Assembly: GCF_004349055.1 (NCBI RefSeq)
Contig: NZ_SMKX01000022.1
Span: forward strand, 1 to 64,000
Reading direction: 5' to 3'
Length of the DNA: 64,000 nucleotides
DNA from: Kribbella antibiotica
GTDB taxonomy: Bacteria; Actinomycetota; Actinomycetes; Propionibacteriales; Kribbellaceae
The notes beneath the pieces were generated by a model. That model saw only the letters and a program-made list of their open reading frames with translations, was not told the DNA's origin and searched no databases. Shown one piece after another: positions 1 through 64,000 of this stretch. The translations under genes and the position numbers were made by a program. The number at the start of each line of letters is the position of its first letter. Within the stretch, counting starts at the first letter, position 1.

Positions 1-1237
1 GGCCGGGGATGCCCGGGGGAGTGCCGTTCGGTGTTGCGAGATAGGCCTCGTTGAACCGCGCGTACCGAATCGATTCGTACGGCGTCGCGACGCCGGCCTC
101 GTAGAGCAGGGCGGCCTGGTCGCCGTCGAGCCGGACCAGGTCCGAGTACGCCGTCGGTCCCCAGTAGAAGACCTTGCCCTGCTGCCAGGTGTCCCAGGTG
201 CGTGCTTCGTCGTACGACGATCGGACCGCCATCACCTCGCGAGCCGCCGGGTGGGCAGGCGCGGAGAGCAGGATCCGGTTGCGGCGGTCGCCGTCGTTGC
301 GGGCGCTGAACCGAAGCAGCGATCCCTGGACATCGGGCATCGCGAGCCGGGGCAGAGTCCGGAACGGGCGATCGAAAGACTCGCCGCCGTCGCTGCTGAT
401 CGCGTACGCGCGGCTGCCTGGGTCGGTGCCGCGTTCTCGAGCCAGTGAATAGATCCGGCCGTCGGCCAGCTCGACCACGGTGACCTCCTGGGCGATCACT
501 GTGCCGTCGTCGCGTGAGGTGGTCGCTCCGATGTGCCAGGTCTGGCCGGAGTCGTCGCTGTACAGCAGGTGCGTGCCGTAGACGTGCGCACCAACGCCGT
601 CGTACGACTCGAAGTTGGCGCCGACGATCAGACGACCTGCGTGTGGACCGTGCTGGAGCTGGATGCCGTGCATTGGTCCAGTGGCGTACCAGAAGTTCCA
701 GCTCGGAAGCTTTCCCTCGGTGAGCTCTCGGGGCGCCGTCCAGGTCGCACCGGAGTCGTCGCTGGTCTGCACGTAGGGGTCGCGGTCGCAGCCGTTCGGA
801 CACGGCGCCGCGCCGTTGTGAGTCGTCACCAGGACGATCCGGCCGGTCCGGTCGTCCACAATCGGCACCGGGTTGCCGTGCGTGTCGCCGCTTCCCTCGG
901 ACACCACCTGCAGCGGGCCCCACGTCTTGCCGCCATCGGTCGATCTCCGCAGTACGACGTCAATGTCGCCGTCGTCACCGCAGTCGGCGACCCGGCCCTC
1001 GGCGAACGCCAGCACCGTGCCGTTCGTCGTACGGACGATCGCCGGGATGCGGAAGCAGGCGTACCCGTTCGTGCGCTGCTGGAACAGCGGTGCGTCCTCG
1101 ACGAAGGGCGCGGCGGCGGTCGGACCAGTTTCACTCACCGCCGGTGTGGAGGCTTGTGCAGGAGCGACGGACACAAGCAGCGCGCCGACAACGAGCAGAG
1201 CGGGAGCCGCGAGGCGACCACGACTGGACTTGCGCAT
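1..1237 (-). CDS. Secreted exo-alpha-sialidase (BNR/Asp-box), 3' end outside the window
   Basis: Open reading frame from ATG at 1237 running off the left edge, 412 codons visible. The N-terminus is a signal peptide: basic MRKSSRGR, a hydrophobic stretch, then APAQAS. The mature part starts with the sialidase FRIP motif (CFRIPAIVRT) followed by Asp-boxes STDGGKTW, SDDSGATW, SDDSGQTW and a weaker SSDGGESF, the hallmark of a six-bladed neuraminidase propeller. It should cleave terminal sialic acids from glycans outside the cell. An operator-like site at 1257-1274 lies 20 bp upstream and matches sites before the neighbouring regulator and ABC operon, so it is probably co-regulated with uptake and lyase genes. 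The family call is firm; whether the substrate is sialic acid or KDN cannot be read from sequence. Confidence 0.9.
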   Translation of the reverse strand, partial: MRKSSRGRLAAPALLVVGALLVSVAPAQASTPAVSETGPTAAAPFVEDAPLFQQRTNGYACFRIPAIVRTTNGTVLAFAEGRVADCGDDGDIDVVLRRSTDGGKTWGPLQVVSEGSGDTHGNPVPIVDDRTGRIVLVTTHNGAAPCPNGCDRDPYVQTSDDSGATWTAPRELTEGKLPSWNFWYATGPMHGIQLQHGPHAGRLIVGANFESYDGVGAHVYGTHLLYSDDSGQTWHIGATTSRDDGTVIAQEVTVVELADGRIYSLARERGTDPGSRAYAISSDGGESFDRPFRTLPRLAMPDVQGSLLRFSARNDGDRRNRILLSAPAHPAAREVMAVRSSYDEARTWDTWQQGKVFYWGPTAYSDLVRLDGDQAALLYEAGVATPYESIRYARFNEAYLATPNGTPPGIPG

Positions 1238-1256
1238 AGGACTCTCCCTGGGCTGG

Positions 1257-1274
1257 ACATAGGACGTGGGATGT
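1257..1274. promoter_or_regulatory. Operator-like element upstream of the sialidase
   Basis: ACATAGGACGTGGGATGT. Outer ACAT/ATGT and a central ACGT are shared with the sites at 2125-2142 (one mismatch in 18) and 2056-2073. It lies just upstream of the sialidase ATG on the minus strand. It is probably the binding site of the adjacent GntR/FadR-type regulator. Confidence 0.6.
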
Positions 1275-1315
1275 CCTGCGCCAAGCTAGCGGACCCATCG
1301 CGGTTCGCCAAGAGC

Positions 1316-2020
1316 TCAGGGCCCCCGCGGACTGCGGTAGGGGCCGGTACCGAGGCGGTCGCGGACCTCGCTGAAGTGCGCATGCACGGCCTGCTCGGCC
1401 TGTTCGGCGTCGCCGGAACCGATCGCGTCGACCACCCGCTGATGCCTCGCCGCGGTCTCCTCAGGTGAGGGGCTCAGGGTTTCCACGTCGGTCTCGACGG
1501 CGCGGTAGACGTCCCAGAACAGGCCGACCAGCTCGCGGGCCAGCGGGACCCCCGCGGCGTTGCAGATGTGTTCGTGGAACTGGCGGTCCGCGGTGGCTGC
1601 GTCCTCGCCCTCGACGCGCATCCGGTCGACGCAGCCGGACAGTTTCTGCCGCAGTTCGACGCTGTCGCCACCGGCGACCCGGCGGGTGAGCTCGGTCTCC
1701 AGGATCTCCCGGATCTCGAGCAGCTCACTCAGTCGTTCGACGCTGCTGCCGGATGCCCGGGTCCGGAACAGCAGCCAGGGGTGCAGCGCTGCCGAGCTGG
1801 CTGAGCCGACGAAGGTGCCGTAGCCGTGCCGGATCTCGACGATCCCGTGGGCTTGCAATGCCTTGAGTGACTCACGGACCGAGTTGCGGCTGACCTGGAA
1901 GTCGGCCATCAGTACGTTCTCGGTCGGCAGTGGGTCGCCGGGTTGCAGGTTGCGCTCGATGATCAGGTCGGCGATTGCGCTGGCGAGCTCATCACTGCGT
2001 TTCGGCCGCGTCAGTGCCAC
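1316..2020 (-). CDS. FadR-subfamily GntR transcriptional regulator
   Basis: About 234 aa from a GTG at 2020 with GTGGGAG a few bases upstream. The frame stays open upstream to 2368, but a start there would place the operator-like site at 2056-2073 inside the gene, so the downstream GTG is preferred. The N-terminal winged helix (SDELASAIADLIIERNLQPGDPLPTE...VSRNSVRESLKALQAHGIVEIRHGYG is the region, residues about 5-70) is typical GntR. The C-terminal all-helical FCD domain carries the D..H..H pattern (ADRQFHEHICNAAG; AARHQRVVDAI). It is divergent from the ABC/lyase operon and next to the sialidase. It likely represses both until a sugar-acid effector binds; FCD domains often bind metal-coordinated carboxylates. 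Confidence 0.88.
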   Translation of the reverse strand: MALTRPKRSDELASAIADLIIERNLQPGDPLPTENVLMADFQVSRNSVRESLKALQAHGIVEIRHGYGTFVGSASSAALHPWLLFRTRASGSSVERLSELLEIREILETELTRRVAGGDSVELRQKLSGCVDRMRVEGEDAATADRQFHEHICNAAGVPLARELVGLFWDVYRAVETDVETLSPSPEETAARHQRVVDAIGSGDAEQAEQAVHAHFSEVRDRLGTGPYRSPRGP

Positions 2021-2055
2021 AACGCACTCCCACTCTTCCGCTCCTGCATGGCCCC

Positions 2056-2073
2056 ACATCCTACGTCCGAGGT
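2056..2073. promoter_or_regulatory. Operator-like element upstream of the GntR gene
   Basis: Reverse complement ACCTCGGACGTAGGATGT matches the 2125-2142 element in 15 of 18 positions, with the right half intact and three mismatches in the left. It sits 36 bp upstream of the proposed GTG start at 2020, consistent with autoregulation. Confidence 0.5.
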
Positions 2074-2124
2074 CAGCCGGCTCCCGGGCTTGACCGGCCG
2101 GGGACAGTCTCTTAAGGTCGGCGC

Positions 2125-2142
2125 ACATAGGACGTAGGATGT
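2125..2142. promoter_or_regulatory. Operator-like element upstream of the ABC/lyase operon
   Basis: ACATAGGACGTAGGATGT, the best copy of the three-site family, with ACAT/ATGT ends and central ACGT. It lies 66 bp before the GTG of the binding-protein gene, in the divergent promoter region. Confidence 0.6.
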
Positions 2143-2207
2143 GGGATGACTGGCTGCAGCCTACCTCCTGCGACCGCGCAGTCACACCCCCTGTTGCTGG
2201 AGGCATC

Positions 2208-3827
2208 GTGAACGAGTTCGTACGACCCGGGTTCGACCGTCGGTCGTTCCTGAAGTACTCCGGTGTGCTGGGCGCAGCGGCGACGATCACTGGTGGGTTG
2301 TCGGCCTGTTCCGGTGGTCCGGCCTCGACGGGATCCGTCGGCGCGGGCGCCGACACCGACCTGGTCACCGCGGTGATCGGCTACGGGAATAACCAGAGCT
2401 GGGATCCGACCCTGAGTGCGTCCGCATTCACGATGGCTGCGATGCAGCACGTCTACGAGGGCCTCCTCGACACCGACCCGCTCACCCGGCAGCCGTACGC
2501 CGCATTGGGCACCGAGGTGCCGGCCGACCTCAATGCGACCTCCTGGAAGTTCACCCTGCGGGACGGGGCGAAGTGGCACGACGGTCAGCCGGTCACGGCC
2601 GACGACGTCGTCTTCACGTTCCAGCGGATCCTCGACCCGAAGCTGAAGGTGCTGACCTACAACTTCTTCGCGAGCTGGCTGAAAGAGGTCAAGAAGGTCG
2701 ACGAGAAGTCCGTCGAGCTGCTCCTGAACTTCCCGTTCCCCGACGGTGCGCCGCGGCTGACGATCGCGAAGATCATGCCCAAGCACGTCTTCTCCCAGCC
2801 TGGTGCCTGGGATCTGGCCAAGAACGGCAAGGCGGTCGGGTCCGGTCCCTACAAGCAGGTCTCGCACCAGCCGAAGTCGAACACCACCTTCGAGGCGTTC
2901 GCGGATTACAACGGCCCGCGACCGGCGGCGTTCAAGAAGATGAACTGGCTGAGCATCGTCGACGCCTCCGCCCGGGTGGCGAAGATCTCCGGTGCCAGTG
3001 CGGAGGCGCAGATCTCCGACAACATCCCGTACGCCAACATCGAGCAGTTGAAGACCTCGGGCCTCACGGTCGAGGGCGGCAAGGGGATGAACCACCTGTT
3101 CCTGATGTTCAACACCGCGAACAAGCCGTTCGACGACGTCCGGGTCCGGCAGGCGCTGTTCACCGCGATCGACACCCAGAAGCTGATCGAGGTCGCGCTC
3201 AAGGGCCGTGGTAGGGCGAGTACGTCGTTCCTGAACGAAGACAACCCGGCGTACGCCAAGGCGAAGACCGTCTACAGCTACGACCCGGCGAAGGCGAAGG
3301 CTCTGCTGGCCGAGGCCGGCGTGACGGATCTGACGATCAACCTGCTCGCGGTGAACCTGAGCTGGATCGTCGACTGCCTGCCGACCATCGCCGCCTCATG
3401 GAACGCGATCGGCGTCAAGACCACACTGCAGCCGCAGGACACCGCCGCTGTGTTCACCAAGATGGACCAGAACGCCGACTACCAGGTCGTCGCGGCGGCG
3501 TCGAACCCGAACCAGTTCGGTGCGGACGCGGACCTGATCCTGCGCTACAACTACACCCAAGGCGGGTCGTGGATGAAGTACACGCGCTGGGAGAACAGCG
3601 CCGGGGCCAAGGCGATCTTCGCGAAGATGGACCAGGCGGTCCGGGCGACCGACGCGGACACCAGGACCAAGCTGACCCACGAGTACCTCGACCTGGTCGC
3701 CGAGCAGGCAGTGCTGTATCCGGTCGTCCACACCGAACTGATGACGGCCTGGAACGGAAAGAAGCTGAGCGGCGTCAAGGCGCAGCCCTATCCGGGGATC
3801 AATCTGCTGCAGACCAAGCGAGCTTGA
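2208..3827 (+). CDS. ABC transporter solute-binding lipoprotein, family 5 (Opp/Dpp type)
   Basis: 539 aa from GTG at 2208 with TGGAGG five bases upstream; an upstream ATG at 2139 would overlap the operator. The N-terminus has a twin-arginine-like RRSFLK (residues 11-16), a short hydrophobic stretch and a lipobox LSAC with Cys34, so it is probably exported (possibly by Tat) and lipid-anchored. The remainder is a class II periplasmic-binding fold of family 5: YEGLLDTDPLTRQPY, then the hallmark WKFTLRDGAKWHDGQPVTADDVVFTF. It should deliver peptides or, in this context, a sialylated or acyl-sugar ligand to the permeases encoded immediately downstream. The ligand is inference from the sialidase and lyase neighbours. 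Confidence 0.9.
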   Translation: MNEFVRPGFDRRSFLKYSGVLGAAATITGGLSACSGGPASTGSVGAGADTDLVTAVIGYGNNQSWDPTLSASAFTMAAMQHVYEGLLDTDPLTRQPYAALGTEVPADLNATSWKFTLRDGAKWHDGQPVTADDVVFTFQRILDPKLKVLTYNFFASWLKEVKKVDEKSVELLLNFPFPDGAPRLTIAKIMPKHVFSQPGAWDLAKNGKAVGSGPYKQVSHQPKSNTTFEAFADYNGPRPAAFKKMNWLSIVDASARVAKISGASAEAQISDNIPYANIEQLKTSGLTVEGGKGMNHLFLMFNTANKPFDDVRVRQALFTAIDTQKLIEVALKGRGRASTSFLNEDNPAYAKAKTVYSYDPAKAKALLAEAGVTDLTINLLAVNLSWIVDCLPTIAASWNAIGVKTTLQPQDTAAVFTKMDQNADYQVVAAASNPNQFGADADLILRYNYTQGGSWMKYTRWENSAGAKAIFAKMDQAVRATDADTRTKLTHEYLDLVAEQAVLYPVVHTELMTAWNGKKLSGVKAQPYPGINLLQTKRA

Positions 3828-3838
3828 GGTAGCCGACG

Positions 3839-4798
3839 GTGGCCGTCATCATCCGAATGCTGGTTCGCCGGCTGCTTTTGCTGATCCCGTTGCTGCTCGG
3901 CATCATCGCGTTCGTCTTCCTCGTGATGCGGTTCTCGAACAACGATCCCGCGGTGGCCTACTTCCAGGGCGCGAACCCGACCGAGGAGCAGTTGCACATG
4001 TTCCGGCAGGAGAACGGCCTGCTGGATCCGCTGCCGGTACGGTACGTGCACTTCGTCGGCGACCTGCTGCACGGTGACCTGGGCACCAGCGTGCTCACGA
4101 AGGCCTCGGTGCTCCAATCCATCACGACGGCGATGCCGTTGACGTTCCAGCTCACTGTGCTGGGACTGCTGATCGCAGTGGTACTGGCCTTGCTGCTCGG
4201 TGTCACCGCAGCGATCTTCAGGGACCGCTGGCCAGACCAGGCGATCCGTCTGGTCTCGCTGATCGGCGTCGCCGCGCCGTCGTTCTGGCTCGCGCTGCTG
4301 ATGATCCAGTACGCCGCTGTCGAGCGTGGCTGGTTTCCACCGAGCGGATATGTGAATCCGGCCGACGGGGTCGGCCCTTGGCTGCGGACGATGACGTTAC
4401 CGGCGCTCGCGCTGTCGCTGCCGGTGGCCGCTCAGCTGACCAGGATCATCCGTACGTCGGTTGTCGAGGAGCTGGACAAGGACTACGTCCGGACGGCGAT
4501 CGGCAGCGGCCTGCCGCCGGTCGTGGTGGTGGGACGCAACGTCCTGCGGAACGCACTGATCAACCCGCTCACCGTGCTCGGTCTGAGGATCGGCTATCTG
4601 CTGGGCGGAGCTGTCGTGATCGAGCAGATCTTCACCCTGCCAGGGATGGGCACGTTGATGATCAACGCCGTCCGCGACGGTGATCCGGCAGTCGTCCAGG
4701 GCGTCGTACTGACGATCGCGATCGGCTTCGTGGTGGTCAACCTTGTGGTCGACGTGCTGTACCTGCTGGTCAATCCGCGACTGAGGAGCGCTGCCTGA
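3839..4798 (+). CDS. ABC transporter permease, DppB/OppB-like
   Basis: 319 aa with six predicted membrane segments. The GTG start lies 11 bp after the binding-protein stop and has GAGG 9 bases upstream; an ATG at 3857 is an alternative. The binding-protein-dependent permease (EAA) motif region is EELDKDYVRTAIGSGLPP, and the C-terminus IEQIFTLPGMGTLMINAV is typical of DppB. It is the first membrane subunit of the uptake complex. Its stop overlaps the ATG of the next gene, implying translational coupling. Confidence 0.92.
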   Translation: MAVIIRMLVRRLLLLIPLLLGIIAFVFLVMRFSNNDPAVAYFQGANPTEEQLHMFRQENGLLDPLPVRYVHFVGDLLHGDLGTSVLTKASVLQSITTAMPLTFQLTVLGLLIAVVLALLLGVTAAIFRDRWPDQAIRLVSLIGVAAPSFWLALLMIQYAAVERGWFPPSGYVNPADGVGPWLRTMTLPALALSLPVAAQLTRIIRTSVVEELDKDYVRTAIGSGLPPVVVVGRNVLRNALINPLTVLGLRIGYLLGGAVVIEQIFTLPGMGTLMINAVRDGDPAVVQGVVLTIAIGFVVVNLVVDVLYLLVNPRLRSAA

Positions 4799-6759
4799 TG
4801 CGTGCACGCCTGGCCCGGCAGCTGTCCCGCCCCGGGATCAACTTCCGGCGGCTACCACTGCCTGCCTGGATCGCGGTCGCCGTACTGGCGGTGGTGATCC
4901 TGGCTGCGGTGTTCGCTCCGCTGCTGACGCCGTACGACATTCTGACGCAGGAGAACGCCGGCGGTGGGCCTTCGGGCGCGCACTGGTTCGGGTTGGACAG
5001 TGCGAACCGCGACATCTTCACCCGCCTGGTGTACGGCGCTCGTTGGTCGCTGATGATCGGCCTCGGCGCGACGGCGCTCGCACTGACCGCGGGCGCGATC
5101 ATCGGAGCTGTCGCGGCCACCTCACGCAAGGCGGTCGACGAGACCGTGATGCGGATCCTGGACATCGTGATGGCGTTCCCGGGGATCGCGCTGGCCGCCG
5201 TGCTGGTCGCGGTGTTCGGTGGATCCATCCCGGTGCTCGTGTTCGCGATCGCCTTCCTGTACACGCCGCCGGTGGCCAGGGTGGTCCGCGCCAACGTGCT
5301 CGCGCAGTACGGCGAGGACTATGTGGTCGCGGAGAAGATCATCGGTGCCCGTACGCCGCACATCCTGCTCAGGCACGTGGCGATCAACTGCGCCGCTCCG
5401 GTGCTGGTGTTCTGCACGGTGATGGTTGCCGATGCCATCGTTTTCGAGGCGTCGCTGTCCTTCATCGGAGCAGGGGTCCGGCCGCCGGAGCCTTCCTGGG
5501 GCTCAGTGATTGCCGATGGCAAGAATATGGTGCTGCTGGGTGGATGGTGGGCGACGGTGTTCCCGGGGCTGCTGATCCTGGTCACCGTGCTGGCGCTGAA
5601 CATCCTGTCCGAGGGCGTCTCCGACGCGTGGGCGGCGCCGGGCGGGCGCCGGGTGGAGAGCAAGAAGCAGGACAAGGACGCGGTGGAGACCGCGCAGCCA
5701 GGCTCCGGTGAGCTCGTCGAACTTCCAGGTCTGGACCTGGCGGCGGCGCGGCTGCGGGAACGAGCGCGGCCGTTGCCGGACGGCGATCCCGTGTTGTCCG
5801 TACAGCAGTTGGCGATCGGTTTCGAAGGCCGGCACGACGGAGTCGACATCGTCGACGGGATCAGCTTCGACGTACGGCCCGGTGAGGTGCTCGGCCTGGT
5901 CGGCGAGTCCGGTTGTGGCAAGTCGCTGACCGCGCTCGCTGTGATGGGACTGGAGCCGCGCGGTGCCAGGATTCGTGGCCGGATCCGGTTCGACGGCAAA
6001 GACCTGCTGAGCCTGGGGCGCTCCGAACGGCGACGGCTGCTCGGCCATGACATGGCGATGATCTACCAGGACGCGTTGTCCTCATTGAACCCTGCGATGC
6101 CGATCAAGGCACAGCTGAAACAGGTGGTGCGGCGCGGCGGACGGCGTACTCCGACAGAGCTGCTGGAACTGGTCGGTCTGGATCCCGAACGGACCCTGAC
6201 CAGCTATCCGCATGAGCTGTCCGGTGGTCAACGCCAGCGCGTGCTCATCGCCATGGCGCTCTCTCGTGAGCCCAAGCTCATCGTCGCGGACGAGCCGACC
6301 ACGGCACTCGACGTCACCGTGCAGGCCCAGGTGATCCAGTTGCTGCTGCGACTGCGAGCCGAGCTCGGCTTCGCCTTGATCCTGGTGTCGCACGACCTGG
6401 CGCTGGTCGCCGACGTCACCGACAGGGTGGTCGTGATGTACGGCGGCCAGATCGTCGAGACCGGCGTTACGGCCGACCTGGTCGGTGCGCCCGCTCACCA
6501 CTACGCCCGTGGTCTGCTCGGCTCGGTCCTGTCGCTGGAGTCCGGCGCAGCCCGGCTGACCCAGATCCGCGGCGTAGTGCCGTCGCCTGCCGACTTTCCT
6601 GCCGGTTGCCGATTCGCCGACCGATGCCCGATGGTCACCGAGGTCTGTCGGACCACCGCTCCTGAGCTGGTTGGGCAGGTGGGACACCTGGTGGCTTGCC
6701 ATCACCCGGCGCTCGCTCTCGTCGTACCCGAGCCGTTGGAGAAGGAGGCACTGCGATGA
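4798..6759 (+). CDS. ABC transporter permease-ATPase fusion (DppC-DppD type)
   Basis: 653 aa. Residues about 20-285 are a DppC-like permease: DSANRDIFTRLVYGARWSL, EAA-type segment around RVVRANVLAQYGEDYV, and SFIGAGVRPPEPSWGSV. After a charged linker, residues about 335-650 are a DppD-like ATPase with Walker A GESGCGKS, Q-loop YQDALSSLNPAM, signature LSGGQRQR, Walker B LIVADEPT, H-loop VSHD, and the family's C-terminal Cys motif CRFADRCPM. These are usually two separate proteins; here one frame encodes both without a stop. It overlaps neighbours by ATGA on both sides. Peptide/nickel-family chemistry is certain; the substrate is not. Confidence 0.93.
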   Translation: MRARLARQLSRPGINFRRLPLPAWIAVAVLAVVILAAVFAPLLTPYDILTQENAGGGPSGAHWFGLDSANRDIFTRLVYGARWSLMIGLGATALALTAGAIIGAVAATSRKAVDETVMRILDIVMAFPGIALAAVLVAVFGGSIPVLVFAIAFLYTPPVARVVRANVLAQYGEDYVVAEKIIGARTPHILLRHVAINCAAPVLVFCTVMVADAIVFEASLSFIGAGVRPPEPSWGSVIADGKNMVLLGGWWATVFPGLLILVTVLALNILSEGVSDAWAAPGGRRVESKKQDKDAVETAQPGSGELVELPGLDLAAARLRERARPLPDGDPVLSVQQLAIGFEGRHDGVDIVDGISFDVRPGEVLGLVGESGCGKSLTALAVMGLEPRGARIRGRIRFDGKDLLSLGRSERRRLLGHDMAMIYQDALSSLNPAMPIKAQLKQVVRRGGRRTPTELLELVGLDPERTLTSYPHELSGGQRQRVLIAMALSREPKLIVADEPTTALDVTVQAQVIQLLLRLRAELGFALILVSHDLALVADVTDRVVVMYGGQIVETGVTADLVGAPAHHYARGLLGSVLSLESGAARLTQIRGVVPSPADFPAGCRFADRCPMVTEVCRTTAPELVGQVGHLVACHHPALALVVPEPLEKEALR

Positions 6760-7775
6760 CGGAGCCTGTGCTCGAATTGTCCGGCGTACACGTCGTCCAC
6801 CGAGCTCGCTCCGGCGGTCTCTTCCGCAAGGATCGGGTCTATGCCCTGACGGGGGCCGATCTGGCGATTGCCGCGGGGGAGACCGTCGGGGTGGTCGGGG
6901 AATCCGGCTGCGGAAAATCCACGCTGGCCAAGGTGCTGGTCGGCGTACAACAACCGACCGCCGGTACGGCGTCCTTCCGCGGCCAAGACATCTGGTCGAT
7001 GAAACCGGCCGAACGCCGGCACGCGATCGGCACCGGGACCGGGATGATCTTCCAGGACCCGTCGACCGCGCTGAACCGCCGGCTGCCGGTGCGCCGGGTG
7101 CTCCGCGACCCACTCGACGTACACCATCGTGGAACCGTTGCTCAGCGCAACGAACGGGTCAAGGAGCTGATGGCGCTGGTAGGGCTGCCCCGCAGCGTCG
7201 CCGACGCCCTGCCTGGCCAGTTGTCCGGTGGCCAGCGGCAACGGGTGGCAATCGCGCGGGCCCTTGCGCTCGAGCCGTCGCTGCTGGTCGCTGACGAACC
7301 GACGAGTGCTCTCGACGTCTCGGTCCGGGCACAGATCCTCAACCTGCTGCTGGATCTCAAAGAACGCCTGGGGTTGTCGCTGGTGTTCGTCTCTCACGAC
7401 ATCCAAACCGTACGGCGGATGAGCGATCGCGTGGTCACCATGTACCTCGGCCGGATCGTCGAGGAAGCACCAGCCGTCAGGATCGCTCAGCGGGCGCGGC
7501 ATCCGTACACCCGGGCGCTCTTCTCTGCGACGCCTGGCCTCATCTCCCCGATCGATCCGATCCCACTGACCGGGCCAGTGCCCTCGGCGACCCGGCCGCC
7601 GAGCGGATGCCCGTTCCGGACCCGCTGCTGGAAGGCCGACGACAGCTGCTCCGGGTCGATGCCGGACTTCGAGCCCGATGCCGCCGACCCGGCGCACCGC
7701 TTCCGCTGCTACCACCCGGTCGTGGAGCGCGAGTCCACCGACGACCTGATCACCCAAGCATTGGAGCGTTCATGA
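6756..7775 (+). CDS. ABC transporter ATP-binding protein, DppF/OppF-like
   Basis: 339 aa. The ATG at 6756 overlaps the preceding TGA and has AAGGAGG 8 bases upstream. It shows Walker A GESGCGKST, Q-loop FQDPSTALNRR, signature LSGGQRQR, Walker B LLVADEPTSALD, H-loop VSHD, and the C-terminal oligopeptide-transporter motif with Cys residues (CPFRTRCWKADDSC). It would pair with the ATPase half of the preceding fusion to energise uptake. Its stop overlaps the lyase ATG, so transport and catabolism are coupled. Confidence 0.93.
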   Translation: MTEPVLELSGVHVVHRARSGGLFRKDRVYALTGADLAIAAGETVGVVGESGCGKSTLAKVLVGVQQPTAGTASFRGQDIWSMKPAERRHAIGTGTGMIFQDPSTALNRRLPVRRVLRDPLDVHHRGTVAQRNERVKELMALVGLPRSVADALPGQLSGGQRQRVAIARALALEPSLLVADEPTSALDVSVRAQILNLLLDLKERLGLSLVFVSHDIQTVRRMSDRVVTMYLGRIVEEAPAVRIAQRARHPYTRALFSATPGLISPIDPIPLTGPVPSATRPPSGCPFRTRCWKADDSCSGSMPDFEPDAADPAHRFRCYHPVVERESTDDLITQALERS

Positions 7776-8707
7776 CCGTGCCTTCCCGCCTGACCGGTGT
7801 CATCCCACCTGTCTGTACGCCGTTCACGCCGGATCACGAGGTGGATACCTCCTCTCTGGTGCGGCTGGTCGACCACCTGATCGACGGCGGCGTGAGCGGA
7901 TTGTTCGTGCTCGGTTCCACCTCCGAGGTGGCGTACCTGCCGGACGGACACCGCAAGGTGGTGCTCGACACTGTGGTCGGCCATGTGGCCGGCCGCTTGC
8001 CGGTGCTGGCGGGCGTGATCGACACGGCGACCCTGCGGGTGATCGACCACGTCCGGACGGCGGTCGCGGCTGGCGTGGACGGCATCGTGGTGACCGCGCC
8101 CTTCTACACCCGCACGCATCCGGCGGAGATCGACAAGCACTTCCGGATGGTCGCGGCGGCTGCGGGACTGCCAGTGTTCGCGTACGACCTGCCTGTAGCG
8201 GTCCACTCCAAGCTCGGTGCGGACCTGGTGCTACGGCTCGCAGCGGACGGCGTACTGGCTGGTTTGAAGGACTCCAGCGGCGACGAGAGCGGTCTGCGCA
8301 ACGTCATCCTGGGGGCGCGCGACCGGGGCGACATCACCGACTTCAGCGTGCTAACGGGATCCGAACTGACCGTCGACAACGCGCTGTGGATGGGAGCCGA
8401 CGGAGTCGTCCCGGGACTCGGCAACGTGGACCCCCACGGCTACGTGAAACTCTTCAAGCACGCTGCAGCCGGCGAGTGGGAGGACGCACGTGCCGAGCAG
8501 GAACGGCTGATTCGTCTGTTCGAACTGATCGGCGTCGGCGACCCGGCCCGGATGGGCCCGAGCTCCTCCGCTCTCGGAGCCTTCAAAGCAGCGCTACAGC
8601 TGCGCGGTGTGATCGCGAACGGCATGATGGCGCCACCCCAGATCCCCTTGGACGCCGACGAGATCGCCCGCGTCGAAAAGTACCTGGTCGCCGCGAACCT
8701 GCTCTGA
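7772..8707 (+). CDS. Dihydrodipicolinate synthase / N-acetylneuraminate lyase family aldolase
   Basis: 311 aa, a TIM-barrel class I aldolase. Visible signatures are the carboxylate-binding loop GSTSEV (usually GSTGE), the Tyr motif FAYDLPV, and the Schiff-base Lys in LAGLKDSSGD. It is the last gene of the ABC operon, overlapping by ATGA. The nearby secreted sialidase makes N-acetylneuraminate lyase (cleavage to ManNAc and pyruvate) the best guess. The family also contains DHDPS and keto-deoxy sugar-acid aldolases, and lysine synthesis is unlikely in this context. No nanE or nanK is visible, so the remaining steps must be encoded elsewhere. Confidence 0.82.
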   Translation: MTVPSRLTGVIPPVCTPFTPDHEVDTSSLVRLVDHLIDGGVSGLFVLGSTSEVAYLPDGHRKVVLDTVVGHVAGRLPVLAGVIDTATLRVIDHVRTAVAAGVDGIVVTAPFYTRTHPAEIDKHFRMVAAAAGLPVFAYDLPVAVHSKLGADLVLRLAADGVLAGLKDSSGDESGLRNVILGARDRGDITDFSVLTGSELTVDNALWMGADGVVPGLGNVDPHGYVKLFKHAAAGEWEDARAEQERLIRLFELIGVGDPARMGPSSSALGAFKAALQLRGVIANGMMAPPQIPLDADEIARVEKYLVAANLL

Positions 8708-8711
8708 CTGG

Positions 8712-9890
8712 CTAGGTGTGGACTCTCGTTCTCTTCCGGACGAGTATCACCAGGGCCAGCAGGAGCGCCGGCAGCCAGCACAGCAGCAGCCACGGCAGGC
8801 GCCACCACCAGGTGAGGTGGTGGACCGAGGGGGAGTCAGCGGTTGACGATCCTGGGCTTCGTGCGGTGGCAGACCAGGCGAGGAACGCATCGCCGACGGG
8901 GAGGAGACCGAAGGCGTAGCGTTTTGTGGTGAGGCCTGTGATCGGTGCTCCGACGACCTCGCCTACACGCATCAGGGCGCCTTCGAGCGGGTCGCCTTGA
9001 ATTCGGGCTGCACCGGCCGTCACCACCGTGGCGGACAAACTGATGCCCAGCACCAACGGTCCCGAGTCGACGTCCCCTGAACCGCTGAGCCCTTTCGGGA
9101 ATTCGCGGACGCCAGGCGCGGAGCCGACGACGAACTTGTCCCGGAACAGCTGGTACTGCGACCGTGCGAACTCGCGGTCGATCTCCGGCAGGAACCGCTG
9201 GATGATGCTTTGTGAGGTTGCTCGGGCGCCGGTCGGTCCCGGCTCGGCCTGGTGTGGCATCAACCCGGTGCCAGGGTCCAGGCGTTGCCGTACCAAGTCG
9301 AGCCAGCGACTTCTGGACTGCGTGAAGCGTGGCGTCGTGATGCGATCGTGCAACGCCAACGAGGCGATCGCCACGGTGGAGTCGACCGGCCACGCCTGAC
9401 CCGGATAGGCCATCAGAAAAGGAGAAGCCGACGCATCGAAGGCTTTGGCGATCTCGATCGAGGACTGGGTGAACTCGTTCATGGCACTGGAGTCGAGGGT
9501 GGCGATGGCGCCGCGCAGCCAGTTCGTCCAGCCGGCATGGAAGATCCCGTACGGCGGATCGAGCTGGCGCGTGAATGGCGCCGTACCGTCGGTCGATTGC
9601 AGGCGGTCGAGCGACCAGCGCGCCTCTCGAACGGCCTCTGCTTCGTACTCCGGGCGGGCTGTTGCCACCTGCACCCAGGTGAGTCCGTACAGCACGTTCA
9701 GGAAGAAGTAGCCCTCCGGGAACAGTCCCTGTGCCTGACGGTCGGCGCCGTCCTCGATCGCGCCCCGCAAGAAGTGCAGTTGCTTGACCGCTCCCACCTC
9801 TACGTCCGGTCGCGGTCCGGCGAGGCGCCAGGTTCCAGTAAGGCCCGCCAGAATTGTCACCACGATCAGTCCCCAGCGCAGTACTTTCAC
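8712..9890 (-). CDS. Membrane-anchored protein of unknown function
   Basis: 392 aa from GTG at 9890 with GGTGGGAG upstream; the frame stays open further upstream but without a better start. There is one N-terminal hydrophobic segment (WGLIVVTILAGLTGTW) and one C-terminal segment (WLLLCWLPALLLALVILV) ending in basic residues, leaving about 300 residues outside the membrane. The middle is helical and rich in aromatics, with PPYGIFHAGWTNWL and YPGQAWPVDS, reminiscent of helical-toroid glycosidase or cyclase folds, but I do not recognise a family. It converges with the lyase gene, with 4 bp between the stops. Confidence 0.72.
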   Translation of the reverse strand: MKVLRWGLIVVTILAGLTGTWRLAGPRPDVEVGAVKQLHFLRGAIEDGADRQAQGLFPEGYFFLNVLYGLTWVQVATARPEYEAEAVREARWSLDRLQSTDGTAPFTRQLDPPYGIFHAGWTNWLRGAIATLDSSAMNEFTQSSIEIAKAFDASASPFLMAYPGQAWPVDSTVAIASLALHDRITTPRFTQSRSRWLDLVRQRLDPGTGLMPHQAEPGPTGARATSQSIIQRFLPEIDREFARSQYQLFRDKFVVGSAPGVREFPKGLSGSGDVDSGPLVLGISLSATVVTAGAARIQGDPLEGALMRVGEVVGAPITGLTTKRYAFGLLPVGDAFLAWSATARSPGSSTADSPSVHHLTWWWRLPWLLLCWLPALLLALVILVRKRTRVHT

Positions 9891-10042
9891 TGCGCGAGTC
9901 TCCCACCTCAGCGGCCGGACAGCTCCGAGCCTTGCGCAGCCGTGAGACAGCCAACGTAGTCGCCGGCCCGGGTTCACACCCTCGGGCGCGCCCTCACCCG
10001 GAGCGGACGCCGCCTCATCCAGGCGCGTTTCACCACTCCTGG

Positions 10043-10300
10043 TCAGGCCCGCAGGCAGCGCAGGTAGGTCAGTCGCGCCAACTCGTAGCGCGACGGCAGC
10101 CTGACGATGCCGCCAGGTCCGACGCACCGAGTGGAGACGACATCGACCACGACCATCTCCGCAGCCGCCGAGTTCCTGAGGATCGTTGCTGCCAACGCAC
10201 GCAACGCGTTGCCGTGGATTGTCCAGACCGCCTGGAAAGCAGCACCGGAGCGTTCGGGAGCGAGCGGCGGCTCGGTCGTTGGCAACGAACGTCTGCTCAT
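10043..10300 (-). CDS. Small protein resembling sigma-factor region 2
   Basis: 85 aa from ATG at 10300, preceded by a GGGGGA run about 12 bases upstream and GGAAG close by. The segment HGNALRALAATILRNSAAAE followed by MVVVDVV and later ELARLTYLRCLR resembles the core helices of sigma-70 region 2 (RLLGDxxxAEDVVQDVF...WLxxIARN). Region 4 is missing, so it cannot be a complete sigma factor. It may be a truncated ECF sigma factor, an antagonist, or an unrelated helical protein. The homology is weak. Confidence 0.45.
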   Translation of the reverse strand: MSRRSLPTTEPPLAPERSGAAFQAVWTIHGNALRALAATILRNSAAAEMVVVDVVSTRCVGPGGIVRLPSRYELARLTYLRCLRA

Positions 10301-10502
10301 GACTTCCGGGTCCCCCTCGACGATGGATCGTCGCCGAGGTCCGTGCTGCTGATTGGGCTTCAGCCGCACGGCAGCTTGCAGTGCTCTCGCCCGCAGTTCC
10401 TGGAGTAGCGCGCCGCTGCTTTGGTCCGGCGAAGCGACGTGCCGGCGTCAGCGCTACCTCGCCCAGCGACCGCGGCCGTCGTACGACGGGATCCGCTGTG
10501 AA

Positions 10503-11219
10503 TCAGGTCAGGTCTGAGGACGTGATGGTGCCATCGATGATCGCACCGGCAACGGCGTGTAGCTGCTGGCGGTTGCGACGGGCATAGGCCCGGATCAGAG
10601 TGAAGGCATCGTTGACGTTGATCCCGGCGCGTTCGGACAAGACGCCCTTGGCTTGCTCGAGCATGATGCGGCTGTTCAGCGCGGACTGAAGCTGTTCGGC
10701 CAGGAGTGCGCCTTGGCGCACGGTGCGTTCCTGAAGGAGGCCGACGGTGGCAATGTCGCAGAGCGCCTGGCCGAGGGCGACGTCGGCGTCGCCGAGGGTG
10801 GTGCGGTCAGCGCAGAAGAGGTTCAGCGCCCCGAGGACCTGCCCGCGGAGCCGTAACGGGATTGCATGGGTGGACTGGTAACCCGCGGCGATGGTTGCGG
10901 CGCGGAACCTGGGCCAGCGTTCTTCGACTTCGTTCAGGTCGATGTTGACCATTTGCTGACCGGTGGAGTAGCAGTCAAGACAGGGGCCTTCGTCGTTCTG
11001 CAGGACGAAGAGCTCCAGCAGCTTGGCCTCCTCGGTGGTGGAGGCCATGACGTGCAGCATGCTGCGCTGGTCCGCCAGGATCAGCCCGGCGGCGTCGGCC
11101 TGCAGAAGTTCGACACTACGCTCACACAAGGTGTGAAGGAGATCGATGACGTCGAATTCGTCGACGAGGGTGTCGGCCAGTTCGACGAACACCTCTGCGA
11201 GGCGCTGCTCCCTGCTCAT
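10503..11219 (-). CDS. GAF and ANTAR domain protein
   Basis: 238 aa from ATG at 11219 (AAAGGCGG upstream). Residues about 20-165 form a GAF sensor domain (LCERSVELLQADAAGLILAD; LRGQVLGALNLF). Residues about 175-235 are an ANTAR RNA-binding domain (LNSRIMLEQAKGVLSERAGI...AFTLIRAYARRNRQQL). ANTAR proteins bind paired hairpins in nascent RNA and prevent termination, usually after a sensor signal. Here the sensor is GAF rather than a receiver domain. It is the first of three adjacent GAF-ANTAR genes. Confidence 0.93.
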   Translation of the reverse strand: MSREQRLAEVFVELADTLVDEFDVIDLLHTLCERSVELLQADAAGLILADQRSMLHVMASTTEEAKLLELFVLQNDEGPCLDCYSTGQQMVNIDLNEVEERWPRFRAATIAAGYQSTHAIPLRLRGQVLGALNLFCADRTTLGDADVALGQALCDIATVGLLQERTVRQGALLAEQLQSALNSRIMLEQAKGVLSERAGINVNDAFTLIRAYARRNRQQLHAVAGAIIDGTITSSDLT

Positions 11220-11270
11220 GTGATGCCGCCTTTCCGGACCAGAAGGTTTCGTGTGCACGAGGTCAGTGTC

Positions 11271-12014
11271 TTATTCATGATGGTCGTCCTCGGGGTGGAA
11301 GGTCACCCGCCGGGCGACCACGTCTTCAGCTAGTTCTCGCAGCGGACGTTCTTCGGCATAGGCGCGGGCGCGGAGGAGCAGCAGCGCCTCGCTTATTCCG
11401 ACCGATGCCTGGACGGTGATGATGCCGGTGGCTTGGTGGATCTCCCGATGGTTGTCGGCCGCGTCGGCGAGCTGGGGGGCCAGCCCGCCAGGCACAGCGT
11501 CGTACTGCAGGTCCAGCAGAATCGTCGCTGCAGCCGTTGCATGGTTGAGTGCTTCGGCCAACTGCAGGCTGTCCAGTGGGCCAGGTGTGTTGCGGTAGAG
11601 ATCGAGGACGCCGAGCCGGATGGCGCCAACCTGAAGAGGGAACGCGAAGATCGCCGCGATTCCGGCTTCGGCAGCGGCGGGCGCGAAGCCTGGCCAGCGT
11701 GCTGCCGCCCGGGCGAGGTCGTGCTCCAGAACAGGCCGTCGCTCGTGAAACGCGGTCAGGCACGGGCCTTCGCCCAAAGTCTGCTGCAGGTTTTCCATCA
11801 CCGCGGCCGGCCCGTCGGTCGCCGCGAGGGTGCCGCCGTGACCGATCGGCGTCATCAGCGCAACGCCCGCGCCGCTCACCGGCACCGAACCGGTCGCCGA
11901 AGCGCACAATCTGGACCACACCGTGTCGCCGTCGAGACCGGGCGGATCAGGCCGGTCGATCGCCAGCACCTCGAGCAGAATCTGCCGTACGCGCAGTGAT
12001 GTCACTGCCTTCAC
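11271..12014 (-). CDS. GAF and ANTAR domain protein
   Basis: 247 aa from GTG at 12014 with AGGGACAGGT just upstream; the open frame extends much further but has no coding character there. The GAF domain covers residues about 30-165 (GEGPCLTAFHERRPVLEHDL; FPLQVGAIRLGVLDLYR) and the ANTAR domain the last 65 residues (DNHREIHQATGIITVQA; ALLLLRARAYAEERPLRELA). It lies 51 bp upstream of the previous GAF-ANTAR gene on the same strand, so the two may be co-transcribed. The canonical ANTAR alanines and the aromatic residue are present. Confidence 0.92.
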   Translation of the reverse strand: MKAVTSLRVRQILLEVLAIDRPDPPGLDGDTVWSRLCASATGSVPVSGAGVALMTPIGHGGTLAATDGPAAVMENLQQTLGEGPCLTAFHERRPVLEHDLARAAARWPGFAPAAAEAGIAAIFAFPLQVGAIRLGVLDLYRNTPGPLDSLQLAEALNHATAAATILLDLQYDAVPGGLAPQLADAADNHREIHQATGIITVQASVGISEALLLLRARAYAEERPLRELAEDVVARRVTFHPEDDHHE

Positions 12015-12208
12015 ACCTGTCCCTGACCGGTTATCGCGCGCCGTGAACGGCTGACCGTGACAAAGCGGCCTTGACGTCGTCTGTCTACAGTGCCCGCTGC
12101 GGCTGCCTTCAACCGCACGCCGCGCCGCACCGGTCGACGCAGGCATTGCTCGTAGCGTGGTCCGCCGCGCGTTCGGTGCGAGGAGCCCGCGAGGCCTTGG
12201 CCGCGGCA

Positions 12209-12226
12209 GGGTGGGGTGGGGTGGGG
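12209..12226 (+). promoter_or_regulatory. G-quadruplex motif in the gap between two GAF-ANTAR genes
   Basis: GGGTGGGGTGGGGTGGGG: four G-tracts separated by single T loops, a very stable intramolecular quadruplex pattern. It lies in the 338-bp gene-free stretch 12015-12352, on the template strand for the leftward gene at 12014. I see no gene in the rest of this stretch. Confidence 0.55.
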
Positions 12227-12352
12227 TGACGCAGGGCGGCTCGCCGTTTGAAGGCAGCCCCGGCGCTGCTGGTTGAACGCCGAGACCTGGGATGGGCGGT
12301 GGCTCGAGACACCGTCGTCCGTGAGTACGGCCGGTGCCCGGTTCGGCGCGTT

Positions 12353-13081
12353 CTATGCGTCGCGAGCGGCAGGACCTTGATCGGTGCGTATCGGCCGGTT
12401 CGAGAGTTTGCGGGTGTCGATCAGTTCCTGGGCGACGTCGCGGAGCTTCCGGTTGTTGTCCTGGGAGTAACGCTTGAGAACGGCGAAGGCCCGGGCGTTG
12501 TCGAGGTCGTAGCGTTCCATCAGGATCCCGATCGCCTGACCGACCAGGTTTCGGGCATCCGCTGCGTGGGCCAGGTCCACTTCGCGGCGTGCGCCGGCGA
12601 TCGCTACCGCGGCGTGGTCGGCAAGGATGTGTGCCACGGCCAGGTCGTCGGTGTCGAATCCGTTCGGCTCGCCGGAGTACAGGCTCAGCACCGCCCGCGC
12701 TGAACCACCCACCAGAAGCGGCAGATGGATCGCCGAGCGGATCCCCTCGCCGATCAGCGCGTCGGCCCATGCGCCGGGCCATCGACGGTCGGCGGCGATG
12801 TCCGGAATCAGGAGCGCCGCCTGGTCGCGGATGACTGTCAGCAACGGCCCGTCGGCAGCCTGGATCTGGGTCTCGTCGAGCTTGGCCAGCCGAGGGTCGG
12901 TCAGCGCCATGATCTGCGGCTTTCGGCCCCGTCCCACCAGGACGACCGACGCGTAGGTGCACCAGACTGCCTGCAGCGCGAACTGCACGACTGCCTCAAC
13001 CGTCAGATCGACGCCATCGGCATCCTGCAGTTCGGTAGCGAGCCTCCCGAAGGCCTCCGCCGACGAGTGATCTTGGGGCAT
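12353..13081 (-). CDS. GAF and ANTAR domain protein
   Basis: 242 aa from ATG at 13081 with GGGAG seven bases upstream. The GAF domain covers residues about 20-165 (VVQFALQAVWCTYASVVLVG; IRSAIHLPLLVGGSARAVLS), and the C-terminal ANTAR domain contains ARNLVGQAIGILMERYDL and FAVLKRYSQDNNRKLRDVA. This is the third of three GAF-ANTAR genes on the minus strand. The three differ strongly in sequence, so they are not recent duplicates and probably answer different signals. The 321-bp gap upstream (13082-13402) holds no convincing gene. Confidence 0.93.
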   Translation of the reverse strand: MPQDHSSAEAFGRLATELQDADGVDLTVEAVVQFALQAVWCTYASVVLVGRGRKPQIMALTDPRLAKLDETQIQAADGPLLTVIRDQAALLIPDIAADRRWPGAWADALIGEGIRSAIHLPLLVGGSARAVLSLYSGEPNGFDTDDLAVAHILADHAAVAIAGARREVDLAHAADARNLVGQAIGILMERYDLDNARAFAVLKRYSQDNNRKLRDVAQELIDTRKLSNRPIRTDQGPAARDA

Positions 13082-13302
13082 GCCGTACTCCCATGACTCC
13101 GCACTTCCGCGCCCACTTTCTGGAGCGACCACATCGATCGTACGACGGACTTTGCGATCAATCAGGTTGGCGGCCCGCAGCCCGGGGTACCGGTGGGGTC
13201 TTGCGACCGCAGCCGAAGAGTTCGGCGAAGTTTCTGACCCCGAGTTTGTCGTCATCGTGAACCAGGCGCTTCCTGCGGAGGAGGCGCCGCCGCGGAACTG
13301 AA

Positions 13303-13321
13303 TGTCCCTGGTCCCAGGACA
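13303..13321. promoter_or_regulatory. Imperfect inverted repeat before the desaturase gene
   Basis: TGTCCCTGGTCCCAGGACA: the CTGG/CCAG core is flanked by TGTCC and GGACA with one extra base in the left arm. It lies about 80 bp upstream of the desaturase ATG and contains the GGTCCC word that recurs in the stress-island promoters. Confidence 0.35.
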
Positions 13322-13402
13322 GCCATCACGCCGTCTTCAGGTGACCTGCACCCAGCTACCGCCGTTCCGGCCGACTTCGGCCCCTCACGATTCGAGAATC
13401 TC

Positions 13403-14473
13403 ATGACACCGAACAGTGCGCTTCTGAAGCGTCCGGTCACAACACCCCCAGGCAGCGACTTCGCACCGCTGCTGCGCGAAATCAAGGCGGCCGGCCTGCT
13501 TGAACGCCGTACCGGAACTTATGTGGTCTCGATCATCGTCAACCTGCTGTGCCTGGCCGCCGTTGTCGCCGGTCTGATGCTGCTCGGCAACTCCTGGCTC
13601 GTCCTGCTGCTCGCCGTGCCGGCGGCAGTGTTCACCACCCGGGCCGCATTCTTCGGCCACGACGCCGGCCATCAGCAGATCGGCCGTTCCCGCCGCACGC
13701 ACGACGCCATCGGCCGGCTCCACGCGAACCTGCTGCTGGGGATGAGCTACGGGTGGTGGAACGACAAGCACAATCGTCACCACGCCAACCCCAACCACAC
13801 CGATAAAGACCCCGACGTGGCGGCCGGCGTACTGGTCTGGACTCTCGGCCAGGCCGAAGGACGCACCGGCCTGCACGGTTGGCTCACCCGTCATCAGGCC
13901 GCCATCTTCTTCCCGCTGCTGACTCTCGAAGGTTTCAACCTGAAGATCTCCAGCATCAGCTACCTCCTGAGCCGGCGCCCGCTGCGCAAGGCAGCGCTGG
14001 AACTGGGCCTGATCGCCGCTCACCTCGTCCTGTACTTCGGTGGCCTGCTCACGATCATGTCGCTGCCGAAGGCGGTCACCTTCGCGGCCCTGCACCAGGC
14101 GCTGTTCGGGCTGCACCTCGGGAGTGTCTTCGCCCCGAACCACAAAGGTATGGAGATGCCCGGCGCCGAGACCCGCTGGGGCCACCTCGAGAAGCAGGTT
14201 CGTACCTCCCGCAACGTCAACGGTCACCCGGTGACCGACTGGTTCATGGGTGGCCTGAACTACCAGATCGAACACCACCTCTTCCCCAACATGCCGCGCG
14301 CCAATCTGCGCCACGCGCAGGGCACGGTCCGCGCCTACTGTCACCACGCCGGAATCCCATACCTGTCGACCGGCGTCATCGAGTCGTACCTGCAAAGCCT
14401 GCGCCATCTGCATGATGTCGGCACGGAGCTTCGCCGGCCGACTGCACTGGCCGCAGCGGCGCCCGCGTCATGA
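13403..14473 (+). CDS. Membrane fatty acid desaturase (acyl-lipid type)
   Basis: 356 aa integral-membrane di-iron desaturase. The three histidine boxes are intact: GHDAGH near residue 90, HNRHH near 120, and QIEHH near 287. Hydrophobic pairs flank the boxes. It should introduce a double bond into membrane acyl chains using O2 and electrons from a ferredoxin or reductase partner. It overlaps the next small gene by 4 bp. Desaturases near DoxX, stress proteins and an Acg-like protein fit a membrane and redox adaptation island. Confidence 0.93.
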   Translation: MTPNSALLKRPVTTPPGSDFAPLLREIKAAGLLERRTGTYVVSIIVNLLCLAAVVAGLMLLGNSWLVLLLAVPAAVFTTRAAFFGHDAGHQQIGRSRRTHDAIGRLHANLLLGMSYGWWNDKHNRHHANPNHTDKDPDVAAGVLVWTLGQAEGRTGLHGWLTRHQAAIFFPLLTLEGFNLKISSISYLLSRRPLRKAALELGLIAAHLVLYFGGLLTIMSLPKAVTFAALHQALFGLHLGSVFAPNHKGMEMPGAETRWGHLEKQVRTSRNVNGHPVTDWFMGGLNYQIEHHLFPNMPRANLRHAQGTVRAYCHHAGIPYLSTGVIESYLQSLRHLHDVGTELRRPTALAAAAPAS

Positions 14474-14694
14474 ACGCTGAAACCAACTCCGCGGCCGCAG
14501 AGCCCGATAACCAGTCCCGGCTGGCACACCTGGACCTACCCGCTCACGTCCAGGTGTGGGCGTACGGTGCCTGGTGGCCCGGCTGGCTGATCGGGCGTGA
14601 CCACCTGCCGCGGGGCTGGCACGGTCTCGTGCAATATCAGCACGGGCACTCTTCGGAGATCACGGAGTGGCTGCCCGCCGGCCGGATTCGGTAG
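14470..14694 (+). CDS. Small Trp-rich protein coupled to the desaturase
   Basis: 74 aa. Its ATG overlaps the desaturase stop (ATGA), which argues that it is real and translationally coupled. The core HVQVWAYGAWWPGWLIGRDH is unusually rich in Trp and Tyr, and the C-terminal part is basic and His-containing. No membrane segment or known domain is recognised. It could be a small beta-barrel (SH3-like) partner of the desaturase. Confidence 0.7.
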   Translation: MNAETNSAAAEPDNQSRLAHLDLPAHVQVWAYGAWWPGWLIGRDHLPRGWHGLVQYQHGHSSEITEWLPAGRIR

Positions 14695-14695
14695 C

Positions 14696-14719
14696 GACGG
14701 GTGGTTCTGGCTGTGGGCG
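14696..14719 (+). repeat. 24-bp exact repeat, copy 1
   Basis: A 24-bp stretch beginning GACGGGTGGTTCTG occurs here, directly after the stop of the Trp-rich small gene, and again identically at 42894-42917, inside the 3' end of the DUF1003 gene. The surrounding bases differ. I do not know its function. Confidence 0.7.
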
Positions 14720-14737
14720 CCGGGTCCCGACCTGGCA

Positions 14738-14774
14738 GGTCCTTCGGCACCTGTGCTAGGGACCACGGGCCCTG
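14738..14774 (+). promoter_or_regulatory. DosR-like double box upstream of doxX
   Basis: 37-nt element with two imperfect inverted repeats: GGTCCTTCGGCACC and AGGGACCACGGGCCCT. It aligns without gaps, 30 of 37 identical, to 34578-34614 upstream of a universal stress protein gene. Paired boxes of this shape resemble DosR/DevR sites in other actinobacteria. It ends 60 bp before the DoxX ATG. Confidence 0.6.
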
Positions 14775-14834
14775 ATGCAGACCGGTCCCGTGGCCGCAGC
14801 ATTCAGATGTCACCTCGAATCTGAAGGAGCAACC

Positions 14835-15386
14835 ATGACCATCACCCCGAACCGCCACCGCACCCCGGCCACCGCCGACTTTCTGGTCAACGCACCGAAA
14901 GCCGGTACGACGACCGGCCGCGTGGTCGCGGTTTTGCGGATCGCCTTCGGCCTGACGTTCTTCTGGGCGTTCGTCGACAAGTTGTTCGGGCTCGGCTACG
15001 CCACCCCCGCCGGTAAAGGGTGGCTCGACGGAGGCAACCCGACCGCCGGTTTCCTGAAGGGCGCCGAGGGACCGTTCGCCGGCTTCTACCACTCCCTGGT
15101 CGGCGACTTCTGGGTCACGCCGCTGTTCATGATCGGCCTGGCCGGTATCGGGCTCGCGCTGATCTTCGGCGTCGCACTGCGCATCGCCGCGGTGGCCGGA
15201 GTCGCACTGTACGTGATGATGTGGGGCGCTTCGTTGCCGCTGACAACCAACCCGGTGATCGACGACCACATCCTCGGCGCCATCACCTTGGTTGCCCTGG
15301 CGCTGCTCGCCGCCGGCCGCACCTGGGGCCTGGCCGACCGCTGGAACAACCTCAGCGTCGTCCGCCGCTACTCATGGCTGCGCTGA
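14835..15386 (+). CDS. DoxX-family membrane protein
   Basis: 183 aa with four predicted membrane helices, starting at ATG 14835 (GAAGGAG upstream). RIAFGLTFFWAFVDKLFGLGY and WLDGGNPTAGFLKGA are characteristic of DoxX/TQO small-subunit proteins. Relatives form part of thiosulfate:quinone oxidoreductase or of membrane oxidoreductase complexes that handle thiols and oxidative stress. It lies 38 bp upstream of a flavodoxin gene, probably in the same operon, so a redox partnership is plausible. Confidence 0.88.
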   Translation: MTITPNRHRTPATADFLVNAPKAGTTTGRVVAVLRIAFGLTFFWAFVDKLFGLGYATPAGKGWLDGGNPTAGFLKGAEGPFAGFYHSLVGDFWVTPLFMIGLAGIGLALIFGVALRIAAVAGVALYVMMWGASLPLTTNPVIDDHILGAITLVALALLAAGRTWGLADRWNNLSVVRRYSWLR

Positions 15387-15424
15387 TCTTCCTTGGAGTC
15401 GACGAATCAACCACTGAGGTGACC

Positions 15425-15982
15425 ATGTCCGTGAAGCTGCAAGTCCTCGTCGTCTACGAATCGATGTTCGGCAACACCGAAATGGTCGCCGAAGCCATCG
15501 CCGACGGACTCCGCGCCGGTGCCGAGGTCGAGCTGGTCGAGGTCGGCGCAGCGCCGGCGAAGCTCGGCTCGGCGCTAGACCTGCTGGTGGTCGGCGGTCC
15601 GACTCACGCGTTCGGGATGACCAGGCCGTCGACGCGCACCGATGCATCGACCAAGGGACCGGTGGTGATGTCTCCAGACATCGGAATGCGGGAATGGATC
15701 GGCGCTCTCGCCGATCGGCAGGGGCGGGTGACGACTGCGACCTTCGACACCCGGATGATCAAGGGCAGCCGGTTGCCGGGATCCGCAGCACGCGGTGCCG
15801 CCAGACTGCTGCGCCGCCGGGGCTTCCCGATGCTGGTGCCGCCGGAGAGTTTCTACGTAGAAGGCGTTCTAGGTTCGCTCCTGGACGGCGAGACCGGTCG
15901 GGCGCAGCGCTGGGGCAAGGACCTTCAGAGCGCTGTGAGCCAACTGGCCACTAGCCCAGGCAAGTCACCGACGGCTCTGTAA
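15425..15982 (+). CDS. Flavodoxin-like protein
   Basis: 185 aa from ATG 15425 (GAGGTGACC upstream). The N-terminal FMN phosphate-binding loop is YESMFGNTEMVAEAIADGL, followed by LLVVGGPTHAFGM for the isoalloxazine loop. The C-terminal 60 residues are longer than in short-chain flavodoxin and carry a basic GAARLLRRRGF stretch. It should carry electrons or act as an FMN-dependent reductase. It is downstream of DoxX and upstream of the nitroreductase-like gene. Confidence 0.88.
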   Translation: MSVKLQVLVVYESMFGNTEMVAEAIADGLRAGAEVELVEVGAAPAKLGSALDLLVVGGPTHAFGMTRPSTRTDASTKGPVVMSPDIGMREWIGALADRQGRVTTATFDTRMIKGSRLPGSAARGAARLLRRRGFPMLVPPESFYVEGVLGSLLDGETGRAQRWGKDLQSAVSQLATSPGKSPTAL

Positions 15983-15996
15983 CAAGCATCGTGCCG

Positions 15997-16013
15997 GGAA
16001 TGGTCCCGCCGGC
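15997..16013 (+). repeat. 17-bp exact repeat, copy 1
   Basis: GGAATGGTCCCGCCGGC, found identically on the same strand at 43832-43848. Copy 1 is in the intergenic region before the nitroreductase-like gene. Copy 2 abuts the alternative ATG at 43831 of the minus-strand FMN-binding gene, so both are close to a start. It contains the GGTCCC word. Confidence 0.55.
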
Positions 16014-16044
16014 CGCAGCGCCCAGACGTTACTGCCAAGCCCGC

Positions 16045-16078
16045 CAAAGGTCCCTTCTTCGGCTGGCGAAAGGCCCTG
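16045..16078 (+). promoter_or_regulatory. DosR-like double box upstream of the Acg-like gene
   Basis: AAAGGTCC at 16046 and GAAAGGCCCTG at 16068, flanking CTTCTTCGG. The arrangement nearly repeats the element at 45108-45141. It lies 45-78 bp upstream of the nitroreductase-like ATG. Confidence 0.5.
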
Positions 16079-16122
16079 CTGCAGCGAGTGCCCATGAGGT
16101 GAGATGACGGAGCGGACCTGCC

Positions 16123-17088
16123 ATGAGCGGAATCGCGTTGAGTGCCGACGATCGGGAGACCATGATCCTGGCCGCGGTGCTGGCACCGTCGATGCACAAC
16201 ACGCAGCCTTGGCGGTTCCGGTTCGCCGGCTCGGTGGTCGAGGTGTACCGGGACCGGGATCGCGAGCTGCCCGCCGAGGACCCCCAGCGGAGGATGCTGT
16301 TCGTGTCGCTCGGGGCCGCGATCCTGAACCTCCGGGTCGGCGCGGCCGTCCGCGGCTACGGCTCCCAGGTCCGCCACCTGGTCGACAAACGGCGCCCGGA
16401 CCTGGTTGCGCTCGTCGAGCTGGGTGATCCGGACGGCAGCCAGCTCTCGGTGCTGGGACCGTACCTGACGAAGCGGCGGACGAACCGCCAGCCCTACACC
16501 GACGAGCGGGTGCCGGACGAGACCCGCGCCGGGCTTGATCTCGCGGCGCGGATCGAGGGCGCCCGGCTGCAGTGGCTGGATCGCCCCAGCCTGCGGTGGT
16601 GGTTGCACATGGCAACGAAGGAAGCGGGGGGCGCTGACGATGCGAGCCGGGCCCGGATCGCGGAACGCCGGCAGTGGGTCGGAGGCGATCGGTCGGTCGA
16701 CGGTGTCCCGTCGCGTGCGCTCGGGCCGCGAGCTGCCCGCGGCCTGCCGGCAGCTCGCGACCTCGCGGTGGCTGCCGCCGATCTCGAGCGCCCGCTGGGA
16801 GTTTTCGAGGCCGAACCCCAGCTGGCCGTCCTGGCGACCCGATTCGACGGCCCGATCGAATGGCTACGGGCGGGTCAGGCGATGGAGCGAGTGTTGCTCG
16901 CGGCGGCAAGTCATGGCCTGGCCACCTCGTTGCTGAACCAGGTCATCGAACACGCAGAGCTGCGCTGGCAGATCAACGATCCGCTCGGCCTTTGGCAGCG
17001 GCCACAAGCTGTCCTCCGGGTCGGCTACGGCCCGCCCGTCCTACGAACTCCGCGACGTCCGATCGCCGACGTACTGATGCATGACTGA
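16123..17088 (+). CDS. Acg-family FMN-binding nitroreductase-like protein
   Basis: 321 aa. The N-terminus AAVLAPSMHNTQPWRFRF is the Acg/nitroreductase-like FMN-binding signature, followed by LFVSLGAAILNLRVGA and, near the C-terminus, HGLATSLLNQVIEHAELR and QAVLRVGYGP. The fold resembles two fused nitroreductase halves. Mycobacterial Acg is strongly induced by hypoxia under DosR and may sequester flavin rather than reduce nitro compounds. The upstream double box supports similar regulation here. The enzymatic activity is uncertain. Confidence 0.88.
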   Translation: MSGIALSADDRETMILAAVLAPSMHNTQPWRFRFAGSVVEVYRDRDRELPAEDPQRRMLFVSLGAAILNLRVGAAVRGYGSQVRHLVDKRRPDLVALVELGDPDGSQLSVLGPYLTKRRTNRQPYTDERVPDETRAGLDLAARIEGARLQWLDRPSLRWWLHMATKEAGGADDASRARIAERRQWVGGDRSVDGVPSRALGPRAARGLPAARDLAVAAADLERPLGVFEAEPQLAVLATRFDGPIEWLRAGQAMERVLLAAASHGLATSLLNQVIEHAELRWQINDPLGLWQRPQAVLRVGYGPPVLRTPRRPIADVLMHD

Positions 17089-17133
17089 GCCGCCTCGGCC
17101 ATCGCCAGTTGCTCGCGTATCTCCCCGGTCGGC

Positions 17134-17493
17134 TCAGGACCTGAGGGTGATCAGGATCAAGCTGAAAAGGAGCCCCAGACAACACAGGACCGCGCCGATC
17201 GCAGCCATCGGTTTCCCGCGACGGCGTCCGTTCAGGGCGACGACCGCGAGGACGAACCCGAGCAACGCGAACGGGAGGGGCGAGTAGGCGCGGATTCTGT
17301 CCAGATTGACGGGCAGCAGCCACACCCGGCACCCGATGATGCCCAAGACCAACGCGACCGCGGCAACTCCGGCCCCCTTGGGAGGCTCCACCGGCGGCGG
17401 TCCGCCGGGCCATCCACGCCCGTGCGGATCGGTCCAGGGCTGACCAGCCGGCGTTGGGTGTCGTTGCGGTTCCGGCGGCGGAACATAACTCAT
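17134..17493 (-). CDS. Small membrane protein with proline-rich N-terminus (DUF4190-like)
   Basis: 119 aa from ATG at 17493 (GTGGAG upstream), preferred over an upstream start. The first about 45 residues are cytosolic and rich in Pro and Gly (YVPPPEPQRHPTPAG). Three hydrophobic segments follow (GVAAVALVLGIIGCRVWLLP; LPFALLGFVLAVVALNG; AIGAVLCCLGLLFSLILI). This is the DUF4190-like layout common in actinobacteria. Role unknown. Confidence 0.75.
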   Translation of the reverse strand: MSYVPPPEPQRHPTPAGQPWTDPHGRGWPGGPPPVEPPKGAGVAAVALVLGIIGCRVWLLPVNLDRIRAYSPLPFALLGFVLAVVALNGRRRGKPMAAIGAVLCCLGLLFSLILITLRS

Positions 17494-17592
17494 GAGCACT
17501 CCACTGAGGCGGATCGGAAGCTTCCCCACATCTCTATCAGCTGACCGGGTCCACCCGCACCTGGTCAGCGAGCACCGACAGGCGCGCGACGG

Positions 17593-18033
17593 CTAATTGC
17601 CGGACCGGCCGCCTTGGGCCCGCGGAACGTAACGCTGAGAGAGTAGCGAGACAGCTGCGACCCCGGCAGCGGAGCCGATCAGCACAAGCAGGGCACCGAT
17701 TGCCCACAAGCCATCCGCGTTGCTAGCGGTAGCGGCATCAACCGCAAACATCAGCGTCAGCGTCAGCGGGATCGTGATGATCGCCAACCAGCCTTTGCCG
17801 GCGCCACCCATGATCGCGGCCAGGAGTGCGATCACCACCGCGAGGACAATGACCTGCCACGCGTCGTACGGGCCGGTCTCGTTTCCGGTCGCCGGGTCGA
17901 GGGTCTTTTCGGCGTGCCAGCCGAGCAACGCCAAGTACACCGCGGCGGATGCGACGATCGCCGCCAGGGCCCAGAGGGCGGTTCCAGCCGGAGCGCGAGT
18001 GTCTCCAGCGGCCACTGATCTACCTTCTGTCAT
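17593..18033 (-). CDS. Four-helix integral membrane protein, unknown
   Basis: 146 aa with four predicted helices: ALWALAAIVASAAVYLALLG; WQVIVLAVVIALLAAIMGG; WLAIITIPLTLTLMFAVDAA; LWAIGALLVLIGSAAGVAAV. The C-terminus is short and basic. No conserved catalytic residues or family are recognised. It is divergent from the DUF3892 gene and 99 bp upstream of the DUF4190-like gene on the same strand. Confidence 0.75.
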   Translation of the reverse strand: MTEGRSVAAGDTRAPAGTALWALAAIVASAAVYLALLGWHAEKTLDPATGNETGPYDAWQVIVLAVVIALLAAIMGGAGKGWLAIITIPLTLTLMFAVDAATASNADGLWAIGALLVLIGSAAGVAAVSLLSQRYVPRAQGGRSGN

Positions 18034-18154
18034 TTCATGAGCATAGAGATTCTCCCCAGCGGCAGCGGTCCAGTGGGTGGTCTGGCCCTTCCAAATCGGC
18101 GGGATCGAGTGCCACGATGCGGGGGTTGGTATACCAGGAGGCGCGTGGCAGTCG

Positions 18155-18553
18155 ATGAGCCTTGCAAGTTACCCGGCAGTGACGGTTACTGCGGTCGCAA
18201 TGTCGCAGGAGCGCGAAGACCTGCGCGGTATCGCTCGCGTTCAGTGGTCGGCTCCTCACGGTGGGTTGGAAGAGAGCTCGATCGAGGACGTCATCCGGTG
18301 GCTTGAACACGGTGGCGGTATCGCTTATGTCGGCGAGCCGGACGGGCGTCGTGGGCCGCGGATCAGGGCCGTCGGCCAGAGCATGCAGCGTTACATCAGG
18401 AGCAACCCTGACGACGAGACGGCCGACGCTCTGCTGACACTGCCACGAATCGACTCCGCCACACCTCCCGATCGAAGGTCCAGGTCCCGCAGAGCGGCCC
18501 GCCAACCAGGATGGCTCTGGCCCACCGCCAGGCGAGCCAGACCGGCGATGTAG
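18155..18553 (+). CDS. DUF3892-like protein
   Basis: 132 aa from ATG at 18155, with AGGAGG about 14 bases upstream; ATG 18200 is an alternative start. The segment IARVQWSAPHGGLEESSIED, then VIRWLEHGGGIAYVGEPDG, and the ending DALLTLPRID match the DUF3892 pattern (xVRWSGPxGG...G..AYV...DNLLxLPR). Function is unknown. The last 25 residues are arginine-rich and not part of the domain. Confidence 0.65.
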   Translation: MSLASYPAVTVTAVAMSQEREDLRGIARVQWSAPHGGLEESSIEDVIRWLEHGGGIAYVGEPDGRRGPRIRAVGQSMQRYIRSNPDDETADALLTLPRIDSATPPDRRSRSRRAARQPGWLWPTARRARPAM

Positions 18554-18584
18554 ACAGGCCCGCAGCCGATATGGTTGCTCGACT

Positions 18585-18599
18585 CAGCCCTTCGGGCTG
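18585..18599. terminator. Short hairpin after the DUF3892 gene
   Basis: CAGCCC, TTC, GGGCTG: a 6-bp perfect stem with a minimal loop between the DUF3892 stop and the next start. There is no T-tract, so it is a weak terminator candidate. Confidence 0.3.
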
Positions 18600-18647
18600 G
18601 GCCGAAAGCGGTCGCAGGGCGCCCGAGCGGGAACCGAGGCTGGGCGG

Positions 18648-19574
18648 ATGAGAAAACTCATCGTTCTAGCAGTCCTGGCGATCACAGTGACCACCTCGAC
18701 GACGGCGGCCGCGCGCCCCTGGCACGAGCCGCATCGCCCATCGACGTACGTCGTGTCGGAGACGCCAGGTGATACGCCCGAGGGGATCGAGGTCACGCGC
18801 GACGGCACCATCTACGTCACGAGTGTCGGGACCGGCGCGGTCTATCGCGGTTCCGTGCGGAGCGCCCGGCTCCAACTGTTCGTGCCAGGCGGGGCCGACG
18901 GCCGCACCCAGGCGACCGGCGTACATGTGGATCGCTGGGGCCGGATCCTCGTCGCCGGCGCGGGCACCGGGCGGCTCTTCCGGTACGACGCCCGTGGCCG
19001 GCTGCTGGCATCACGGCCGGCGGCGGAAGGCTCGTTCCTGAACGACTTCGCCTTCACCAAGGACGCCGTCTACGTCACCGATTCGGCGCACAACCAGATC
19101 TGGCGAGCGTCGATCACCCGGCACGGGCTGGGTGAGCTCAAGCCGTGGATCACGCGTGATCAGATCACCCCGAAGCCGTATTTCCTCAACGGCATCGTCG
19201 GCACTCCGGACGGCCGGACCTTGCTCGTCGGCGAACAAGGTCAGGACCTCACCTATCGAGTGGACATCGCATCGCGCGCGGTGCGGCCGGTCGAGGCCGA
19301 CGGGGTTCTGTCCGGCGACGGTTACCTGCTCGAGGGACATCATCTGTACGTCGTCCACAACGCAGGCAACGGCCGGTACGTCACCCGGCTGGCCAGGCTC
19401 GACCGCACCTGGTCCAAGGCCACGATCCTCGCCGATTCGGCACCGGGCGCGGCCGGAACGACCCCGACGACGATCGCGCGGGATCGCGGCCGGCTGCTCT
19501 GGGTGAACAGCCAGCTCGACCAAGCCCCAGGGACTCCGCCGTACACCGTTTCCGTAGTACCGGATCTGAACTAG
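18648..19574 (+). CDS. Secreted SMP-30/gluconolactonase-like beta-propeller protein
   Basis: 308 aa with a signal peptide (MRKLIVLAVLAITVTTSTTAAARP). The mature part has repeated propeller blades of the SMP-30/NHL type: PEGIEVTRDGTIYVTSVGTG, GVHVDRWGRILVAGAGTGRL, FLNDFAFTKDAVYVTDSAHN, FLNGIVGTPDGRTLLVGEQG. Relatives include calcium-dependent lactonases and strictosidine-synthase-like proteins, but no catalytic triad can be assigned with confidence. Its stop overlaps the stop of the convergent HTH gene by 4 bp. Confidence 0.82.
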   Translation: MRKLIVLAVLAITVTTSTTAAARPWHEPHRPSTYVVSETPGDTPEGIEVTRDGTIYVTSVGTGAVYRGSVRSARLQLFVPGGADGRTQATGVHVDRWGRILVAGAGTGRLFRYDARGRLLASRPAAEGSFLNDFAFTKDAVYVTDSAHNQIWRASITRHGLGELKPWITRDQITPKPYFLNGIVGTPDGRTLLVGEQGQDLTYRVDIASRAVRPVEADGVLSGDGYLLEGHHLYVVHNAGNGRYVTRLARLDRTWSKATILADSAPGAAGTTPTTIARDRGRLLWVNSQLDQAPGTPPYTVSVVPDLN

Positions 19575-20533
19575 CAGTCCATGCTGAGCAGCAACTGAAC
19601 AGCGACGGGGGTCAGCGAGTGGTGGGCAGTGCCACGAGATCGGTCGGTGGTCAGGAGACCGGCGATACGCAGAACACGGGCATGCTCGGAGGCAGAGGCG
19701 GTGGAGATGTTGAGCCGACGGGCCAACTGGCTGGTGCCGGCGGGGGCGGCGAGGGTTCGCAGGACAGCTGCGCGGGTGCGTCCAAGGAGTTCGGCCAGGG
19801 CATCGGCCGAATCCCGCTCGTCCGAGTCCACTGCGGGCAGGGCGACAGCCGGGTAGATCAGCAGCGGAACCACTCCGGGCTCGTCGAAGATCAGGCACTC
19901 CGAGACGAAGGGCGACGGGCAGAGCCGCAGGCCTCGGCCGGCCAGCTTCACGTCGTACTCGAATGGCATCGGGAAACTGAGGAAGCCGTCCTGCCAGGCG
20001 ACCGTCGGGTGCAGAGTCGCAAGAAGCTCTTCGGTACCGCCGGTGAGGACCGTCCGCGAGCGGATGGCCAGATCGGCCGCGTGAGTGCGCCCCAGGTCGA
20101 TCGCAGACGGTCCAAGGACGAGCCGGTGGAACTCGCGTACGGCGCCGCCCAGCGCTCGACGCGCATCGGCCTGGCCACGCAGCAGCGCTCGCATGTAGGG
20201 ATGAATCTCAGCCGGCAGGTGCGGTTGGAGCTCGGCGCGAATCAAGTCTGCCGGGGTCTCCAGCAGACACTCGATCGCTGATTCCAGCCCGGCTCTGTCC
20301 ACCTGCGGTGTGAGGAAGCCCGGAAACTGCCCGGTCGGCGAGATCAGCTTGAACAGCGGCCCCATCGCCGGCCGCACCCTGCTCGCGGCCACCCGCCGCC
20401 ACCGCCGAGCCGCGGCGGATGTCTGACCAGGTCCGAGCGCGCGAGCGGCCAACGCCGCCTGCCGAAGCGGCTCGGGTTCGGGGAGGAAGGTCACCCGCCC
20501 AACGTCCGCCGCGGTGAAGTGGATCCGGATCAC
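19571..20533 (-). CDS. ArsR-like winged-helix regulator with N-terminal DUF5937-like domain
   Basis: 320 aa from GTG at 20533. The start agrees with the family's usual opening (IRIHFTAADVGRVTFLPEPE); a GTG pair at 20566-20569 is an alternative with a too-close ribosome site. The first about 230 residues are the effector or oligomerisation domain. The C-terminal 80 residues are an ArsR-type winged helix (RAAVLRTLAAPAGTSQLARR, ISTASASEHARVLRIAGLLT). It probably binds DNA as a dimer; the inducer is unknown. No adjacent target gene is obvious. Confidence 0.82.
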   Translation of the reverse strand: MIRIHFTAADVGRVTFLPEPEPLRQAALAARALGPGQTSAAARRWRRVAASRVRPAMGPLFKLISPTGQFPGFLTPQVDRAGLESAIECLLETPADLIRAELQPHLPAEIHPYMRALLRGQADARRALGGAVREFHRLVLGPSAIDLGRTHAADLAIRSRTVLTGGTEELLATLHPTVAWQDGFLSFPMPFEYDVKLAGRGLRLCPSPFVSECLIFDEPGVVPLLIYPAVALPAVDSDERDSADALAELLGRTRAAVLRTLAAPAGTSQLARRLNISTASASEHARVLRIAGLLTTDRSRGTAHHSLTPVAVQLLLSMDC

Positions 20534-20634
20534 GGCCTGATTCTCGCGGCTCAACCACGTCTTCACCACCCCTCCGCCCTGGAAGCGCCCGACCTGCTGG
20601 TCGACGACGTCCGCGCTTTCTTCCGGACCCTTCG

Positions 20635-21357
20635 TCAGCAGTAGGACCGGCACCCGCGGTCGGCGCCATACGCGCGCTCGGTCTTCCCCACCAACGACAC
20701 AGGCGAGAGCTGTCGTCCGGAATGCCACGCGTTGAGGAAGGTCTGCGGCGGCACGGCTCCCCGACGGATCCACCAGTGCCCGGCAGGCGTCGGCCAACTG
20801 ATCCCGAAGTGCAGATGCGGCGGCGTCATCTGGGCACTCCCGGTCTTCCCGGTCAGGCCCAGCGTCTGCCCGGCCTTCACCACCAGCCCCGGCTTGATCC
20901 CAGCTCCGATGGCCGCCAAGTGCGATCCGTAGTACCGCACGCCGTCGACGCCGACGACGGAGATCGACAACCCGCCACGATCCCGCCCGACGTTCGTCTT
21001 CTTGTTCCAGGTGTCCACCCGGGTCACTTCATCGACCCGCCCATCCACCGGCGAGACGAACTCACAACCCTTGTCCGCAAAGATGTCCGACGCTGGATAA
21101 TCATGATGACTCTGCGAAGCATCCGCCCGGCAACCACCAACCGGAAACACATACCGGGTGGCGCTGATGGCGACCGGCGGCTGTGTAGCCACCGACTTCG
21201 GAGGCCGGCTCAGCATCGGGGGCTGGGCAGGCGCCGGACCGGATGGCTTGCTGGACTCGGACTGGTCGAAAGCGCCGGTAGCGGTGAGTACGATCAGGCC
21301 GCTGCCCGCGACGACCAGCGCCGCGGACAGGAATGCCACCCAGACGGACCGCCTCAC
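20635..21357 (-). CDS. M23 family metallopeptidase, membrane-anchored
   Basis: 240 aa from GTG at 21357, overlapping the stop of the preceding Excalibur gene (GTGA). An N-terminal anchor (SVWVAFLSAALVVAGSGLIV) is followed by a Pro-rich linker. The LytM domain has the first zinc ligand region SHHDYPASDIF and the HLHFGI motif (HxH). It should cleave peptidoglycan cross-bridges outside the membrane. Coupling to the Excalibur protein suggests a joint cell-surface function. Confidence 0.88.
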   Translation of the reverse strand: MRRSVWVAFLSAALVVAGSGLIVLTATGAFDQSESSKPSGPAPAQPPMLSRPPKSVATQPPVAISATRYVFPVGGCRADASQSHHDYPASDIFADKGCEFVSPVDGRVDEVTRVDTWNKKTNVGRDRGGLSISVVGVDGVRYYGSHLAAIGAGIKPGLVVKAGQTLGLTGKTGSAQMTPPHLHFGISWPTPAGHWWIRRGAVPPQTFLNAWHSGRQLSPVSLVGKTERAYGADRGCRSYC

Positions 21358-21935
21358 TGGAACCAAAAGTCGTTGACCACGGCAACTGAGTAGACGGTCT
21401 CGCAGGGGATGCCGTTCTGGTCGGCATCCATCCGCAGCGGACGGTTGTAGTACCACCAGTAGGCGACGGCCTGGGCGTACGTAGCTCCCCGGCCGGCCAG
21501 ATCGCGGCACAACAGTCCGGACGTCAGTGGTGTCACACCGACCACCTCCCGCCCGTTCCAGTACGAGCCGATGTCGCTGCGTGGGTAGACGGTCTCGCAA
21601 GGGATACCGTTGCGGTCGGCATCCATCTGGTCGGGCTGACCGTGCAGCCGCCAGTAGTCGATCGCCGCGACATAGCTGTACCCCTTGGTCTTCAGGTCCC
21701 GGCAGAAGAGTCCCGCCGAGAGCGATCGGACGTCGCCGATCGCCTTCGGCAAGGTTCGTACCGGTGCAGGCGCCGCCGTGGTGCCTTTGACTGCCGGAGC
21801 CACGGTCATCGTCTGCACCGTAACCGGTACGCCGGTCGACGGCGGCGTCGACGCCGCCAACGTCGCGTTGCCGCTGTCCTTGTCCAGATGCGTCTTCTCG
21901 TAACTTTCCGTGACTTTCTCCGGTTCTCCATTCAT
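21354..21935 (-). CDS. Protein with two Excalibur-type calcium-binding repeats
   Basis: 193 aa from ATG at 21935 with GGGGGA upstream. After a low-complexity Thr/Pro/Ala stretch there are two similar units: FCRDLKTKGYSYVAAIDYW to MDADRNGIPCETVYPRS, and LCRDLAGRGATYAQAVAYWW to MDADQNGIPCETVYSVA. The DxDxNGxxCE core is the Excalibur/EF-hand-like motif, with a Cys in each half that can form disulfides. No clear signal peptide is visible, which is odd for such a domain, so export may use another route or the start may be further upstream. It is coupled to the M23 peptidase. Confidence 0.82.
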   Translation of the reverse strand: MNGEPEKVTESYEKTHLDKDSGNATLAASTPPSTGVPVTVQTMTVAPAVKGTTAAPAPVRTLPKAIGDVRSLSAGLFCRDLKTKGYSYVAAIDYWRLHGQPDQMDADRNGIPCETVYPRSDIGSYWNGREVVGVTPLTSGLLCRDLAGRGATYAQAVAYWWYYNRPLRMDADQNGIPCETVYSVAVVNDFWFQ

Positions 21936-22143
21936 GATTCCCCCGGGGCTCATTGAAGACCCGTCGCTCTGCGTTGTCCATGGCCTGGGAGGGGGCCGCG
22001 CCGACGACTTTGGTCCAGCGATCGTCGGTTGCTATCGATGATTGCCATGGGGGCGATGGCGGATCAGTGGGTTCCGGCGACTCCGGGCTTGTCCCTAGGG
22101 TCGAGCTGACCGCCTACCGCCCCAGGCCGATCAGGAGCCGACC

Positions 22144-23007
22144 ATGTCGATCGACGCGTTGCTGGCCTTCATACCCCTTGCCATCATCATCGTGACCCTC
22201 GGGTTGGGGATGTCGCTGACCGTTGCCGACTTCACCCGGGTCGCGCAGGCACCGCGAGTGGTGCTGCTGGCGCTGGCGATCCAGGTACTGGTGATGCCGG
22301 CGCTGTGTTTCGGGCTGGTGTCGGCGCTCGGGATGGCGCCCGAGCTGGCCGTCGGGATGATGCTGATCGTGGCGGCCCCCGGGGGGACCACGGCGAACTT
22401 CTTCAGCCATCTCGCCGGTGGCGACGTCGCGCTGAACGTGACGCTGACGGCCGTGAACTCGGTGCTGTCTGTGGTCACGCTGCCGATCGTGGTGAACCTG
22501 TCGCTCGCGTACTTCCTCGGCGACGGCCAGATCGGCCTGCAGGCCGGCAAGGTCGCGCAGGTGTTCGCGCTGGTGCTGGTGCCGATCGGTCTCGGGATGT
22601 TGTTGCGCCGGGTGCGGCCCGTACTGGCGCTACGCATGGTGGCGCCGGTGAAGATCGCGGCGGCCGTGCTGCTGTTGCTGCTGATCGGCCTCGCGATCTA
22701 CGGCGACCGCGCCAACGCCGCGGACAACCTGGCCCAGGCGGGCTGGGCCACGCTCGCGCTCAGCTCGCTGAGTCTCGCGATCGGGTACGTCGTACCGCGG
22801 CTGGCCCGTATGGAGCGTACCCAAGCCATCGCGTGCTCCATGGAGATAGGCATCCACAACGTACCGCTGGCCCTGGCGATCGCGTTGAGCCCGTCATTGC
22901 TGGGAAATGCCAGAATCGCCGTACCGGTAGGTGTCTACGGCTCGGTCATGTTCATCACGGCAGGCCTGGCGACAGTTCTCCATACGCGTCGGCGGCGCTT
23001 AGCCTGA
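22144..23007 (+). CDS. Bile acid:sodium symporter (BASS) family transporter
   Basis: 287 aa with about nine membrane helices. Conserved features are the GMSLTVADF opening, the unwound-helix motif VAAPGGTTANFFSHLAGGDVA, and EIGIHNVPLALAIAL in the second inverted repeat. Bacterial members move organic acids such as pantoate or pyruvate with sodium rather than bile acids. It stands alone after a divergent promoter region. Confidence 0.88.
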   Translation: MSIDALLAFIPLAIIIVTLGLGMSLTVADFTRVAQAPRVVLLALAIQVLVMPALCFGLVSALGMAPELAVGMMLIVAAPGGTTANFFSHLAGGDVALNVTLTAVNSVLSVVTLPIVVNLSLAYFLGDGQIGLQAGKVAQVFALVLVPIGLGMLLRRVRPVLALRMVAPVKIAAAVLLLLLIGLAIYGDRANAADNLAQAGWATLALSSLSLAIGYVVPRLARMERTQAIACSMEIGIHNVPLALAIALSPSLLGNARIAVPVGVYGSVMFITAGLATVLHTRRRRLA

Positions 23008-23047
23008 CCTGAGAGTGGGGTCGCCCGGCGACTCGTTCGCCGGGCGG

Positions 23048-23161
23048 GATGCTGCAATCGTGGCGGAGTGATTGTTCGGGGGACCCTGCCTGAACTTCGG
23101 CTGTATCCCGTCGAAGACGCGGGCAACGATTATGTTGCCGCCAGCAACCAGTACGGCGATG
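23048..23161 (+). pseudogene. Remnant of a flavoprotein disulfide reductase (redox-active site region)
   Basis: In one frame the DNA reads DAAIVAE, a TGA stop at 23069-23071, then LFGGPCLNFGCIPSKT (motif at 23078-23119). GGxCLNxGCIPSK with its CxxxxC redox pair is the signature of dihydrolipoamide dehydrogenase/mercuric-reductase-type enzymes, and the preceding residues match the strand before it (xAIVE). The FAD-binding N-terminus and the NAD and dimer domains are absent. It is therefore a decayed fragment, about 40 codons, between the BASS and SulP genes. The exact edges are approximate. Confidence 0.6.
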
Positions 23162-23270
23162 TTGCGTACGGCTGGGCGATGGAGGAAACCACCGGCTCTG
23201 CAAGCCGCGTCGCACGCGACGGCAATCTGCATGCAGAACGCAAGAGGAGCACGTTTGTTGCCGGTGGGCG

Positions 23271-24995
23271 TCATGAATTGCGGCTTGCTGTGGCGGTGTC
23301 AGGTTCGGCCGTCGGGGGGTGCAGGACGCCGGTGCTGAACAGGTGGGCGCGGGCGGCGTGGATGGCGTCGGGGGTGTTGGGGAAGACCTGTCCGGCAGCG
23401 TGCAGTTGGGTGATGACGGCGAGCGCGGCCAGTGGCCGGTTGTGGTCGGGGCGGATGCCGGAGATGAGGACGGTCATGCCGCGGTGCTGGAGTTTCTGGA
23501 TGGCGTCTTTGAGGACGAGGGCGCCGCTGGCGTCGATCGCGCTGACAGCTGACATCCGAAGGATGACCACGGAGACGGTGGCGACCTCGGACAGTTCGAG
23601 CAGGAAGTGGTGAGCGGCGAAGAGCAGCGGGCCATCGATGCGGTAGGCAACGATGTGCTGGTCCAGCAGGGCTCGTTCTTCGGCGGTGTGGTTGCCAGGC
23701 AGGTCGGGATGGAGCGGCATCTGGCGCAGTGTGGCGCTGCGCGCGACCGCTCGAAGCGCAAGCGCTCCGGCCACGATCAGGCCCAGGATGACGGCCTTGA
23801 CCAGGTCGAGGGCCAAGGTGGCGATCGCGGTCAGGGCCAAGACGATGGCGTCGGAGCGGGTGGCGCGAGCCATCGCCCGCACGGAGCCGACCTCGACCAT
23901 CCGAACGGCTGTGGCCAGCAGTACACCGGCCAAGGCGGCGACAGGGATCCGCTCGACCAGGGGTGCAGCGGTGTAGATGATCGCTGCGAGGACTGCGGCG
24001 TGGATCAGTGCGGCCAGGCGTGAACCGGCCCCGGACCGGACGTTGACCGCGGTCCGGGCGATCGCGCCGGTGGCCGGTACACCGCCGAACATCGGTACGA
24101 CGAGGTTGGCGATCCCTTGGCCGAACAGTTCACGGTCGGGGTCGTGGCGGTGGTTGACCCCCATGCCGTCGGCGACTGCTGCCGACAGCAACGATTCCAG
24201 TGCTGCCAGCGCTGCGACGGCAAGGGCCGCTCCGGCCAGCGACGACAGCGCTGAAAGGTCGATGAATGACAGTGACGGGGCAGTGAGTCCGGAGGGCAGC
24301 GATCCGATCCGGGCGATGTCGAGGCCGGCCAGCTCGGTCGCTACGGTCGCAGCGATGACCGCGAGGATGGAGAACGGGACGGCTGGGCGGAGTCTTCCAC
24401 CTACGAGGATGGCCACCGCGACGAGTGCTGTGGTTCCGGCCGCGGCCCAGTGCGGGTGCGTCGCGAAGGCTGCCACGGAACGGGCGGCGACAACGGCGAC
24501 CTGATCACCGTCAGGTGGGTGGACACCGAGGGCGGCAGGTATCTGCTGCAGTCCGATGACGGCAGCGATCCCGAGGGTGAACCCTTCGACGACGGGGGCG
24601 GGCACGAACGCCATGTAGCGGCCTGCTTTGGCGATGGCCAGGCCGATGAGGATCAGCCCGGCCATCAGCCCGACGGTCAGCACACCTGCCGCACCGTGGG
24701 CGTGCACGATCGGCACCAGTACGACGGTCATCGCGCCGGTCGGTCCGGAGACCTGCAGGCTCGAGCCACCGAAGGCCGCAGCCAGCGCTCCGGCGATTAC
24801 TGCTGTGGTGAGCCCGGCAGCGGCGCCCAGGCCGGACGAGATGCCGAACCCCAAGGCAAGTGGCAACGCGACGATCGCGACAGTCAGCCCGGCGATCAGA
24901 TCGCGGCGGGGCTGACGCAGCATCGCCGCCAGGTCGTCGCGGGCAGGAAGCAGCGACTGTGCCCGTTGCCGGACCCACGACGAGGAACGCCTCAT
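23271..24995 (-). CDS. SulP family anion transporter with STAS domain
   Basis: 574 aa. Around a dozen membrane helices begin with DLIAGLTVAIVALPLALGFG and GGSSLQVSGPTGAMTVVLVP, the SulP signature. The C-terminal about 110 residues are a STAS domain (IDGPLLFAAHHFLLELSEV, ILRMSAVSAIDASGALVLKD). It should move sulfate, bicarbonate or another oxyanion. The ATG overlaps the stop of the ArsR gene (ATGA), so it is in a repressor-controlled operon. Bicarbonate transport is an alternative to sulfate. Confidence 0.92.
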   Translation of the reverse strand: MRRSSSWVRQRAQSLLPARDDLAAMLRQPRRDLIAGLTVAIVALPLALGFGISSGLGAAAGLTTAVIAGALAAAFGGSSLQVSGPTGAMTVVLVPIVHAHGAAGVLTVGLMAGLILIGLAIAKAGRYMAFVPAPVVEGFTLGIAAVIGLQQIPAALGVHPPDGDQVAVVAARSVAAFATHPHWAAAGTTALVAVAILVGGRLRPAVPFSILAVIAATVATELAGLDIARIGSLPSGLTAPSLSFIDLSALSSLAGAALAVAALAALESLLSAAVADGMGVNHRHDPDRELFGQGIANLVVPMFGGVPATGAIARTAVNVRSGAGSRLAALIHAAVLAAIIYTAAPLVERIPVAALAGVLLATAVRMVEVGSVRAMARATRSDAIVLALTAIATLALDLVKAVILGLIVAGALALRAVARSATLRQMPLHPDLPGNHTAEERALLDQHIVAYRIDGPLLFAAHHFLLELSEVATVSVVILRMSAVSAIDASGALVLKDAIQKLQHRGMTVLISGIRPDHNRPLAALAVITQLHAAGQVFPNTPDAIHAARAHLFSTGVLHPPTAEPDTATASRNS

Positions 24996-25341
24996 CGAGT
25001 GGTGGTCTCGGCCCCGCGCAGCTCGGCGAGCAACTCACCTTGGGTCGTGATCAAGGTCGTCAGGATCCGGCGAGCGGTGCGCAGCAACTCGGCGACGTCA
25101 TCACTGGCGATCTCGTAGACCACGCTCGATCCGTCCCGCCGGGACACGACGATGCCGTGCCGGCGCAGCACGGCGAGCTGCTGCGACAAGCTCGACGGCT
25201 CGATCGCGATATCGGCCAGCAGATCACGCACGGGCCGCGGACCGTCCTGCAGCAGCTCCAGCACCCGGATCCGCACCGGGTGACCGAGCATCCTGAAGAA
25301 TTCAGCCTTGGCCTGGTACAGCGGAACCATCGCCGCGCCAC

Positions 25342-25345
<4 letters not shown>
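24992..25345 (-). CDS. ArsR family transcriptional repressor
   Basis: 117 aa winged helix: AKAEFFRMLGHPVRIRVLEL, PSSLSQQLAVLRRHGIVVSR, then a wing with RRDGSSVVYEI. No paired Cys metal site (such as CxC in helix 3) is present, so it is probably not a heavy-metal sensor. Redox, sulfur-species or other ligands are alternatives. It is encoded in an operon with the SulP transporter, and the palindromes at 25586-25606 are its likely operator. Confidence 0.9.
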
Positions 25346-26454
<1,109 letters not shown>

Positions 26455-26597
26455 GGAAAGTCGAGCGGCTCGGGACCAAAGACCCTGGCGCCCGGTCAAG
26501 CGGCGGCCCTTCTCCGCGTGTCCACCACTGCCGTCCATCGGACGTCAGCCGCCCAGTCGACCGCGCGCAGCTGCCAATGCCAGGCGCGCCAATTGAG

Positions 26598-28301
26598 CTA
26601 GGACCGAGCAGGTGATCTGGTGCGAGCCGAAGGCAGGATGTCGGCGGGGTGGCCACGGCGGCTCACCTCGCCGTGCCCGAGGACAATCACCTCGTCCAGG
26701 TCCTCCAGACCGTCCAGGCGGTGGGTGACCAGCAGGGTGGCCCGGCCGCGGGTGGCGGTCAGGATGTCTCGGGTCAGTTCGGCGGCGGTTGGTTCGTCCA
26801 GGTGAGCTGTCGGCTCGTCGAGGAGAAGGATCGCCGGGTCAGCGAGGAGAGCGCGGGCCAGGGCGAGCCGTTGGCGCTCGCCGCCGGAGAGTTGGACAGC
26901 GCGTTCGCCAACGGTGGTGTCGAGTCCGCTGGGTTGCCGGCTGACCCAGGCCTCGAGCCGGGCCTGGCGGAGGGCATTCATCAGTTCCCCTGTGGTGGCG
27001 TCGGGTTTGCCGACGAGCAGGTTGTTGCGGATGGTGGTGTCGAAGAGGTGATCGTCCTGGGCGCAGACGACGACTTGCCGCCGGAAGCTGTCCTCGTCGA
27101 GCTCGCCCAGCGGGACTCCGCCGTAGGTGACGGAGCCGCGCTCGGTCGCCAGGAAGCCCGCGAGTGCCGCGACCAGGGTGCTCTTGCCGGCGCCGCTCGC
27201 GCCGACCACTGCGATCCTGCGACCGGGAGCGAGCCGCAGGGTGACGTCGCGCAAGGTGGGGTGGGCAGATCCCGGCCAGCGGGCATCCGCGCCGAGAATT
27301 GTCAGCGTGTGCCCGCTGACGGCCTTGTTGCCCCAGGCAACTGATGGATGGGGCAGGTCTTCCAGTGCGCGGAGCCGGTCGACGGCTCGGAGCCCACGCA
27401 CGAGATGCTGAGCGGCCGCAGGCAGCGTAGTGGTCAGCTCGAAGGCAGCCAGTGGCGTCAGTGCGAGTACGGCGAGCAGTACGCCGGACAACTGTCCTTC
27501 GCGGACGGCCTGGATCCCGACCAGCAGTTCGCCGACCACGGTGAACGCCAGTGCGGCGCCACCGATGGCGACACCCAGGCCTGCGCCTGCCGCGGACTTG
27601 CGGCTCAAGGAAGTCAGCATGCGGTCGCGGCCGGCGATCCGGGCGAGAGCGGCCGGAGCGGCTCCGTAGGCGATCAGGTCGGCGGACCCTGTGAGTAGTT
27701 CGTGGACCGGATCGGTCAGGGCAGCCTTAGCCGGTGCCAGTCTGCGCTCAGCTCGGCCCGCGACCAACAGGCTGCCCGCAGGAGCAGCCAAACCCGCAAC
27801 CAGCAGCCCGGCCAACAGCACCAGGCCTGCAGCCGGCAACAGCGCGCCGAGCATCACCACGGTTGCGGTACCTGTGATCAAGGCGATCGCGATGGGCAGC
27901 ACAGCGCGAACCAGGAGGTCCTGCACGGCCTCGACATCGCCGACGAGGCTGGCCAGGACGTCGCCGGAGCGGAGCTTGCCGAGTCCGGCCGGTGCGGCTC
28001 GGTCGAGGTCGAGCCACGCCTGCACCCGGGTCCTGGCCAGCACGCGGAAGGCGGCATCGTGACCGACCAGGCGTTCGGCGTACCGGATGACGCCGCGGCC
28101 GATACCGAAGGCGCGGACGGCGACGATGGCGACCGTGAGGTAGAGAACGGGTGGCTGCTGAGCCGCCCGCGAGATCAGCCAGCCGGAGGTCGCCATCAGA
28201 CCGATGGAGCAGCTGAGGGCCAGCGATCCCAGCGCGGCGGCCGCCAGCAGCCGCCACGCCTCGGGCCGCGCGATCCTCAGCAGCCATCGTGCCGAGGTCA
28301 T
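26598..28301 (-). CDS. cydC: CydC: ABC exporter subunit for cytochrome bd assembly
   Basis: 567 aa from ATG at 28301, overlapping the cydD stop by ATGA. Six membrane helices occupy the first about 300 residues (MATSGWLISRAAQQPPVLYL is typical of CydC). The ATPase half has Walker A GASGAGKST, signature LSGGERQR and Walker B ILLLDEPTAHLD. With CydD it exports cysteine or glutathione, or moves heme-related substrates, and is needed for active cytochrome bd. It is the last gene of the cydABDC operon. Confidence 0.93.
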   Translation of the reverse strand: MTSARWLLRIARPEAWRLLAAAALGSLALSCSIGLMATSGWLISRAAQQPPVLYLTVAIVAVRAFGIGRGVIRYAERLVGHDAAFRVLARTRVQAWLDLDRAAPAGLGKLRSGDVLASLVGDVEAVQDLLVRAVLPIAIALITGTATVVMLGALLPAAGLVLLAGLLVAGLAAPAGSLLVAGRAERRLAPAKAALTDPVHELLTGSADLIAYGAAPAALARIAGRDRMLTSLSRKSAAGAGLGVAIGGAALAFTVVGELLVGIQAVREGQLSGVLLAVLALTPLAAFELTTTLPAAAQHLVRGLRAVDRLRALEDLPHPSVAWGNKAVSGHTLTILGADARWPGSAHPTLRDVTLRLAPGRRIAVVGASGAGKSTLVAALAGFLATERGSVTYGGVPLGELDEDSFRRQVVVCAQDDHLFDTTIRNNLLVGKPDATTGELMNALRQARLEAWVSRQPSGLDTTVGERAVQLSGGERQRLALARALLADPAILLLDEPTAHLDEPTAAELTRDILTATRGRATLLVTHRLDGLEDLDEVIVLGHGEVSRRGHPADILPSARTRSPARS

Positions 28302-29923
28302 ACAGCTACCGCCGCCGGCGCAAGCTCGACCACTTGGTCGCACAGGCCAAGAAGCGCTGGACGATGCGTCACCAGTACGACGGTGCGGCCGGCGAATGCG
28401 GCCGGAAGGGTGTTGAGCAGCTCCCCTTCGGTATCGGGGTCGACGCCTTCGGTCGGCTCGTCGAGCAGCAGCAGGGGAGCGTCCAGCAGTAGCGCCCTGG
28501 CCAAGGCGACTCGCCGACGTTGCCCTGCCGAGAGACCGTTGCCCCGCTCACCGATCACCTGCTCCAGCGGTACGTCGACCCTTGCTGCGCCGGCTGCTCG
28601 CCGTACGGCGAACTCAGCGGCGGCCGGGCGTCCGAGCCGAATGTTCTCGAAGACCGTACCGGCGAACAGCATGGGGTCCTGGCCAAGCCAGGCGATCTGC
28701 GACCGCCAGTCGTCCAGGTCGGCCGTCGCGAGGTCGATGCCGTCGACAACTACCTGTCCGGCGTCCGGCCGGGTGAAGCCCAGCAGCACGGCGAGCAGAG
28801 TGGACTTGCCGGAGCCGCTGGGCCCCACGACTCCGGTTACCCGCCCGGGTGGAATCGTCAGGCAGAGTCCGTCGAGCGCGGGGCTGTCACGGTCGGGACT
28901 CGCCACCATCACGTGCTCGAGCTCGATGGTCCGGTTCGCCTTGAGGAGCGCGGTACCAGTCGCCGGGATTTCCCTGTCGAGCACTGTGAAGACCTGCTCG
29001 GCAGCGCCAAGGCCCTCGGCGCTGGCGTGGTAATGCGCACCGAGCAGGCGCAGCGGCAGGTACGCCTCGGGTGCCAGGATCAGAACCAGCAGAGCTGTTT
29101 GGAGATCGAGCCGGCCGTCGACGAGCCGCAGGCCCACTGAGACGGCCACGAGCGCGACAGACAGCGTTGCGAGCAACTCCAGCACCAGGGACGACAGGAA
29201 GGCGATCCGCAGCGAGGCCAAGGTGGCCTTGCGCTGCTTGGCGGCGAGCTTTTCGACAGTGGCAACTTGCACTCTTGAGCGGCCGAAGGACTTCAAAGTG
29301 CCGAGCCCGGACAGCACGTCCAGGAAGTGGTGAGCGAGGAGCTGGAGGGAAGCCCACTGCCTTGCCATCAGTTGCTTGGTGGTCAGGCCGACCAGGATCA
29401 TGAAGAGCGGGATCAGCGGCAGCGTGACGAGCACGATCGTCGCGCTGAGCCAGTCCGCCGCGAACATCCGGCCGGCCACGATCAGCGGCACGAAGCACAC
29501 CAGCACGAGTTGCGGCAGATAGCGGGCGAAGTAGTCGTCAAGGGCATCGATCCCGCGGGTGGCCAGGGTGGTCAGCTCACCGCTACGCTCCCCGGTCAGC
29601 CAGCGCGGACCGAGCCGCACCACCTGATGGAGCAGCCGCATCCGCAGCTCCGACTTCACCGCCGCCGACGCGTGGTGAGCGATCACTTCGGCGACCCAAG
29701 CCAGTAAAGCGCGTCCAGCCAGAGCGATCGCCAGGAGCGCGAGCTGCCCGCTGAGGTCGTCCAGCCCTGCGCCGTGGAGGAAGGCGTCGGTGATGATGGT
29801 TGCCAGCAACCAGGCCTGGGCGAGGATCGCCACCGCCTGACCTGCCCCGATCAGTACCGACAGCGCGAGGAAGACCCGGGTGGCCTTCGCGTAGCGCAGC
29901 AGCCGGGGGTCGACGGCGGGCAT
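28298..29923 (-). CDS. cydD: CydD: ABC exporter subunit for cytochrome bd assembly
   Basis: 541 aa. The membrane half includes PRWLTGERSGELTTLATRGI and LDDYFARYLPQLVLVCFVPL, a conserved CydD stretch. The ATPase half has Walker A GPSGSGKST, signature LSAGQRRR and Walker B LLLLDEPTEGVD. Its ATG overlaps the cydB stop by one base and its stop overlaps cydC, so the heterodimer is made in a coupled way. Confidence 0.93.
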   Translation of the reverse strand: MPAVDPRLLRYAKATRVFLALSVLIGAGQAVAILAQAWLLATIITDAFLHGAGLDDLSGQLALLAIALAGRALLAWVAEVIAHHASAAVKSELRMRLLHQVVRLGPRWLTGERSGELTTLATRGIDALDDYFARYLPQLVLVCFVPLIVAGRMFAADWLSATIVLVTLPLIPLFMILVGLTTKQLMARQWASLQLLAHHFLDVLSGLGTLKSFGRSRVQVATVEKLAAKQRKATLASLRIAFLSSLVLELLATLSVALVAVSVGLRLVDGRLDLQTALLVLILAPEAYLPLRLLGAHYHASAEGLGAAEQVFTVLDREIPATGTALLKANRTIELEHVMVASPDRDSPALDGLCLTIPPGRVTGVVGPSGSGKSTLLAVLLGFTRPDAGQVVVDGIDLATADLDDWRSQIAWLGQDPMLFAGTVFENIRLGRPAAAEFAVRRAAGAARVDVPLEQVIGERGNGLSAGQRRRVALARALLLDAPLLLLDEPTEGVDPDTEGELLNTLPAAFAGRTVVLVTHRPALLGLCDQVVELAPAAVAV

Positions 29924-30939
29924 CAGCTGGCGACCTTCTGTACCGGGGTGGGGAAGTCAGTGCGGCCGAGCCGGGCGCGAAACACCCAGTAGGTGTAGCC
30001 CTGGTACAGCACCACGAGCGGGGTGAAGATGACCGCGACCCAGGTCATGATCTTCAGCGTGTACGGCGTCGATGCCGCGTTGAGCGTGGTCAGGCTGAAC
30101 GCGGGGTCGGTGGTCGACGGCAACACATTCGGGTAGAGCGTCGTGAACAGGGTTGCGGAAGCCAGTGCGATGGTGGCGGCAGTGCCGAGGAACGCCCACC
30201 CTTCCCGGCCGAGCCTGGATGCGATCAGCCCACCGATCAGGCAGAGTGCAGCGGCCACCGCGAGGGCCCAGGTGATCCAGGAGCCATCGAGGGTCTGCGT
30301 CCAGCCGAGGAATCCCGCGGCTGCGACGACGCTTGCGATGCCGAGTGGCGGCACCACCTTGAGCGCCCGGTCGTGTACGTCGCCGTGAGTCTTCAGCGCG
30401 AGGAAGACCGCGCCGTGCAGGGCGAAGAGCAGCAGTGTGGTGAGTCCGCCGAGCAGGGCGTAGGGGTTGAGCAGGGTGAAGAAAGACCCGGCGAACTCGT
30501 GGTCGGCGCCCATTGGGACACCGCGCACGATGTTCGCCAGCGCGACACCCCAGAGCAGCGCTGGTACGGCGCTGCCGCCGACGATGACCAGATCCCAGCG
30601 ACGGTGCCAGGTGGCGTCGTCGATCTTGCCGCGGTACTCGAGTGCGATGCCGCGGAGAATGAGTGCCACCAGAATGATCAGCAGCGCAAGGTAGAAGCCG
30701 GAGAACAACGTCGCGTACCAGAACGGGAAGGCCGCGAAGGTCGCGCCGCCCGCGACCAGCAACCAGACCTCGTTGCCGTCCCAGACCGGGCCGATGGTTC
30801 GTAATGTGACCTTGCGGTCGATGGCGTCGCGGCCCACGATCGGCAGCAGCATGCCGACGCCGAAGTCGAAGCCTTCGAGGACGAGGTAGCCGGTCCAGAG
30901 GACGGCGATGAGCAGGAACCAGATATCAGTGAGTGCCAT
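29923..30939 (-). CDS. cydB: Cytochrome bd ubiquinol/menaquinol oxidase subunit II
   Basis: 338 aa integral membrane protein opening with DIWFLLIAVLWTGYLVLEGF and DFGVGMLLPIVGRD, the CydB signature, then GPVWDGNEVWLLVAGGATFA. It is the structural partner of CydA in the high-affinity oxygen-reducing terminal oxidase. It starts 11 bp after the cydA stop. The oxidase supports respiration at low oxygen, consistent with the stress-island context. Confidence 0.95.
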   Translation of the reverse strand: MALTDIWFLLIAVLWTGYLVLEGFDFGVGMLLPIVGRDAIDRKVTLRTIGPVWDGNEVWLLVAGGATFAAFPFWYATLFSGFYLALLIILVALILRGIALEYRGKIDDATWHRRWDLVIVGGSAVPALLWGVALANIVRGVPMGADHEFAGSFFTLLNPYALLGGLTTLLLFALHGAVFLALKTHGDVHDRALKVVPPLGIASVVAAAGFLGWTQTLDGSWITWALAVAAALCLIGGLIASRLGREGWAFLGTAATIALASATLFTTLYPNVLPSTTDPAFSLTTLNAASTPYTLKIMTWVAVIFTPLVVLYQGYTYWVFRARLGRTDFPTPVQKVAS

Positions 30940-30950
30940 CGGTGGCTTCC

Positions 30951-32342
30951 TCAGTACAGGAAGGCCGGCTCAGCGGCCTCCGGGTCGGACGAGTCGGCCT
31001 CGGCGGGAACCTCACGGGCGAAGCGGAGCAGGAGGAACACCTCGACCACCGCCAGTACGCCGTACAGGAGGGTGAGGACGATCAGCGAGGTGAGGACGCT
31101 GCCGGCGCCCACGCTGGGGGAGACGCCGTCGCGGGTCTGCATCAGACCGAAGACGATCCAGGGCTGGCGGCCCATCTCGGTGAAGATCCAGCCGAAGCTG
31201 TTGCCGACCAGGGGGAGCAGCGGGACGGCAAGGGCCGCGCGGATGAGCCACTTGGTTGCGCGCGGTCGCGGCCTGCGGAGGCGCCAGAGTGCGAGCAGGG
31301 CGATAGCCGCCGCCAGAACACCCGAAAGAATCATGAACCGGAAGCTCCAGTAGGTCAGCGGCACGTTCGGCGTGTAGGTCCCTGGGCCGAACCGCTGCTC
31401 GTACGCCTGCTGCAGATCGTTGATGCCTTCGACCTGGCCGGTGGTGGTGCCGGTCGCCAGGAAGGACAGCCCGTGCGGGACCTTGAGCGACCAGATCTCC
31501 TTGCTGCCGTCGAGTGAGCCGATCGTCAGGATCGAGAAGGGCGCCGGCGCGGACGTCTCGTAGAGCGCCTCCGCTGCGGCCATCTTCATCGGCTGGGTCT
31601 CGGTCATGATCTTGGCCTGGATGTCACCGGTGATCATCACCGCGGCCGCTGCGACGAGGGTCGTGATCGCACCCAGTTTGACGGCCGGCCGGAAGAGGTC
31701 GGTGTGCTTGCCAGGGCGACGCAGTAGGTGCCACAAGGCGATGCCCAGCATGAACGCGCCGCCGGTGAGGAAGCTGGCCGCGATCGTGTGCGGGAAGGTC
31801 ACCAGCGCGACCTTGTTGGTGAGCACGGCCCCGAAGTCGTGCAGCTCAGCGCGGCCGGATGCCTGGTTGTAGGTGTAGCCGAGCGGCCACTGCATCCAGG
31901 AGTTGGCTGCCAGGATGAAGTAGGCCGACAGCTGGGTGCCGATGGCAACGAGCCAGATCGAGGCCAGGTGCACCTTCTTCGGCAGCTTGTCCCAGCCGAA
32001 GATCCACAGGCCCAGGAAGGTCGACTCCAGGAAGAACGCGAGCAGCCCCTCGATCGCCAGCGGCGCCCCGAAGATGTCGCCGACGAACTTCGAGTAGTCG
32101 CTCCAGTTCATCCCGAACTGGAACTCCTGGACGATCCCGGTCACCACGCCGATGGCGAAGTTGATCAGGAACAGTTTCCCCCAGTACTGCGTCATCCGCC
32201 GGTACTTCGTGTTCCCGGTCCGGTACCAGGCGGTGTGCAGCCCGGCGACCAGCGCGGACAGCCCGATGGTGATCGGAACGAACAAGAAGTGGTAGACGGT
32301 GACGATCCCGAACTGCCACCGGGCAAGGTCTATGGCATCCAT
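30951..32342 (-). CDS. cydA: Cytochrome bd oxidase subunit I
   Basis: 463 aa from ATG at 32342 with AAAGGT nine bases upstream; an ATG at 32396 lies in the regulatory region and is less likely. The N-terminal heme-ligand region is DLARWQFGIVTVYHFLFVPI with the His ligand, then NFAIGVVTGIVQEFQFGMNW. The C-terminal GWIFTEMGRQPW is the conserved GRQPW motif. The quinol-binding Q-loop is of the short type, as in most actinobacteria. It heads cydABDC. Confidence 0.95.
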   Translation of the reverse strand: MDAIDLARWQFGIVTVYHFLFVPITIGLSALVAGLHTAWYRTGNTKYRRMTQYWGKLFLINFAIGVVTGIVQEFQFGMNWSDYSKFVGDIFGAPLAIEGLLAFFLESTFLGLWIFGWDKLPKKVHLASIWLVAIGTQLSAYFILAANSWMQWPLGYTYNQASGRAELHDFGAVLTNKVALVTFPHTIAASFLTGGAFMLGIALWHLLRRPGKHTDLFRPAVKLGAITTLVAAAAVMITGDIQAKIMTETQPMKMAAAEALYETSAPAPFSILTIGSLDGSKEIWSLKVPHGLSFLATGTTTGQVEGINDLQQAYEQRFGPGTYTPNVPLTYWSFRFMILSGVLAAAIALLALWRLRRPRPRATKWLIRAALAVPLLPLVGNSFGWIFTEMGRQPWIVFGLMQTRDGVSPSVGAGSVLTSLIVLTLLYGVLAVVEVFLLLRFAREVPAEADSSDPEAAEPAFLY

Positions 32343-32382
32343 GCTCCCGACCTTTCCAGCCGGCCCCCGCCGGCCCCAGAGC

Positions 32383-32407
32383 CGAAGGTCCCACAACCAA
32401 CGGGACC
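32383..32407 (-). promoter_or_regulatory. DosR-like inverted repeat upstream of cydA
   Basis: CGAAGGTCC at 32383-32391 followed by GGGACC at 32402-32407. GGTCCC and GGGACC form perfect 6-bp arms with a 9-nt spacer, about 45-65 bp upstream of the cydA start. Confidence 0.5.
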
Positions 32408-32456
32408 CTCAGTCCGAAACGCTGTGCAACCACGGTCCGGCCACGCCGCCAGGGGT

Positions 32457-32493
32457 GAAGGGCCTGTCCACAGACGACGAAGGTCCTGCCGGG
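32457..32493 (+). promoter_or_regulatory. Two direct DosR-like boxes upstream of the alcohol dehydrogenase
   Basis: GAAGGGCCTGTCC at 32457-32469 and GAAGGTCCTGCCGGG at 32479-32493, 22 bp apart (two helical turns) on the same strand. The second contains CGAAGGTCC. A further duplicated word, GCGACCGTCAA, occurs twice in the leader between here and the gene. Confidence 0.5.
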
Positions 32494-32579
32494 CTGGTGC
32501 GGTTCTGCTCTGCCGGATGGCAGTCAAAGGAGCGACCGTCAAAGAGACAGCGACCGTCAAGCCATGGAGGAGATCGACC

Positions 32580-33641
32580 ATGAAGGCTCTTGTGTACAAC
32601 GGACCTGGGCAACGGAGCTGGCGGGAGGTGCCGAATCCGGTGATCCAGGATCCGGAGGACGCGATCGTGCGGGTCGATGCCGTCACCATCTGCGGCACGG
32701 ACCTGCACATCCTCAAGGGCGACGTACCGACCGTCGACCGCGGCCGGATCCTCGGTCACGAGGCCGTCGGCACGATTCTCGAGGTGGGCCCCGCGGTCCG
32801 TGGCGTGGCACCGGGGGACCGGGTGCTGGTCTCCTGCATCAGCTCGTGCGGACGATGCGAGTACTGCCGGGAGAGCCGGTACGGCCAGTGTTTGGGCGGA
32901 GGTGGCTGGATCCTCGGTCACCTGATCGATGGCACCCAGGCCGAGCAGGTCCGGGTGCCGTTCGCCGACCGTTCGGTCTACAGGCTGCCGGACGGCGTGA
33001 GCAACGAATCGGCGCTGCTGCTGGCTGACATCCTGCCGACCGCGTTCGAGGTCGGTACCCTGGCCGGCCGGGTGGGTCCGGGCGACACGGTCGTCATCGT
33101 CGGCGCCGGCCCGATCGGGCTCGCCGCGATCACCACCTGCAGGTTGTTCAGTCCGTCGAGCATCATCGTGGTCGACTCCGCTCCGGCCCGGCAGAAGGCG
33201 GCGCTGGATCACGGTGCCGATCTGGTGTTCGGACCGGACGTCGATGTGGTTGCCGCGGTCAAGGAGTTGACCGGAGGGCTCGGTGCGAACGTCGCGATCG
33301 AGGCGGTCGGCGTACCGGAGACGTTCGAGCTGTGTACCCAGGTGATCCGGCCGGGTGGCCGGGTCGCGAACGTCGGCGTCCACGGCGCACCGGTGACGCT
33401 GCATCTGGAGGAACTCTGGATCAAGGACATCACCATCACCACCGGTCTGGTCGGCACCTCGTCGACACCGCGGCTGCTCGCCATGCTGGCCGCCGGCCGG
33501 TTGCCGATGCCCGGTCTGATCACGCACCGGTTCGGACTGGACGAAATGCAGGACGCGTACGACGTGTTCTCGCGGGCGGGGGAGACCGGCGCACTGAAGG
33601 TGGCGCTGTTCAGCGACGAGTCCAAGGACCTCGAGGCCTGA
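32580..33641 (+). CDS. Zinc-dependent alcohol dehydrogenase (MDR family)
   Basis: 353 aa from ATG 32580 with GGAGGAG upstream; the frame is open far upstream, antisense to cydA, and that part is not coding. Catalytic zinc ligands Cys38 (TICGTDLH) and His60-Glu61 (GHEAVG) and the structural zinc cysteines 90, 93, 96 and 104 are all present. The Rossmann motif is VIVGAGPIGLAAI. It resembles class III-like or zinc alcohol dehydrogenases that oxidise or reduce small alcohols with NAD(H). Its promoter boxes suggest induction with the cyd operon for fermentative redox balance. Confidence 0.9.
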   Translation: MKALVYNGPGQRSWREVPNPVIQDPEDAIVRVDAVTICGTDLHILKGDVPTVDRGRILGHEAVGTILEVGPAVRGVAPGDRVLVSCISSCGRCEYCRESRYGQCLGGGGWILGHLIDGTQAEQVRVPFADRSVYRLPDGVSNESALLLADILPTAFEVGTLAGRVGPGDTVVIVGAGPIGLAAITTCRLFSPSSIIVVDSAPARQKAALDHGADLVFGPDVDVVAAVKELTGGLGANVAIEAVGVPETFELCTQVIRPGGRVANVGVHGAPVTLHLEELWIKDITITTGLVGTSSTPRLLAMLAAGRLPMPGLITHRFGLDEMQDAYDVFSRAGETGALKVALFSDESKDLEA

Positions 33642-33650
33642 CGATGTCGG

Positions 33651-34460
33651 TCAGTGGACGATGCAGACTGGGCAGTCGGCGTGGTGCAGGACAGCCTGGC
33701 TGACCGATCCGAGCAGTAGTCCGGTGAAACCACCGTGGCCACGGGAGCCGACAACGACGAGTTGGGCATCGGCCGACAGGCGGAGCAGTTGCTCGGCCGG
33801 GTGGCCGACTACCTGGGTGATCTCCACCGGTGGTCCATCGGGGACCAGATGGGTGAGGGCGGCAAGCTGGTCCGCGGGCACTGCCTCGTGCTCTGCGGCG
33901 CCAGGTCGCTGGACGGAGACGACGCGAACGGTGAGTCCGTGCCGGCGGGCGTACTCGCGGCCGAACCGGAACGCTGCGACGCTGGGAGGTGACCCGTCGT
34001 ATCCGATGACGACGTAGTTGCCGACCAGATCGGGTTGCTCCGAACGGACGATGACGACCGGGCAGCGGGCGTAGGCGGCCAGGCCGACACCCGTCGAGCC
34101 GACCAGCACGCTGAGGACCGAACCGACTTCCCTGCTGCCGATGACGAGAAGATCCGCTTCGTGCGACTCGTCGGCGAGGACTGGAAGAGGGAAGCCGTCC
34201 ACCACGCTGGAGGCGGCGGTCAGGTCGGGCTGAAGTTTGTGCGCCAGTTCGAGCGCTGTCTCGGCGATCTGGTCAGCGGCTGCCCGGAGCCCGGGTGCGA
34301 ACGCAGATGGGCCGAGCGGGACCCGGAACTGCGGCCACACGAACGCGTGGATCAGGTGCAGTGAACCGCCGGTGGAGGCTGCCTCGGCGGCAGCCCAGCC
34401 GATGGCACTCTCGGCCTGCTCAGAGCCGTCAACTCCGACGACGATTCGCGTCTTCGACAT
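33651..34460 (-). CDS. Universal stress protein, two UspA domains
   Basis: 269 aa from ATG at 34460 (GGAGGAG upstream). Domain 1 is residues 1 to about 140 (RIVVGVDGSEQAESAIGWAA; LLVIGSREVGSVLSVLVGST). Domain 2 is about 148-269 and ends with the ATP-binding pattern GSRGHGGFTGLLLGSVSQAV (G-2x-G-9x-GS). Domain 1 has a less perfect loop. Tandem USPs of this kind are ATP-binding stress or dormancy proteins. It is divergent from the next USP gene, and boxes lie between them. Confidence 0.92.
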   Translation of the reverse strand: MSKTRIVVGVDGSEQAESAIGWAAAEAASTGGSLHLIHAFVWPQFRVPLGPSAFAPGLRAAADQIAETALELAHKLQPDLTAASSVVDGFPLPVLADESHEADLLVIGSREVGSVLSVLVGSTGVGLAAYARCPVVIVRSEQPDLVGNYVVIGYDGSPPSVAAFRFGREYARRHGLTVRVVSVQRPGAAEHEAVPADQLAALTHLVPDGPPVEITQVVGHPAEQLLRLSADAQLVVVGSRGHGGFTGLLLGSVSQAVLHHADCPVCIVH

Positions 34461-34524
34461 GGGTGTTCTCCTCCGTGATGGGTTACCTCCACAGTCGCGG
34501 TAGGTGCTGCCGTCGATGTAGGGG

Positions 34525-34614
34525 CGAAGGTCCTGACCGGGCAGGGCGTCGCACCGGGCACCAGTCCCGAGCCGACGGGTCTTTCGGCACCTGAGCGGGT
34601 GACTACGGGCTCTG
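34525..34614. promoter_or_regulatory. Divergent promoter region with DosR-like boxes between two usp genes
   Basis: CGAAGGTCCTGACCGGG at 34525-34541 and a 37-nt double box at 34578-34614 that aligns with 14738-14774 (30 of 37 identical). The first probably serves the leftward usp gene and the second the rightward one. Confidence 0.55.
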
Positions 34615-34674
34615 CCTGCGATCGGCATCCACGGGTCACGATCGAAGCAGACTGCCGAACCGGAAGGATCCACC

Positions 34675-35577
34675 GTGTCCACCACGCTGTCACCCGAAAT
34701 CGTCCGTCCCGTGATCGAAGTCGGTGTCGACGGCGCCTGGCGAGAGGCCGGCGCACTCGAGTGGGCGCTGCACGAGTCCCTGCTACGGCGCGAGCCGCTG
34801 CACGCTGTCCACGTCGTCGAGAACAAGACCCAACGCACCCGGTACTACGAGCCGGTCGTCACAGCCCAGAGTGAGACAGACCTGGTCAACGATGTTCGTG
34901 AGTGGCTGAAGGCCAACGGCGAGGATCTCGACCACCAGGTGGAGCTGATCGCGGGTTCGCCTGCCGTCAGCCTGACCAGCACGGCGCTGAGGAGCCGGAT
35001 GCTCGTGGTCGGACGCCGGGGGATGGGCATTTTCAAGCGGTTGCTGCTCGGATCGACCTCCGAGGTGGCCGCCGGCCGAGGACATGGGCCAGTGGTTGTC
35101 GTACCTGCGGGATGGACACCTCCGTCGGGAAGCGCGCCAGTGGTGGTCGCTTTGGACGACTCAGGTGAGAACGATCCAGCGATTGAGTTCGCAGTCGAAC
35201 TGGCCGTCGAGCGTCGCGTTCCGCTCTGGCTGGTTCACGCTTGGGATCTTCCCGCTGTCTACGGCTGGAATCCGGCGATGGATATGGCGGTAGGGGAGGA
35301 CTGGACAGCCACCGTGGATCGGCACTTCGAGGCCGTCGCGCAGCAGTGGCGCCACAAGTACCCCGAGCTGGAGATCGTGCTCGATGTCCGTCGTGGTCAC
35401 GCGGTCGAAAACCTGCTGAAAGCGGCCGAGGCCGTCCATGCACAGGTACTTGTCCTAGGCGGACACCATCGCGCACACCTGCCGTCCGTGCTGCTCGGCT
35501 CGGTCGTGCGGGGTGTCCTCCAGCACGCGATCTGCCCGGTCGCGGTAGTGCACTGTGCACAGCCGGACTCCGCGTGA
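34675..35577 (+). CDS. Universal stress protein, two UspA domains
   Basis: 300 aa from GTG 34675 (GGAAGGATCC upstream). Domain 1 includes PVIEVGVDGAWREAGALEWA and VGRRGMGIFKRLLLGSTSEV; domain 2 includes VALDDSGENDPAIEFAVELA and GGHHRAHLPSVLLGSVVRGV. The loops keep the G-xx-G spacing in domain 1 but replace Gly with His/Arg in domain 2, so ATP binding may be restricted to one domain. The stop overlaps the start of a third USP by one base (TGATG). Confidence 0.9.
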   Translation: MSTTLSPEIVRPVIEVGVDGAWREAGALEWALHESLLRREPLHAVHVVENKTQRTRYYEPVVTAQSETDLVNDVREWLKANGEDLDHQVELIAGSPAVSLTSTALRSRMLVVGRRGMGIFKRLLLGSTSEVAAGRGHGPVVVVPAGWTPPSGSAPVVVALDDSGENDPAIEFAVELAVERRVPLWLVHAWDLPAVYGWNPAMDMAVGEDWTATVDRHFEAVAQQWRHKYPELEIVLDVRRGHAVENLLKAAEAVHAQVLVLGGHHRAHLPSVLLGSVVRGVLQHAICPVAVVHCAQPDSA

Positions 35578-36560
35578 TGGCTGATTCCCTGGGCGCCGGT
35601 CCGGTGGTGGTCGAGGTAGACGGGTCAGCCGAAGGATTGCGCGTGCTCGACTACGCCTGCACGGAGGCGATCCGCGACGAGGCCGATCTGGTCTTGGTCG
35701 CCGCGCATCGGGAGTCCAGGGCAGCGACCAGCAGGGAGCCACAGCCATCTGCTGAACGGGCCGACGAGTTCTTGCGGATCGCCACCGCGCACGTCCGCCG
35801 CCAGATCGGAGAGGCCGTCGAGGTGCGGGCGGTCTGTGCGGCCGGGACACGAATGAAGGTGCTGTCGGCGACGGCCCGTGGCGCCCGTACCTTGGTCATC
35901 GGGCGACCACGGCATCGCGGACCGGAGCGCTTGATCGCAGCTCGCAGCAACCTGCTCTTGGCCCGTCGGACCGACTGCCCGCTGATCGTCGTACCAGGGT
36001 CGTGGAAGGTGGCTCCGTCTCAGCGAGATGTCGCTGTGGGCGTCGACGGTACTGCGCTGTCGGCCGAGGCCGTCGCGTACGCGTTCCGCGCGGCGGCTGC
36101 CCGTGGCGGCAACCTGGTCGCGGTTCATGCCGCACCCCGCCTCTCGGCTCCCGACGGCTTGTGGGTTCGGAAGGCAGAACTCGAGTTGGCCGAGGTGCTC
36201 GGACGCTGGTCCGCGGAGTACCCCGGCGTGAAGGTGACGCGGTACCTGACGTGCCGTCCGGTCGTTGCGGCGCTGCTGCACAAGTCACGCGAGGTAAGCC
36301 TTGTGGTTCTCGGCGCCCACGCGGGCCTCCTCCCGATCGGCGACCCGATCACCCGCCGCACCATGGCCGTCGTCGACGGACCGGTAGCGATCGTGCCGCA
36401 CCGCCCGGCGGACAGAAGCCAGCACACCGAACCACGCTCCGTCGGCGCCTTCCTGAGCAGAGAAGCGGCTGCTGCGGTACCGGCCGCCAAGGCTGCCCTG
36501 CCAACAACGCCGCTCCTGGAGCCATCAACCAACGGCACACCAGTCACCGCCGGCCAGTAA
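35577..36560 (+). CDS. Universal stress protein, two UspA domains
   Basis: 327 aa from ATG 35577, coupled to the preceding usp stop. Domain 1 (VVVEVDGSAEGLRVLDYACT) has a divergent loop IGRPRHRGPERLIAARSNLL. Domain 2 (AVGVDGTALSAEAVAYAFRA) ends VVLGAHAGLLPIGDPITRRT, again lacking a canonical GxxG. A C-terminal Ala/Pro-rich tail of about 35 residues is not part of the fold. It is probably a degenerate non-ATP-binding USP paired with its neighbour. Confidence 0.86.
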   Translation: MADSLGAGPVVVEVDGSAEGLRVLDYACTEAIRDEADLVLVAAHRESRAATSREPQPSAERADEFLRIATAHVRRQIGEAVEVRAVCAAGTRMKVLSATARGARTLVIGRPRHRGPERLIAARSNLLLARRTDCPLIVVPGSWKVAPSQRDVAVGVDGTALSAEAVAYAFRAAAARGGNLVAVHAAPRLSAPDGLWVRKAELELAEVLGRWSAEYPGVKVTRYLTCRPVVAALLHKSREVSLVVLGAHAGLLPIGDPITRRTMAVVDGPVAIVPHRPADRSQHTEPRSVGAFLSREAAAAVPAAKAALPTTPLLEPSTNGTPVTAGQ

Positions 36561-36589
36561 CCGCCCGGCCATCTCAAGGAGGATTTCGA

Positions 36590-39283
36590 GTGATCGTCAC
36601 TGAGCCGCGTACTCCGGCGGGGTGGGATGCGTTGGCCAAGGATGGGGCCGTCGTCCACCTTCGCTCCGTGGGCGCTGACGACGAAGAGGCCTTGAAGGGT
36701 TTGAACCATCGGGTTTCGGAACGCTCGATCTACCTGCGGTTCTTCGCGCTCGACCGTCATGGTGCGGACAAGCAAGCCCATCACCTCGCGGTACCTCCGC
36801 CAGGAGACCGTCCTGTCGCGTTGATCGCCGAGGTCGAGGGCCGGGTCGTTGGTGTTGCAAGCTTTGAGCTGGTCCGGGCGGGTGAGGCGGAGATGGCGTT
36901 CCTGGTCGACGATGCGGCGCAGGGGCGCGGGATCGGTACTTTGCTGCTGGAGCAGCTCGCTGCGGTCGCCCATGACCAGGGGATTCACCATCTGCTCGCC
37001 GACACGTTGGCTGACAACGGCCCGATGCTGTCGGTGTTCACCAGGTCTGGTTTCGAGCAGGTCCACACCCTCGATCAGGGCGTCGTCGAACTGTCGCTGG
37101 ACACCGGCTATGCGCCGTCGGGGATTGACCGGATGGCCGAGCGGGAGCGGGTGGCCGGGGACCAGTCGCTGCGCCGGCTGCTGTCTCCGGCTTCGGTCGC
37201 GGTGATCGGTGCGGGGCGCAAGGCGGGTGGGATCGGCCATGAAGTGCTGGCCAATCTTGTCGAGGGTGGCTTCACTGGCGAACTTCTCGCGGTCAATCCG
37301 CAAGCCAAGGAAATCATGGACATCACGTCGTATCCGTCGATCGGGGCTGTTCCCGGTCCGGTGGACCTGGTGGTGATTGCGGTACCGGCGGACCGAGTGC
37401 CCGCGGTGCTGGAAGAGTGTGGCCAGGCCGGCGTCGGAGGTGCGGTGATCTTGACGGCCGGGTTCGGCGAGTCCGGCCCGCAAGGACGGGAGATCCAGGA
37501 TGGCCTCGTCGCCACGGCTCGCAGGTATGGTCTGCGGCTGATCGGCCCGAACTGCCTCGGCATCGCCAACACCGCGCCGGCCGTCCGGTTGGAGGCGAAC
37601 TTCGCGACACTCCGCCCGTTGGCCGGAACCCTCGCGCTCGCTGCGCAATCCGGTGCGGTTGGTGTTGCTGTCCTCGATCATGCCAGCCGGGTAGGTCTGG
37701 GGATTTCGGAGTTCGTCTCGCTGGGCAACAAGATCGATGTCAGCGGCAACGATCTTCTCCTGCACTGGTGGCAGGAGCCCCGAACCGATGTGATCGGGCT
37801 GTATCTGGAGTCGTTCGGCAACCCGCGCAAGTTCGGTCGCTTGGCTCGGCTGGTCGGCCGGACCAAGCCTGTACTGGTGGTGAAGAGCGGCCGGTCCAGC
37901 AGCGGGCGTCGCGCTGGTGCGTCGCATACGGCCGCCGCGGCAACTCCCGATACGGCTGTCGACGCCCTGTTCGCCCAATCCGGCGTACGGCGGATGGACA
38001 CGCTGGAGGAGCTGGTCGAGACCGCTCGGGTTCTTGCCGGCCGCCCGCTACCTCACGGTCGACGCCTTGGAGTCGTGGGTAACGCCGGCGGCGCCGGAGT
38101 ACTGGCCGCTGACGCAGCGGAGACGTTCGGTGTCGAGATTCCCGAGCTCAGCGAACCCACCCGGAAGGCCATGGCTGAGACAACGGGAGCGCCAACGGCA
38201 GGCAACCCAACCGATCTGGGCGCCGCCGCGTCCACGGAGGTGCTCGAGCGAGCGATCAAGGTGTGGCTGAGCAGCGGCGAGATCGACGCGCTGCTTGTCG
38301 TCTTCGCCGCGACCAGAGCGGGCGACGTCGACGAGACGTACGCCGCGATCGCGCGAGCCGCGGCCGGTGCGACGATCCCGGTGGTCGTCAATTGCCTCGG
38401 TGCTCCCGGTGCAGCGCCACAGGTCGAACTCGAAGACGGCGGCCGGTTGCCCGTCTTCCCATTTCCTGAGGGCGCGGTGAGAGCGCTCAGCCAGGCCATG
38501 CGGTACGCCGAATGGCGGGCCCGGCCACAGGGCGTCGTACCGGTCCTGCCGGACGTTGATCTGGCCGCTGCCCGGGCTGTCGTCGCGGAGTTTCTCGCCG
38601 CTGTTCCCGAGGGCGGTTGGCTCGGTCCGCAGGCGGCCGAGCAGCTAATGCGCGCCGTTGGCATCATGATCGTGCCGACGGCGTCCGTGAGCCGCCGCGA
38701 CGATGCGATCGCGGCGGGGGACCTGCTGGGGTATCCGGTGGCGCTGAGGACCGCGGCCGCCGGTGTCGTCCACAAGACCGACGTCGGTGGCGTGCACCTC
38801 AACATCGCTGACAGCGCAGCCCTCGGTACTGCCTACGACGCCGTGGCCGCCGCGATCGGTGATCCACACGTGGTGATCCAGGCCATGGTGCCTGCCGGGA
38901 TCGAGCTGGTCGCCGGGCTGGTCCGCGATCCGTTGTTCGGCCCGGTCCTGATGGTTGGCAGCGGTGGAGTGCTGACCGATCTGCTGGCCGATCGCCGGTG
39001 GCGCGGGCTCCCGCTCACAGATCTGGACGCCACCGAGATGGTGCGGTCGCTGCGATGCGCCCCCTTGCTTGCCGGATACCGCGGCGCGGATCCGGCCGAT
39101 GTCCCCGCGGTACTGGACGTGCTGCACCGGATTGCCTTGCTGGCCGAACACCTCCCCGAGGTCAGCGAGCTGGACGTGAACCCTCTCATCGCAACCCCAG
39201 CCGGCGCGTTCGCCGTCGACGTGAAGGTCCGCATCGCCACCGCCATCTCCGAACCTGGTGCCTACTCGCGCCGGCTCCGATGA
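36590..39283 (+). CDS. GNAT acetyltransferase - NDP-forming acyl-CoA synthetase fusion (protein acetyltransferase-like)
   Basis: 897 aa from GTG 36590 (AAGGAGG upstream). Residues about 15-180 form a GNAT domain (VHLRSVGADDEEALKGLNHR; DDAAQGRGIGTLLLEQLAAV with the acetyl-CoA-binding QGRGIG). Then come a CoA-binding domain (LSPASVAVIGAGRKAGGIGH), a ligase-CoA domain (LALAAQSGAVGVAVLDHASR; KSGRSSSGRRAGASHTAAAA) and an ATP-grasp domain (RTAAAGVVHKTDVGGVHLNI) to the end. This is the Pat/Acs-like architecture with the GNAT at the N-terminus. The catalytic His of acyl-CoA synthetases should be checked; if it is lost, the protein acts as a lysine acetyltransferase. It follows the usp pair by 30 bp. 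Confidence 0.9.
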   Translation: MIVTEPRTPAGWDALAKDGAVVHLRSVGADDEEALKGLNHRVSERSIYLRFFALDRHGADKQAHHLAVPPPGDRPVALIAEVEGRVVGVASFELVRAGEAEMAFLVDDAAQGRGIGTLLLEQLAAVAHDQGIHHLLADTLADNGPMLSVFTRSGFEQVHTLDQGVVELSLDTGYAPSGIDRMAERERVAGDQSLRRLLSPASVAVIGAGRKAGGIGHEVLANLVEGGFTGELLAVNPQAKEIMDITSYPSIGAVPGPVDLVVIAVPADRVPAVLEECGQAGVGGAVILTAGFGESGPQGREIQDGLVATARRYGLRLIGPNCLGIANTAPAVRLEANFATLRPLAGTLALAAQSGAVGVAVLDHASRVGLGISEFVSLGNKIDVSGNDLLLHWWQEPRTDVIGLYLESFGNPRKFGRLARLVGRTKPVLVVKSGRSSSGRRAGASHTAAAATPDTAVDALFAQSGVRRMDTLEELVETARVLAGRPLPHGRRLGVVGNAGGAGVLAADAAETFGVEIPELSEPTRKAMAETTGAPTAGNPTDLGAAASTEVLERAIKVWLSSGEIDALLVVFAATRAGDVDETYAAIARAAAGATIPVVVNCLGAPGAAPQVELEDGGRLPVFPFPEGAVRALSQAMRYAEWRARPQGVVPVLPDVDLAAARAVVAEFLAAVPEGGWLGPQAAEQLMRAVGIMIVPTASVSRRDDAIAAGDLLGYPVALRTAAAGVVHKTDVGGVHLNIADSAALGTAYDAVAAAIGDPHVVIQAMVPAGIELVAGLVRDPLFGPVLMVGSGGVLTDLLADRRWRGLPLTDLDATEMVRSLRCAPLLAGYRGADPADVPAVLDVLHRIALLAEHLPEVSELDVNPLIATPAGAFAVDVKVRIATAISEPGAYSRRLR

Positions 39284-39298
39284 TCCCGCCGGTACTGC

Positions 39299-39324
39299 CG
39301 CGGCCGCTGCCCCCGGCGGCCGCG
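39299..39324. terminator. Hairpin between convergent genes
   Basis: CGCGGCCGC and GCGGCCGCG, a perfect 9-bp all-GC stem around an 8-nt loop, between the convergent stops at 39283 and 39372. No T-tract is present. It may act bidirectionally. Confidence 0.5.
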
Positions 39325-39371
39325 CTCCCGGCTGGAACGCGGGCCTGGCCCTCGCAGCCAGGCAAGAGCGG

Positions 39372-41921
39372 TCAGCCCCGGCTACGGAACCGGCGTAGCA
39401 CCCGGACGACAAGACCTGGGACAGCTGCAACGATGAGGGCGACACCGAGCTGGGTGAGCGTCAGCGTCTCGAGTCCGAGCAGCTCACGCAGCGGAGCGAA
39501 GACCAGCGGCAGCAGCTGAGCGATTCCGGCGCCGGCCACCGCGAGATCGAGGAAACGGACCCGGCTCGTGCCCGGCGACGCCGGCCGCCGTAGCGCCATC
39601 ACTACCCCGAGTTGCGCCATACCGAGGACGATGAAGGTCATCGTCTGCCAGGGGCCGTCGGTTCGTTCGGCCCAGACGCCGGCGGCGATCGCGACCAGCG
39701 AGATGAGCCCTCCGGTCCAGGCGATCCGTTGCCACAGGCCACCACCGAGGACGTGCTCGTCGGGCGCGCGGGGTCCGCGGCTCATCGCCTTCGGGTCGGC
39801 AGGCTCCGCGCCGAGGGCGACGCCGGGCAGGCCGTGAGTGAGCATGTTGATCCACAGAATCTGCGCGGGCAGCAAGGGCACGGTCAGCCCCAGCAGCGGA
39901 CCGACGAGCATCACGACGACCTCGGCCGCACCGCCGCTGAGGGCGTAGCGCAGGAAGGTACGGACATTGCCGTGGATCCGCCGCCCTTCCTCGATCGCGG
40001 TGACGACGGTACCGAGGTCGTCGTTGGTGAGGACGAGGTCGGCGGCTTGGCGGGCCACCTCGGTACCGTCCTTGCCCATCGCCACCCCGATGTCGGCTCG
40101 CCGCAGCGCGGGCGCGTCGTTCACACCGTCCCCGGTCATCGCGACCACCTGACCCTCGGCTTGCCAGGCCCGGACGATGTCCAGTTTCTGTTCTGGCCGG
40201 ATCCTGGCGTAGACGCGCGCCTGGGAGGCCGGGCCGGGGTCGAGTCCGTCGTCGATGTCAGTGCCCGTGACGACGTGGTCGCCCGGGTCGAGGCCGATCC
40301 GGTCGGCAACCGCGCGGGCGGTGCCGGGAGCGTCTCCGGTGATCAGGAGCAAGCTCACTCCGGCGTTGCCGAACGCGGCGACGACCTCGGCGGCGTTGTG
40401 GCGAACCGGATCGGTGATCGCGATCAACCCGGCCAGGTGCAGACCGGACTCCGCGTGGGCCAGGTCGACGTCGGACTGTTCCTCGCGATCGGCGACCGCG
40501 AGTACTCGAAGCCCCTGCCTGGCCAGATCGGCCGCCACAGCTCGGGCGGCGTCGAGATCGCCGTACTGGATGATCTGGCCGTCCAGCAGTACGTCGGGCG
40601 CGCCCTTGCAGACGACCAGGAAGCGATCCCGGCCGGTGAGCTGATGGACCGTGGTCATCCTCTTCCTGATGCTGTCGAAGGGGATCTCGGCAGTTCGGGG
40701 ATGTGCCTTGCGATGGTCTGCTGCCACGACGCCGCCCTTGGCGGCAAGGGTCACCAGCGCCGCCTCTGTCGGGTCGCCGAGTGGTAGCCAGCTTTCGTGG
40801 TCGGCATCGGGCGGGCGCAGATCGGCGTCGTTGCACAGCACGATGTCGCGGAGGAGGCGAGTCATAGCTGCCGGGCTACTGGAGCCTTGGCCGACTGGCT
40901 CGATCGAGCCGTCTGGTGCGTAGCCGTGGCCTTGGGCAACAGAGTGACCGGACTCGGTCCACAATCGCTCGGCCAGCATGACGCCTTCGGTCATGGTGCC
41001 TGTCTTGTCGGCCGCGATCACGGTGACGGCGCCGAGGGTCTCCACGGCGGGGAGGCTCCGGACGACTGCCGCCTTCTTGGCCATCCGGTGAGCGCCGAGC
41101 GCGAGTGCGAGCATGACGACAGCCGGTAGCGATTCGGGGACGGCTGCCACCGTCAGGCTGACTGCGGTCACCAGCATCTCGCTGACCGACCGGCCGCGGA
41201 GCAGACCGGAGACCCCGACCAGTGCCGACAGGGTGAGGGCGGTGATCGTCAGTGTCCGGCTCAAGGATCGGAGTCGCCGTTGCAGGGGCGTCGGTCGGGG
41301 CCGTTGTGCAGACAGTAAGGCGGCGATCTGTCCCAGCGCGCTGTCCGGACCGGTTCGGGTGACGATGCCGCTGCCCCTGCCGTTGGTGACGACGGTTCCT
41401 GCGGACATCTCGATCGGGGTGTCGTCACGGAGTTCCTTGTCGACCGGTACCGATTCCCCGGTCAGAGCTGCTTCGTCGGCCTGCAGCCGGGAGGCGGTTA
41501 CCAACTGGAGGTCGGCCGGCACGACGTCGCCGGCCTCGAGTAGTGCGAGGTCGCCTGGGACGACCTCGTCTGCGGCAAGTACCAGAGTCCGGCCGGACCG
41601 GATGACGCGCGCCTGTGGTGCGGCGAGCTGGCGCAGGGCAGAGAGGGCTTTCTCGGCCCGGAGTTCCTGGATCACGCCGACGGTGGTGTTCAGGGTGACG
41701 ACCAGCAGGATGACCGTGAGGTCGGTGAAGTCTCGCAAGGTAGCGGTCAGGGCGGCGGCAGCGAGGAGGATCAGGATCATAGGGTCGCGCAGTTGGCCGA
41801 GGACCCGAGGGAGGACGCCAGGTGGCGCCGGCTGGGGGATCGAGTTCGGACCGTGTTCGCTGAGGTTTGCCGCTGCCGCCGCGTCGGTCAGCCCTTCTGG
41901 TGTCTTGAGGTCCAGTGTCAT
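39372..41921 (-). CDS. P-type cation-transporting ATPase (P2-type, CtpF-like)
   Basis: 849 aa. Actuator motif LTGESVP at 153-159; phosphorylation site DKTGTMTEG with Asp305; membrane PESLP at 262-266; hinge MTGDGVNDAPALRRADIGVA; N-domain KGAPDVLL. About ten membrane helices, with P2-type C-terminal helices including LTHGLPGVALGAEPADP. The PE(S/G)LP sequence and overall layout fit Ca2+/Na+-type P2 pumps. Mycobacterial CtpF, a DosR-regulon member, has this form. The gene is last in a leftward operon with usp, DUF1003 and FMN-binding genes. Confidence 0.92.
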   Translation of the reverse strand: MTLDLKTPEGLTDAAAAANLSEHGPNSIPQPAPPGVLPRVLGQLRDPMILILLAAAALTATLRDFTDLTVILLVVTLNTTVGVIQELRAEKALSALRQLAAPQARVIRSGRTLVLAADEVVPGDLALLEAGDVVPADLQLVTASRLQADEAALTGESVPVDKELRDDTPIEMSAGTVVTNGRGSGIVTRTGPDSALGQIAALLSAQRPRPTPLQRRLRSLSRTLTITALTLSALVGVSGLLRGRSVSEMLVTAVSLTVAAVPESLPAVVMLALALGAHRMAKKAAVVRSLPAVETLGAVTVIAADKTGTMTEGVMLAERLWTESGHSVAQGHGYAPDGSIEPVGQGSSSPAAMTRLLRDIVLCNDADLRPPDADHESWLPLGDPTEAALVTLAAKGGVVAADHRKAHPRTAEIPFDSIRKRMTTVHQLTGRDRFLVVCKGAPDVLLDGQIIQYGDLDAARAVAADLARQGLRVLAVADREEQSDVDLAHAESGLHLAGLIAITDPVRHNAAEVVAAFGNAGVSLLLITGDAPGTARAVADRIGLDPGDHVVTGTDIDDGLDPGPASQARVYARIRPEQKLDIVRAWQAEGQVVAMTGDGVNDAPALRRADIGVAMGKDGTEVARQAADLVLTNDDLGTVVTAIEEGRRIHGNVRTFLRYALSGGAAEVVVMLVGPLLGLTVPLLPAQILWINMLTHGLPGVALGAEPADPKAMSRGPRAPDEHVLGGGLWQRIAWTGGLISLVAIAAGVWAERTDGPWQTMTFIVLGMAQLGVVMALRRPASPGTSRVRFLDLAVAGAGIAQLLPLVFAPLRELLGLETLTLTQLGVALIVAAVPGLVVRVLRRFRSRG

Positions 41922-41964
41922 TCGCGCTGCTCCTGTTGGTCGTTGGTCAGGTCTGCCGAGATGG

Positions 41965-42837
41965 TCAGCGGACGATCGCGACCGGGCATCGGGCGTGCTG
42001 GAGGACGCTCAGGCTGACGGAGCCGAGGAGGAGGCTGGCGAAGCCGTCGCGGCCTCGTGAACCGACGACCAGCAGCTCGGCGTTTTCGGCTGCGAGTACC
42101 AGCGCCTGGGAGGGGTGGCCGCTCATCAGCCGTACTTCGAGTTCGACGTCTGGGTAGTCGGTCTCGGCGCCTGCCAGCGACTCCGCCACGAGCAGCCGGT
42201 CTTCGTTCGCGATGTCGGCCGGATCGAAGACGAGCAGTCCGAGTCCGCCGCTGAAGGTGGGTGCCGGATGCGGCGTCACGTTGACCGCCACCACCCGGGC
42301 ACTCCGTGCCTCGGCCTGGTCGAACGCGAAGCCGATTGCCTTGGCCGAGGTCTTCGAGCCGTCGACGCCGACAACGATCGTGGGCCTGTCTTGCGTCCTG
42401 GGGGCCGGGGCAGGGACCACGACGACCGGGCCGGCGGCGTGCGTGCCGACCTGGGTCACCACCGAACCGAGCAGGATGTCGGTCCAGCCACCGAGTCCAC
42501 GGGAGCCGAGGACGCTCAGCCGGGCATGGAAGGATTCGTCGATCAGGGCTGAGGCGGTTGAGCCGTCGATCAGGACGGCGTCCACTGTGAGTGGGGGGTG
42601 CTGCAGGCGGATGTCGTTGGCCAGAAGGTCCAGCGCTGCCTCTTGGACTCGACGCACATCGGCGATCGGCTCCGAGTCCGCAGTGGGGTAGCCCATCGGG
42701 CCGGGCTCGAAAACCCTCACGATACGTAGCGGTGCGAGCTGCCGAACAGCCTCCGCCGTTGCCCAGCGCAACGCGGCGCTGCTCCCGGGAGAGCCGTCGT
42801 AGCAGGCGACAACAGGGTCGATCGTTTTCAGTGACAT
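41965..42837 (-). CDS. Universal stress protein, two UspA domains
   Basis: 290 aa from ATG 42837 (GAGGAGACC upstream). Domain 1: VVACYDGSPGSSAALRWATA and LGSRGLGGWTDILLGSVVTQ. Domain 2: IVVGVDGSKTSAKAIGFAFD and GSRGRDGFASLLLGSVSLSV. Both domains keep the GxxG-9x-GS ATP-binding pattern, so this is the most canonical of the four USPs in the window. It lies between the P-type ATPase and DUF1003 genes in the same leftward operon. Confidence 0.93.
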   Translation of the reverse strand: MSLKTIDPVVACYDGSPGSSAALRWATAEAVRQLAPLRIVRVFEPGPMGYPTADSEPIADVRRVQEAALDLLANDIRLQHPPLTVDAVLIDGSTASALIDESFHARLSVLGSRGLGGWTDILLGSVVTQVGTHAAGPVVVVPAPAPRTQDRPTIVVGVDGSKTSAKAIGFAFDQAEARSARVVAVNVTPHPAPTFSGGLGLLVFDPADIANEDRLLVAESLAGAETDYPDVELEVRLMSGHPSQALVLAAENAELLVVGSRGRDGFASLLLGSVSLSVLQHARCPVAIVR

Positions 42838-42879
42838 GAGGTCTCCTCGAGCAATTGACAGTTCGGGGTGGCCACGCTC

Positions 42880-43350
42880 TCAGCCTTCGCGAGGACGGGT
42901 GGTTCTGGCTGTGGGCGGAGTTACGACCACGCTGCGGTGGATCTCCTCGGTCAGCGTGTGGATCGCGCGGGTGAGCCCGGTGTTCTCCTTGAGCTCTTGC
43001 TCCTGCTCCACGAAGTCGTGGTCGGCCTTGGCGTGCTGGAAGGCTGCTTGCCGGTTCTGGCCGATCATCACGAAGGCCGACAAGAAGATTGCCTCGAGGG
43101 AAACCACCAGGGTGAGCTTCGGCCACGGCTGTGACTCGATCAGTAGCATCCAGACCGCGAATCCCACTGCATGGAGATAGACGAACGGCATCGACCCGGC
43201 AAAGGCTGTGATCCGGTCGGCCAACCGGGCCTGGAGGTTGGCGGAGCGGGCGCGCTGGTGTGCCAGGACGACCGGATGGTGAAGCGGAAGGTCGCGGAGG
43301 ATCTCCGGGAGATTGACTTTGGTGAGTACCGGCCGGCCGTTAGCTTTCAT
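42880..43350 (-). CDS. DUF1003 family membrane protein
   Basis: 156 aa from ATG 43350, overlapping the preceding gene by 11 bp. The N-terminal half is soluble. Two helices follow (FVYLHAVGFAVWMLLI and LTLVVSLEAIFLSAFVMIGQ), then NRQAAFQHAKADHDFVEQEQ and a coiled coil, the DUF1003 pattern. Function is unknown. It recurs near USPs and Mg2+ transporters, and here a CorA fragment lies 2 kb away. Its 3' end contains the second copy of the 24-bp repeat. Confidence 0.85.
   Translation of the reverse strand: MKANGRPVLTKVNLPEILRDLPLHHPVVLAHQRARSANLQARLADRITAFAGSMPFVYLHAVGFAVWMLLIESQPWPKLTLVVSLEAIFLSAFVMIGQNRQAAFQHAKADHDFVEQEQELKENTGLTRAIHTLTEEIHRSVVVTPPTARTTRPREG
42894..42917 (+). repeat. 24-bp exact repeat, copy 2
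   Basis: Identical to 14696-14719. Here it lies within the last codons of the DUF1003 gene (C-terminal tail), whereas copy 1 lies in non-coding DNA, so protein-level conservation cannot explain it. Confidence 0.7.
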
Positions 43351-43888
43351 CGCGCTGTCCGTTTCGATCGCCAAGCAGAGCATCGTCGCCTGGCGGCGGC
43401 CAGATCATGACCCGGCGGCCGCGGAGCGATTCGACGGTGAGCCGGATGAAATGGGGCCACCGGCCGGGCACCCAGGAGCGGGCCGGAAGGTCTAGGGACA
43501 CGTCGGTCGTCTCGGCGTCGGTCAGGCGGGAGAGGTGCCCGACGACGGTCACGGTCCAGCCGGTCTGGCTGACGGCGTCGATCGAGTCGGTTTCGAAGGC
43601 AACGATGTCGCCGCGTTCCGCGGCCCGGTACTTGTCGCCGTCCGCGGTGCAGAACACCACCGTTTCGCCGTCGATGGTGAAGTTGACCGGTCGGACGGTC
43701 GGCAGGCCGCCCTCGGTGAAGACGATGCGGCCGATCGGTACGGTCTGCATCAGCTTGAGGCAGTCGGCCGCGTCGAGGATCTCCAGACCGGCATGGTCGA
43801 ATCGCTGCGCAGAGCGCTGTGGTGCCTTCATGGAATGGTCCCGCCGGCGGGAAGATCCAGCGGTTGCATCGGTCGTCATCGCGCTCAT
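43340..43888 (-). CDS. Pyridoxamine 5'-phosphate oxidase-like FMN-binding split-barrel protein
   Basis: 182 aa from ATG 43888; alternative starts are GTG 43894 and ATG 43831, the latter directly behind the 17-bp repeat. The core MQTVPIGRIVFTEGGLPTVR, PVNFTIDGETVVFCTADGDK and VSQTGWTVTVVGHLSRL matches the FMN/F420-binding split-barrel family rather than true PdxH. It may reduce or bind flavin under stress. First gene of the operon with DUF1003, usp and the P-type ATPase. Confidence 0.85.
   Translation of the reverse strand: MSAMTTDATAGSSRRRDHSMKAPQRSAQRFDHAGLEILDAADCLKLMQTVPIGRIVFTEGGLPTVRPVNFTIDGETVVFCTADGDKYRAAERGDIVAFETDSIDAVSQTGWTVTVVGHLSRLTDAETTDVSLDLPARSWVPGRWPHFIRLTVESLRGRRVMIWPPPGDDALLGDRNGQRDES
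43832..43848 (+). repeat. 17-bp exact repeat, copy 2
   Basis: Same sequence as 15997-16013. In minus orientation it ends one base before the ATG at 43831. This could mean that ATG is the real start and the repeat is a promoter or leader element. Confidence 0.5.
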
Positions 43889-43928
43889 TTCCACCGTCGG
43901 AGGAGTTGTCTACCTCCATGGAAGCGCT

Positions 43929-43954
43929 CCGGTACTGCCGCGTGGCAGTGCCGG
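43929..43954. terminator. Terminator hairpin downstream of the secreted-protein gene
   Basis: CCGGTACTGCC, loop GCGT, GGCAGTGCCGG: an 11-bp stem with one G-T pair. It is placed between the stop at 44006 and the start of the leftward FMN-binding operon. Confidence 0.65.
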
Positions 43955-44005
43955 ACTACCCCAGCACGAGGGCCATTGGGCCCACGCGCCGGGGGCTGTC
44001 GGCCA

Positions 44006-44953
44006 CTAGCTGACGGTGACCCCGGCGGCTTCGAAGTCGTAGGTCTTGCCGCCGAACTGCAATGCATCGACTGCACCGGAGAAGGCGTAGTCGCGGCCCT
44101 TGCTGACGGTTGCCGTGAGCAGCTTGGCGTCGTCGCCGCCGTCATTGAGGTAGTCGAGCATCTCGGTCCAGGTGCAGCGGGCGCCGTTGATCGAGCACGC
44201 CGTACCGTCGAAGGCCGTACCGGACAGTCCCCAGTGCTTGGCAACGTCGGTGGAGGCGTTGAAGGCCGTCCACTGGTTGGCGGCGCCGTTGGCCGGTACG
44301 TAGACCAGCGACGAGTAGTTCGATGCCACGGCGGTCACGTTGGGGTCGATCTCGAAGATGATGCTTGGCATGTTGTTGCCCAGGGCATTGTTCTCACCGG
44401 TGGTGTAAACCGAGAAGCCCACCGTGCCGAGGTCCTTCACGTTCCCGCCGGCGAAGTCGGCCTCGTTGCCGAAAGCCACCTTGTCGGTCGCGGAGGCGGT
44501 GTGCAGGTTGAGAGCGCCGTCACCGAGCGGCGGCTGGGTGGATGTCGTGGCGAGCTCGGCGTCGGCCGCGCCGATCACGTTGCGGTGCACCGTGCCCCAG
44601 TGCTTGAGGTACGCCGGGCCTGCCCTGTTCAGCTTGGTCTGGACCGCCGGGGCGAGGTCAGCCTCGGCCACTACGCCGTCCTTGAGCTTGGCCGAGGTGT
44701 CGACTCCGTTCGCCGGAACCGCAAGCATCTTGGCGACGAACGCCTGCTGCAGGTCGCCCTCGCCGAGGCTGTAGTTGACCACCTGACTCTCGGAGACCGA
44801 GTTGCGGACCAGCGGATAGGTGACGGCCGTAGCAGTCTGGCCCGTGACGCCTGCGTCAGCGGTGCCACCGCCGAGTACCGAGATACCGACAGCGGTGACA
44901 ACAAGCGTGCATGCGGATCCGGCCGCCACCAGGCGGTTCTTCGAGTTGGTCAT
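44006..44953 (-). CDS. Secreted protein of unknown function
   Basis: 315 aa from ATG 44953 (AGGGGAA upstream). Signal peptide: NSKNRLVAAGSACTLVVTAV to GGGTADAG. The mature part is beta-rich with many Ala, Asn, Thr and Val residues. It carries one Cys pair (GTACSINGARCTWTEM) and GFSVYTTGENNALGNNMPSI. It ends in GKTYDFEAAGVTVS, like a lectin or jelly-roll domain. I do not recognise a family. A strong hairpin follows the stop. Confidence 0.78.
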   Translation of the reverse strand: MTNSKNRLVAAGSACTLVVTAVGISVLGGGTADAGVTGQTATAVTYPLVRNSVSESQVVNYSLGEGDLQQAFVAKMLAVPANGVDTSAKLKDGVVAEADLAPAVQTKLNRAGPAYLKHWGTVHRNVIGAADAELATTSTQPPLGDGALNLHTASATDKVAFGNEADFAGGNVKDLGTVGFSVYTTGENNALGNNMPSIIFEIDPNVTAVASNYSSLVYVPANGAANQWTAFNASTDVAKHWGLSGTAFDGTACSINGARCTWTEMLDYLNDGGDDAKLLTATVSKGRDYAFSGAVDALQFGGKTYDFEAAGVTVS

Positions 44954-44990
44954 GATTCCCCTTGCTTCCACCCCGAGCGGGACGGAATTG

Positions 44991-45015
44991 TGGTGCCGCC
45001 AGGAGTCGAACCCGG
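44991..45015 (-). other. tRNA 3'-end fragment (T-arm plus acceptor strand)
   Basis: Read on the minus strand: T-stem CCGGG, loop TTCGACT, T-stem CCTGG (5 bp with one G-T pair), then CGGCACC and discriminator A. No 5' acceptor GGTGCCG, D-arm or anticodon arm occurs in the preceding 120 nt, so this is not a functional tRNA. Such pieces are left at attachment sites or by recombination in tRNA genes. Confidence 0.35.
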
Positions 45016-45107
45016 CCCATTCCCACACACCCAGCCGCAGTCCACGGCGGCTACTGTCCGTGAACGTATAGGTCTTCGACAGTGCTGTGAACGGTCAGGC
45101 GGTCCGC

Positions 45108-45141
45108 AAAGGTCCTACTTCGTCCGGCAAAAGACCCTTTG
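45108..45141 (+). promoter_or_regulatory. DosR-like double box upstream of the CorA fragment
   Basis: AAAGGTCC, ACTTCG, then GGCAAAAGACCCTTTG. Apart from one-base spacing it reproduces the element at 16045-16078 upstream of the Acg-like gene. It now drives nothing but a gene remnant. Confidence 0.45.
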
Positions 45142-45247
45142 ACCAGATCACCGCAGTGGCCATGCAGGGCAGGTCGGTCTGTCCGTTGTGCGCGTAGACG
45201 ATCTCGACGTGCCCGGCCAGGCCGCCGACGGTTGCTGCCGGCAACGG

Positions 45248-45355
45248 ATGGCGCCCGAATTGAAGACGCGCTACGGCTACTTCGTCGTACTCGGCGTCAT
45301 GGCGGCCACCGCCATCGTTCTCTTCACAGTGCTCAAGCGCAAATATTGGCTGTGA
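45248..45355 (+). pseudogene. C-terminal remnant of a CorA-type Mg2+ channel
   Basis: Thirty-five codons ending in TGA: MAPELKTRYGYFVVLGVMAA then TAIVLFTVLKRKYWL. This is the end of CorA: the MPEL/periplasmic-loop region after GMN, the last membrane helix and the basic KRKxWL tail. The GMN motif, first helix and cytosolic funnel are missing, and the frame upstream stops at 45140. The fragment is a truncated relic beside a tRNA piece and an orphan promoter box. Confidence 0.65.
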
Positions 45356-45382
45356 CGGCACTGCAGAGGGACCGCCGATGAG

Positions 45383-47362
45383 TCAGCCGACGTGGATGCC
45401 TGGTCTGCGGGCAGGGTCTGCTTCATGCTGGCGGATGATTTCGCGGACGACGGGTGCGGTGTCGCCGCGGCCGAGGATGAGATAGCGCAGCAGGTGGCTG
45501 AGCGGGTTGCCTTCGGACCATTCGAAGTGGCAGTGCGGGAGGACGTCGGTCGTATCGCGCAGAGCGAGCAGGATGGCGGCGATGGCGTTCGGTACGGCGG
45601 GGCTGTCGGCGCGTAGAACGCGGTAGCCGTCGATCTCGACGCCGCGGACGCGGAGTACGTCGCTGAAGGTGGAGGGGTCGACGACGTCGATCTCGAGGAA
45701 GAGGATGTCGGTGCGGTGGGGGACCGGGTCGGCGTCGCGGACGTCGGCCTCCTTGGCGGCGTACTCCGCGGCGTCGCCGGCCTGGCGCTGATTGGCGATG
45801 ATGTTGAGGATGCCGTCGCTGCGGATCGATTCGGTGATGAAGCCGCGGGCCGCGTCATCGAACTCGATCCGGTCGGCGCGTAGTTCGGTGGTGCGGGCGA
45901 CGCGGGAGATCAGTGAGACGGTGATGATGCCGGCGATGAACAGGCCGGAGATGGCGATGCCGTCGGGCTTCTCAATGATGTTCTCGACCAGGGCGTAGAG
46001 CAGGATCAAGGTGAGAACGGTGAAGGCGATGCTCGCCTTACGCTGCCGCTTGCGTAGGGCCGAGATGGCGACGGCGACCGCGCCGGAGACCATCATGACC
46101 AGGATGCCGGTTGCGTAGGCGCCCGCCTGGGCGTCGACGTCGGCGCCGAAGGCGATCGTGATCGCGATGCTGATCGCGGTGTAGACGAGCACGACCGGCC
46201 GGACGGCGCGGCCCCACTCGGGTGCCATCCCGTACGACGGGAGGTAGCGCGGCACGATGTTGATCAGCCCGGCCATGGCCGAGGCGCCGGCGAACCAGAG
46301 GATGAGGACGCTGCTCAGGTCGTAGACGGTGCCGAAGGCTTCGCCGAGTTTCTCGTGTGCGAGGAAGGCCATCGCGCGTCCGTTGGCTTCGCCGCCGGGC
46401 TTGAACTCGTCGGCGGGGATCAGCACCGTGGTGATGAAGCTTGTCGCGAGCAGGTAGACGCTCATGATGAGTGCGGCGGCGGTGAGTAGTTTCTTGGTGT
46501 TGCGGATCCGGTCGGCCAGCCGCTGTTCTGCGGTCTCACCCTTCGCGGCGACCAACGGCATCATGCTGACGCCGGTCTCGAAGCCGGACATTCCCAGCAC
46601 GAGCAGAGGGAACGCGATGATGGCCGGTCCGACGACACCTCCGAAGCCTTCCCGGCCGGCGGTCAGGGCGTCCACCCAGCTGTCGAACGCGCCGGGAACC
46701 GTCGCGACGTCGTACAGGCCGACTGCCACGATCGCGGCGTTGAGCACGAGGAACACACCGACCAGCGGGATCGCGACGCCGACGGCTTCGCTGAAGCCCA
46801 TCAGGAACACACCGCCGAGGATCAGCAGCAGAACGACGGTGATGATGACTTCCTGGCCGTGCAGGAAGTCCGGGGTGTAGGGGTTCTCGACCAGGTGCAC
46901 GGTGGCGTCGGCCGACGACAGGGTGATGGTGATGATCCATGAGGTCGCGACGAAGCCGAGCAGGACCAGGACGAACAGTTTGCCGCGCCAGAACGGCAGC
47001 AGGTTCTCCAGCATTGCGATCGAGCCCTGACCGTGCGGGCTCTCCTTGGCGACCCGCCGATACATCGGCAGCATGCCGAGCAGCGTCAGGGCAACGATCA
47101 GCAAAGTTGCCAGCGGCGACAATGCACCGGCCGCCAGGGCAGCGATGCCGGGCAGGTACGACAGGGTCGAGAAGTAGTCGACGCCGGTCAGACACATGAC
47201 CTTCCACCACGATTGCGGCGTCGCGTGGTCCTCGCCGGCCTCGGGCCCGACCGGCTGCACCCGATGCTGCAGCAGCCAGCCGGTCACGCCGCGCGCACCC
47301 GTCGACTGATCATGCGGGCCTTTGACAGTGGCGGGTACGGCGTACTCGTCTGGAGAGGTCAC
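45383..47362 (-). CDS. APC superfamily permease with large cytosolic C-terminal region
   Basis: 659 aa from GTG 47362. About twelve membrane helices begin near residue 55 with [20 protein letters not shown], then [20 protein letters not shown] and a conserved [20 protein letters not shown]. The last about 150 residues are soluble ([40 protein letters not shown]). Amino acid or potassium transport are both possible for this branch (compare KimA-type permeases). No riboswitch is evident in the 130 bp upstream. Confidence 0.85.
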
Positions 47363-47492
47363 GCGCGTCAGAATGCCCGATCCGCCGGGGATCCCGTAAT
47401 CGGTGTTAGAGCCTTGTGAGAATCGCCGAACGGGGCCAGCGAATCAACGCATCTGAGCCGGTCAGCAGCGGAAAATGTCCGCCCCTGCGCCG

Positions 47493-50327
47493 CTACGCGG
47501 TTGTGTACCGGATGACGTCGTTGCGGAGGACGGTGCCGGAGATCTTCACGATGCGCAGGGTGTGGTCCGTGTTGCTGAGGCCGGATCGGGTGAACACGCT
47601 TTGCAGGGTGCCGCGGGACGCGTTCTGCAGGTTCACTCGCTGGATGAGGACGTTGTCGACGTACACGTCGGCTTCGCCTTGGTCGGGGGCTACGGCCGTG
47701 AGCCAGGTGATGCTGGTTCCCTTGAAGGTGAATTCGAGGGATGCGCCGTTCGCGGTCGCTGCGTGGATGTCGTTGCGGTAGTCGCTTCTGAAGGTGAAGG
47801 CCAGGCTGCTGTAGCCGATGGGTTGGGCCGCGAGATTGCTCTTCTTGATCGTGACCACCGCACCGGACGTGGTGTAGTCGGTGCCGTTGACCAGCGTCGT
47901 GCCGCCTCGCTGGATGGAGGTCAGGTCGGTTGCCGGCCGGCCGAGCTGTACGACAGCGTCCGCTTGAGCGGATGTCTTCTTGTCGAAGACCGCGGTGTCC
48001 GGCGTAAGAAGGCTCGGTTGTCGTACGTCGATTCGGTCGACCAGCATGAACTGGCCGGACTTCTTGACCCCGCGGATTGTGTGCGTGCCGTTCGCCAGTC
48101 CGGAGATGCTGTAGACGACCTGCTGGGCGCCACGGCCGCTGGCCTGGCTGGCGTTGACGGTCTGCTTGAAGATGCCGTCGATGTAGATGTCGACCTCGCC
48201 TTGTGACGCATGCGTCTCGGTCACGTAGTCGACGCCCGTTCCGATGAAGGTCGAGCTGAAAGCGTCGCCGTTCGCTTCGGCGTACTGGACATCGTCGCGG
48301 TAGTCGCCGAAGCCGCGGCCGGTGCTGTTGCCCCACGAGCCGGTGTAGGTGATCTGCGCGTCGTTGTTGTTGAGTGAGATGGTGCGAACGCCGCCCGGCG
48401 TGCGGACGTTGAACTTGTCGAGCAGCATGAACTGGCCCGTCTTCTTCACGCCCCGGATCGTGTGGATCCCGTTGGCGAGGCCGGAGATGCTGTAAGCAAC
48501 CTGCTGCGCGCCACGACCGCTGGCTTGGTATGTGCTCACGGTCTGTTTGAAGACGCCGTCGACGTAGATGTCCACGTCACCTTGTGACGCGTGCTTCTCG
48601 GTCACGTAGTCGACGCCGGTTCCGGTGAAGGTATACGAGAAAGCGTCGCCGTTCGTCTGCGCGTACTGGACGTCGTCCTGGTAGTCGCCGAGTCCGCGGC
48701 TCCAACTACGGCTCCACGTGCCGGTGTAGTTGATGGCCGGGTTGTCGTTGTTCACCTCGGTGGTACGGACGCCGGCCGCGGGCGCCGTACCGCCTGCCGT
48801 GGTGTCCACGGTCGTGACAGCCAGCGAGTCCGTGATCGTCGTGACCTCGCGGCCACCGTTGCGCGGCCAGGTTCCGGCGTACGCGACCCGCTGGTCGTCG
48901 TCGTTCACGCTGATCGTTGAGCCTGGCTGCGGTGTCACCTTCAGGAGCCGTACGCCGTGCGCAGGCACCGCGGTCGCCGTGAACCCTGACGCGAAGCTGC
49001 CGAGATCCTGCTTGGCCCACAGATCACGCACCTGCGCTCCACCGGCCAGACCGAGGTCGGACCAGTTCGCGGTCACCGTGGACTGTGAACCGCCGAGGTT
49101 GTACAGGGCAACGGTGTAGCTGCTGTCCGCGTTGAGCGAGTACCAGACCTGCTGGTCGGTCGCGGTCGACACCGGCTGTGCTGGGCGGCCTGCCTGGTTG
49201 ACCGCGATCACTTCGGTGTTCGTCAGCAGGCTCAGGCCGAACTGATCGAGCTGCGTGAGGTCGTTGCCGACGTAGAACGGTGCCGCCGACACAGCCCAAA
49301 GCGTCGCCGCCGTCCGCCGCTCGTCCTGGGTCAGGCCGTCCATCGCGCCATTGCCCACGTTGAGTGAGTCGAGGTCGTTCCAGCCGCCGGGGCCGCCGTG
49401 CCGCCACCAATCGGCGAGCTTTGGGAACAGTCTGCTGATGTTCGGCCAGGCGGTGAGTGCCTGCCCGGGGCAGTAGCACTCGACGTCCCAGTCGATCCGC
49501 CAGCCGTTCGCGTACTGCTTCCAGTAGTCGGCGTAGTTGATGTCGAGCGCCCAGGACAGTTCGAACCAGATCCCGTGCGGGGTCAGCGCCTGCGACCAGC
49601 CGGCCACCTCGGCGCGCGCGTCGAGCGAGAGGTCGTTGTGCCCGGAGCCTGGCGTGACGCTGTCGAACTTGAGGAAGTCGATGCCCCACTGGGCGTACAG
49701 ATCAGCGATCGAGTTGAGGTAGTACTGCGCGCAGGGCTTGGCCATGTCGAGGCGATGCCCGAAGCCCCAGTAGTCAGCCTGCTGCAACGGCTGGAGTGCG
49801 AGGTCACCAGTCCGGCACTCGGGATGTCCGAAGACCGGGAGGTTCGCCTGTCGGAGGGCGGGCGAGATGCCAGGGATGCTGTAGATCCCGACCTTCTGGC
49901 CGTTGGCGTGGATGTAGTCGATGACTTCCTGGAACCCGTTCGGGAACAGCGTTGTGCTGGGCTTCGGGCGGCCGTAGGCGTCGACACCGTCGTTCCAGCC
50001 GGCATCGATGTTGATGTACTTGTACCCGTACGGCTGCAGCTTCTGGTGCATCGCATCGGACTGCGCTTTGAGCTGTGCAGCGTTGATCCACGTCCCGCCA
50101 CTGGGGGAGTAGACCTGCATGCTGTAACTGCTCCAACCCATGTACGGCGTTCGCGCGGCCTCGCCGGCGGGTCCTGTCAGCGGCTGCACAAGCGCGACGG
50201 TTGCGGCTGTCGCCGTACGGGCCTGTGCAGCGACCGAGGTCGACGACAGTCCTAGCGGGATGAGCGCGGCAACCACCAGCGCGGCCACAGACCCACGCAG
50301 GCGTCTGTGTCCAGGGGAAATGGGCAT
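47493..50327 (-). CDS. Secreted GH27 alpha-galactosidase with tandem beta-sandwich and X2 modules
   Basis: 944 aa. Signal peptide 1 to about 34. GH27 catalytic domain about 58-370: TPYMGWSSYS, YINIDAGW, nucleophile Asp222 in FLKFDSV, and acid/base Asp279 or 281 in GWRIDWDVE, followed by a C-terminal beta domain to about 465. A stub of a repeat (VNDDDQRVAYAGTW, 474-487) is followed by two similar about 120-aa modules at 523-642 and 648-768, an X2-like module at 773-848 (PDTAVFDKKTSAQADAVVQL) and a divergent third module to the end. It should release alpha-galactose, or beta-L-arabinopyranose as in some relatives, with the added modules binding polysaccharide. Confidence 0.93.
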   Translation of the reverse strand: MPISPGHRRLRGSVAALVVAALIPLGLSSTSVAAQARTATAATVALVQPLTGPAGEAARTPYMGWSSYSMQVYSPSGGTWINAAQLKAQSDAMHQKLQPYGYKYINIDAGWNDGVDAYGRPKPSTTLFPNGFQEVIDYIHANGQKVGIYSIPGISPALRQANLPVFGHPECRTGDLALQPLQQADYWGFGHRLDMAKPCAQYYLNSIADLYAQWGIDFLKFDSVTPGSGHNDLSLDARAEVAGWSQALTPHGIWFELSWALDINYADYWKQYANGWRIDWDVECYCPGQALTAWPNISRLFPKLADWWRHGGPGGWNDLDSLNVGNGAMDGLTQDERRTAATLWAVSAAPFYVGNDLTQLDQFGLSLLTNTEVIAVNQAGRPAQPVSTATDQQVWYSLNADSSYTVALYNLGGSQSTVTANWSDLGLAGGAQVRDLWAKQDLGSFASGFTATAVPAHGVRLLKVTPQPGSTISVNDDDQRVAYAGTWPRNGGREVTTITDSLAVTTVDTTAGGTAPAAGVRTTEVNNDNPAINYTGTWSRSWSRGLGDYQDDVQYAQTNGDAFSYTFTGTGVDYVTEKHASQGDVDIYVDGVFKQTVSTYQASGRGAQQVAYSISGLANGIHTIRGVKKTGQFMLLDKFNVRTPGGVRTISLNNNDAQITYTGSWGNSTGRGFGDYRDDVQYAEANGDAFSSTFIGTGVDYVTETHASQGEVDIYIDGIFKQTVNASQASGRGAQQVVYSISGLANGTHTIRGVKKSGQFMLVDRIDVRQPSLLTPDTAVFDKKTSAQADAVVQLGRPATDLTSIQRGGTTLVNGTDYTTSGAVVTIKKSNLAAQPIGYSSLAFTFRSDYRNDIHAATANGASLEFTFKGTSITWLTAVAPDQGEADVYVDNVLIQRVNLQNASRGTLQSVFTRSGLSNTDHTLRIVKISGTVLRNDVIRYTTA
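48024..48761 (-). repeat. Tandem about 360-bp intragenic repeat encoding two beta-sandwich modules
   Basis: Copies at about 48402-48761 and 48024-48386 encode nearly the same protein (shared GDYxDDVQYAxxNGDAF, GVDYVTExHASQGxVDIY, IRGVKKxGQFML). This is a recent duplication within the GH27 gene. Confidence 0.8.
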
Positions 50328-50460
50328 GGCGGAGTGACCTTTCTGTTAATTCACGGAGTTCAGAAAGTGTGCACTTCGCCGCGCGGCGTGGCTATGGCTC
50401 GCGCAGATCTGGCGAATCCGCTCGACTTCGGCTCTGTCCCGGGTGAGCATGTGCGCACGA

Positions 50461-50506
50461 GTCGCACCGCGCCGCCTGACAGGCAGCCCGCCGCCCGCGG
50501 TGCGAC
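50461..50506 (+). promoter_or_regulatory. Long-spaced inverted repeat in the carboxypeptidase leader
   Basis: GTCGCACCGC (50461-50470) and GCGGTGCGAC (50497-50506): perfect 10-bp arms with a 26-nt spacer ending 19 bp before the ATG. It can form an RNA hairpin that would overlap the ribosome-site region, or serve as an operator. Confidence 0.5.
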
Positions 50507-50525
50507 AGAGTGGGGGTACGCCGAA

Positions 50526-52607
50526 ATGAACTGGACCAAGCGCCGCGGCACTGCCGTAGTGGGTTGCGCGGTCGCCGTCGCCGCGGCGGTCGCTGGGTTA
50601 CAGGGGCTGCCTGCCCCGGCCCAGGCGGATCCGCCGCCGGACAACAGGTCGCAGCTGCTCGACGTGAGTACGCCGACCCGCGCCGATAAGGAGAAGCTGC
50701 TCAAACTCGGTTTCGACGTCACCGAGCAGGCCGACGCCGACTCCGTCACGGTGTTCGCCGGGGACGCCCGCGAGCGGAGCCTGCTGAAGTCCGCCGGCTA
50801 CCAATGGACCGTCAAGGTCGCCGATGTCGAGGAGCAGAACCGTCTCGACCGCGTCAAGGACGCCGCGTATGCGGCCAAGACCACCGTCTCGCCGCTGCCC
50901 AGCGGGCGCGACACGTACCGTCGGCTGGCCGACTACGAGGCGGACCTGACGTTGCTGGCCAAGCGGTACCCGAAGCTGGTCAAGCCGATCACGCTGCCCT
51001 ACAAGACCAGCGAGGGCCGCCCGGTCCGGGGCGTCGAGATCACCACCAACCCGCAGAACGTGACCGACGGCAAACCAGTCTTCTTCCTGATGGGCGCGCA
51101 CCACGCGCGCGAGTGGCCGTCGGCGGAGACCGCGATCGAGTACGCCTTCGATCTCACCAAGAACTACGGCAAGAACAAGCGGATCACGTCGATCGTGCAG
51201 AAGACGCGCACCATCGTCGTACCGATCATCAACGTCGACGGCTACAACACCTCGCGCGAGGCCGCGCCCAAGGGTGACTTCAGCAAGTTCGATTACGAGA
51301 TGAAGCGCAAGACGTGTGAGGCGACGGCCAAGACGCTGCCCGAGGAGCTCGGCGGCGACTGCGGCAATAACCCGCAGGGCGTGCAGCGCGGTACCGACCC
51401 CAACCGGAACTACCCGGGCTTCTGGGGTGGGCCGGGCGCGAGCACGAACTACCGCAGCGAGACCTACCGTGGTGACCAGCCGTCGATCCTGCCCGAGGTG
51501 CAGAACGTCCGCTGGGTCGTCTCCAACCGCCAGGTGACCGGACTGATCACCCTGCACACCTTCGGGAACCTGATCCTCCGTCCGCCGGGCGTCATGGCCG
51601 TGGGTGCACCCCCGGACGAGCCGATCTACAAGGCGCTAGGAGCGTCGCTGGCGGTAGACAACGGCTACACCAACCAGCCGAGCTACCAGCTGTACGACAC
51701 CACCGGATCGACCGAGGACTGGAGCTACTGGGCAACCGGCGGCCTCGGTTTCACCTTCGAGATCGGCTCGTCCTTCCATCCGCCGTACGCCGACGGGGTC
51801 ATCGCGCACTACCTCGGCCAGGCGCCGGCACCAGGCGCGGGTACGGGCGGTAACCGCGAGGCCCTGCTGACGATGAGCGAGGCCACCGGCAACGCCAAGC
51901 TGCACTCGACCCTCCTCGGTGCGACCGCACCCGGCCGCACGCTGAAGATCGCGAAGACCTTCCAGACACCCACCTCGCCGGTCATCCAGCCGGACGGTAC
52001 GGCGAAGGACCCGATCATCTACACCGACAAGCTCGAGTCGACGCTGACGACCGGCATCGGCCCGTTCAAGTGGTCGGTCAACCCATCCACCCGCCCGTAC
52101 GTCGCCGGCCGCTGGGGCCGCGACCCGGTCGCACCGACCCAGCCGTCGGTCACCTTGACCAACCCGGACGGCATTCCGGTCAAGGGCCAGGCCGAGACTG
52201 CGACGTTCACGATCAAGGCGCCGCCGGAGGCCGACAACGGCAAGGCCTCGATCAAGATCGGCTGGAACAAACCGGACGTCGACTGGGACGTCTACATCTA
52301 CGGGCCGGATGGCAAGCAGGTCGCGCAGGCGGCGTCGCTGGCCGACCCAGAGGTCGCCGTCCTGCTCGACCCGGTACCAGGCCAGTACACGGTCCAGGTG
52401 GAGAACTTCGACGGTGGTGAGACGGCCGACTGGACCGGCTCGGTCGAGTTCGCCCCGCCGACACCCGCGTCGTACACCGGTGTCAAGGAGAGCTGGAAGC
52501 TGAGCTGCTACACCAAGGCCGGCAAACTCCTCGGCACCCGCGACGTCACCGTCGACCGCGGTAAGACCGTCTGGGTCGGCGACCCCTGCCGCCGCTACAA
52601 GGGCTGA
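50526..52607 (+). CDS. Secreted M14 family zinc carboxypeptidase
   Basis: 693 aa from ATG 50526 with GGGGG upstream. Signal peptide 1 to about 35 (AVVGCAVAVAAAVAGLQGLP to PAQADPP), then a propeptide-like region. The peptidase domain has zinc ligands His193 and Glu196 (MGAHHAREWPSAE), the substrate-binding TDPNRNYPGFWGGPGAS, the third zinc ligand in LITLHTFGN, and the catalytic Glu in FTFEIGSSFHPPY. The C-terminal about 110 residues form a PPC-like beta domain (DVDWDVYIYGPDGKQVAQ; GQYTVQVENFDGG). It should release C-terminal amino acids from extracellular peptides. Confidence 0.93.
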   Translation: MNWTKRRGTAVVGCAVAVAAAVAGLQGLPAPAQADPPPDNRSQLLDVSTPTRADKEKLLKLGFDVTEQADADSVTVFAGDARERSLLKSAGYQWTVKVADVEEQNRLDRVKDAAYAAKTTVSPLPSGRDTYRRLADYEADLTLLAKRYPKLVKPITLPYKTSEGRPVRGVEITTNPQNVTDGKPVFFLMGAHHAREWPSAETAIEYAFDLTKNYGKNKRITSIVQKTRTIVVPIINVDGYNTSREAAPKGDFSKFDYEMKRKTCEATAKTLPEELGGDCGNNPQGVQRGTDPNRNYPGFWGGPGASTNYRSETYRGDQPSILPEVQNVRWVVSNRQVTGLITLHTFGNLILRPPGVMAVGAPPDEPIYKALGASLAVDNGYTNQPSYQLYDTTGSTEDWSYWATGGLGFTFEIGSSFHPPYADGVIAHYLGQAPAPGAGTGGNREALLTMSEATGNAKLHSTLLGATAPGRTLKIAKTFQTPTSPVIQPDGTAKDPIIYTDKLESTLTTGIGPFKWSVNPSTRPYVAGRWGRDPVAPTQPSVTLTNPDGIPVKGQAETATFTIKAPPEADNGKASIKIGWNKPDVDWDVYIYGPDGKQVAQAASLADPEVAVLLDPVPGQYTVQVENFDGGETADWTGSVEFAPPTPASYTGVKESWKLSCYTKAGKLLGTRDVTVDRGKTVWVGDPCRRYKG

Positions 52608-52618
52608 GTCACGCAGCA

Positions 52619-52653
52619 GGCCCCTCGGCAATCGAGCAATACGCCGAGGGGCC
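52619..52653. terminator. Terminator hairpin after the carboxypeptidase gene
   Basis: GGCCCCTCGGC and GCCGAGGGGCC, a perfect 11-bp stem with a 13-nt loop, 12 bp past the stop. The rest of 52654-52989 holds no gene, only the palindrome at 52760. Confidence 0.8.
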
Positions 52654-52759
52654 CGCAGCGCGGAACCGCTGGGCCGGAACCTTGTCCGATCCGATGCACG
52701 GGGATGCCACGATCGAGGCGCTTGAGGCGGGGTGGGATCCGGTGGAATTGCGTAGAGAT

Positions 52760-52777
52760 CGATCCGCCGGCGGATCG
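52760..52777. promoter_or_regulatory. Perfect 18-bp palindrome upstream of the LuxR-type gene
   Basis: CGATCCGCCGGCGGATCG has no spacer, so it suits a dimeric DNA-binding protein better than a terminator. It lies about 213 bp before the GAF-LuxR gene. Confidence 0.45.
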
Positions 52778-52989
52778 TGTAGTTAAGTCTCGTGTCCGAG
52801 GAACAACACGCACCTTAACCACATGCCTCGAGATCCCTGTGTGAGTCGTGCTCTTTACACGCCCTGGCCGGTTCCACAGATACGTGATCTGATGACACTC
52901 AGTAACAGATCGACCTCCGCGCACGATAGGTCCGGAGTGGGACTGGGGTGAACTGACCTGGGTACAGGTTCGCGAGTAGGTGGGGATGT

Positions 52990-53997
52990 GTGGTGTTGGT
53001 GTCCGCGGGGAGTGCGCGTCCGAACGTCAGCCCGAGTGTGGCGATTGTCCTGTACGAGGCGTTCAAAAAGATGTCAGGCTCGTTGGTCGGCAACCACTAT
53101 GCGCTGTACGACTACGCGCGAGTGGTGATGACGAAGATCGCTCCTGTCGACGCGTTCTATGTCGGTCTGATCCATGCGGGGACAAGGGTTCGATTCCCTT
53201 ACAACTACGACGGCGCGCGGCATGACGACTCGGATGTCCACACCATCGGTCGGGACGGACTGACTGCCTGGCTGCTGGCCAACAAGCGGACTTATCGGTT
53301 CGACTTCGACCATGGCTTCTTGCTGAATGGGGGAATCGGGTTCGGCGATGTCCACAAACGCTCAGCCGATGCTGTGACGGTGCCGCTCCTGTCTCGGACC
53401 CTCGATGGGTCCGAGGTGTTCGGGATGATGTCGATGCAGAGCTATGAGCCGGGCGTCTACAGCGGGGAGGCAGTGGCTGCCTTCGAGTGGATCGCCGAGG
53501 TGATCGGCCGGGTGCTGGCGCGTGAACAGGAGGATCGCGATGCACTCGGGGTGTTGAACTCTGGGACCGGCGACGCCCTTGGCGATGACTTCCTGACGTC
53601 GGATCAGATGGTGGAGTACCTGGTCGAGCAGATCGGAGCGGTACGGCGGCGGGCGGAACAGGTGCTGGACGATGCCGGCATGACCGTGGACCGGGCTCGC
53701 GGTGTGCTGGCTGATGTCACCACCGACTGCCTACGCATCCAAGCAGAGCTGGTCGAGATGACCTTGCTGGTTGATGACCGCCCTACCTTGCGGTTCAACA
53801 CGTTGACACCTGCGGAGCAGACGATCGCTGTGCTGCTGGCTGACGGATTGAGTAATCAGGCGATCTCCGAGCAGTTGCGGCCGACGAGCATCAACACTGT
53901 CAAGACCCATCTGAAGAACATCGCCGGGAAGTACGGAATGAGCACTCGAGCGGAGATCGCTGCTGACGTGGTCAAGCACCTGGGGCTGGTGCACTAG
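52990..53997 (+). CDS. GAF domain LuxR-family transcriptional regulator
   Basis: 335 aa from GTG 52990. Residues about 20-190 are a GAF-like sensor (YARVVMTKIAPVDAFYVGLI; LSRTLDGSEVFGMMSMQSYE). A helical linker follows (VRRRAEQVLDDAGMTVDRAR). The last 65 residues are a LuxR helix-turn-helix (LTPAEQTIAVLLADGLSNQA, INTVKTHLKNIAGKYGMSTR). There is no receiver domain, so it is not an orthodox DosR or NarL regulator. The target is unknown; it may act at the palindrome upstream. Confidence 0.88.
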   Translation: MVLVSAGSARPNVSPSVAIVLYEAFKKMSGSLVGNHYALYDYARVVMTKIAPVDAFYVGLIHAGTRVRFPYNYDGARHDDSDVHTIGRDGLTAWLLANKRTYRFDFDHGFLLNGGIGFGDVHKRSADAVTVPLLSRTLDGSEVFGMMSMQSYEPGVYSGEAVAAFEWIAEVIGRVLAREQEDRDALGVLNSGTGDALGDDFLTSDQMVEYLVEQIGAVRRRAEQVLDDAGMTVDRARGVLADVTTDCLRIQAELVEMTLLVDDRPTLRFNTLTPAEQTIAVLLADGLSNQAISEQLRPTSINTVKTHLKNIAGKYGMSTRAEIAADVVKHLGLVH

Positions 53998-54267
53998 CGT
54001 GCGGCTCACCCGCGGGGTGAGTTGAGCGACGGCGCTTCTCACCCGGCACGGTATGGCGTTGCTGACTACGCTCCGTGCAGCATCGGGGTGAACGTCGCTG
54101 AGCATCCGTGAAGCGGGGTTTCAGCTGGGGGAGTAGGTCTTCGCGCCGTCGCGCTGACGGTGTCGAATAGGTGGGGGAGGATGTCCGTGTGCTGGATACC
54201 GTTCAGGGGGATGAGGTCGGTGTGCTGAGCCGATGAGCAGAGTCGGCCAGTGATTGACGAAACCTGT

Positions 54268-54311
54268 TGGGGTGCGATGCATCGGGTGATCACTCGATGC
54301 GTCGCACCCCA
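54268..54311 (-). terminator. Strong terminator hairpin for the OmpA-like operon
   Basis: Arms 54268-54284 and 54295-54311 (TGGGGTGCGATGCATCG and its complement) pair over 17 bp with a single G-T wobble and a 10-nt loop. It sits 10 bp past the stop at 54321. The 323-bp stretch 53998-54320 holds nothing else I can identify. Confidence 0.85.
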
Positions 54312-54320
54312 TTGGTCTGC

Positions 54321-55451
54321 TTAGCGAGGGCAGGTCGGGTCCATCAGGACCAAGCGCATTGAGATCGCCTCCACCGGGCCGTTCGGAGCGTGGTAGCCGG
54401 TCCAGTCGATGCCCACCCCTTGGGTCAGAATGCGCTGGCCCGGCACTCCCAGCTCGACCAAGATCCCTTTCGCGGCGTTGGCCCGAGCCTTCGACAGCGG
54501 ATTGCTCGGATTGTTCTCCTTGTACGCCGTGGTGCCCGTGAGCACGATGTTGAACCCGGTCTGCTTGAGACCCTTCGCCAGCCCCCGAAGCGCATCCCGG
54601 GCGCGGTGCCGGTCGATGAAGGTTGCGCTGTCCGATGCGAAGCCCAGCTGCGCTTCGTTGAACTTGAACTGCCTGCAGAGGTTCCTCGGGTCCGGTGGAG
54701 CTGGTCGCTTCGTCACGCCAACGGTGGGTAGTGAGGCCGCACGGCGGCCGGCTGGCAACGAGTCCGATGCGATCTGGATCGGTTTCACTGCTCCCGCCTC
54801 GGCCAGGACGTCGGTCCATAGCGCGGTGAGCCGGGCGGAGTCCGGGGAGGTCAAGCGTCCTTGAGGTGCGGCTGTCTGGCCGAGTCCGGTCATCAGCACC
54901 GAGATTCCGTTGAGATCGGGCGAGTAGTGTCCAGCCTTCAGCTTTTTGCCGATCGTAACCGGGTCGCTGTCGAGCACCGACAGATCCTTCAGCGACAGCG
55001 GCCCGGTGGTGTCCAGGCCGCTGTCGATGGTGATGATCTGCTTCGGCCCGGGCAGCGAACTGATGTTGTCCCGGGCGACCTTGATCGCGGAGAACAAGCT
55101 GGCCTCTCCGGCGTCCGCTGGGTACTTCGTCACGATCGACGGGATCTCCTTGAGTAGCTTCTTGGTGAACTGCTCGCAGGCTTTTGTGGTCCCGTGTGTG
55201 CAGGCCAGGTCGCTCTTCGCCACCATCTTCGGATCCCCGGTCACCGAGACGATAACGAGCCGGTCGCCGCGCTCGATCGCGGCGTTCAGCGCAGCACTTG
55301 CGGCCTGCGTCAGCAAGGGGGCCGGCATGTTCTGCCGATTCCCGATGACCAGCGCCGTAGCACCGCCGTGCTGCTCGGGCGGGCCGCACCCGGTAAGGCC
55401 GAGCAAGGCGGCACAGACCAGACCGACGGTGAGAATACGTGGTATTTGCAT
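54321..55451 (-). CDS. Lipoprotein with C-terminal OmpA-like peptidoglycan-binding domain
   Basis: 376 aa from ATG 55451 (GAGGAACATC upstream). Signal: MQIPRILTVGLVCAALLGLT with lipobox LTGC and Cys22. The middle about 200 residues (LVIVSVTGDPKMVAKSDLAC; IITIDSGLDTTGPLSLKDLS) look like a von-Willebrand-A/Rossmann-type domain. The last about 120 residues resemble OmpA_C: FNEAQLGFASDSATFIDRHR, LTGTTAYKENNPSNPLSKAR, AANAAKGILVELG-like. It is probably anchored in the outer leaflet and attached to the wall. It is last in the leftward arm of the divergent locus. Confidence 0.85.
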   Translation of the reverse strand: MQIPRILTVGLVCAALLGLTGCGPPEQHGGATALVIGNRQNMPAPLLTQAASAALNAAIERGDRLVIVSVTGDPKMVAKSDLACTHGTTKACEQFTKKLLKEIPSIVTKYPADAGEASLFSAIKVARDNISSLPGPKQIITIDSGLDTTGPLSLKDLSVLDSDPVTIGKKLKAGHYSPDLNGISVLMTGLGQTAAPQGRLTSPDSARLTALWTDVLAEAGAVKPIQIASDSLPAGRRAASLPTVGVTKRPAPPDPRNLCRQFKFNEAQLGFASDSATFIDRHRARDALRGLAKGLKQTGFNIVLTGTTAYKENNPSNPLSKARANAAKGILVELGVPGQRILTQGVGIDWTGYHAPNGPVEAISMRLVLMDPTCPR

Positions 55452-55461
55452 GAGATGTTCC

Positions 55462-56253
55462 TCAGGTTCCGGGATCGGTGCGGCGTCGTGGGGTGTAGGC
55501 CAGCAGTACTTCCGTTGCCTCGGGCTCACCGAGGTTGCGGCTGATCCGCTCGACCTTCTCCTCGTGGGCAATGCCGGCGAAGCCCTCCGCCAGTTGTTCC
55601 TCCAGCAGCTGCGCCTCTTGCAGACGAGTGGCGTCGGATCGAAGATCACTCAGTAAGTGACCCTCCGTCGTGGCCGACTCGCGCTCGCGCCCGAGGCGCC
55701 GGAGCAACCAGTCGCGCTCTCCGGACAGTTCGTTGAGCAAGCGTTGGCGGTGCCGGTCATACGCATGCTTCGACGCCAGGATCGCGGTCGCCGAGAACAC
55801 GATCGCCAGCAGGACGGCGACGAACAGCCGTTCGCGAAGGGAGTCGGAGTCCGCAGCGGAGGTACCGGCGAACGGATCATCGATGCCTGTACCGAGGGTA
55901 GTTGTGTCTCCGATCGGGCTGAAGGTCAGCCGAATGAGCGCCATCGCTGTCCCCAGAGCCAGCCACAACAGGCCGGTCAGCAGGAGGACCGGAAGCGTTA
56001 TGTGCTCACGTCGTCGACGTTGGCTGAGAGCAGCGCCGAAGATCCAGGGCAGGAGGATCGAGACTCCTGTACAGCCGGCCGTGACCACCAGCGCGATCGT
56101 GTCGCTGGCATCTTGCAGCAGCAGTTGCGTGTTGAGATAGAAGCCCCAGCCGTCGACTGTCGCCAGCCCGAGTACCAGCACCCACCAGCCGACTTCCCGC
56201 GCCCAACGGTTCCAGCGCTGCGGTGCTATCGAGGTCACGTTGTAGATGCTCAT
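55462..56253 (-). CDS. Four-helix membrane protein with cytosolic coiled coil
   Basis: 263 aa from ATG 56253, overlapping the previous stop (ATGA). Four hydrophobic segments: WWVLVLGLATVDGWGFYL; ALVVTAGCTGVSILLPWIF; VLLLTGLLWLALGTAMALI; LFVAVLLAIVFSATAILA. A Glu/Arg/Leu-rich helical tail follows (RLLNELSGERDWLLRRLGRE; LQEAQLLEEQLAEGFAGIAH). No family is recognised. With the OmpA-like lipoprotein 10 bp downstream it could form an envelope-spanning anchor, by analogy with TssL/TagL-type or MotB-type complexes. Confidence 0.75.
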   Translation of the reverse strand: MSIYNVTSIAPQRWNRWAREVGWWVLVLGLATVDGWGFYLNTQLLLQDASDTIALVVTAGCTGVSILLPWIFGAALSQRRRREHITLPVLLLTGLLWLALGTAMALIRLTFSPIGDTTTLGTGIDDPFAGTSAADSDSLRERLFVAVLLAIVFSATAILASKHAYDRHRQRLLNELSGERDWLLRRLGRERESATTEGHLLSDLRSDATRLQEAQLLEEQLAEGFAGIAHEEKVERISRNLGEPEATEVLLAYTPRRRTDPGT

Positions 56254-56687
56254 GGTCGGCCCTCCGTCTGCTCCGCCTGCATGGCGAGCTCCACGTCCTT
56301 CAGCCGGGACTCGAGTTGTTCGATCCGGGCGTTCGTGCGGTCCAGGCGGCCCTGGCGTTCGGCGAGTTCGTGGCCGTACTTGCGCCGCCGCTCGAGGTGT
56401 TCGAGGGCGATCTGACGCTGCCATTGGTCCCGGACGAGCTCGACCCGGTCCTCGAGCACCCGCGGTGTGCCCTCGTCGATCGCGCCGTGGGCGTAGAGCT
56501 CGTCGACCCGGTCGCGGATCTCGAGCACCAGGCCGGCCGGGTCCGGACACGACGGATAGGCCTCGAACAGGGCCGGCTTCTGCCGGTCGATCTCGAGGTC
56601 TGCGACCGGCTGCCGGAGCCGCCGGAACCAGGCCACGATCCGCTGGATGATTCCGGGCACTGCTTCGTCCACGGACATGCTTGTCAT
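56250..56687 (-). CDS. Coiled-coil protein, unknown
   Basis: 145 aa. It starts with VDEAVPGIIQRIVAWFRRL, then a short conserved-looking segment with FEAYPSCPDPAGLVLEIRDR, and ends in a long charged helix (RRKYGHELAERQGRLDRTNA to LKDVELAMQAE). It overlaps both neighbours by 4 bp. Soluble and cytosolic, it may link the membrane protein downstream to the coiled-coil protein upstream. Confidence 0.72.
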   Translation of the reverse strand: MTSMSVDEAVPGIIQRIVAWFRRLRQPVADLEIDRQKPALFEAYPSCPDPAGLVLEIRDRVDELYAHGAIDEGTPRVLEDRVELVRDQWQRQIALEHLERRRKYGHELAERQGRLDRTNARIEQLESRLKDVELAMQAEQTEGRP

Positions 56688-57379
56688 TCCGACACCTCGC
56701 CGGCCCAGCCGCCCATCCGGACGAGCTGCTCGGCGAGTTCGGCCGGTACGGGCGGCACGTCTTGATCGAGCCGATCGGCCAGGAAGCTTCGGTGCCGGTG
56801 ATGCTTGACGAGGCTCTCGTCGAAGGTCGACCGCCGGAGCACCGCCAGCCGGTGGACCAGTTCGAGCTCCGTCTCGTACCGCAGGTTCATGGTCCGCAGT
56901 TTGGCCACGAGCTTCGCCTGCCGCTCAACCGCGGTGGCCAGTTTCGTGGACGTCTTCGAAGCTGCCGCCGCTGCCTCGGTCAGGGCCCGCCGCCGCACCC
57001 GCGCCCGGCGTGCGCGCGCCACCTGGTCCAGCTCGGGCGTCGATGGCGGCGTCGATCGCAGCTGGTTCAACTGCTTGCTGTCGCGGACCTCCTGGTCCCG
57101 CAGCTCAGCGATCTGCCGATCCAGTACGGCGAGTTCCTCGACCGTCGACAGAAGCTCGGACGTCAGGATCTGCCGCAGCCGGCTGAGTGCTTCGTCCCGC
57201 TGGGCGAAGAAGAGCTCACGCTCCTGGGTGGTCAGCGGTCCGGTGTCCAGTTCGAGCAGTGGCTCGTCCCGCCGGGCCACCCGGAGCGCATCCCGGCGCA
57301 GCCGGCGCCGCTCCCGCCGACCTAGCTGCTCAGTACCGGACGTCAGCTCGGCCACGTCGGTACCCCCGCCTACTCGCAT
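56684..57379 (-). CDS. Long coiled-coil protein, unknown
   Basis: 231 aa from ATG 57379 (GGGAAG upstream). It is almost all helical: RRERRRLRRDALRVARRDEP, LFFAQRDEALSRLRQILTSE, then two heptad blocks (AVLDRQIAELRDQEVRDSKQ; TAVERQAKLVAKLRTMNLRY). It is basic at the N-terminus and in the central ARRARVRRR. First gene of the leftward arm, overlapping the next gene by 4 bp. No enzymatic motif is visible. Confidence 0.72.
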   Translation of the reverse strand: MRVGGGTDVAELTSGTEQLGRRERRRLRRDALRVARRDEPLLELDTGPLTTQERELFFAQRDEALSRLRQILTSELLSTVEELAVLDRQIAELRDQEVRDSKQLNQLRSTPPSTPELDQVARARRARVRRRALTEAAAAASKTSTKLATAVERQAKLVAKLRTMNLRYETELELVHRLAVLRRSTFDESLVKHHRHRSFLADRLDQDVPPVPAELAEQLVRMGGWAGEVSE

Positions 57380-57418
57380 CGTTGCTTCCCTTCGCCACGC
57401 AAGGCCTACTGCCTCGCA

Positions 57419-57453
57419 CTGACGGACAAACCGATCCCGGCTCTGTCCGTCAG
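57419..57453. promoter_or_regulatory. Perfect inverted repeat in the divergent promoter of the AAA+/FHA/kinase locus
   Basis: CTGACGGACA at 57419-57428 and TGTCCGTCAG at 57444-57453, 10-bp perfect arms with a 15-nt spacer, between starts at 57379 and 57478. It could coordinate both arms through one regulator, or form a leader hairpin for the rightward gene. Confidence 0.6.
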
Positions 57454-57477
57454 GGCGTGAAGACGAGAGGAACCGGT

Positions 57478-58533
57478 GTGAGCAGTCAACGAGTGGTCAG
57501 CTTCGAGCTGACCGAGGCCCAGCGGGCCCAGGTCCGCCGCGTCGTGGCCCTCAACCGAGACATCAGCACCGGCCGGGTCGAGCGCGCCCGGAAACGGATG
57601 CTCGCGCAACTCGACCGGCTGACCGCGACGGTCCCGGCCGTGGCGCTGCCGTCGCGGGCAGCCGTCGACGCGGCCTTCGACAAAACCACCGATGCCGACC
57701 GGCCGTCAGGGGAGACTGTCGTTCTCGCAAAGCAGCTCAGTCAGGCCCGGGCTAGTACGGCGACCGACGACCGCCTGGTCGAGTCACTTCTCGTCCGGGT
57801 GCCCGCCATCGAGTCGTTGCCGGAAGCGGTGACGACGGCCGTGGCCGAGGTCAGGTCGGCGACGGCTGCACAGCGCGGCGCAGCCGTCGAGACCTTGAAG
57901 GAGGCAGTCGAGGCGGCCATCGCAAGGTGTCGCGATCGCGAGCAGAGCCAGGTCGAACTCGACCACGCGACCGCGATCAGCGACGCATTGAGTGCCCTAG
58001 GCAACGAGCTGCGGGAGAGTCTTCGGGTGAAGGTGAAGCAGCTGCAGGCCGACATCGCCGCGGCGGCCGAGCGGCACGCCGGCGGGGACGACGTAGTGTC
58101 GAAGGAGCTCGTCGTCAGCGCCACCAAGCTCCGGAAGGAATTCAGCCAGGACGAGGACGACGCGCACACTCTCGCGATTCTCGCCGGCCTGTGGCGCGAC
58201 CTCGGCTACGAGGTCGACGTCGGAGCCGACCTGTTCGTTGCCCACGCCGGCCACGACCGCGGCGTTGCTGTCCGGGTGGTCAACGGTGCCGCGATCGCCC
58301 AACAGGTCGGCATCACCAACGAACACGGCCAACGCCGCACCCCGACCCCGGGGTCGCACGACGCCGTCTGCGCTGTGGCTGCCCAAGTAGAGCAACGAGC
58401 AGGTAAGGCGGGCCTTCAGGCGACCCATTGCGCCGTGGAGAACGACGAGAGGACACCACTCGCAACGGCCGTCGTGAGAACGATCACCAACGGCTCGGTC
58501 GCTGAGCCACGACACATGCACCACGGAGAATGA
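57478..58533 (+). CDS. Coiled-coil protein with small C-terminal domain, unknown
   Basis: 351 aa from GTG 57478 (GAGAGG upstream). Residues 1 to about 230 are helical and charged (FELTEAQRAQVRRVVALNRD; AVETLKEAVEAAIARCRDRE). The last about 125 residues are globular: ILAGLWRDLGYEVDVGADLF, VAHAGHDRGVAVRVVNGAAI and SHDAVCAVAAQVEQRAGKAG. I do not recognise the domain. First gene of the rightward arm, followed after 2 bp by the AAA+ gene; it may be its adaptor or scaffold. Confidence 0.75.
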   Translation: MSSQRVVSFELTEAQRAQVRRVVALNRDISTGRVERARKRMLAQLDRLTATVPAVALPSRAAVDAAFDKTTDADRPSGETVVLAKQLSQARASTATDDRLVESLLVRVPAIESLPEAVTTAVAEVRSATAAQRGAAVETLKEAVEAAIARCRDREQSQVELDHATAISDALSALGNELRESLRVKVKQLQADIAAAAERHAGGDDVVSKELVVSATKLRKEFSQDEDDAHTLAILAGLWRDLGYEVDVGADLFVAHAGHDRGVAVRVVNGAAIAQQVGITNEHGQRRTPTPGSHDAVCAVAAQVEQRAGKAGLQATHCAVENDERTPLATAVVRTITNGSVAEPRHMHHGE

Positions 58534-58535
58534 CC

Positions 58536-60401
58536 ATGAGCGATCTTCCGGAGTGGCTCAGCGAACTGAGCATCCGCCTGGCCACCAGCCCGCACCTCGT
58601 CCTCGTCGGCGCCCCGAACGAGCAACACCTGCTACCTGCCGGCGACGGCAGACCGGTGTGGCGGACCTTCACCCACGCAGTCACCGGCACACTCCTCAAC
58701 TCGGGCTACTCACTTGTGCTCCAGTGGAGTGTGGACGGCGGTCTCACTCCGATCGCGGAGGCGGCACCGGGCCTTGCCGACCAGCTCCTCGGCGGTCACG
58801 GCGGACAGTCCGGCGACGAGGTGATCGGCGACGCGAAGTCCCTGATGAGCGCACTGCGCGTGGTCGACGCATTCAGCCCGAGTGGTACCGGCATGAGCGG
58901 CCGGGCCGCCCTGATCGTCATGGGCGCCGAACGCCTCGCCGAGAGCTCGTCCGCCTCTCCGTTGCGTGAAGTGTTCGCGGTGGCCCAGCAACGGGCGCTC
59001 GCCGCCGTACCGCTGCCGTCCGGGGAGACCCGCGGCCAGCTCTTCAACACCGTCGTGTGGACGGTCGACCGCGAGCACGATCTGCCCAACTGGTACCTGA
59101 TGACCCGGGGCGTCCATGTTCTGTCCATCCCGCTGCCAGACCAGACCACCCGGCGACAAGTGGCCCGCTCGGTCGTCTCCGGCTTCCAGGGGTACCGCGA
59201 CCTCAGCGAGGAAGAGCGCACCTCGGCCGGCTGGCAACTTGCCGACTTGTGTGAGGGCATGACCCAGGCGCAGATGCGGGAGGTGGGCCGGTTCGCGGGT
59301 GACCGGAAGGTCGAGGTGGCCCACCTCGAGGACGCGGTGCGCGGAACCAGGTCGGGACTGCGCGAGTCGCCCTGGCGTTCGGACGTGATGCGGGCCCGCG
59401 TCGTACGAGCCGGTCGCATCCTGCTCGAGAAGGAACCGCCCGGTGACTCGGGCATCAGCGTCGTCCGCGGGCAGAGGCCGGCGGTTCGTCAAGCGGTCGA
59501 CGTGCTCAGCCGCAGCGTGACCGGCCTGTCCGACTGGGACGAGTCGGAACACTCGAGCCGGCCGCGCGGCGTCCTCTTCCTGGCCGGTCCGACCGGTGTC
59601 GGCAAGACCTTCCTTGCCAAGCAACTCGCGATCGCCGTCTTCGGCCGGGTGGAGGCGATGGTCCGGTTCGACATGAGCGAGTACGCGACTTCGCACAGCG
59701 AGGCCCGGCTGATCGGCTCACCACCGGGGTACGTCGGCTACGAGTCCGGCGGCCAGCTCACGAACGCCGTCCGGCAGCGGCCCTGCTCGCTGTTGCTGTT
59801 CGACGAGATCGACAAGGCGCATCCGTTGGTACTGGACAAGTTCCTGCAGATCCTGGAAGACGGCCGGCTCACCGACGGTTCGGGCAGTACGGTGCATTTC
59901 GGCGAGACGCTGCTCGTCTTCACCTCGAACCTGGGCATCTACCGCCGCGACGGTGAGATCGACAGCGGGAAGCCGCTGGTTCTTCCTGGCGAGCCGTACG
60001 ACCAGGTCGAGTCGAAGGTGCGGGCCGAGGTCAACCGGCATTTCACCTCGGTGCTCAAGCGACCGGAGATCCTGAACCGGATCGGCGACAACATCCTGGT
60101 CTTCGACTATCTGTCCGAACAGACCGCGCGCGACCTTCTGCAGGACAAGGTCGACACCCTGAGCCGCACCGTCAAGGCACGCCGGGACGTCGAGGTCCGG
60201 TTCGGAGTACAGGTGCTGTCCGAGCTGGGCGACATCGTCGCCGGCGAGGAGGTTCGGCAGTTCGGTGGCCGCGGGGTGAAGAACGTCGTCGAGAGCCGCT
60301 TGGTGAATCCGCTCGGCCGCGAGCTCCTCGAGCACGGTCCCGGCTCCGTGCTGCGGGTTGACGCACTCACCTCCGACGGTGTCCGGCTGACGGGCGGCTG
60401 A
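58536..60401 (+). CDS. AAA+ ATPase of Clp type with degenerate first and intact second module
   Basis: 621 aa from ATG 58536 (GGAG seven bases upstream). Residues 1 to about 290 look like a decayed AAA module: LVLVGAPNEQHLL occupies the strand position but there is no GxxGxGK. Residues about 300-621 are a ClpA/B/ClpV D2-like module: Walker A GPTGVGKT (351-358), pore loop GYVGYESGG (398-406), Walker B LLLFDEIDKAH (419 onward), sensor 1 TSNLG, Arg-finger region LNRIGDNILVF, and a Clp C-terminal small domain. It should form a hexamer that threads or remodels protein. No protease-binding IGF/L loop is obvious. Confidence 0.88.
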   Translation: MSDLPEWLSELSIRLATSPHLVLVGAPNEQHLLPAGDGRPVWRTFTHAVTGTLLNSGYSLVLQWSVDGGLTPIAEAAPGLADQLLGGHGGQSGDEVIGDAKSLMSALRVVDAFSPSGTGMSGRAALIVMGAERLAESSSASPLREVFAVAQQRALAAVPLPSGETRGQLFNTVVWTVDREHDLPNWYLMTRGVHVLSIPLPDQTTRRQVARSVVSGFQGYRDLSEEERTSAGWQLADLCEGMTQAQMREVGRFAGDRKVEVAHLEDAVRGTRSGLRESPWRSDVMRARVVRAGRILLEKEPPGDSGISVVRGQRPAVRQAVDVLSRSVTGLSDWDESEHSSRPRGVLFLAGPTGVGKTFLAKQLAIAVFGRVEAMVRFDMSEYATSHSEARLIGSPPGYVGYESGGQLTNAVRQRPCSLLLFDEIDKAHPLVLDKFLQILEDGRLTDGSGSTVHFGETLLVFTSNLGIYRRDGEIDSGKPLVLPGEPYDQVESKVRAEVNRHFTSVLKRPEILNRIGDNILVFDYLSEQTARDLLQDKVDTLSRTVKARRDVEVRFGVQVLSELGDIVAGEEVRQFGGRGVKNVVESRLVNPLGRELLEHGPGSVLRVDALTSDGVRLTGG

Positions 60402-60403
60402 GG

Positions 60404-61030
60404 ATGCAGATCCTGATCAGCCGGACGGCCTTCCCGGTGCAGGCGCTGGGCCCCGGTGACCGGGCCGCGATCTGGATGCAGGGGTGTTCGATCCACTGCT
60501 CCGGCTGCGTCGCCCAGGACACCTGGGGTACGCCGGGGTCCACCCGCAGGCAGGTCGGCGACGTTCTGGACTGGCTCGGCTCGCTCGACGACGTCGACGG
60601 CGTCACGATCAGCGGCGGCGAGCCCACCGACCAACCGGAAGCCCTGCAAGCACTGATCGCCGGTGTCCGCCGGACCAGGCCGATGGTCGACATCCTCGTC
60701 TATACCGGCCGTTCCGCCCGGTGGGTGCTGAGCCGTGGACGCGCGATGATTGCGGGCGCGGACGCGATCATCACCGAACCCTTCGTCCAGGCCGAGGCCG
60801 GCCACCTCCCGCTCCGCGGCTCGGACAACCAGCAGCTGATCGCGCTGACCCCGCTCGGCAAGGACCGGTACGTCGATGGTCCGCTGCCGGACCGGCGCCG
60901 GATCCAGCTGGACGTCGCCGACGGCGAGATCAGGATGATCGGCATCCCCACGCCCGGCGTACTGACGGAACTCGTCCGGCGCGCAGCCGCGGCCGGACTC
61001 TCCTTCCGGGGCACGTCATGGCAGGACTAA
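60404..61030 (+). CDS. Radical SAM protein of the NrdG/PflA activase type
   Basis: 208 aa, 2 bp after the AAA+ stop. The iron-sulfur motif is MQGCSIHCSGC with Cys28, Cys32 and Cys35 (CX3CX2C). The SAM-binding GGE motif is TISGGEPTDQPEAL, with ILVYTGRSARWVL and DAIITEPFVQAEAG downstream. Length and layout match single-cluster activating enzymes such as NrdG. No glycyl-radical partner is encoded nearby, so its substrate is probably a protein or cofactor in this locus. It overlaps the FHA gene by 13 bp. Confidence 0.87.
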   Translation: MQILISRTAFPVQALGPGDRAAIWMQGCSIHCSGCVAQDTWGTPGSTRRQVGDVLDWLGSLDDVDGVTISGGEPTDQPEALQALIAGVRRTRPMVDILVYTGRSARWVLSRGRAMIAGADAIITEPFVQAEAGHLPLRGSDNQQLIALTPLGKDRYVDGPLPDRRRIQLDVADGEIRMIGIPTPGVLTELVRRAAAAGLSFRGTSWQD

Positions 61031-61509
61031 CCTGCGCGCACTGTGGCCAGGGCTTCGCGGACGAGTGGGCCACCGCCTGCATCGAGGGCCACGAACGGAT
61101 GGCCGACGAGGTCAGCTGGGCCGAACCACAGCCGATCCAGAGTTCCGGCACCTCGCAGCCGGTCACGCCGGTTGCGGACCACCAGGTCCAGGTGCTCGTC
61201 AACCTGGACGGCCGAGCGATGACGATCGCCAGGAACGACTTCGTCCTCGGGCGGCAACGGACGGCGGACAGCCCGCTCGCGCACCTGCTCGACAACTACC
61301 CGAACGTCTCCCGCAACCACGTCCAGGTCAGCGTGCTCCACGATCACTTCCTGATCGTGGACGAGATATCCACCAACAACACCTTCGTCGACGAGACTCC
61401 GATCCGGGGACTCGGGCCGCAGCGTCTGGAGGCCCGCGGGTCGTTGCGGCTGGCCCGCAACTGCTACCTGTCGCTGGCCATCCTCGACGATCCCGCGGGG
61501 CGCCGATGA
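61018..61509 (+). CDS. FHA domain protein with N-terminal zinc-ribbon-like motif
   Basis: 163 aa from ATG 61018. Residues 1-25 contain CAHCG and a third Cys in EWATAC, a small ribbon or knuckle. Residues about 55-160 are an FHA domain: FVLGRQ, SPLAHLLDNYPNVSRNHVQV (Ser98, Arg99, Asn100, His101) and EISTNNTFVDE (Asn120-Asn121). The phosphothreonine-binding Arg, Ser and Asn are present. It should bind a Thr-phosphorylated partner made by the kinase encoded immediately downstream. It overlaps genes on both sides. Confidence 0.9.
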   Translation: MAGLTCAHCGQGFADEWATACIEGHERMADEVSWAEPQPIQSSGTSQPVTPVADHQVQVLVNLDGRAMTIARNDFVLGRQRTADSPLAHLLDNYPNVSRNHVQVSVLHDHFLIVDEISTNNTFVDETPIRGLGPQRLEARGSLRLARNCYLSLAILDDPAGRR

Positions 61510-63377
61510 CCACCACCCTGCCGTCGCCGCCATCTCCACCGGCGACCGAGATCGATCCGCCGTCCGCCGCGACGCCGAACGGCCAGGGTCCGCCGCCGAC
61601 GGAGGCCGACCGCGCGGACCACGAGGAGGGGCTACCGAGCCATCCACCGAGCTGGCAGGACCTCGGTGACGGCACCGAGCTGCCCTGGAGCGAGCACGCC
61701 CGGATCACCCGCTTCACGACCGCGCAGTATGGCGAGGTCGTGGTGAAGGCTTATCGCAGCCGTGGCGATGATCGCCGGCGCATCTGGGACGCCTGGGAGA
61801 ACTGCCGGACCAATGGCGCTTCGCTGACCCCGCTGCTGCGTACTCACCTTGAGAACGGGATCGCTTTCGAGCTGATGCCGTACCGCCCGGCTCGTTCGGT
61901 GTACGAGGTATTCGCAGCCGGGGGTGCGTGGCCGCGAACACCACGCACCACGAAGGAGCTGGAGGCGATCCTTCGGCAGGTCGCCGACACCCTCGCGATC
62001 CTGCACGCCGAACAAGCCGACGGAAGGTTCGCCGTGCACGGCGACATCAAGCCGGCCAACCTGCTGGTCGAGCGCATCGATCAGCTCCGCATCGAACTGA
62101 GCGACACGGAGTCCGTCGTGCTCGTCGACGAGCTGGATCCAGCCCGGCCAGGGCGGCACGCGACTGCGGCGTACCAGGCTCCTGAGGCCGGGACCGTCGT
62201 CCATCGCCCGCAGGACTACTGGTCGCTAGGCATGTCCCTGGTCGAGCTCGGCACCGGCCGGCATCCGTACCAACGCCCCAACGGACAGTTCCACAGCCCC
62301 GCGACCATTCGGGCGGAGCTCGCACAGCGCGATCCGGAGATTCCGGAAGGTCTTGATAACCGCTGGCGATGGCTCGCCCAGGGGCTACTGGTCCGCGACA
62401 GCTCGCTCCGCTTCGGGCCCGACGAGATCGCTCGCTGGCTCGCCGGTGAGCCGGTGCCGGATGTCCCGTCGCGGCCCGAGCCGGCTCCGCCGACCGTCGA
62501 GACGCCGGAGCGCGGTCACACCTTCACCTTCGCCGGCACAACGTACGCCGGTCCACGCGAGCTGGCCGCGGCCATGGGTGCGCACTGGGCGGACACAGTC
62601 CGGCTGGTGCTGGGTCGCGATCTGGAGCACCTTGTCGGTTGGGCACAACAGGCCTGTTCGGCTCAGGTCGTAGGGCTCGTCGACGTACAGGAACGTCGTC
62701 GGCTCAACCTGATCAATGAGCACCGCGCGGCGGCCGAGCTCATCTGGTGCCTCGATCCGGAGTCGCCGCCGGACTTCCACGGCCGCAACTGCGATCGGGT
62801 CGGGCTGGGCGTGCTGGCCACGCAGGCTCTGCACGGCGATCCCGAGGCGGGCACGATCGTCACCAGGCTCTTCGAGTCGTCGGCGCTGGAGATTCTCGCC
62901 CACAGGCCGCAACACCAGGACCTGCAGCAGCTTGGCGATAGGTGGCGGCACCTGGTTCAGGTCGCGTTGGAACTGATGGCCCGGCGCCCGGCGGTGGGGC
63001 AGATGCCGACGGACGATCTGCTGGTGCCTCACCTCTTGAGCGCGGTCCTGTCGAGGCGGCGCAGCCACGCGCTCGCCGAACAGGCCGCGAGTTGCCTGAC
63101 GCCACGGTCGACCAACGTCGAATGGTTCCGCAGTCTGGCGTCGACTCCGAACGACGTCGATGCCGCCGCCCACCATGCGGTGATGGTGCTCACTGCTCCA
63201 CAGGCTGATCTGGAAGGAGCGGCCGTACACCCTGAGCTCGATGCGTGGGCGCGCGCCTATCTGGAACGCACGCTGGCCGCCCGCGAAGCTGCCCAGCAAG
63301 CTCCGCAGCAACCCCCGCGAGGCCCACTGGTCCGATTGTTGCGGGCGCTCTGGCGCCGTTGGAGGTACCGCCGATGA
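61506..63377 (+). CDS. Protein kinase-like protein with non-canonical DFG and long C-terminal region
   Basis: 623 aa from ATG 61506. A Pro-rich N-terminus is followed by a kinase domain (about 60-330): Lys81 in VVVKAY, catalytic loop HGDIKPAN (Asp180, Lys182, Asn185), activation segment ending YQAPEAG, and WSLGMSLVELGTGRHPY. Where DFG is expected, the best match is LVDELD (Asp208-Glu-Leu), after an inserted loop, and the glycine-rich loop is weak. The metal Asp may be kept, so it can be active or a pseudokinase. The remaining about 290 residues, TFTFAGTTYAGPRELAAAMG onward, are helical and unrecognised. No membrane segment is present. Confidence 0.85.
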   Translation: MTTTLPSPPSPPATEIDPPSAATPNGQGPPPTEADRADHEEGLPSHPPSWQDLGDGTELPWSEHARITRFTTAQYGEVVVKAYRSRGDDRRRIWDAWENCRTNGASLTPLLRTHLENGIAFELMPYRPARSVYEVFAAGGAWPRTPRTTKELEAILRQVADTLAILHAEQADGRFAVHGDIKPANLLVERIDQLRIELSDTESVVLVDELDPARPGRHATAAYQAPEAGTVVHRPQDYWSLGMSLVELGTGRHPYQRPNGQFHSPATIRAELAQRDPEIPEGLDNRWRWLAQGLLVRDSSLRFGPDEIARWLAGEPVPDVPSRPEPAPPTVETPERGHTFTFAGTTYAGPRELAAAMGAHWADTVRLVLGRDLEHLVGWAQQACSAQVVGLVDVQERRRLNLINEHRAAAELIWCLDPESPPDFHGRNCDRVGLGVLATQALHGDPEAGTIVTRLFESSALEILAHRPQHQDLQQLGDRWRHLVQVALELMARRPAVGQMPTDDLLVPHLLSAVLSRRRSHALAEQAASCLTPRSTNVEWFRSLASTPNDVDAAAHHAVMVLTAPQADLEGAAVHPELDAWARAYLERTLAAREAAQQAPQQPPRGPLVRLLRALWRRWRYRR

Positions 63378-63946
63378 TCATCAGCCTGCGATCCCGTCCT
63401 CAGCTCGGCCGAGCCAGTGCCGTCGGCGTCAACGGCTGGCGTCTGACGTGTACTTCGGACTCCGCGCTCGTGGTGCACGTAGCCGGCGCGGTCGCCATCC
63501 TTTTCGCCCGAGCGATCGGCCCGACCGCGCTTGCTGAGTTGGCAGTTGACGCCTGTCTCACCGACGGCAAGGATCCGGTCGCCATGCTGAGCGAGGCCAG
63601 AGCCCGATTGGCCCGGGAAGGCAGGGTTCTCGACGCTGTCGCCGTCCAGTCGGCCGCGGTTGTCCTGACACCTGAACGGACCGGCGCGATCGCCGTCTCC
63701 GGTGGGCTGCCGGTCTACCTGATCTCCGATGGCTACGCCGCCCGAATCGACCCAGATGTTGCCCAGAGCAACAGGGTTGAGGTGCGGGACTTCACGCTGG
63801 CAGCCGGTCAGCAGCTTCTGCTGGTCGACGAACCGCTGGAAGACAAGGGTATTGCGCTCGACTGGCAACCGTCGTACGGCGGGAGCGGGATCGAGCTGCT
63901 GACGGAGCGGGCCGGCGGCTTCGTCGTCGGCGTGTCCGTCAGTTGA
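63374..63946 (+). CDS. Possible PP2C-fold protein, unknown
   Basis: 190 aa from ATG 63374, overlapping the kinase stop (ATGA). The pattern ALVVHVAGAVAILFARAIGP, TALAELAVDACLTDGKDPVA and AVAVQSAAVVLTPERTGAIA, with VSGGLPVYLISDG, is beta-sandwich-like and follows the order of a PP2C core. The metal-binding Asp residues of active PP2C (DGxG, DGxxD) are not visible. It may be a degenerate phosphatase or a phospho-sensor. The assignment is tentative and based on fold and position next to the kinase. Confidence 0.6.
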   Translation: MIISLRSRPQLGRASAVGVNGWRLTCTSDSALVVHVAGAVAILFARAIGPTALAELAVDACLTDGKDPVAMLSEARARLAREGRVLDAVAVQSAAVVLTPERTGAIAVSGGLPVYLISDGYAARIDPDVAQSNRVEVRDFTLAAGQQLLLVDEPLEDKGIALDWQPSYGGSGIELLTERAGGFVVGVSVS

Positions 63947-63978
63947 CAGAGATTCACCATCAGACGACCGGGGGCGAG

Positions 63979-64000
63979 ATGACACCGACACCCACCGTGC
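63979..64000 (+). CDS. Start of the next gene in the rightward arm (partial)
   Basis: ATG at 63979 with GGGGGCGAG immediately upstream, then MTPTPTV before the window ends. The ribosome site and spacing suggest the operon continues to the right. Confidence 0.4.

Follow-up and report, generated by a model that had tools for sequence, protein, structure and literature searches.

On balance, and with somewhat more confidence than doubt, we take a locus at the right end of the window (the whole stretch of 64,000 nucleotides of Kribbella antibiotica DNA analysed here, from the start of contig NZ_SMKX01000022.1) to be an envelope-anchored, CHAT-bearing member of a kinase-controlled AAA/radical-SAM family of conflict systems, forming one system. 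Phosphorylation, an unfoldase, radical chemistry and a caspase-like protease are thereby brought together in one defined bacterial locus.

Layout and gene content of the locus

Ten open reading frames, all intact, lie in two tightly packed divergent arms spanning 54321-63946 (Table 1). Adjacent genes share 4 or 13 bp or are separated by 2 or 10 bp, distances that, like the 98-bp gap between the arms, hold with the gene starts as refined in this analysis. The preliminary description had this layout right, and its view of the locus as an envelope-plus-phosphosignalling unit is borne out by OmpA, AAA_2, Fer4_12, FHA and Pkinase matches above the Pfam cut-offs. The right arm is cut by the window end, and overlapping genes on the plus strand continue to contig position 69752, giving a system of at least 14 genes from 54321 to that point. 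Extension to the right, which the preliminary description had proposed, adds U11, U12, a CHAT protease and a helical-repeat protein, all four missed there because the window stops short of them. In a second genome of the genus, synteny takes in every gene of 54321-71702, with protein identities of 82-96%, so the ten-gene locus is not a product of chance. The block common to G000 and G013 runs with small gaps from 52792 to 76471 and ends on both sides inside the stretches compared. It includes a GAF/LuxR-type regulator, whose membership of the system is uncertain, and an Hsp70-J-GrpE module. Trypsin-NucA and STAND genes are further neighbours on the same contig.

Table 1 Features of the locus, in window positions up to 64,000 and contig positions beyond.
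Feature	Position	Strand	Evidence
GAF/LuxR-type regulator (membership uncertain)	52990-53997	+	GerE 34.6 bits (cut-off 23.5); GAF_2 20.9, below cut-off 28.6
OmpA lipoprotein, vWA-like N-terminal domain and C-terminal OmpA peptidoglycan-binding domain	54321-55451	-	PF00691 29.9 bits (cut-off 27.2)
TM4 membrane protein, four hydrophobic helices (by eye), coiled-coil-like tail	55462-56253	-	ORF
Coiled-coil-like protein CC2	56250-56687	-	ORF
Coiled-coil-like protein CC1	56684-57379	-	ORF
Divergent inter-arm region, 98 bp	57380-57477	.	Start codons ATG 57379, GTG 57478
Coiled-coil core partner CC0	57478-58533	+	ORF; many relatives also have such a protein encoded ahead of the AAA
AAA+ protein, degenerate classical-AAA domain (1-337) and ClpB-D2-like domain, motifs intact	58530-60401	+	AAA_2 (PF07724) 156.1 bits (cut-off 27), 1.1e-45
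NrdG-like radical SAM enzyme, CxxxCxxC intact	60404-61030	+	Fer4_12 (PF13353) 78 bits (cut-off 22)
FHA protein, N-terminal zinc-ribbon-like segment (by eye)	61018-61509	+	PF00498 34.2 bits (cut-off 20.7)
Ser/Thr-type protein kinase, C-terminal half unassigned	61506-63377	+	PF00069 54.5 bits (cut-off 31.7)
Divergent PP2C-like protein	63374-63946	+	Partial hhalign; slot near kinase and FHA as for PP2C genes in relatives
U11	63943 to contig 65298 (63943-64000 in window)	+	ORF, overlapping
U12	contig 65291-66727	+	ORF, outside window
CHAT (caspase-like) protease	contig 66724-67815	+	PF12770 45.2 bits (cut-off 24)
Helical-repeat protein, TPR-like by eye	contig 67812-69752	+	No Pfam model reached

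The lipoprotein of the left arm carries a lipobox-like LTGC, and its AF2 model (pLDDT 78.7) contains an OmpA part at about residues 250-376, with Z scores up to 15.3, this highest value being to TagL. The VIA rows for the model spanned the OmpA part alone, and we read the predicted N-terminal domain as vWA-like from a single Foldseek row (Rpn10, E 5.9e-5) and its topology; the Pfam PP2C and VWA models match none of the ten window products, and the lipoprotein holds the only vWA-like domain. TM4 has a homologue at the matching position in the relative G496 (shuffle z 8.1; hhalign P 6.7e-6 against a set of 9 rows, 7 of them distinct). Assignment of TM4 to DUF4407 was unsupported by hhalign, although DUF4407 proteins are present in two relatives. 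CC1 is placed as in G496 with a marginal sequence match (shuffle z 3.3; hhalign P 0.026), while CC2 corresponds to its G496 counterpart by position and size, not by sequence; the two pairs are not clearly alike in sequence.

The best model for the AAA protein is ClpB, over the second domain only (ClpB D2 9.2e-70), and the preliminary call of a Clp-type AAA protein with GPTGVGKT and GYVGY holds. The protein shares with the ClpB, ClpV and ClpA unfoldases this second AAA domain, in which Walker A/B and a pore loop of the G-aromatic-x-G type are found in 19/19 aligned members (sensor-1 is TSN in 18 and TTN in one), but differs in its first domain, predicted to have a classical-AAA fold and lacking Walker A, and in that no ClpP loop was recognised in it, which suggests that it should remodel rather than degrade. 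A coiled coil like the adjacent CC0 is recognisable by BLAST in 19/36 loci. Open reading frames upstream of the AAA gene begin with start-[ST]-G in 43/66 cases versus 6/67 in a control frame, some of the 43 looking like chance frames; the window CC0 begins with MSSQ and not with the Met-Ser-Gly start proposed for this coiled-coil partner.

Features shared by the radical SAM enzyme and the NrdG activase are the Cx3Cx2C cluster motif, invariant in 15/15 aligned members, the GGEP and GSxNQ motifs and PF13353, in keeping with the activase-like enzyme proposed earlier. It differs in scoring 73.9 bits with the NrdG model, under the cut-off of 126.1, and NrdD, the usual client of NrdG, had no match in the genome that carries the window. 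Enzymes of the window type are also distinguished by their linkage to AAA and kinase genes and, elsewhere, by proximity to Hsp70 genes. The FHA protein contains GR, SRxH and NxT, which we take to be FHA motifs. In the kinase, already recognised as such in the preliminary description, the catalytic residues are readable (K81, HGD 178-180, KPAN, D200), and the protein may be catalytically active. The putative PP2C fold fared less well: a partial profile alignment stands behind it (hhalign P 0.0011, HH-suite probability 20%), but with no Pfam PP2C match in this product the label is weak, and the protein is probably not a metal-dependent phosphatase. Beyond the window, no family was matched by U11 or U12. 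In the CHAT alignment Cys262 of the dyad is aligned and His214 lies one column off. We do not keep the name TPR for the gene after CHAT, a by-eye call for which the Pfam scan gave no model.

Core genes and their partners in other genomes

Gene neighbourhoods and sequence comparison indicate a core of AAA protein, kinase and NrdG-like radical SAM enzyme, usually with a coiled coil. The radical SAM gene lies in the AAA neighbourhood in 16/16 loci found by the AAA search (own included) and in 32/36 further loci; in the other 4/36, one of them near a contig end, it was not found, and it may therefore be dispensable. The kinase is near the AAA gene in 36/36 further loci; among the first 16 loci, 2 yielded none. 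Distances among AAA, radical SAM and kinase proteins are correlated (r 0.76-0.87, with 58 of 67 loci used; 0/2000 permutations each), which partly reflects shared subfamilies. Loci with the core come from Actinobacteria, Proteobacteria and a Firmicute, and the spread of the core is sporadic, with 5/38 genomes of the genus, 11/293 of the order, and 6/396 and 35/250 genomes in further surveys. Its partners vary among relatives and include CHAT, caspase, RES, E1/JAB and DO-GTPase/GAP1 genes, the E1 genes at L171 and L180 being confirmed by Pfam scan. Type III CRISPR genes neighbour locus L046.

G496 carries on one strand, in order, two CHAT genes (both confirmed by Pfam scan), CC1, CC2, TM4, OmpA lipoprotein, kinase, coiled coil, AAA, FHA, U399 and radical SAM. 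Homologues of the OmpA lipoprotein occur in the AAA neighbourhood of 6/36 further loci in this family, and two different layouts place left-arm genes beside the core. The neighbourhood comparison suggested in the preliminary description therefore relates the two arms, and we conclude from gene arrangement that both are parts of one system. Identification of U399 as a hidden PP2C, CHAT, U11 or U12 was unsupported by hhalign.

Proposed working, alternatives and known systems

In the working that we envisage, the OmpA domain of the lipoprotein would grip peptidoglycan, and its vWA-like domain, together with the membrane protein and CC1/CC2, would sense an insult to the envelope. The kinase, whose catalytic residues are seen, would then phosphorylate components of the complex, with the FHA protein binding the phospho-sites, and the degenerate PP2C-like protein might read or buffer them. 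The AAA protein, its first domain dead and its second live, would form a ring and remodel clients, the likeliest being the coiled-coil protein encoded beside it, and the radical SAM enzyme may modify and so license a component. Remodelling would free or assemble CHAT with its helical-repeat partner to cut a cell target, so that the cell stops or dies; relatives would attach other effectors to the same core. The locus may thereby serve an anti-invader suicide function. If this is true, a death switch gated by phosphorylation and tethered to the wall operates in bacteria, its core recurring across several phyla in effector systems that differ widely, and a family of radical SAM activases acts without a known glycyl-radical client. 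More tentatively, and with doubt outweighing confidence, we propose that AAA (dead D1, Clp-type D2), NrdG-like radical SAM, coiled coil (often with a Met-Ser-Gly start) and kinase constitute a separate class of molecular switch that ranks alongside MoxR-vWA and DO-GTPase-GAP1 and to which one effector or another can be coupled (CHAT, caspase, RES, E1/JAB-type conjugation, GTPase). Here a radical-made mark on the coiled coil, possibly a glycyl radical, would be read by the AAA ring, and the window locus would be the variant that senses the envelope and sets off a caspase-like protease.

The same parts could instead form a chromosomal regulator of envelope homeostasis or development with no conflict role, in which the lipoprotein would sense the wall, kinase and FHA protein signal, the AAA protein remodel a scaffold and CHAT carry out processing. 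The OmpA-domain anchor and membrane protein suit such a regulator, as do the LuxR-type regulator and Hsp70-J-GrpE genes in the shared block, as at a stress-response locus, and sporadic, variable loci may also be metabolic or developmental. We nevertheless consider it rather unlikely, given the few genomes of genus and order that carry the locus, the switching of partners among CHAT, caspase, RES, E1/JAB and GTPase genes, and the CRISPR and nuclease genes among the neighbours. Two unrelated operons diverging by chance from one promoter would fit the 30/36 core loci without a recognisable left-arm lipoprotein and the occurrence of such lipoproteins elsewhere, with no AAA in the stretches around three other matches. 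Such a coincidence is very improbable when G496 and 6/36 loci have left-arm genes next to the core and a lipoprotein of this type is found in only 5/345 genomes of the class (own included).

The regulatory set of type VI systems comprises kinase, FHA, phosphatase, ClpV and TagL, and the window parts list resembles it, with kinase, FHA, PP2C-like, Clp-type AAA and OmpA-domain genes together and an OmpA domain structurally near TagL. The kinship with type VI or other contractile systems raised in the preliminary description, or descent of the locus from one as a regulatory remnant, is however scarcely credible. That description had itself seen no sheath, and VipB and Phage_sheath_1 indeed have 0 matches in the genome (controls were positive in 1 and 3 of 14 genomes), while the AAA protein reaches 182.8 bits with the ClpV model TIGR03345, far short of its cut-off of 884.95 and less than with ClpB. 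The TssL long-form model scores 18.3 where 139.8 is the cut-off. The sheath and ClpV results lead us to rule a contractile reading out. A degraded member of the DO-GTPase/GAP1-N2 'theme 3' systems is a less remote candidate, if still quite unlikely. The sections of Kaur et al. 2020 (PMC7159879) that treat theme 3 describe actinobacterial kinase, PP2C and vWA genes and membrane association, which are points in common. G025 and G030 carry the AAA-radical SAM-coiled-coil-kinase set with vWA, PP2C, DO-GTPase and GAP1 genes (beside the core in G025, DO-GTPase1 scores 27.6 bits, cut-off 27, and a GAP1-M-like gene 23.0, cut-off 24; the G030 locus has homologues of both). This DO-GTPase version corresponds to theme 3, and its vWA gene is also present in 10/36 loci of the other family. 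The window locus, by contrast, has intact frames, an OmpA lipoprotein and CHAT, and its ten products in the window show no Pfam PP2C match and no standalone VWA. No DO-GTPase or GAP1 match was found there, the G025 queries giving none in L002/L003 (tblastn 1e-4, which divergent ones could escape), and on this search we reject a simple DO-GTPase system for the window locus. The same search, with the same limit, found DO-GTPase in only 3/36 loci; the proteobacterial loci under comparison gave no match. Those sections on theme 3 mention neither the Clp-type AAA nor the coiled coil, and no radical SAM gene either.

Returning to the CHAT-bearing, kinase-controlled system that we favour, it can further be compared with other systems. 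As portrayed in the relevant sections of the same paper, the FtsH ternary systems share a tandem AAA with a dead first domain, in some cases a radical SAM gene, and E1/JAB and caspase genes of the kind found near core relatives; the window locus differs in a second AAA of Clp/ClpB rather than FtsH type and in its kinase/FHA control, and no MoxR gene was seen. Among the 16 products scanned from 54321 to contig 71702 the Clp-type AAA is the sole AAA product and no MoxR ATPase was found. With TPR-CHAT/Craspase the locus shares a CHAT protease, although here the helical-repeat protein is encoded by a gene of its own after CHAT; no RAMP match was found among the products scanned and the neighbours are AAA and kinase genes, not CRISPR. 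PADLOC 2.0 called no system among the ten window products, with matches only to the kinase and AAA domains and a weak coiled-coil match to LmuB (0.034). Only Kaur et al. 2020 came near to the system, and no description of the AAA-radical SAM-coiled-coil core was found in the literature searched, which stopped short of the figures and source data of PMC7159879 and of most subscription papers and preprints. A constant core, changing effectors and sporadic spread are the pattern of regulated NTP-dependent conflict systems, so the sporadic core with its changing partners fits those treated in the sections of Kaur et al. 2020 (PMC7159879) considered here, and upholds the earlier suggestion that a conflict machine was possible.

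Gene set past the window edge

The ten genes of the preliminary description, their tight packing and the 98 bp gap from which the two arms diverge are all borne out, and the OmpA, AAA_2, Fer4_12, FHA and protein kinase domains each score over curated Pfam cut-offs. In the Pfam scan of the ten window products, the membrane protein TM4, the three coiled-coil-like proteins and the 'PP2C' reached no cut-off. Extending the reading 20 kb past the window edge, on a contig of 86,136 bases, revealed that the forward arm runs on, with successive genes overlapping by 4-8 bp. The Hsp70, J-domain/TPR and GrpE genes are consecutive (C144, the own contig, 72761-75866, equal to 8761-11866 of L003, its stretch past the window), and the ATPase with AAA_16 at the far end is read as STAND-type.

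Features in and past the window (positions on the own contig; U, protein of unassigned family)
Feature	Position	Strand	Remarks
LuxR-type regulator with GAF-like part	52990-53997 (window)		inside block common to G013
U11	63943-65298	+	
U12	65291-66727	+	
CHAT protease	66724-67815	+	PF12770 45.2 bits, cut-off 24
Helical-repeat protein	67812-69752	+	TPR-like by eye; no Pfam model reached
U15	69886-70776	+	
U16	70755-71702	-	
Hsp70	72761-74299		512 aa
J-domain/TPR protein	74303-75394		
GrpE	75384-75866		
Trypsin-NucA protein	77558-79645	-	trypsin-like + NucA (Endonuclease_NS) fusion
ATPase with AAA_16	79554-82649	-	

The AAA N-terminal region occurs in 5 of 38 genomes of the family (own genome included; all one genus here), and among those 38 only genome G013 shares the same version of the system. 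There, everything from the OmpA lipoprotein through U16 is present in identical order and on identical strands, at 82-96% identity. The DNA match between the two genomes spans 52792-76471 with small gaps, and both of its ends lie inside the compared stretches, so the LuxR-type and Hsp70-J-GrpE genes belong to the block, which at ~23.7 kb looks like a mobile island. The trypsin-NucA and STAND-like pair lies outside it.

Spread and linkage of the core

A profile built on the N-terminal region of the AAA, searched at E 1e-6 in the order and at 1e-10 in the phylum, matched 11 of 293 and 6 of 396 genomes, respectively (own genome in both counts), giving 16 distinct loci. A radical SAM relative lies near the AAA gene in all 16 and a kinase in 14; no kinase match was found at L031 or at L040, where the stretch covers 11 kb. 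Among the 250 genomes of the family to which G496 belongs, 35 carry the AAA, at 38 places, of which 36 were fetched for counts, leaving out G496 itself and a short match in G1083. With our own reference proteins as tblastn queries at 1e-4, these 36 loci contain AAA (36), kinase (36), radical SAM (32), FHA (21), PP2C (21), CHAT or TPR-CHAT (19), coiled coil (19), U399 (11), vWA (10), OmpA lipoprotein (6), CC1 (6), TM4 (4), CC2 (3), DO-GTPase (3), GAP1 (3), U16 (3) and RES (1). In the remaining four (L166, L172, L173 and L199) a profile search did not detect the radical SAM gene either.

Starting instead from the radical SAM alignment, searched against a named genome collection, we compared 43 of the best 80 of 384 relatives. 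The AAA gene is also present in 20 of these 43 loci, including Undibacterium, Comamonadaceae, Methylocaldum, Gallionella, Bradyrhizobium, Actinomadura, Pseudonocardia, four Streptomyces, a Rhodopirellula and a Lachnospiraceae; a further seven (L060, L061, L069, L084, L088, L092, L100) have an Hsp70 match and no AAA match. Pairwise distances in 58 of 67 loci correlate for AAA-radical SAM (r 0.79), AAA-kinase (0.87) and radical SAM-kinase (0.76), with 0 of 2000 permutations for each, a correlation that must come partly from shared subfamilies.

Association of the arms and variable partners

The two arms belong together, as had been proposed from the window alone: neighbourhood comparison bears this out in G496 and six loci of its family. 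G496 carries on a single strand TPR-CHAT, a second CHAT, CC1, CC2, TM4, OmpA lipoprotein, kinase, coiled coil, AAA, FHA, U399 and radical SAM. Its lipoprotein is clearly homologous to that of the window (30% identity, 2e-31), its TM4 is a homologue too (shuffle z 8.1, hhalign P 6.7e-6), and its CC1 and CC2 agree with their window counterparts in place and rough size, without clear sequence likeness. The single-strand layout recurs at L171, L180 and L200, and a divergent arrangement is seen at L174, L181 and L187; TM4 at L171 and L180 was added by a second search beyond the tblastn count of 4 in 36. Against unity stand lipoproteins of similar kind in G366, G870 and G879, with no AAA in the fetched stretches, and the 30 of 36 loci in which tblastn at 1e-4 detected no left-arm lipoprotein.

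Other partners vary. CHAT is Pfam-confirmed at L050, L057, L131, L132 (the G496 locus) and L172. RES occurs at L050 and L042; L042 as well as L055 gives weak Macro-like matches, and caspase genes lie at L181 and close to G496. The OmpA-type loci L171, L180 and L200 carry E1 (ThiF) genes at their radical SAM-proximal ends, with a JAB gene at L180 and, at L200, a small ORF with a Gly-rich end that is Ubl-like by eye only and reached no model. In Methylocaldum sp. 14B the genes right after the core are type III CRISPR genes (Cmr2, RAMP; L046 10028-16925). L014, the G025 locus, encodes a DO-GTPase1 and a GAP1-M-like protein, the latter just under its cut-off. The U15/U16 pair (own contig 69886-71702) also lies beside this DO-GTPase version (L014 16139-18174, 71-78% identity), a module shared by both systems; weak U16 relatives occur at L167, L175 and L197.

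Domain states and relation to known systems

The gene content, linkage and distribution of the system are matters of observation, as are its domain states. All 19 of the 19 members aligned retain, in the second AAA domain, both Walker motifs (A and B), a G-aromatic-x-G pore loop and a segment that reads GGRG or GARE; sensor 1 reads TSN in 18 and TTN in one. IGF/IGL is the ClpP-type loop motif, and in this alignment no such loop was recognised in the stretch from sensor 1 to the RPE/KPE segment. Walker A is absent from the first domain. The AF2 model of that domain (pLDDT 84.9) matches p97 D1, PAN, Vps4 and FtsH-type ATPases over 190-259 aligned residues, at Z 12.7 downward and rmsd 3.3-5.3 Å. 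By these motifs and the modelled fold the protein is a tandem AAA whose first domain, of classical type, is dead and whose second, of Clp type, looks live.

Catalytic residues are present in the kinase. NrdG motifs are retained in the radical SAM enzyme, which scores 73.9 on the NrdG model, under the cut-off of 126.1; NrdD was not found in the own genome. In the modelled lipoprotein (pLDDT 78.7) the OmpA domain is structurally close to those of TagL, Pal and MotB, with Z reaching 15.3, and the N-terminal alpha/beta domain, which resembles the vWA domain of Rpn10 in a single Foldseek row (E 5.9e-5), lacks the vWA motif DxSxS. In the CHAT of the own contig the cysteine aligns and the histidine falls one column off. 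The two CHAT genes of G496 exceed the Pfam cut-off of 24, at 165.6 and 45.7 bits. In the alignment the usual His and Cys are present in the first and absent from the second (L132 2892-6938), which may be an inactive partner of the active CHAT. In many loci the coiled-coil partner encoded upstream of the AAA starts Met-Ser-Gly, in some followed by (Pro/Ser)-Lys-x-Tyr; start-[ST]-G was found in 43 of 66 such ORFs vs 6 of 67 in the control, and the window coiled coil starts MSSQ.

Kaur et al. 2020 (PMC7159879) describe conflict systems in which the NTPase core stays constant and the effectors vary, and nothing closer to the core emerged from the literature searched. In the parts compared, their third GAP1-N2 theme (kinase, PP2C, vWA, DO-GTPase) fits the gene content of genomes G025 and G030, their FtsH ternary systems contain a tandem AAA whose first domain is dead and, in some cases, a radical SAM gene, and their 'System 3' resembles our trypsin-NucA and STAND-like pair (C144 77558-82649, L003 13558-18649). 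Neither the core of Clp-type AAA, radical SAM, coiled coil and kinase nor its OmpA/CHAT version is among the systems in those parts, and we therefore take it as a new version within this known kind. We infer what the system would sense and how its steps follow one another, as well as its client, its target and the outcome. A bolder reading would make the core a separate class of switch; on the reading we prefer, the kind is known, and the core and its OmpA/CHAT version are apparently new so far as the literature was compared.
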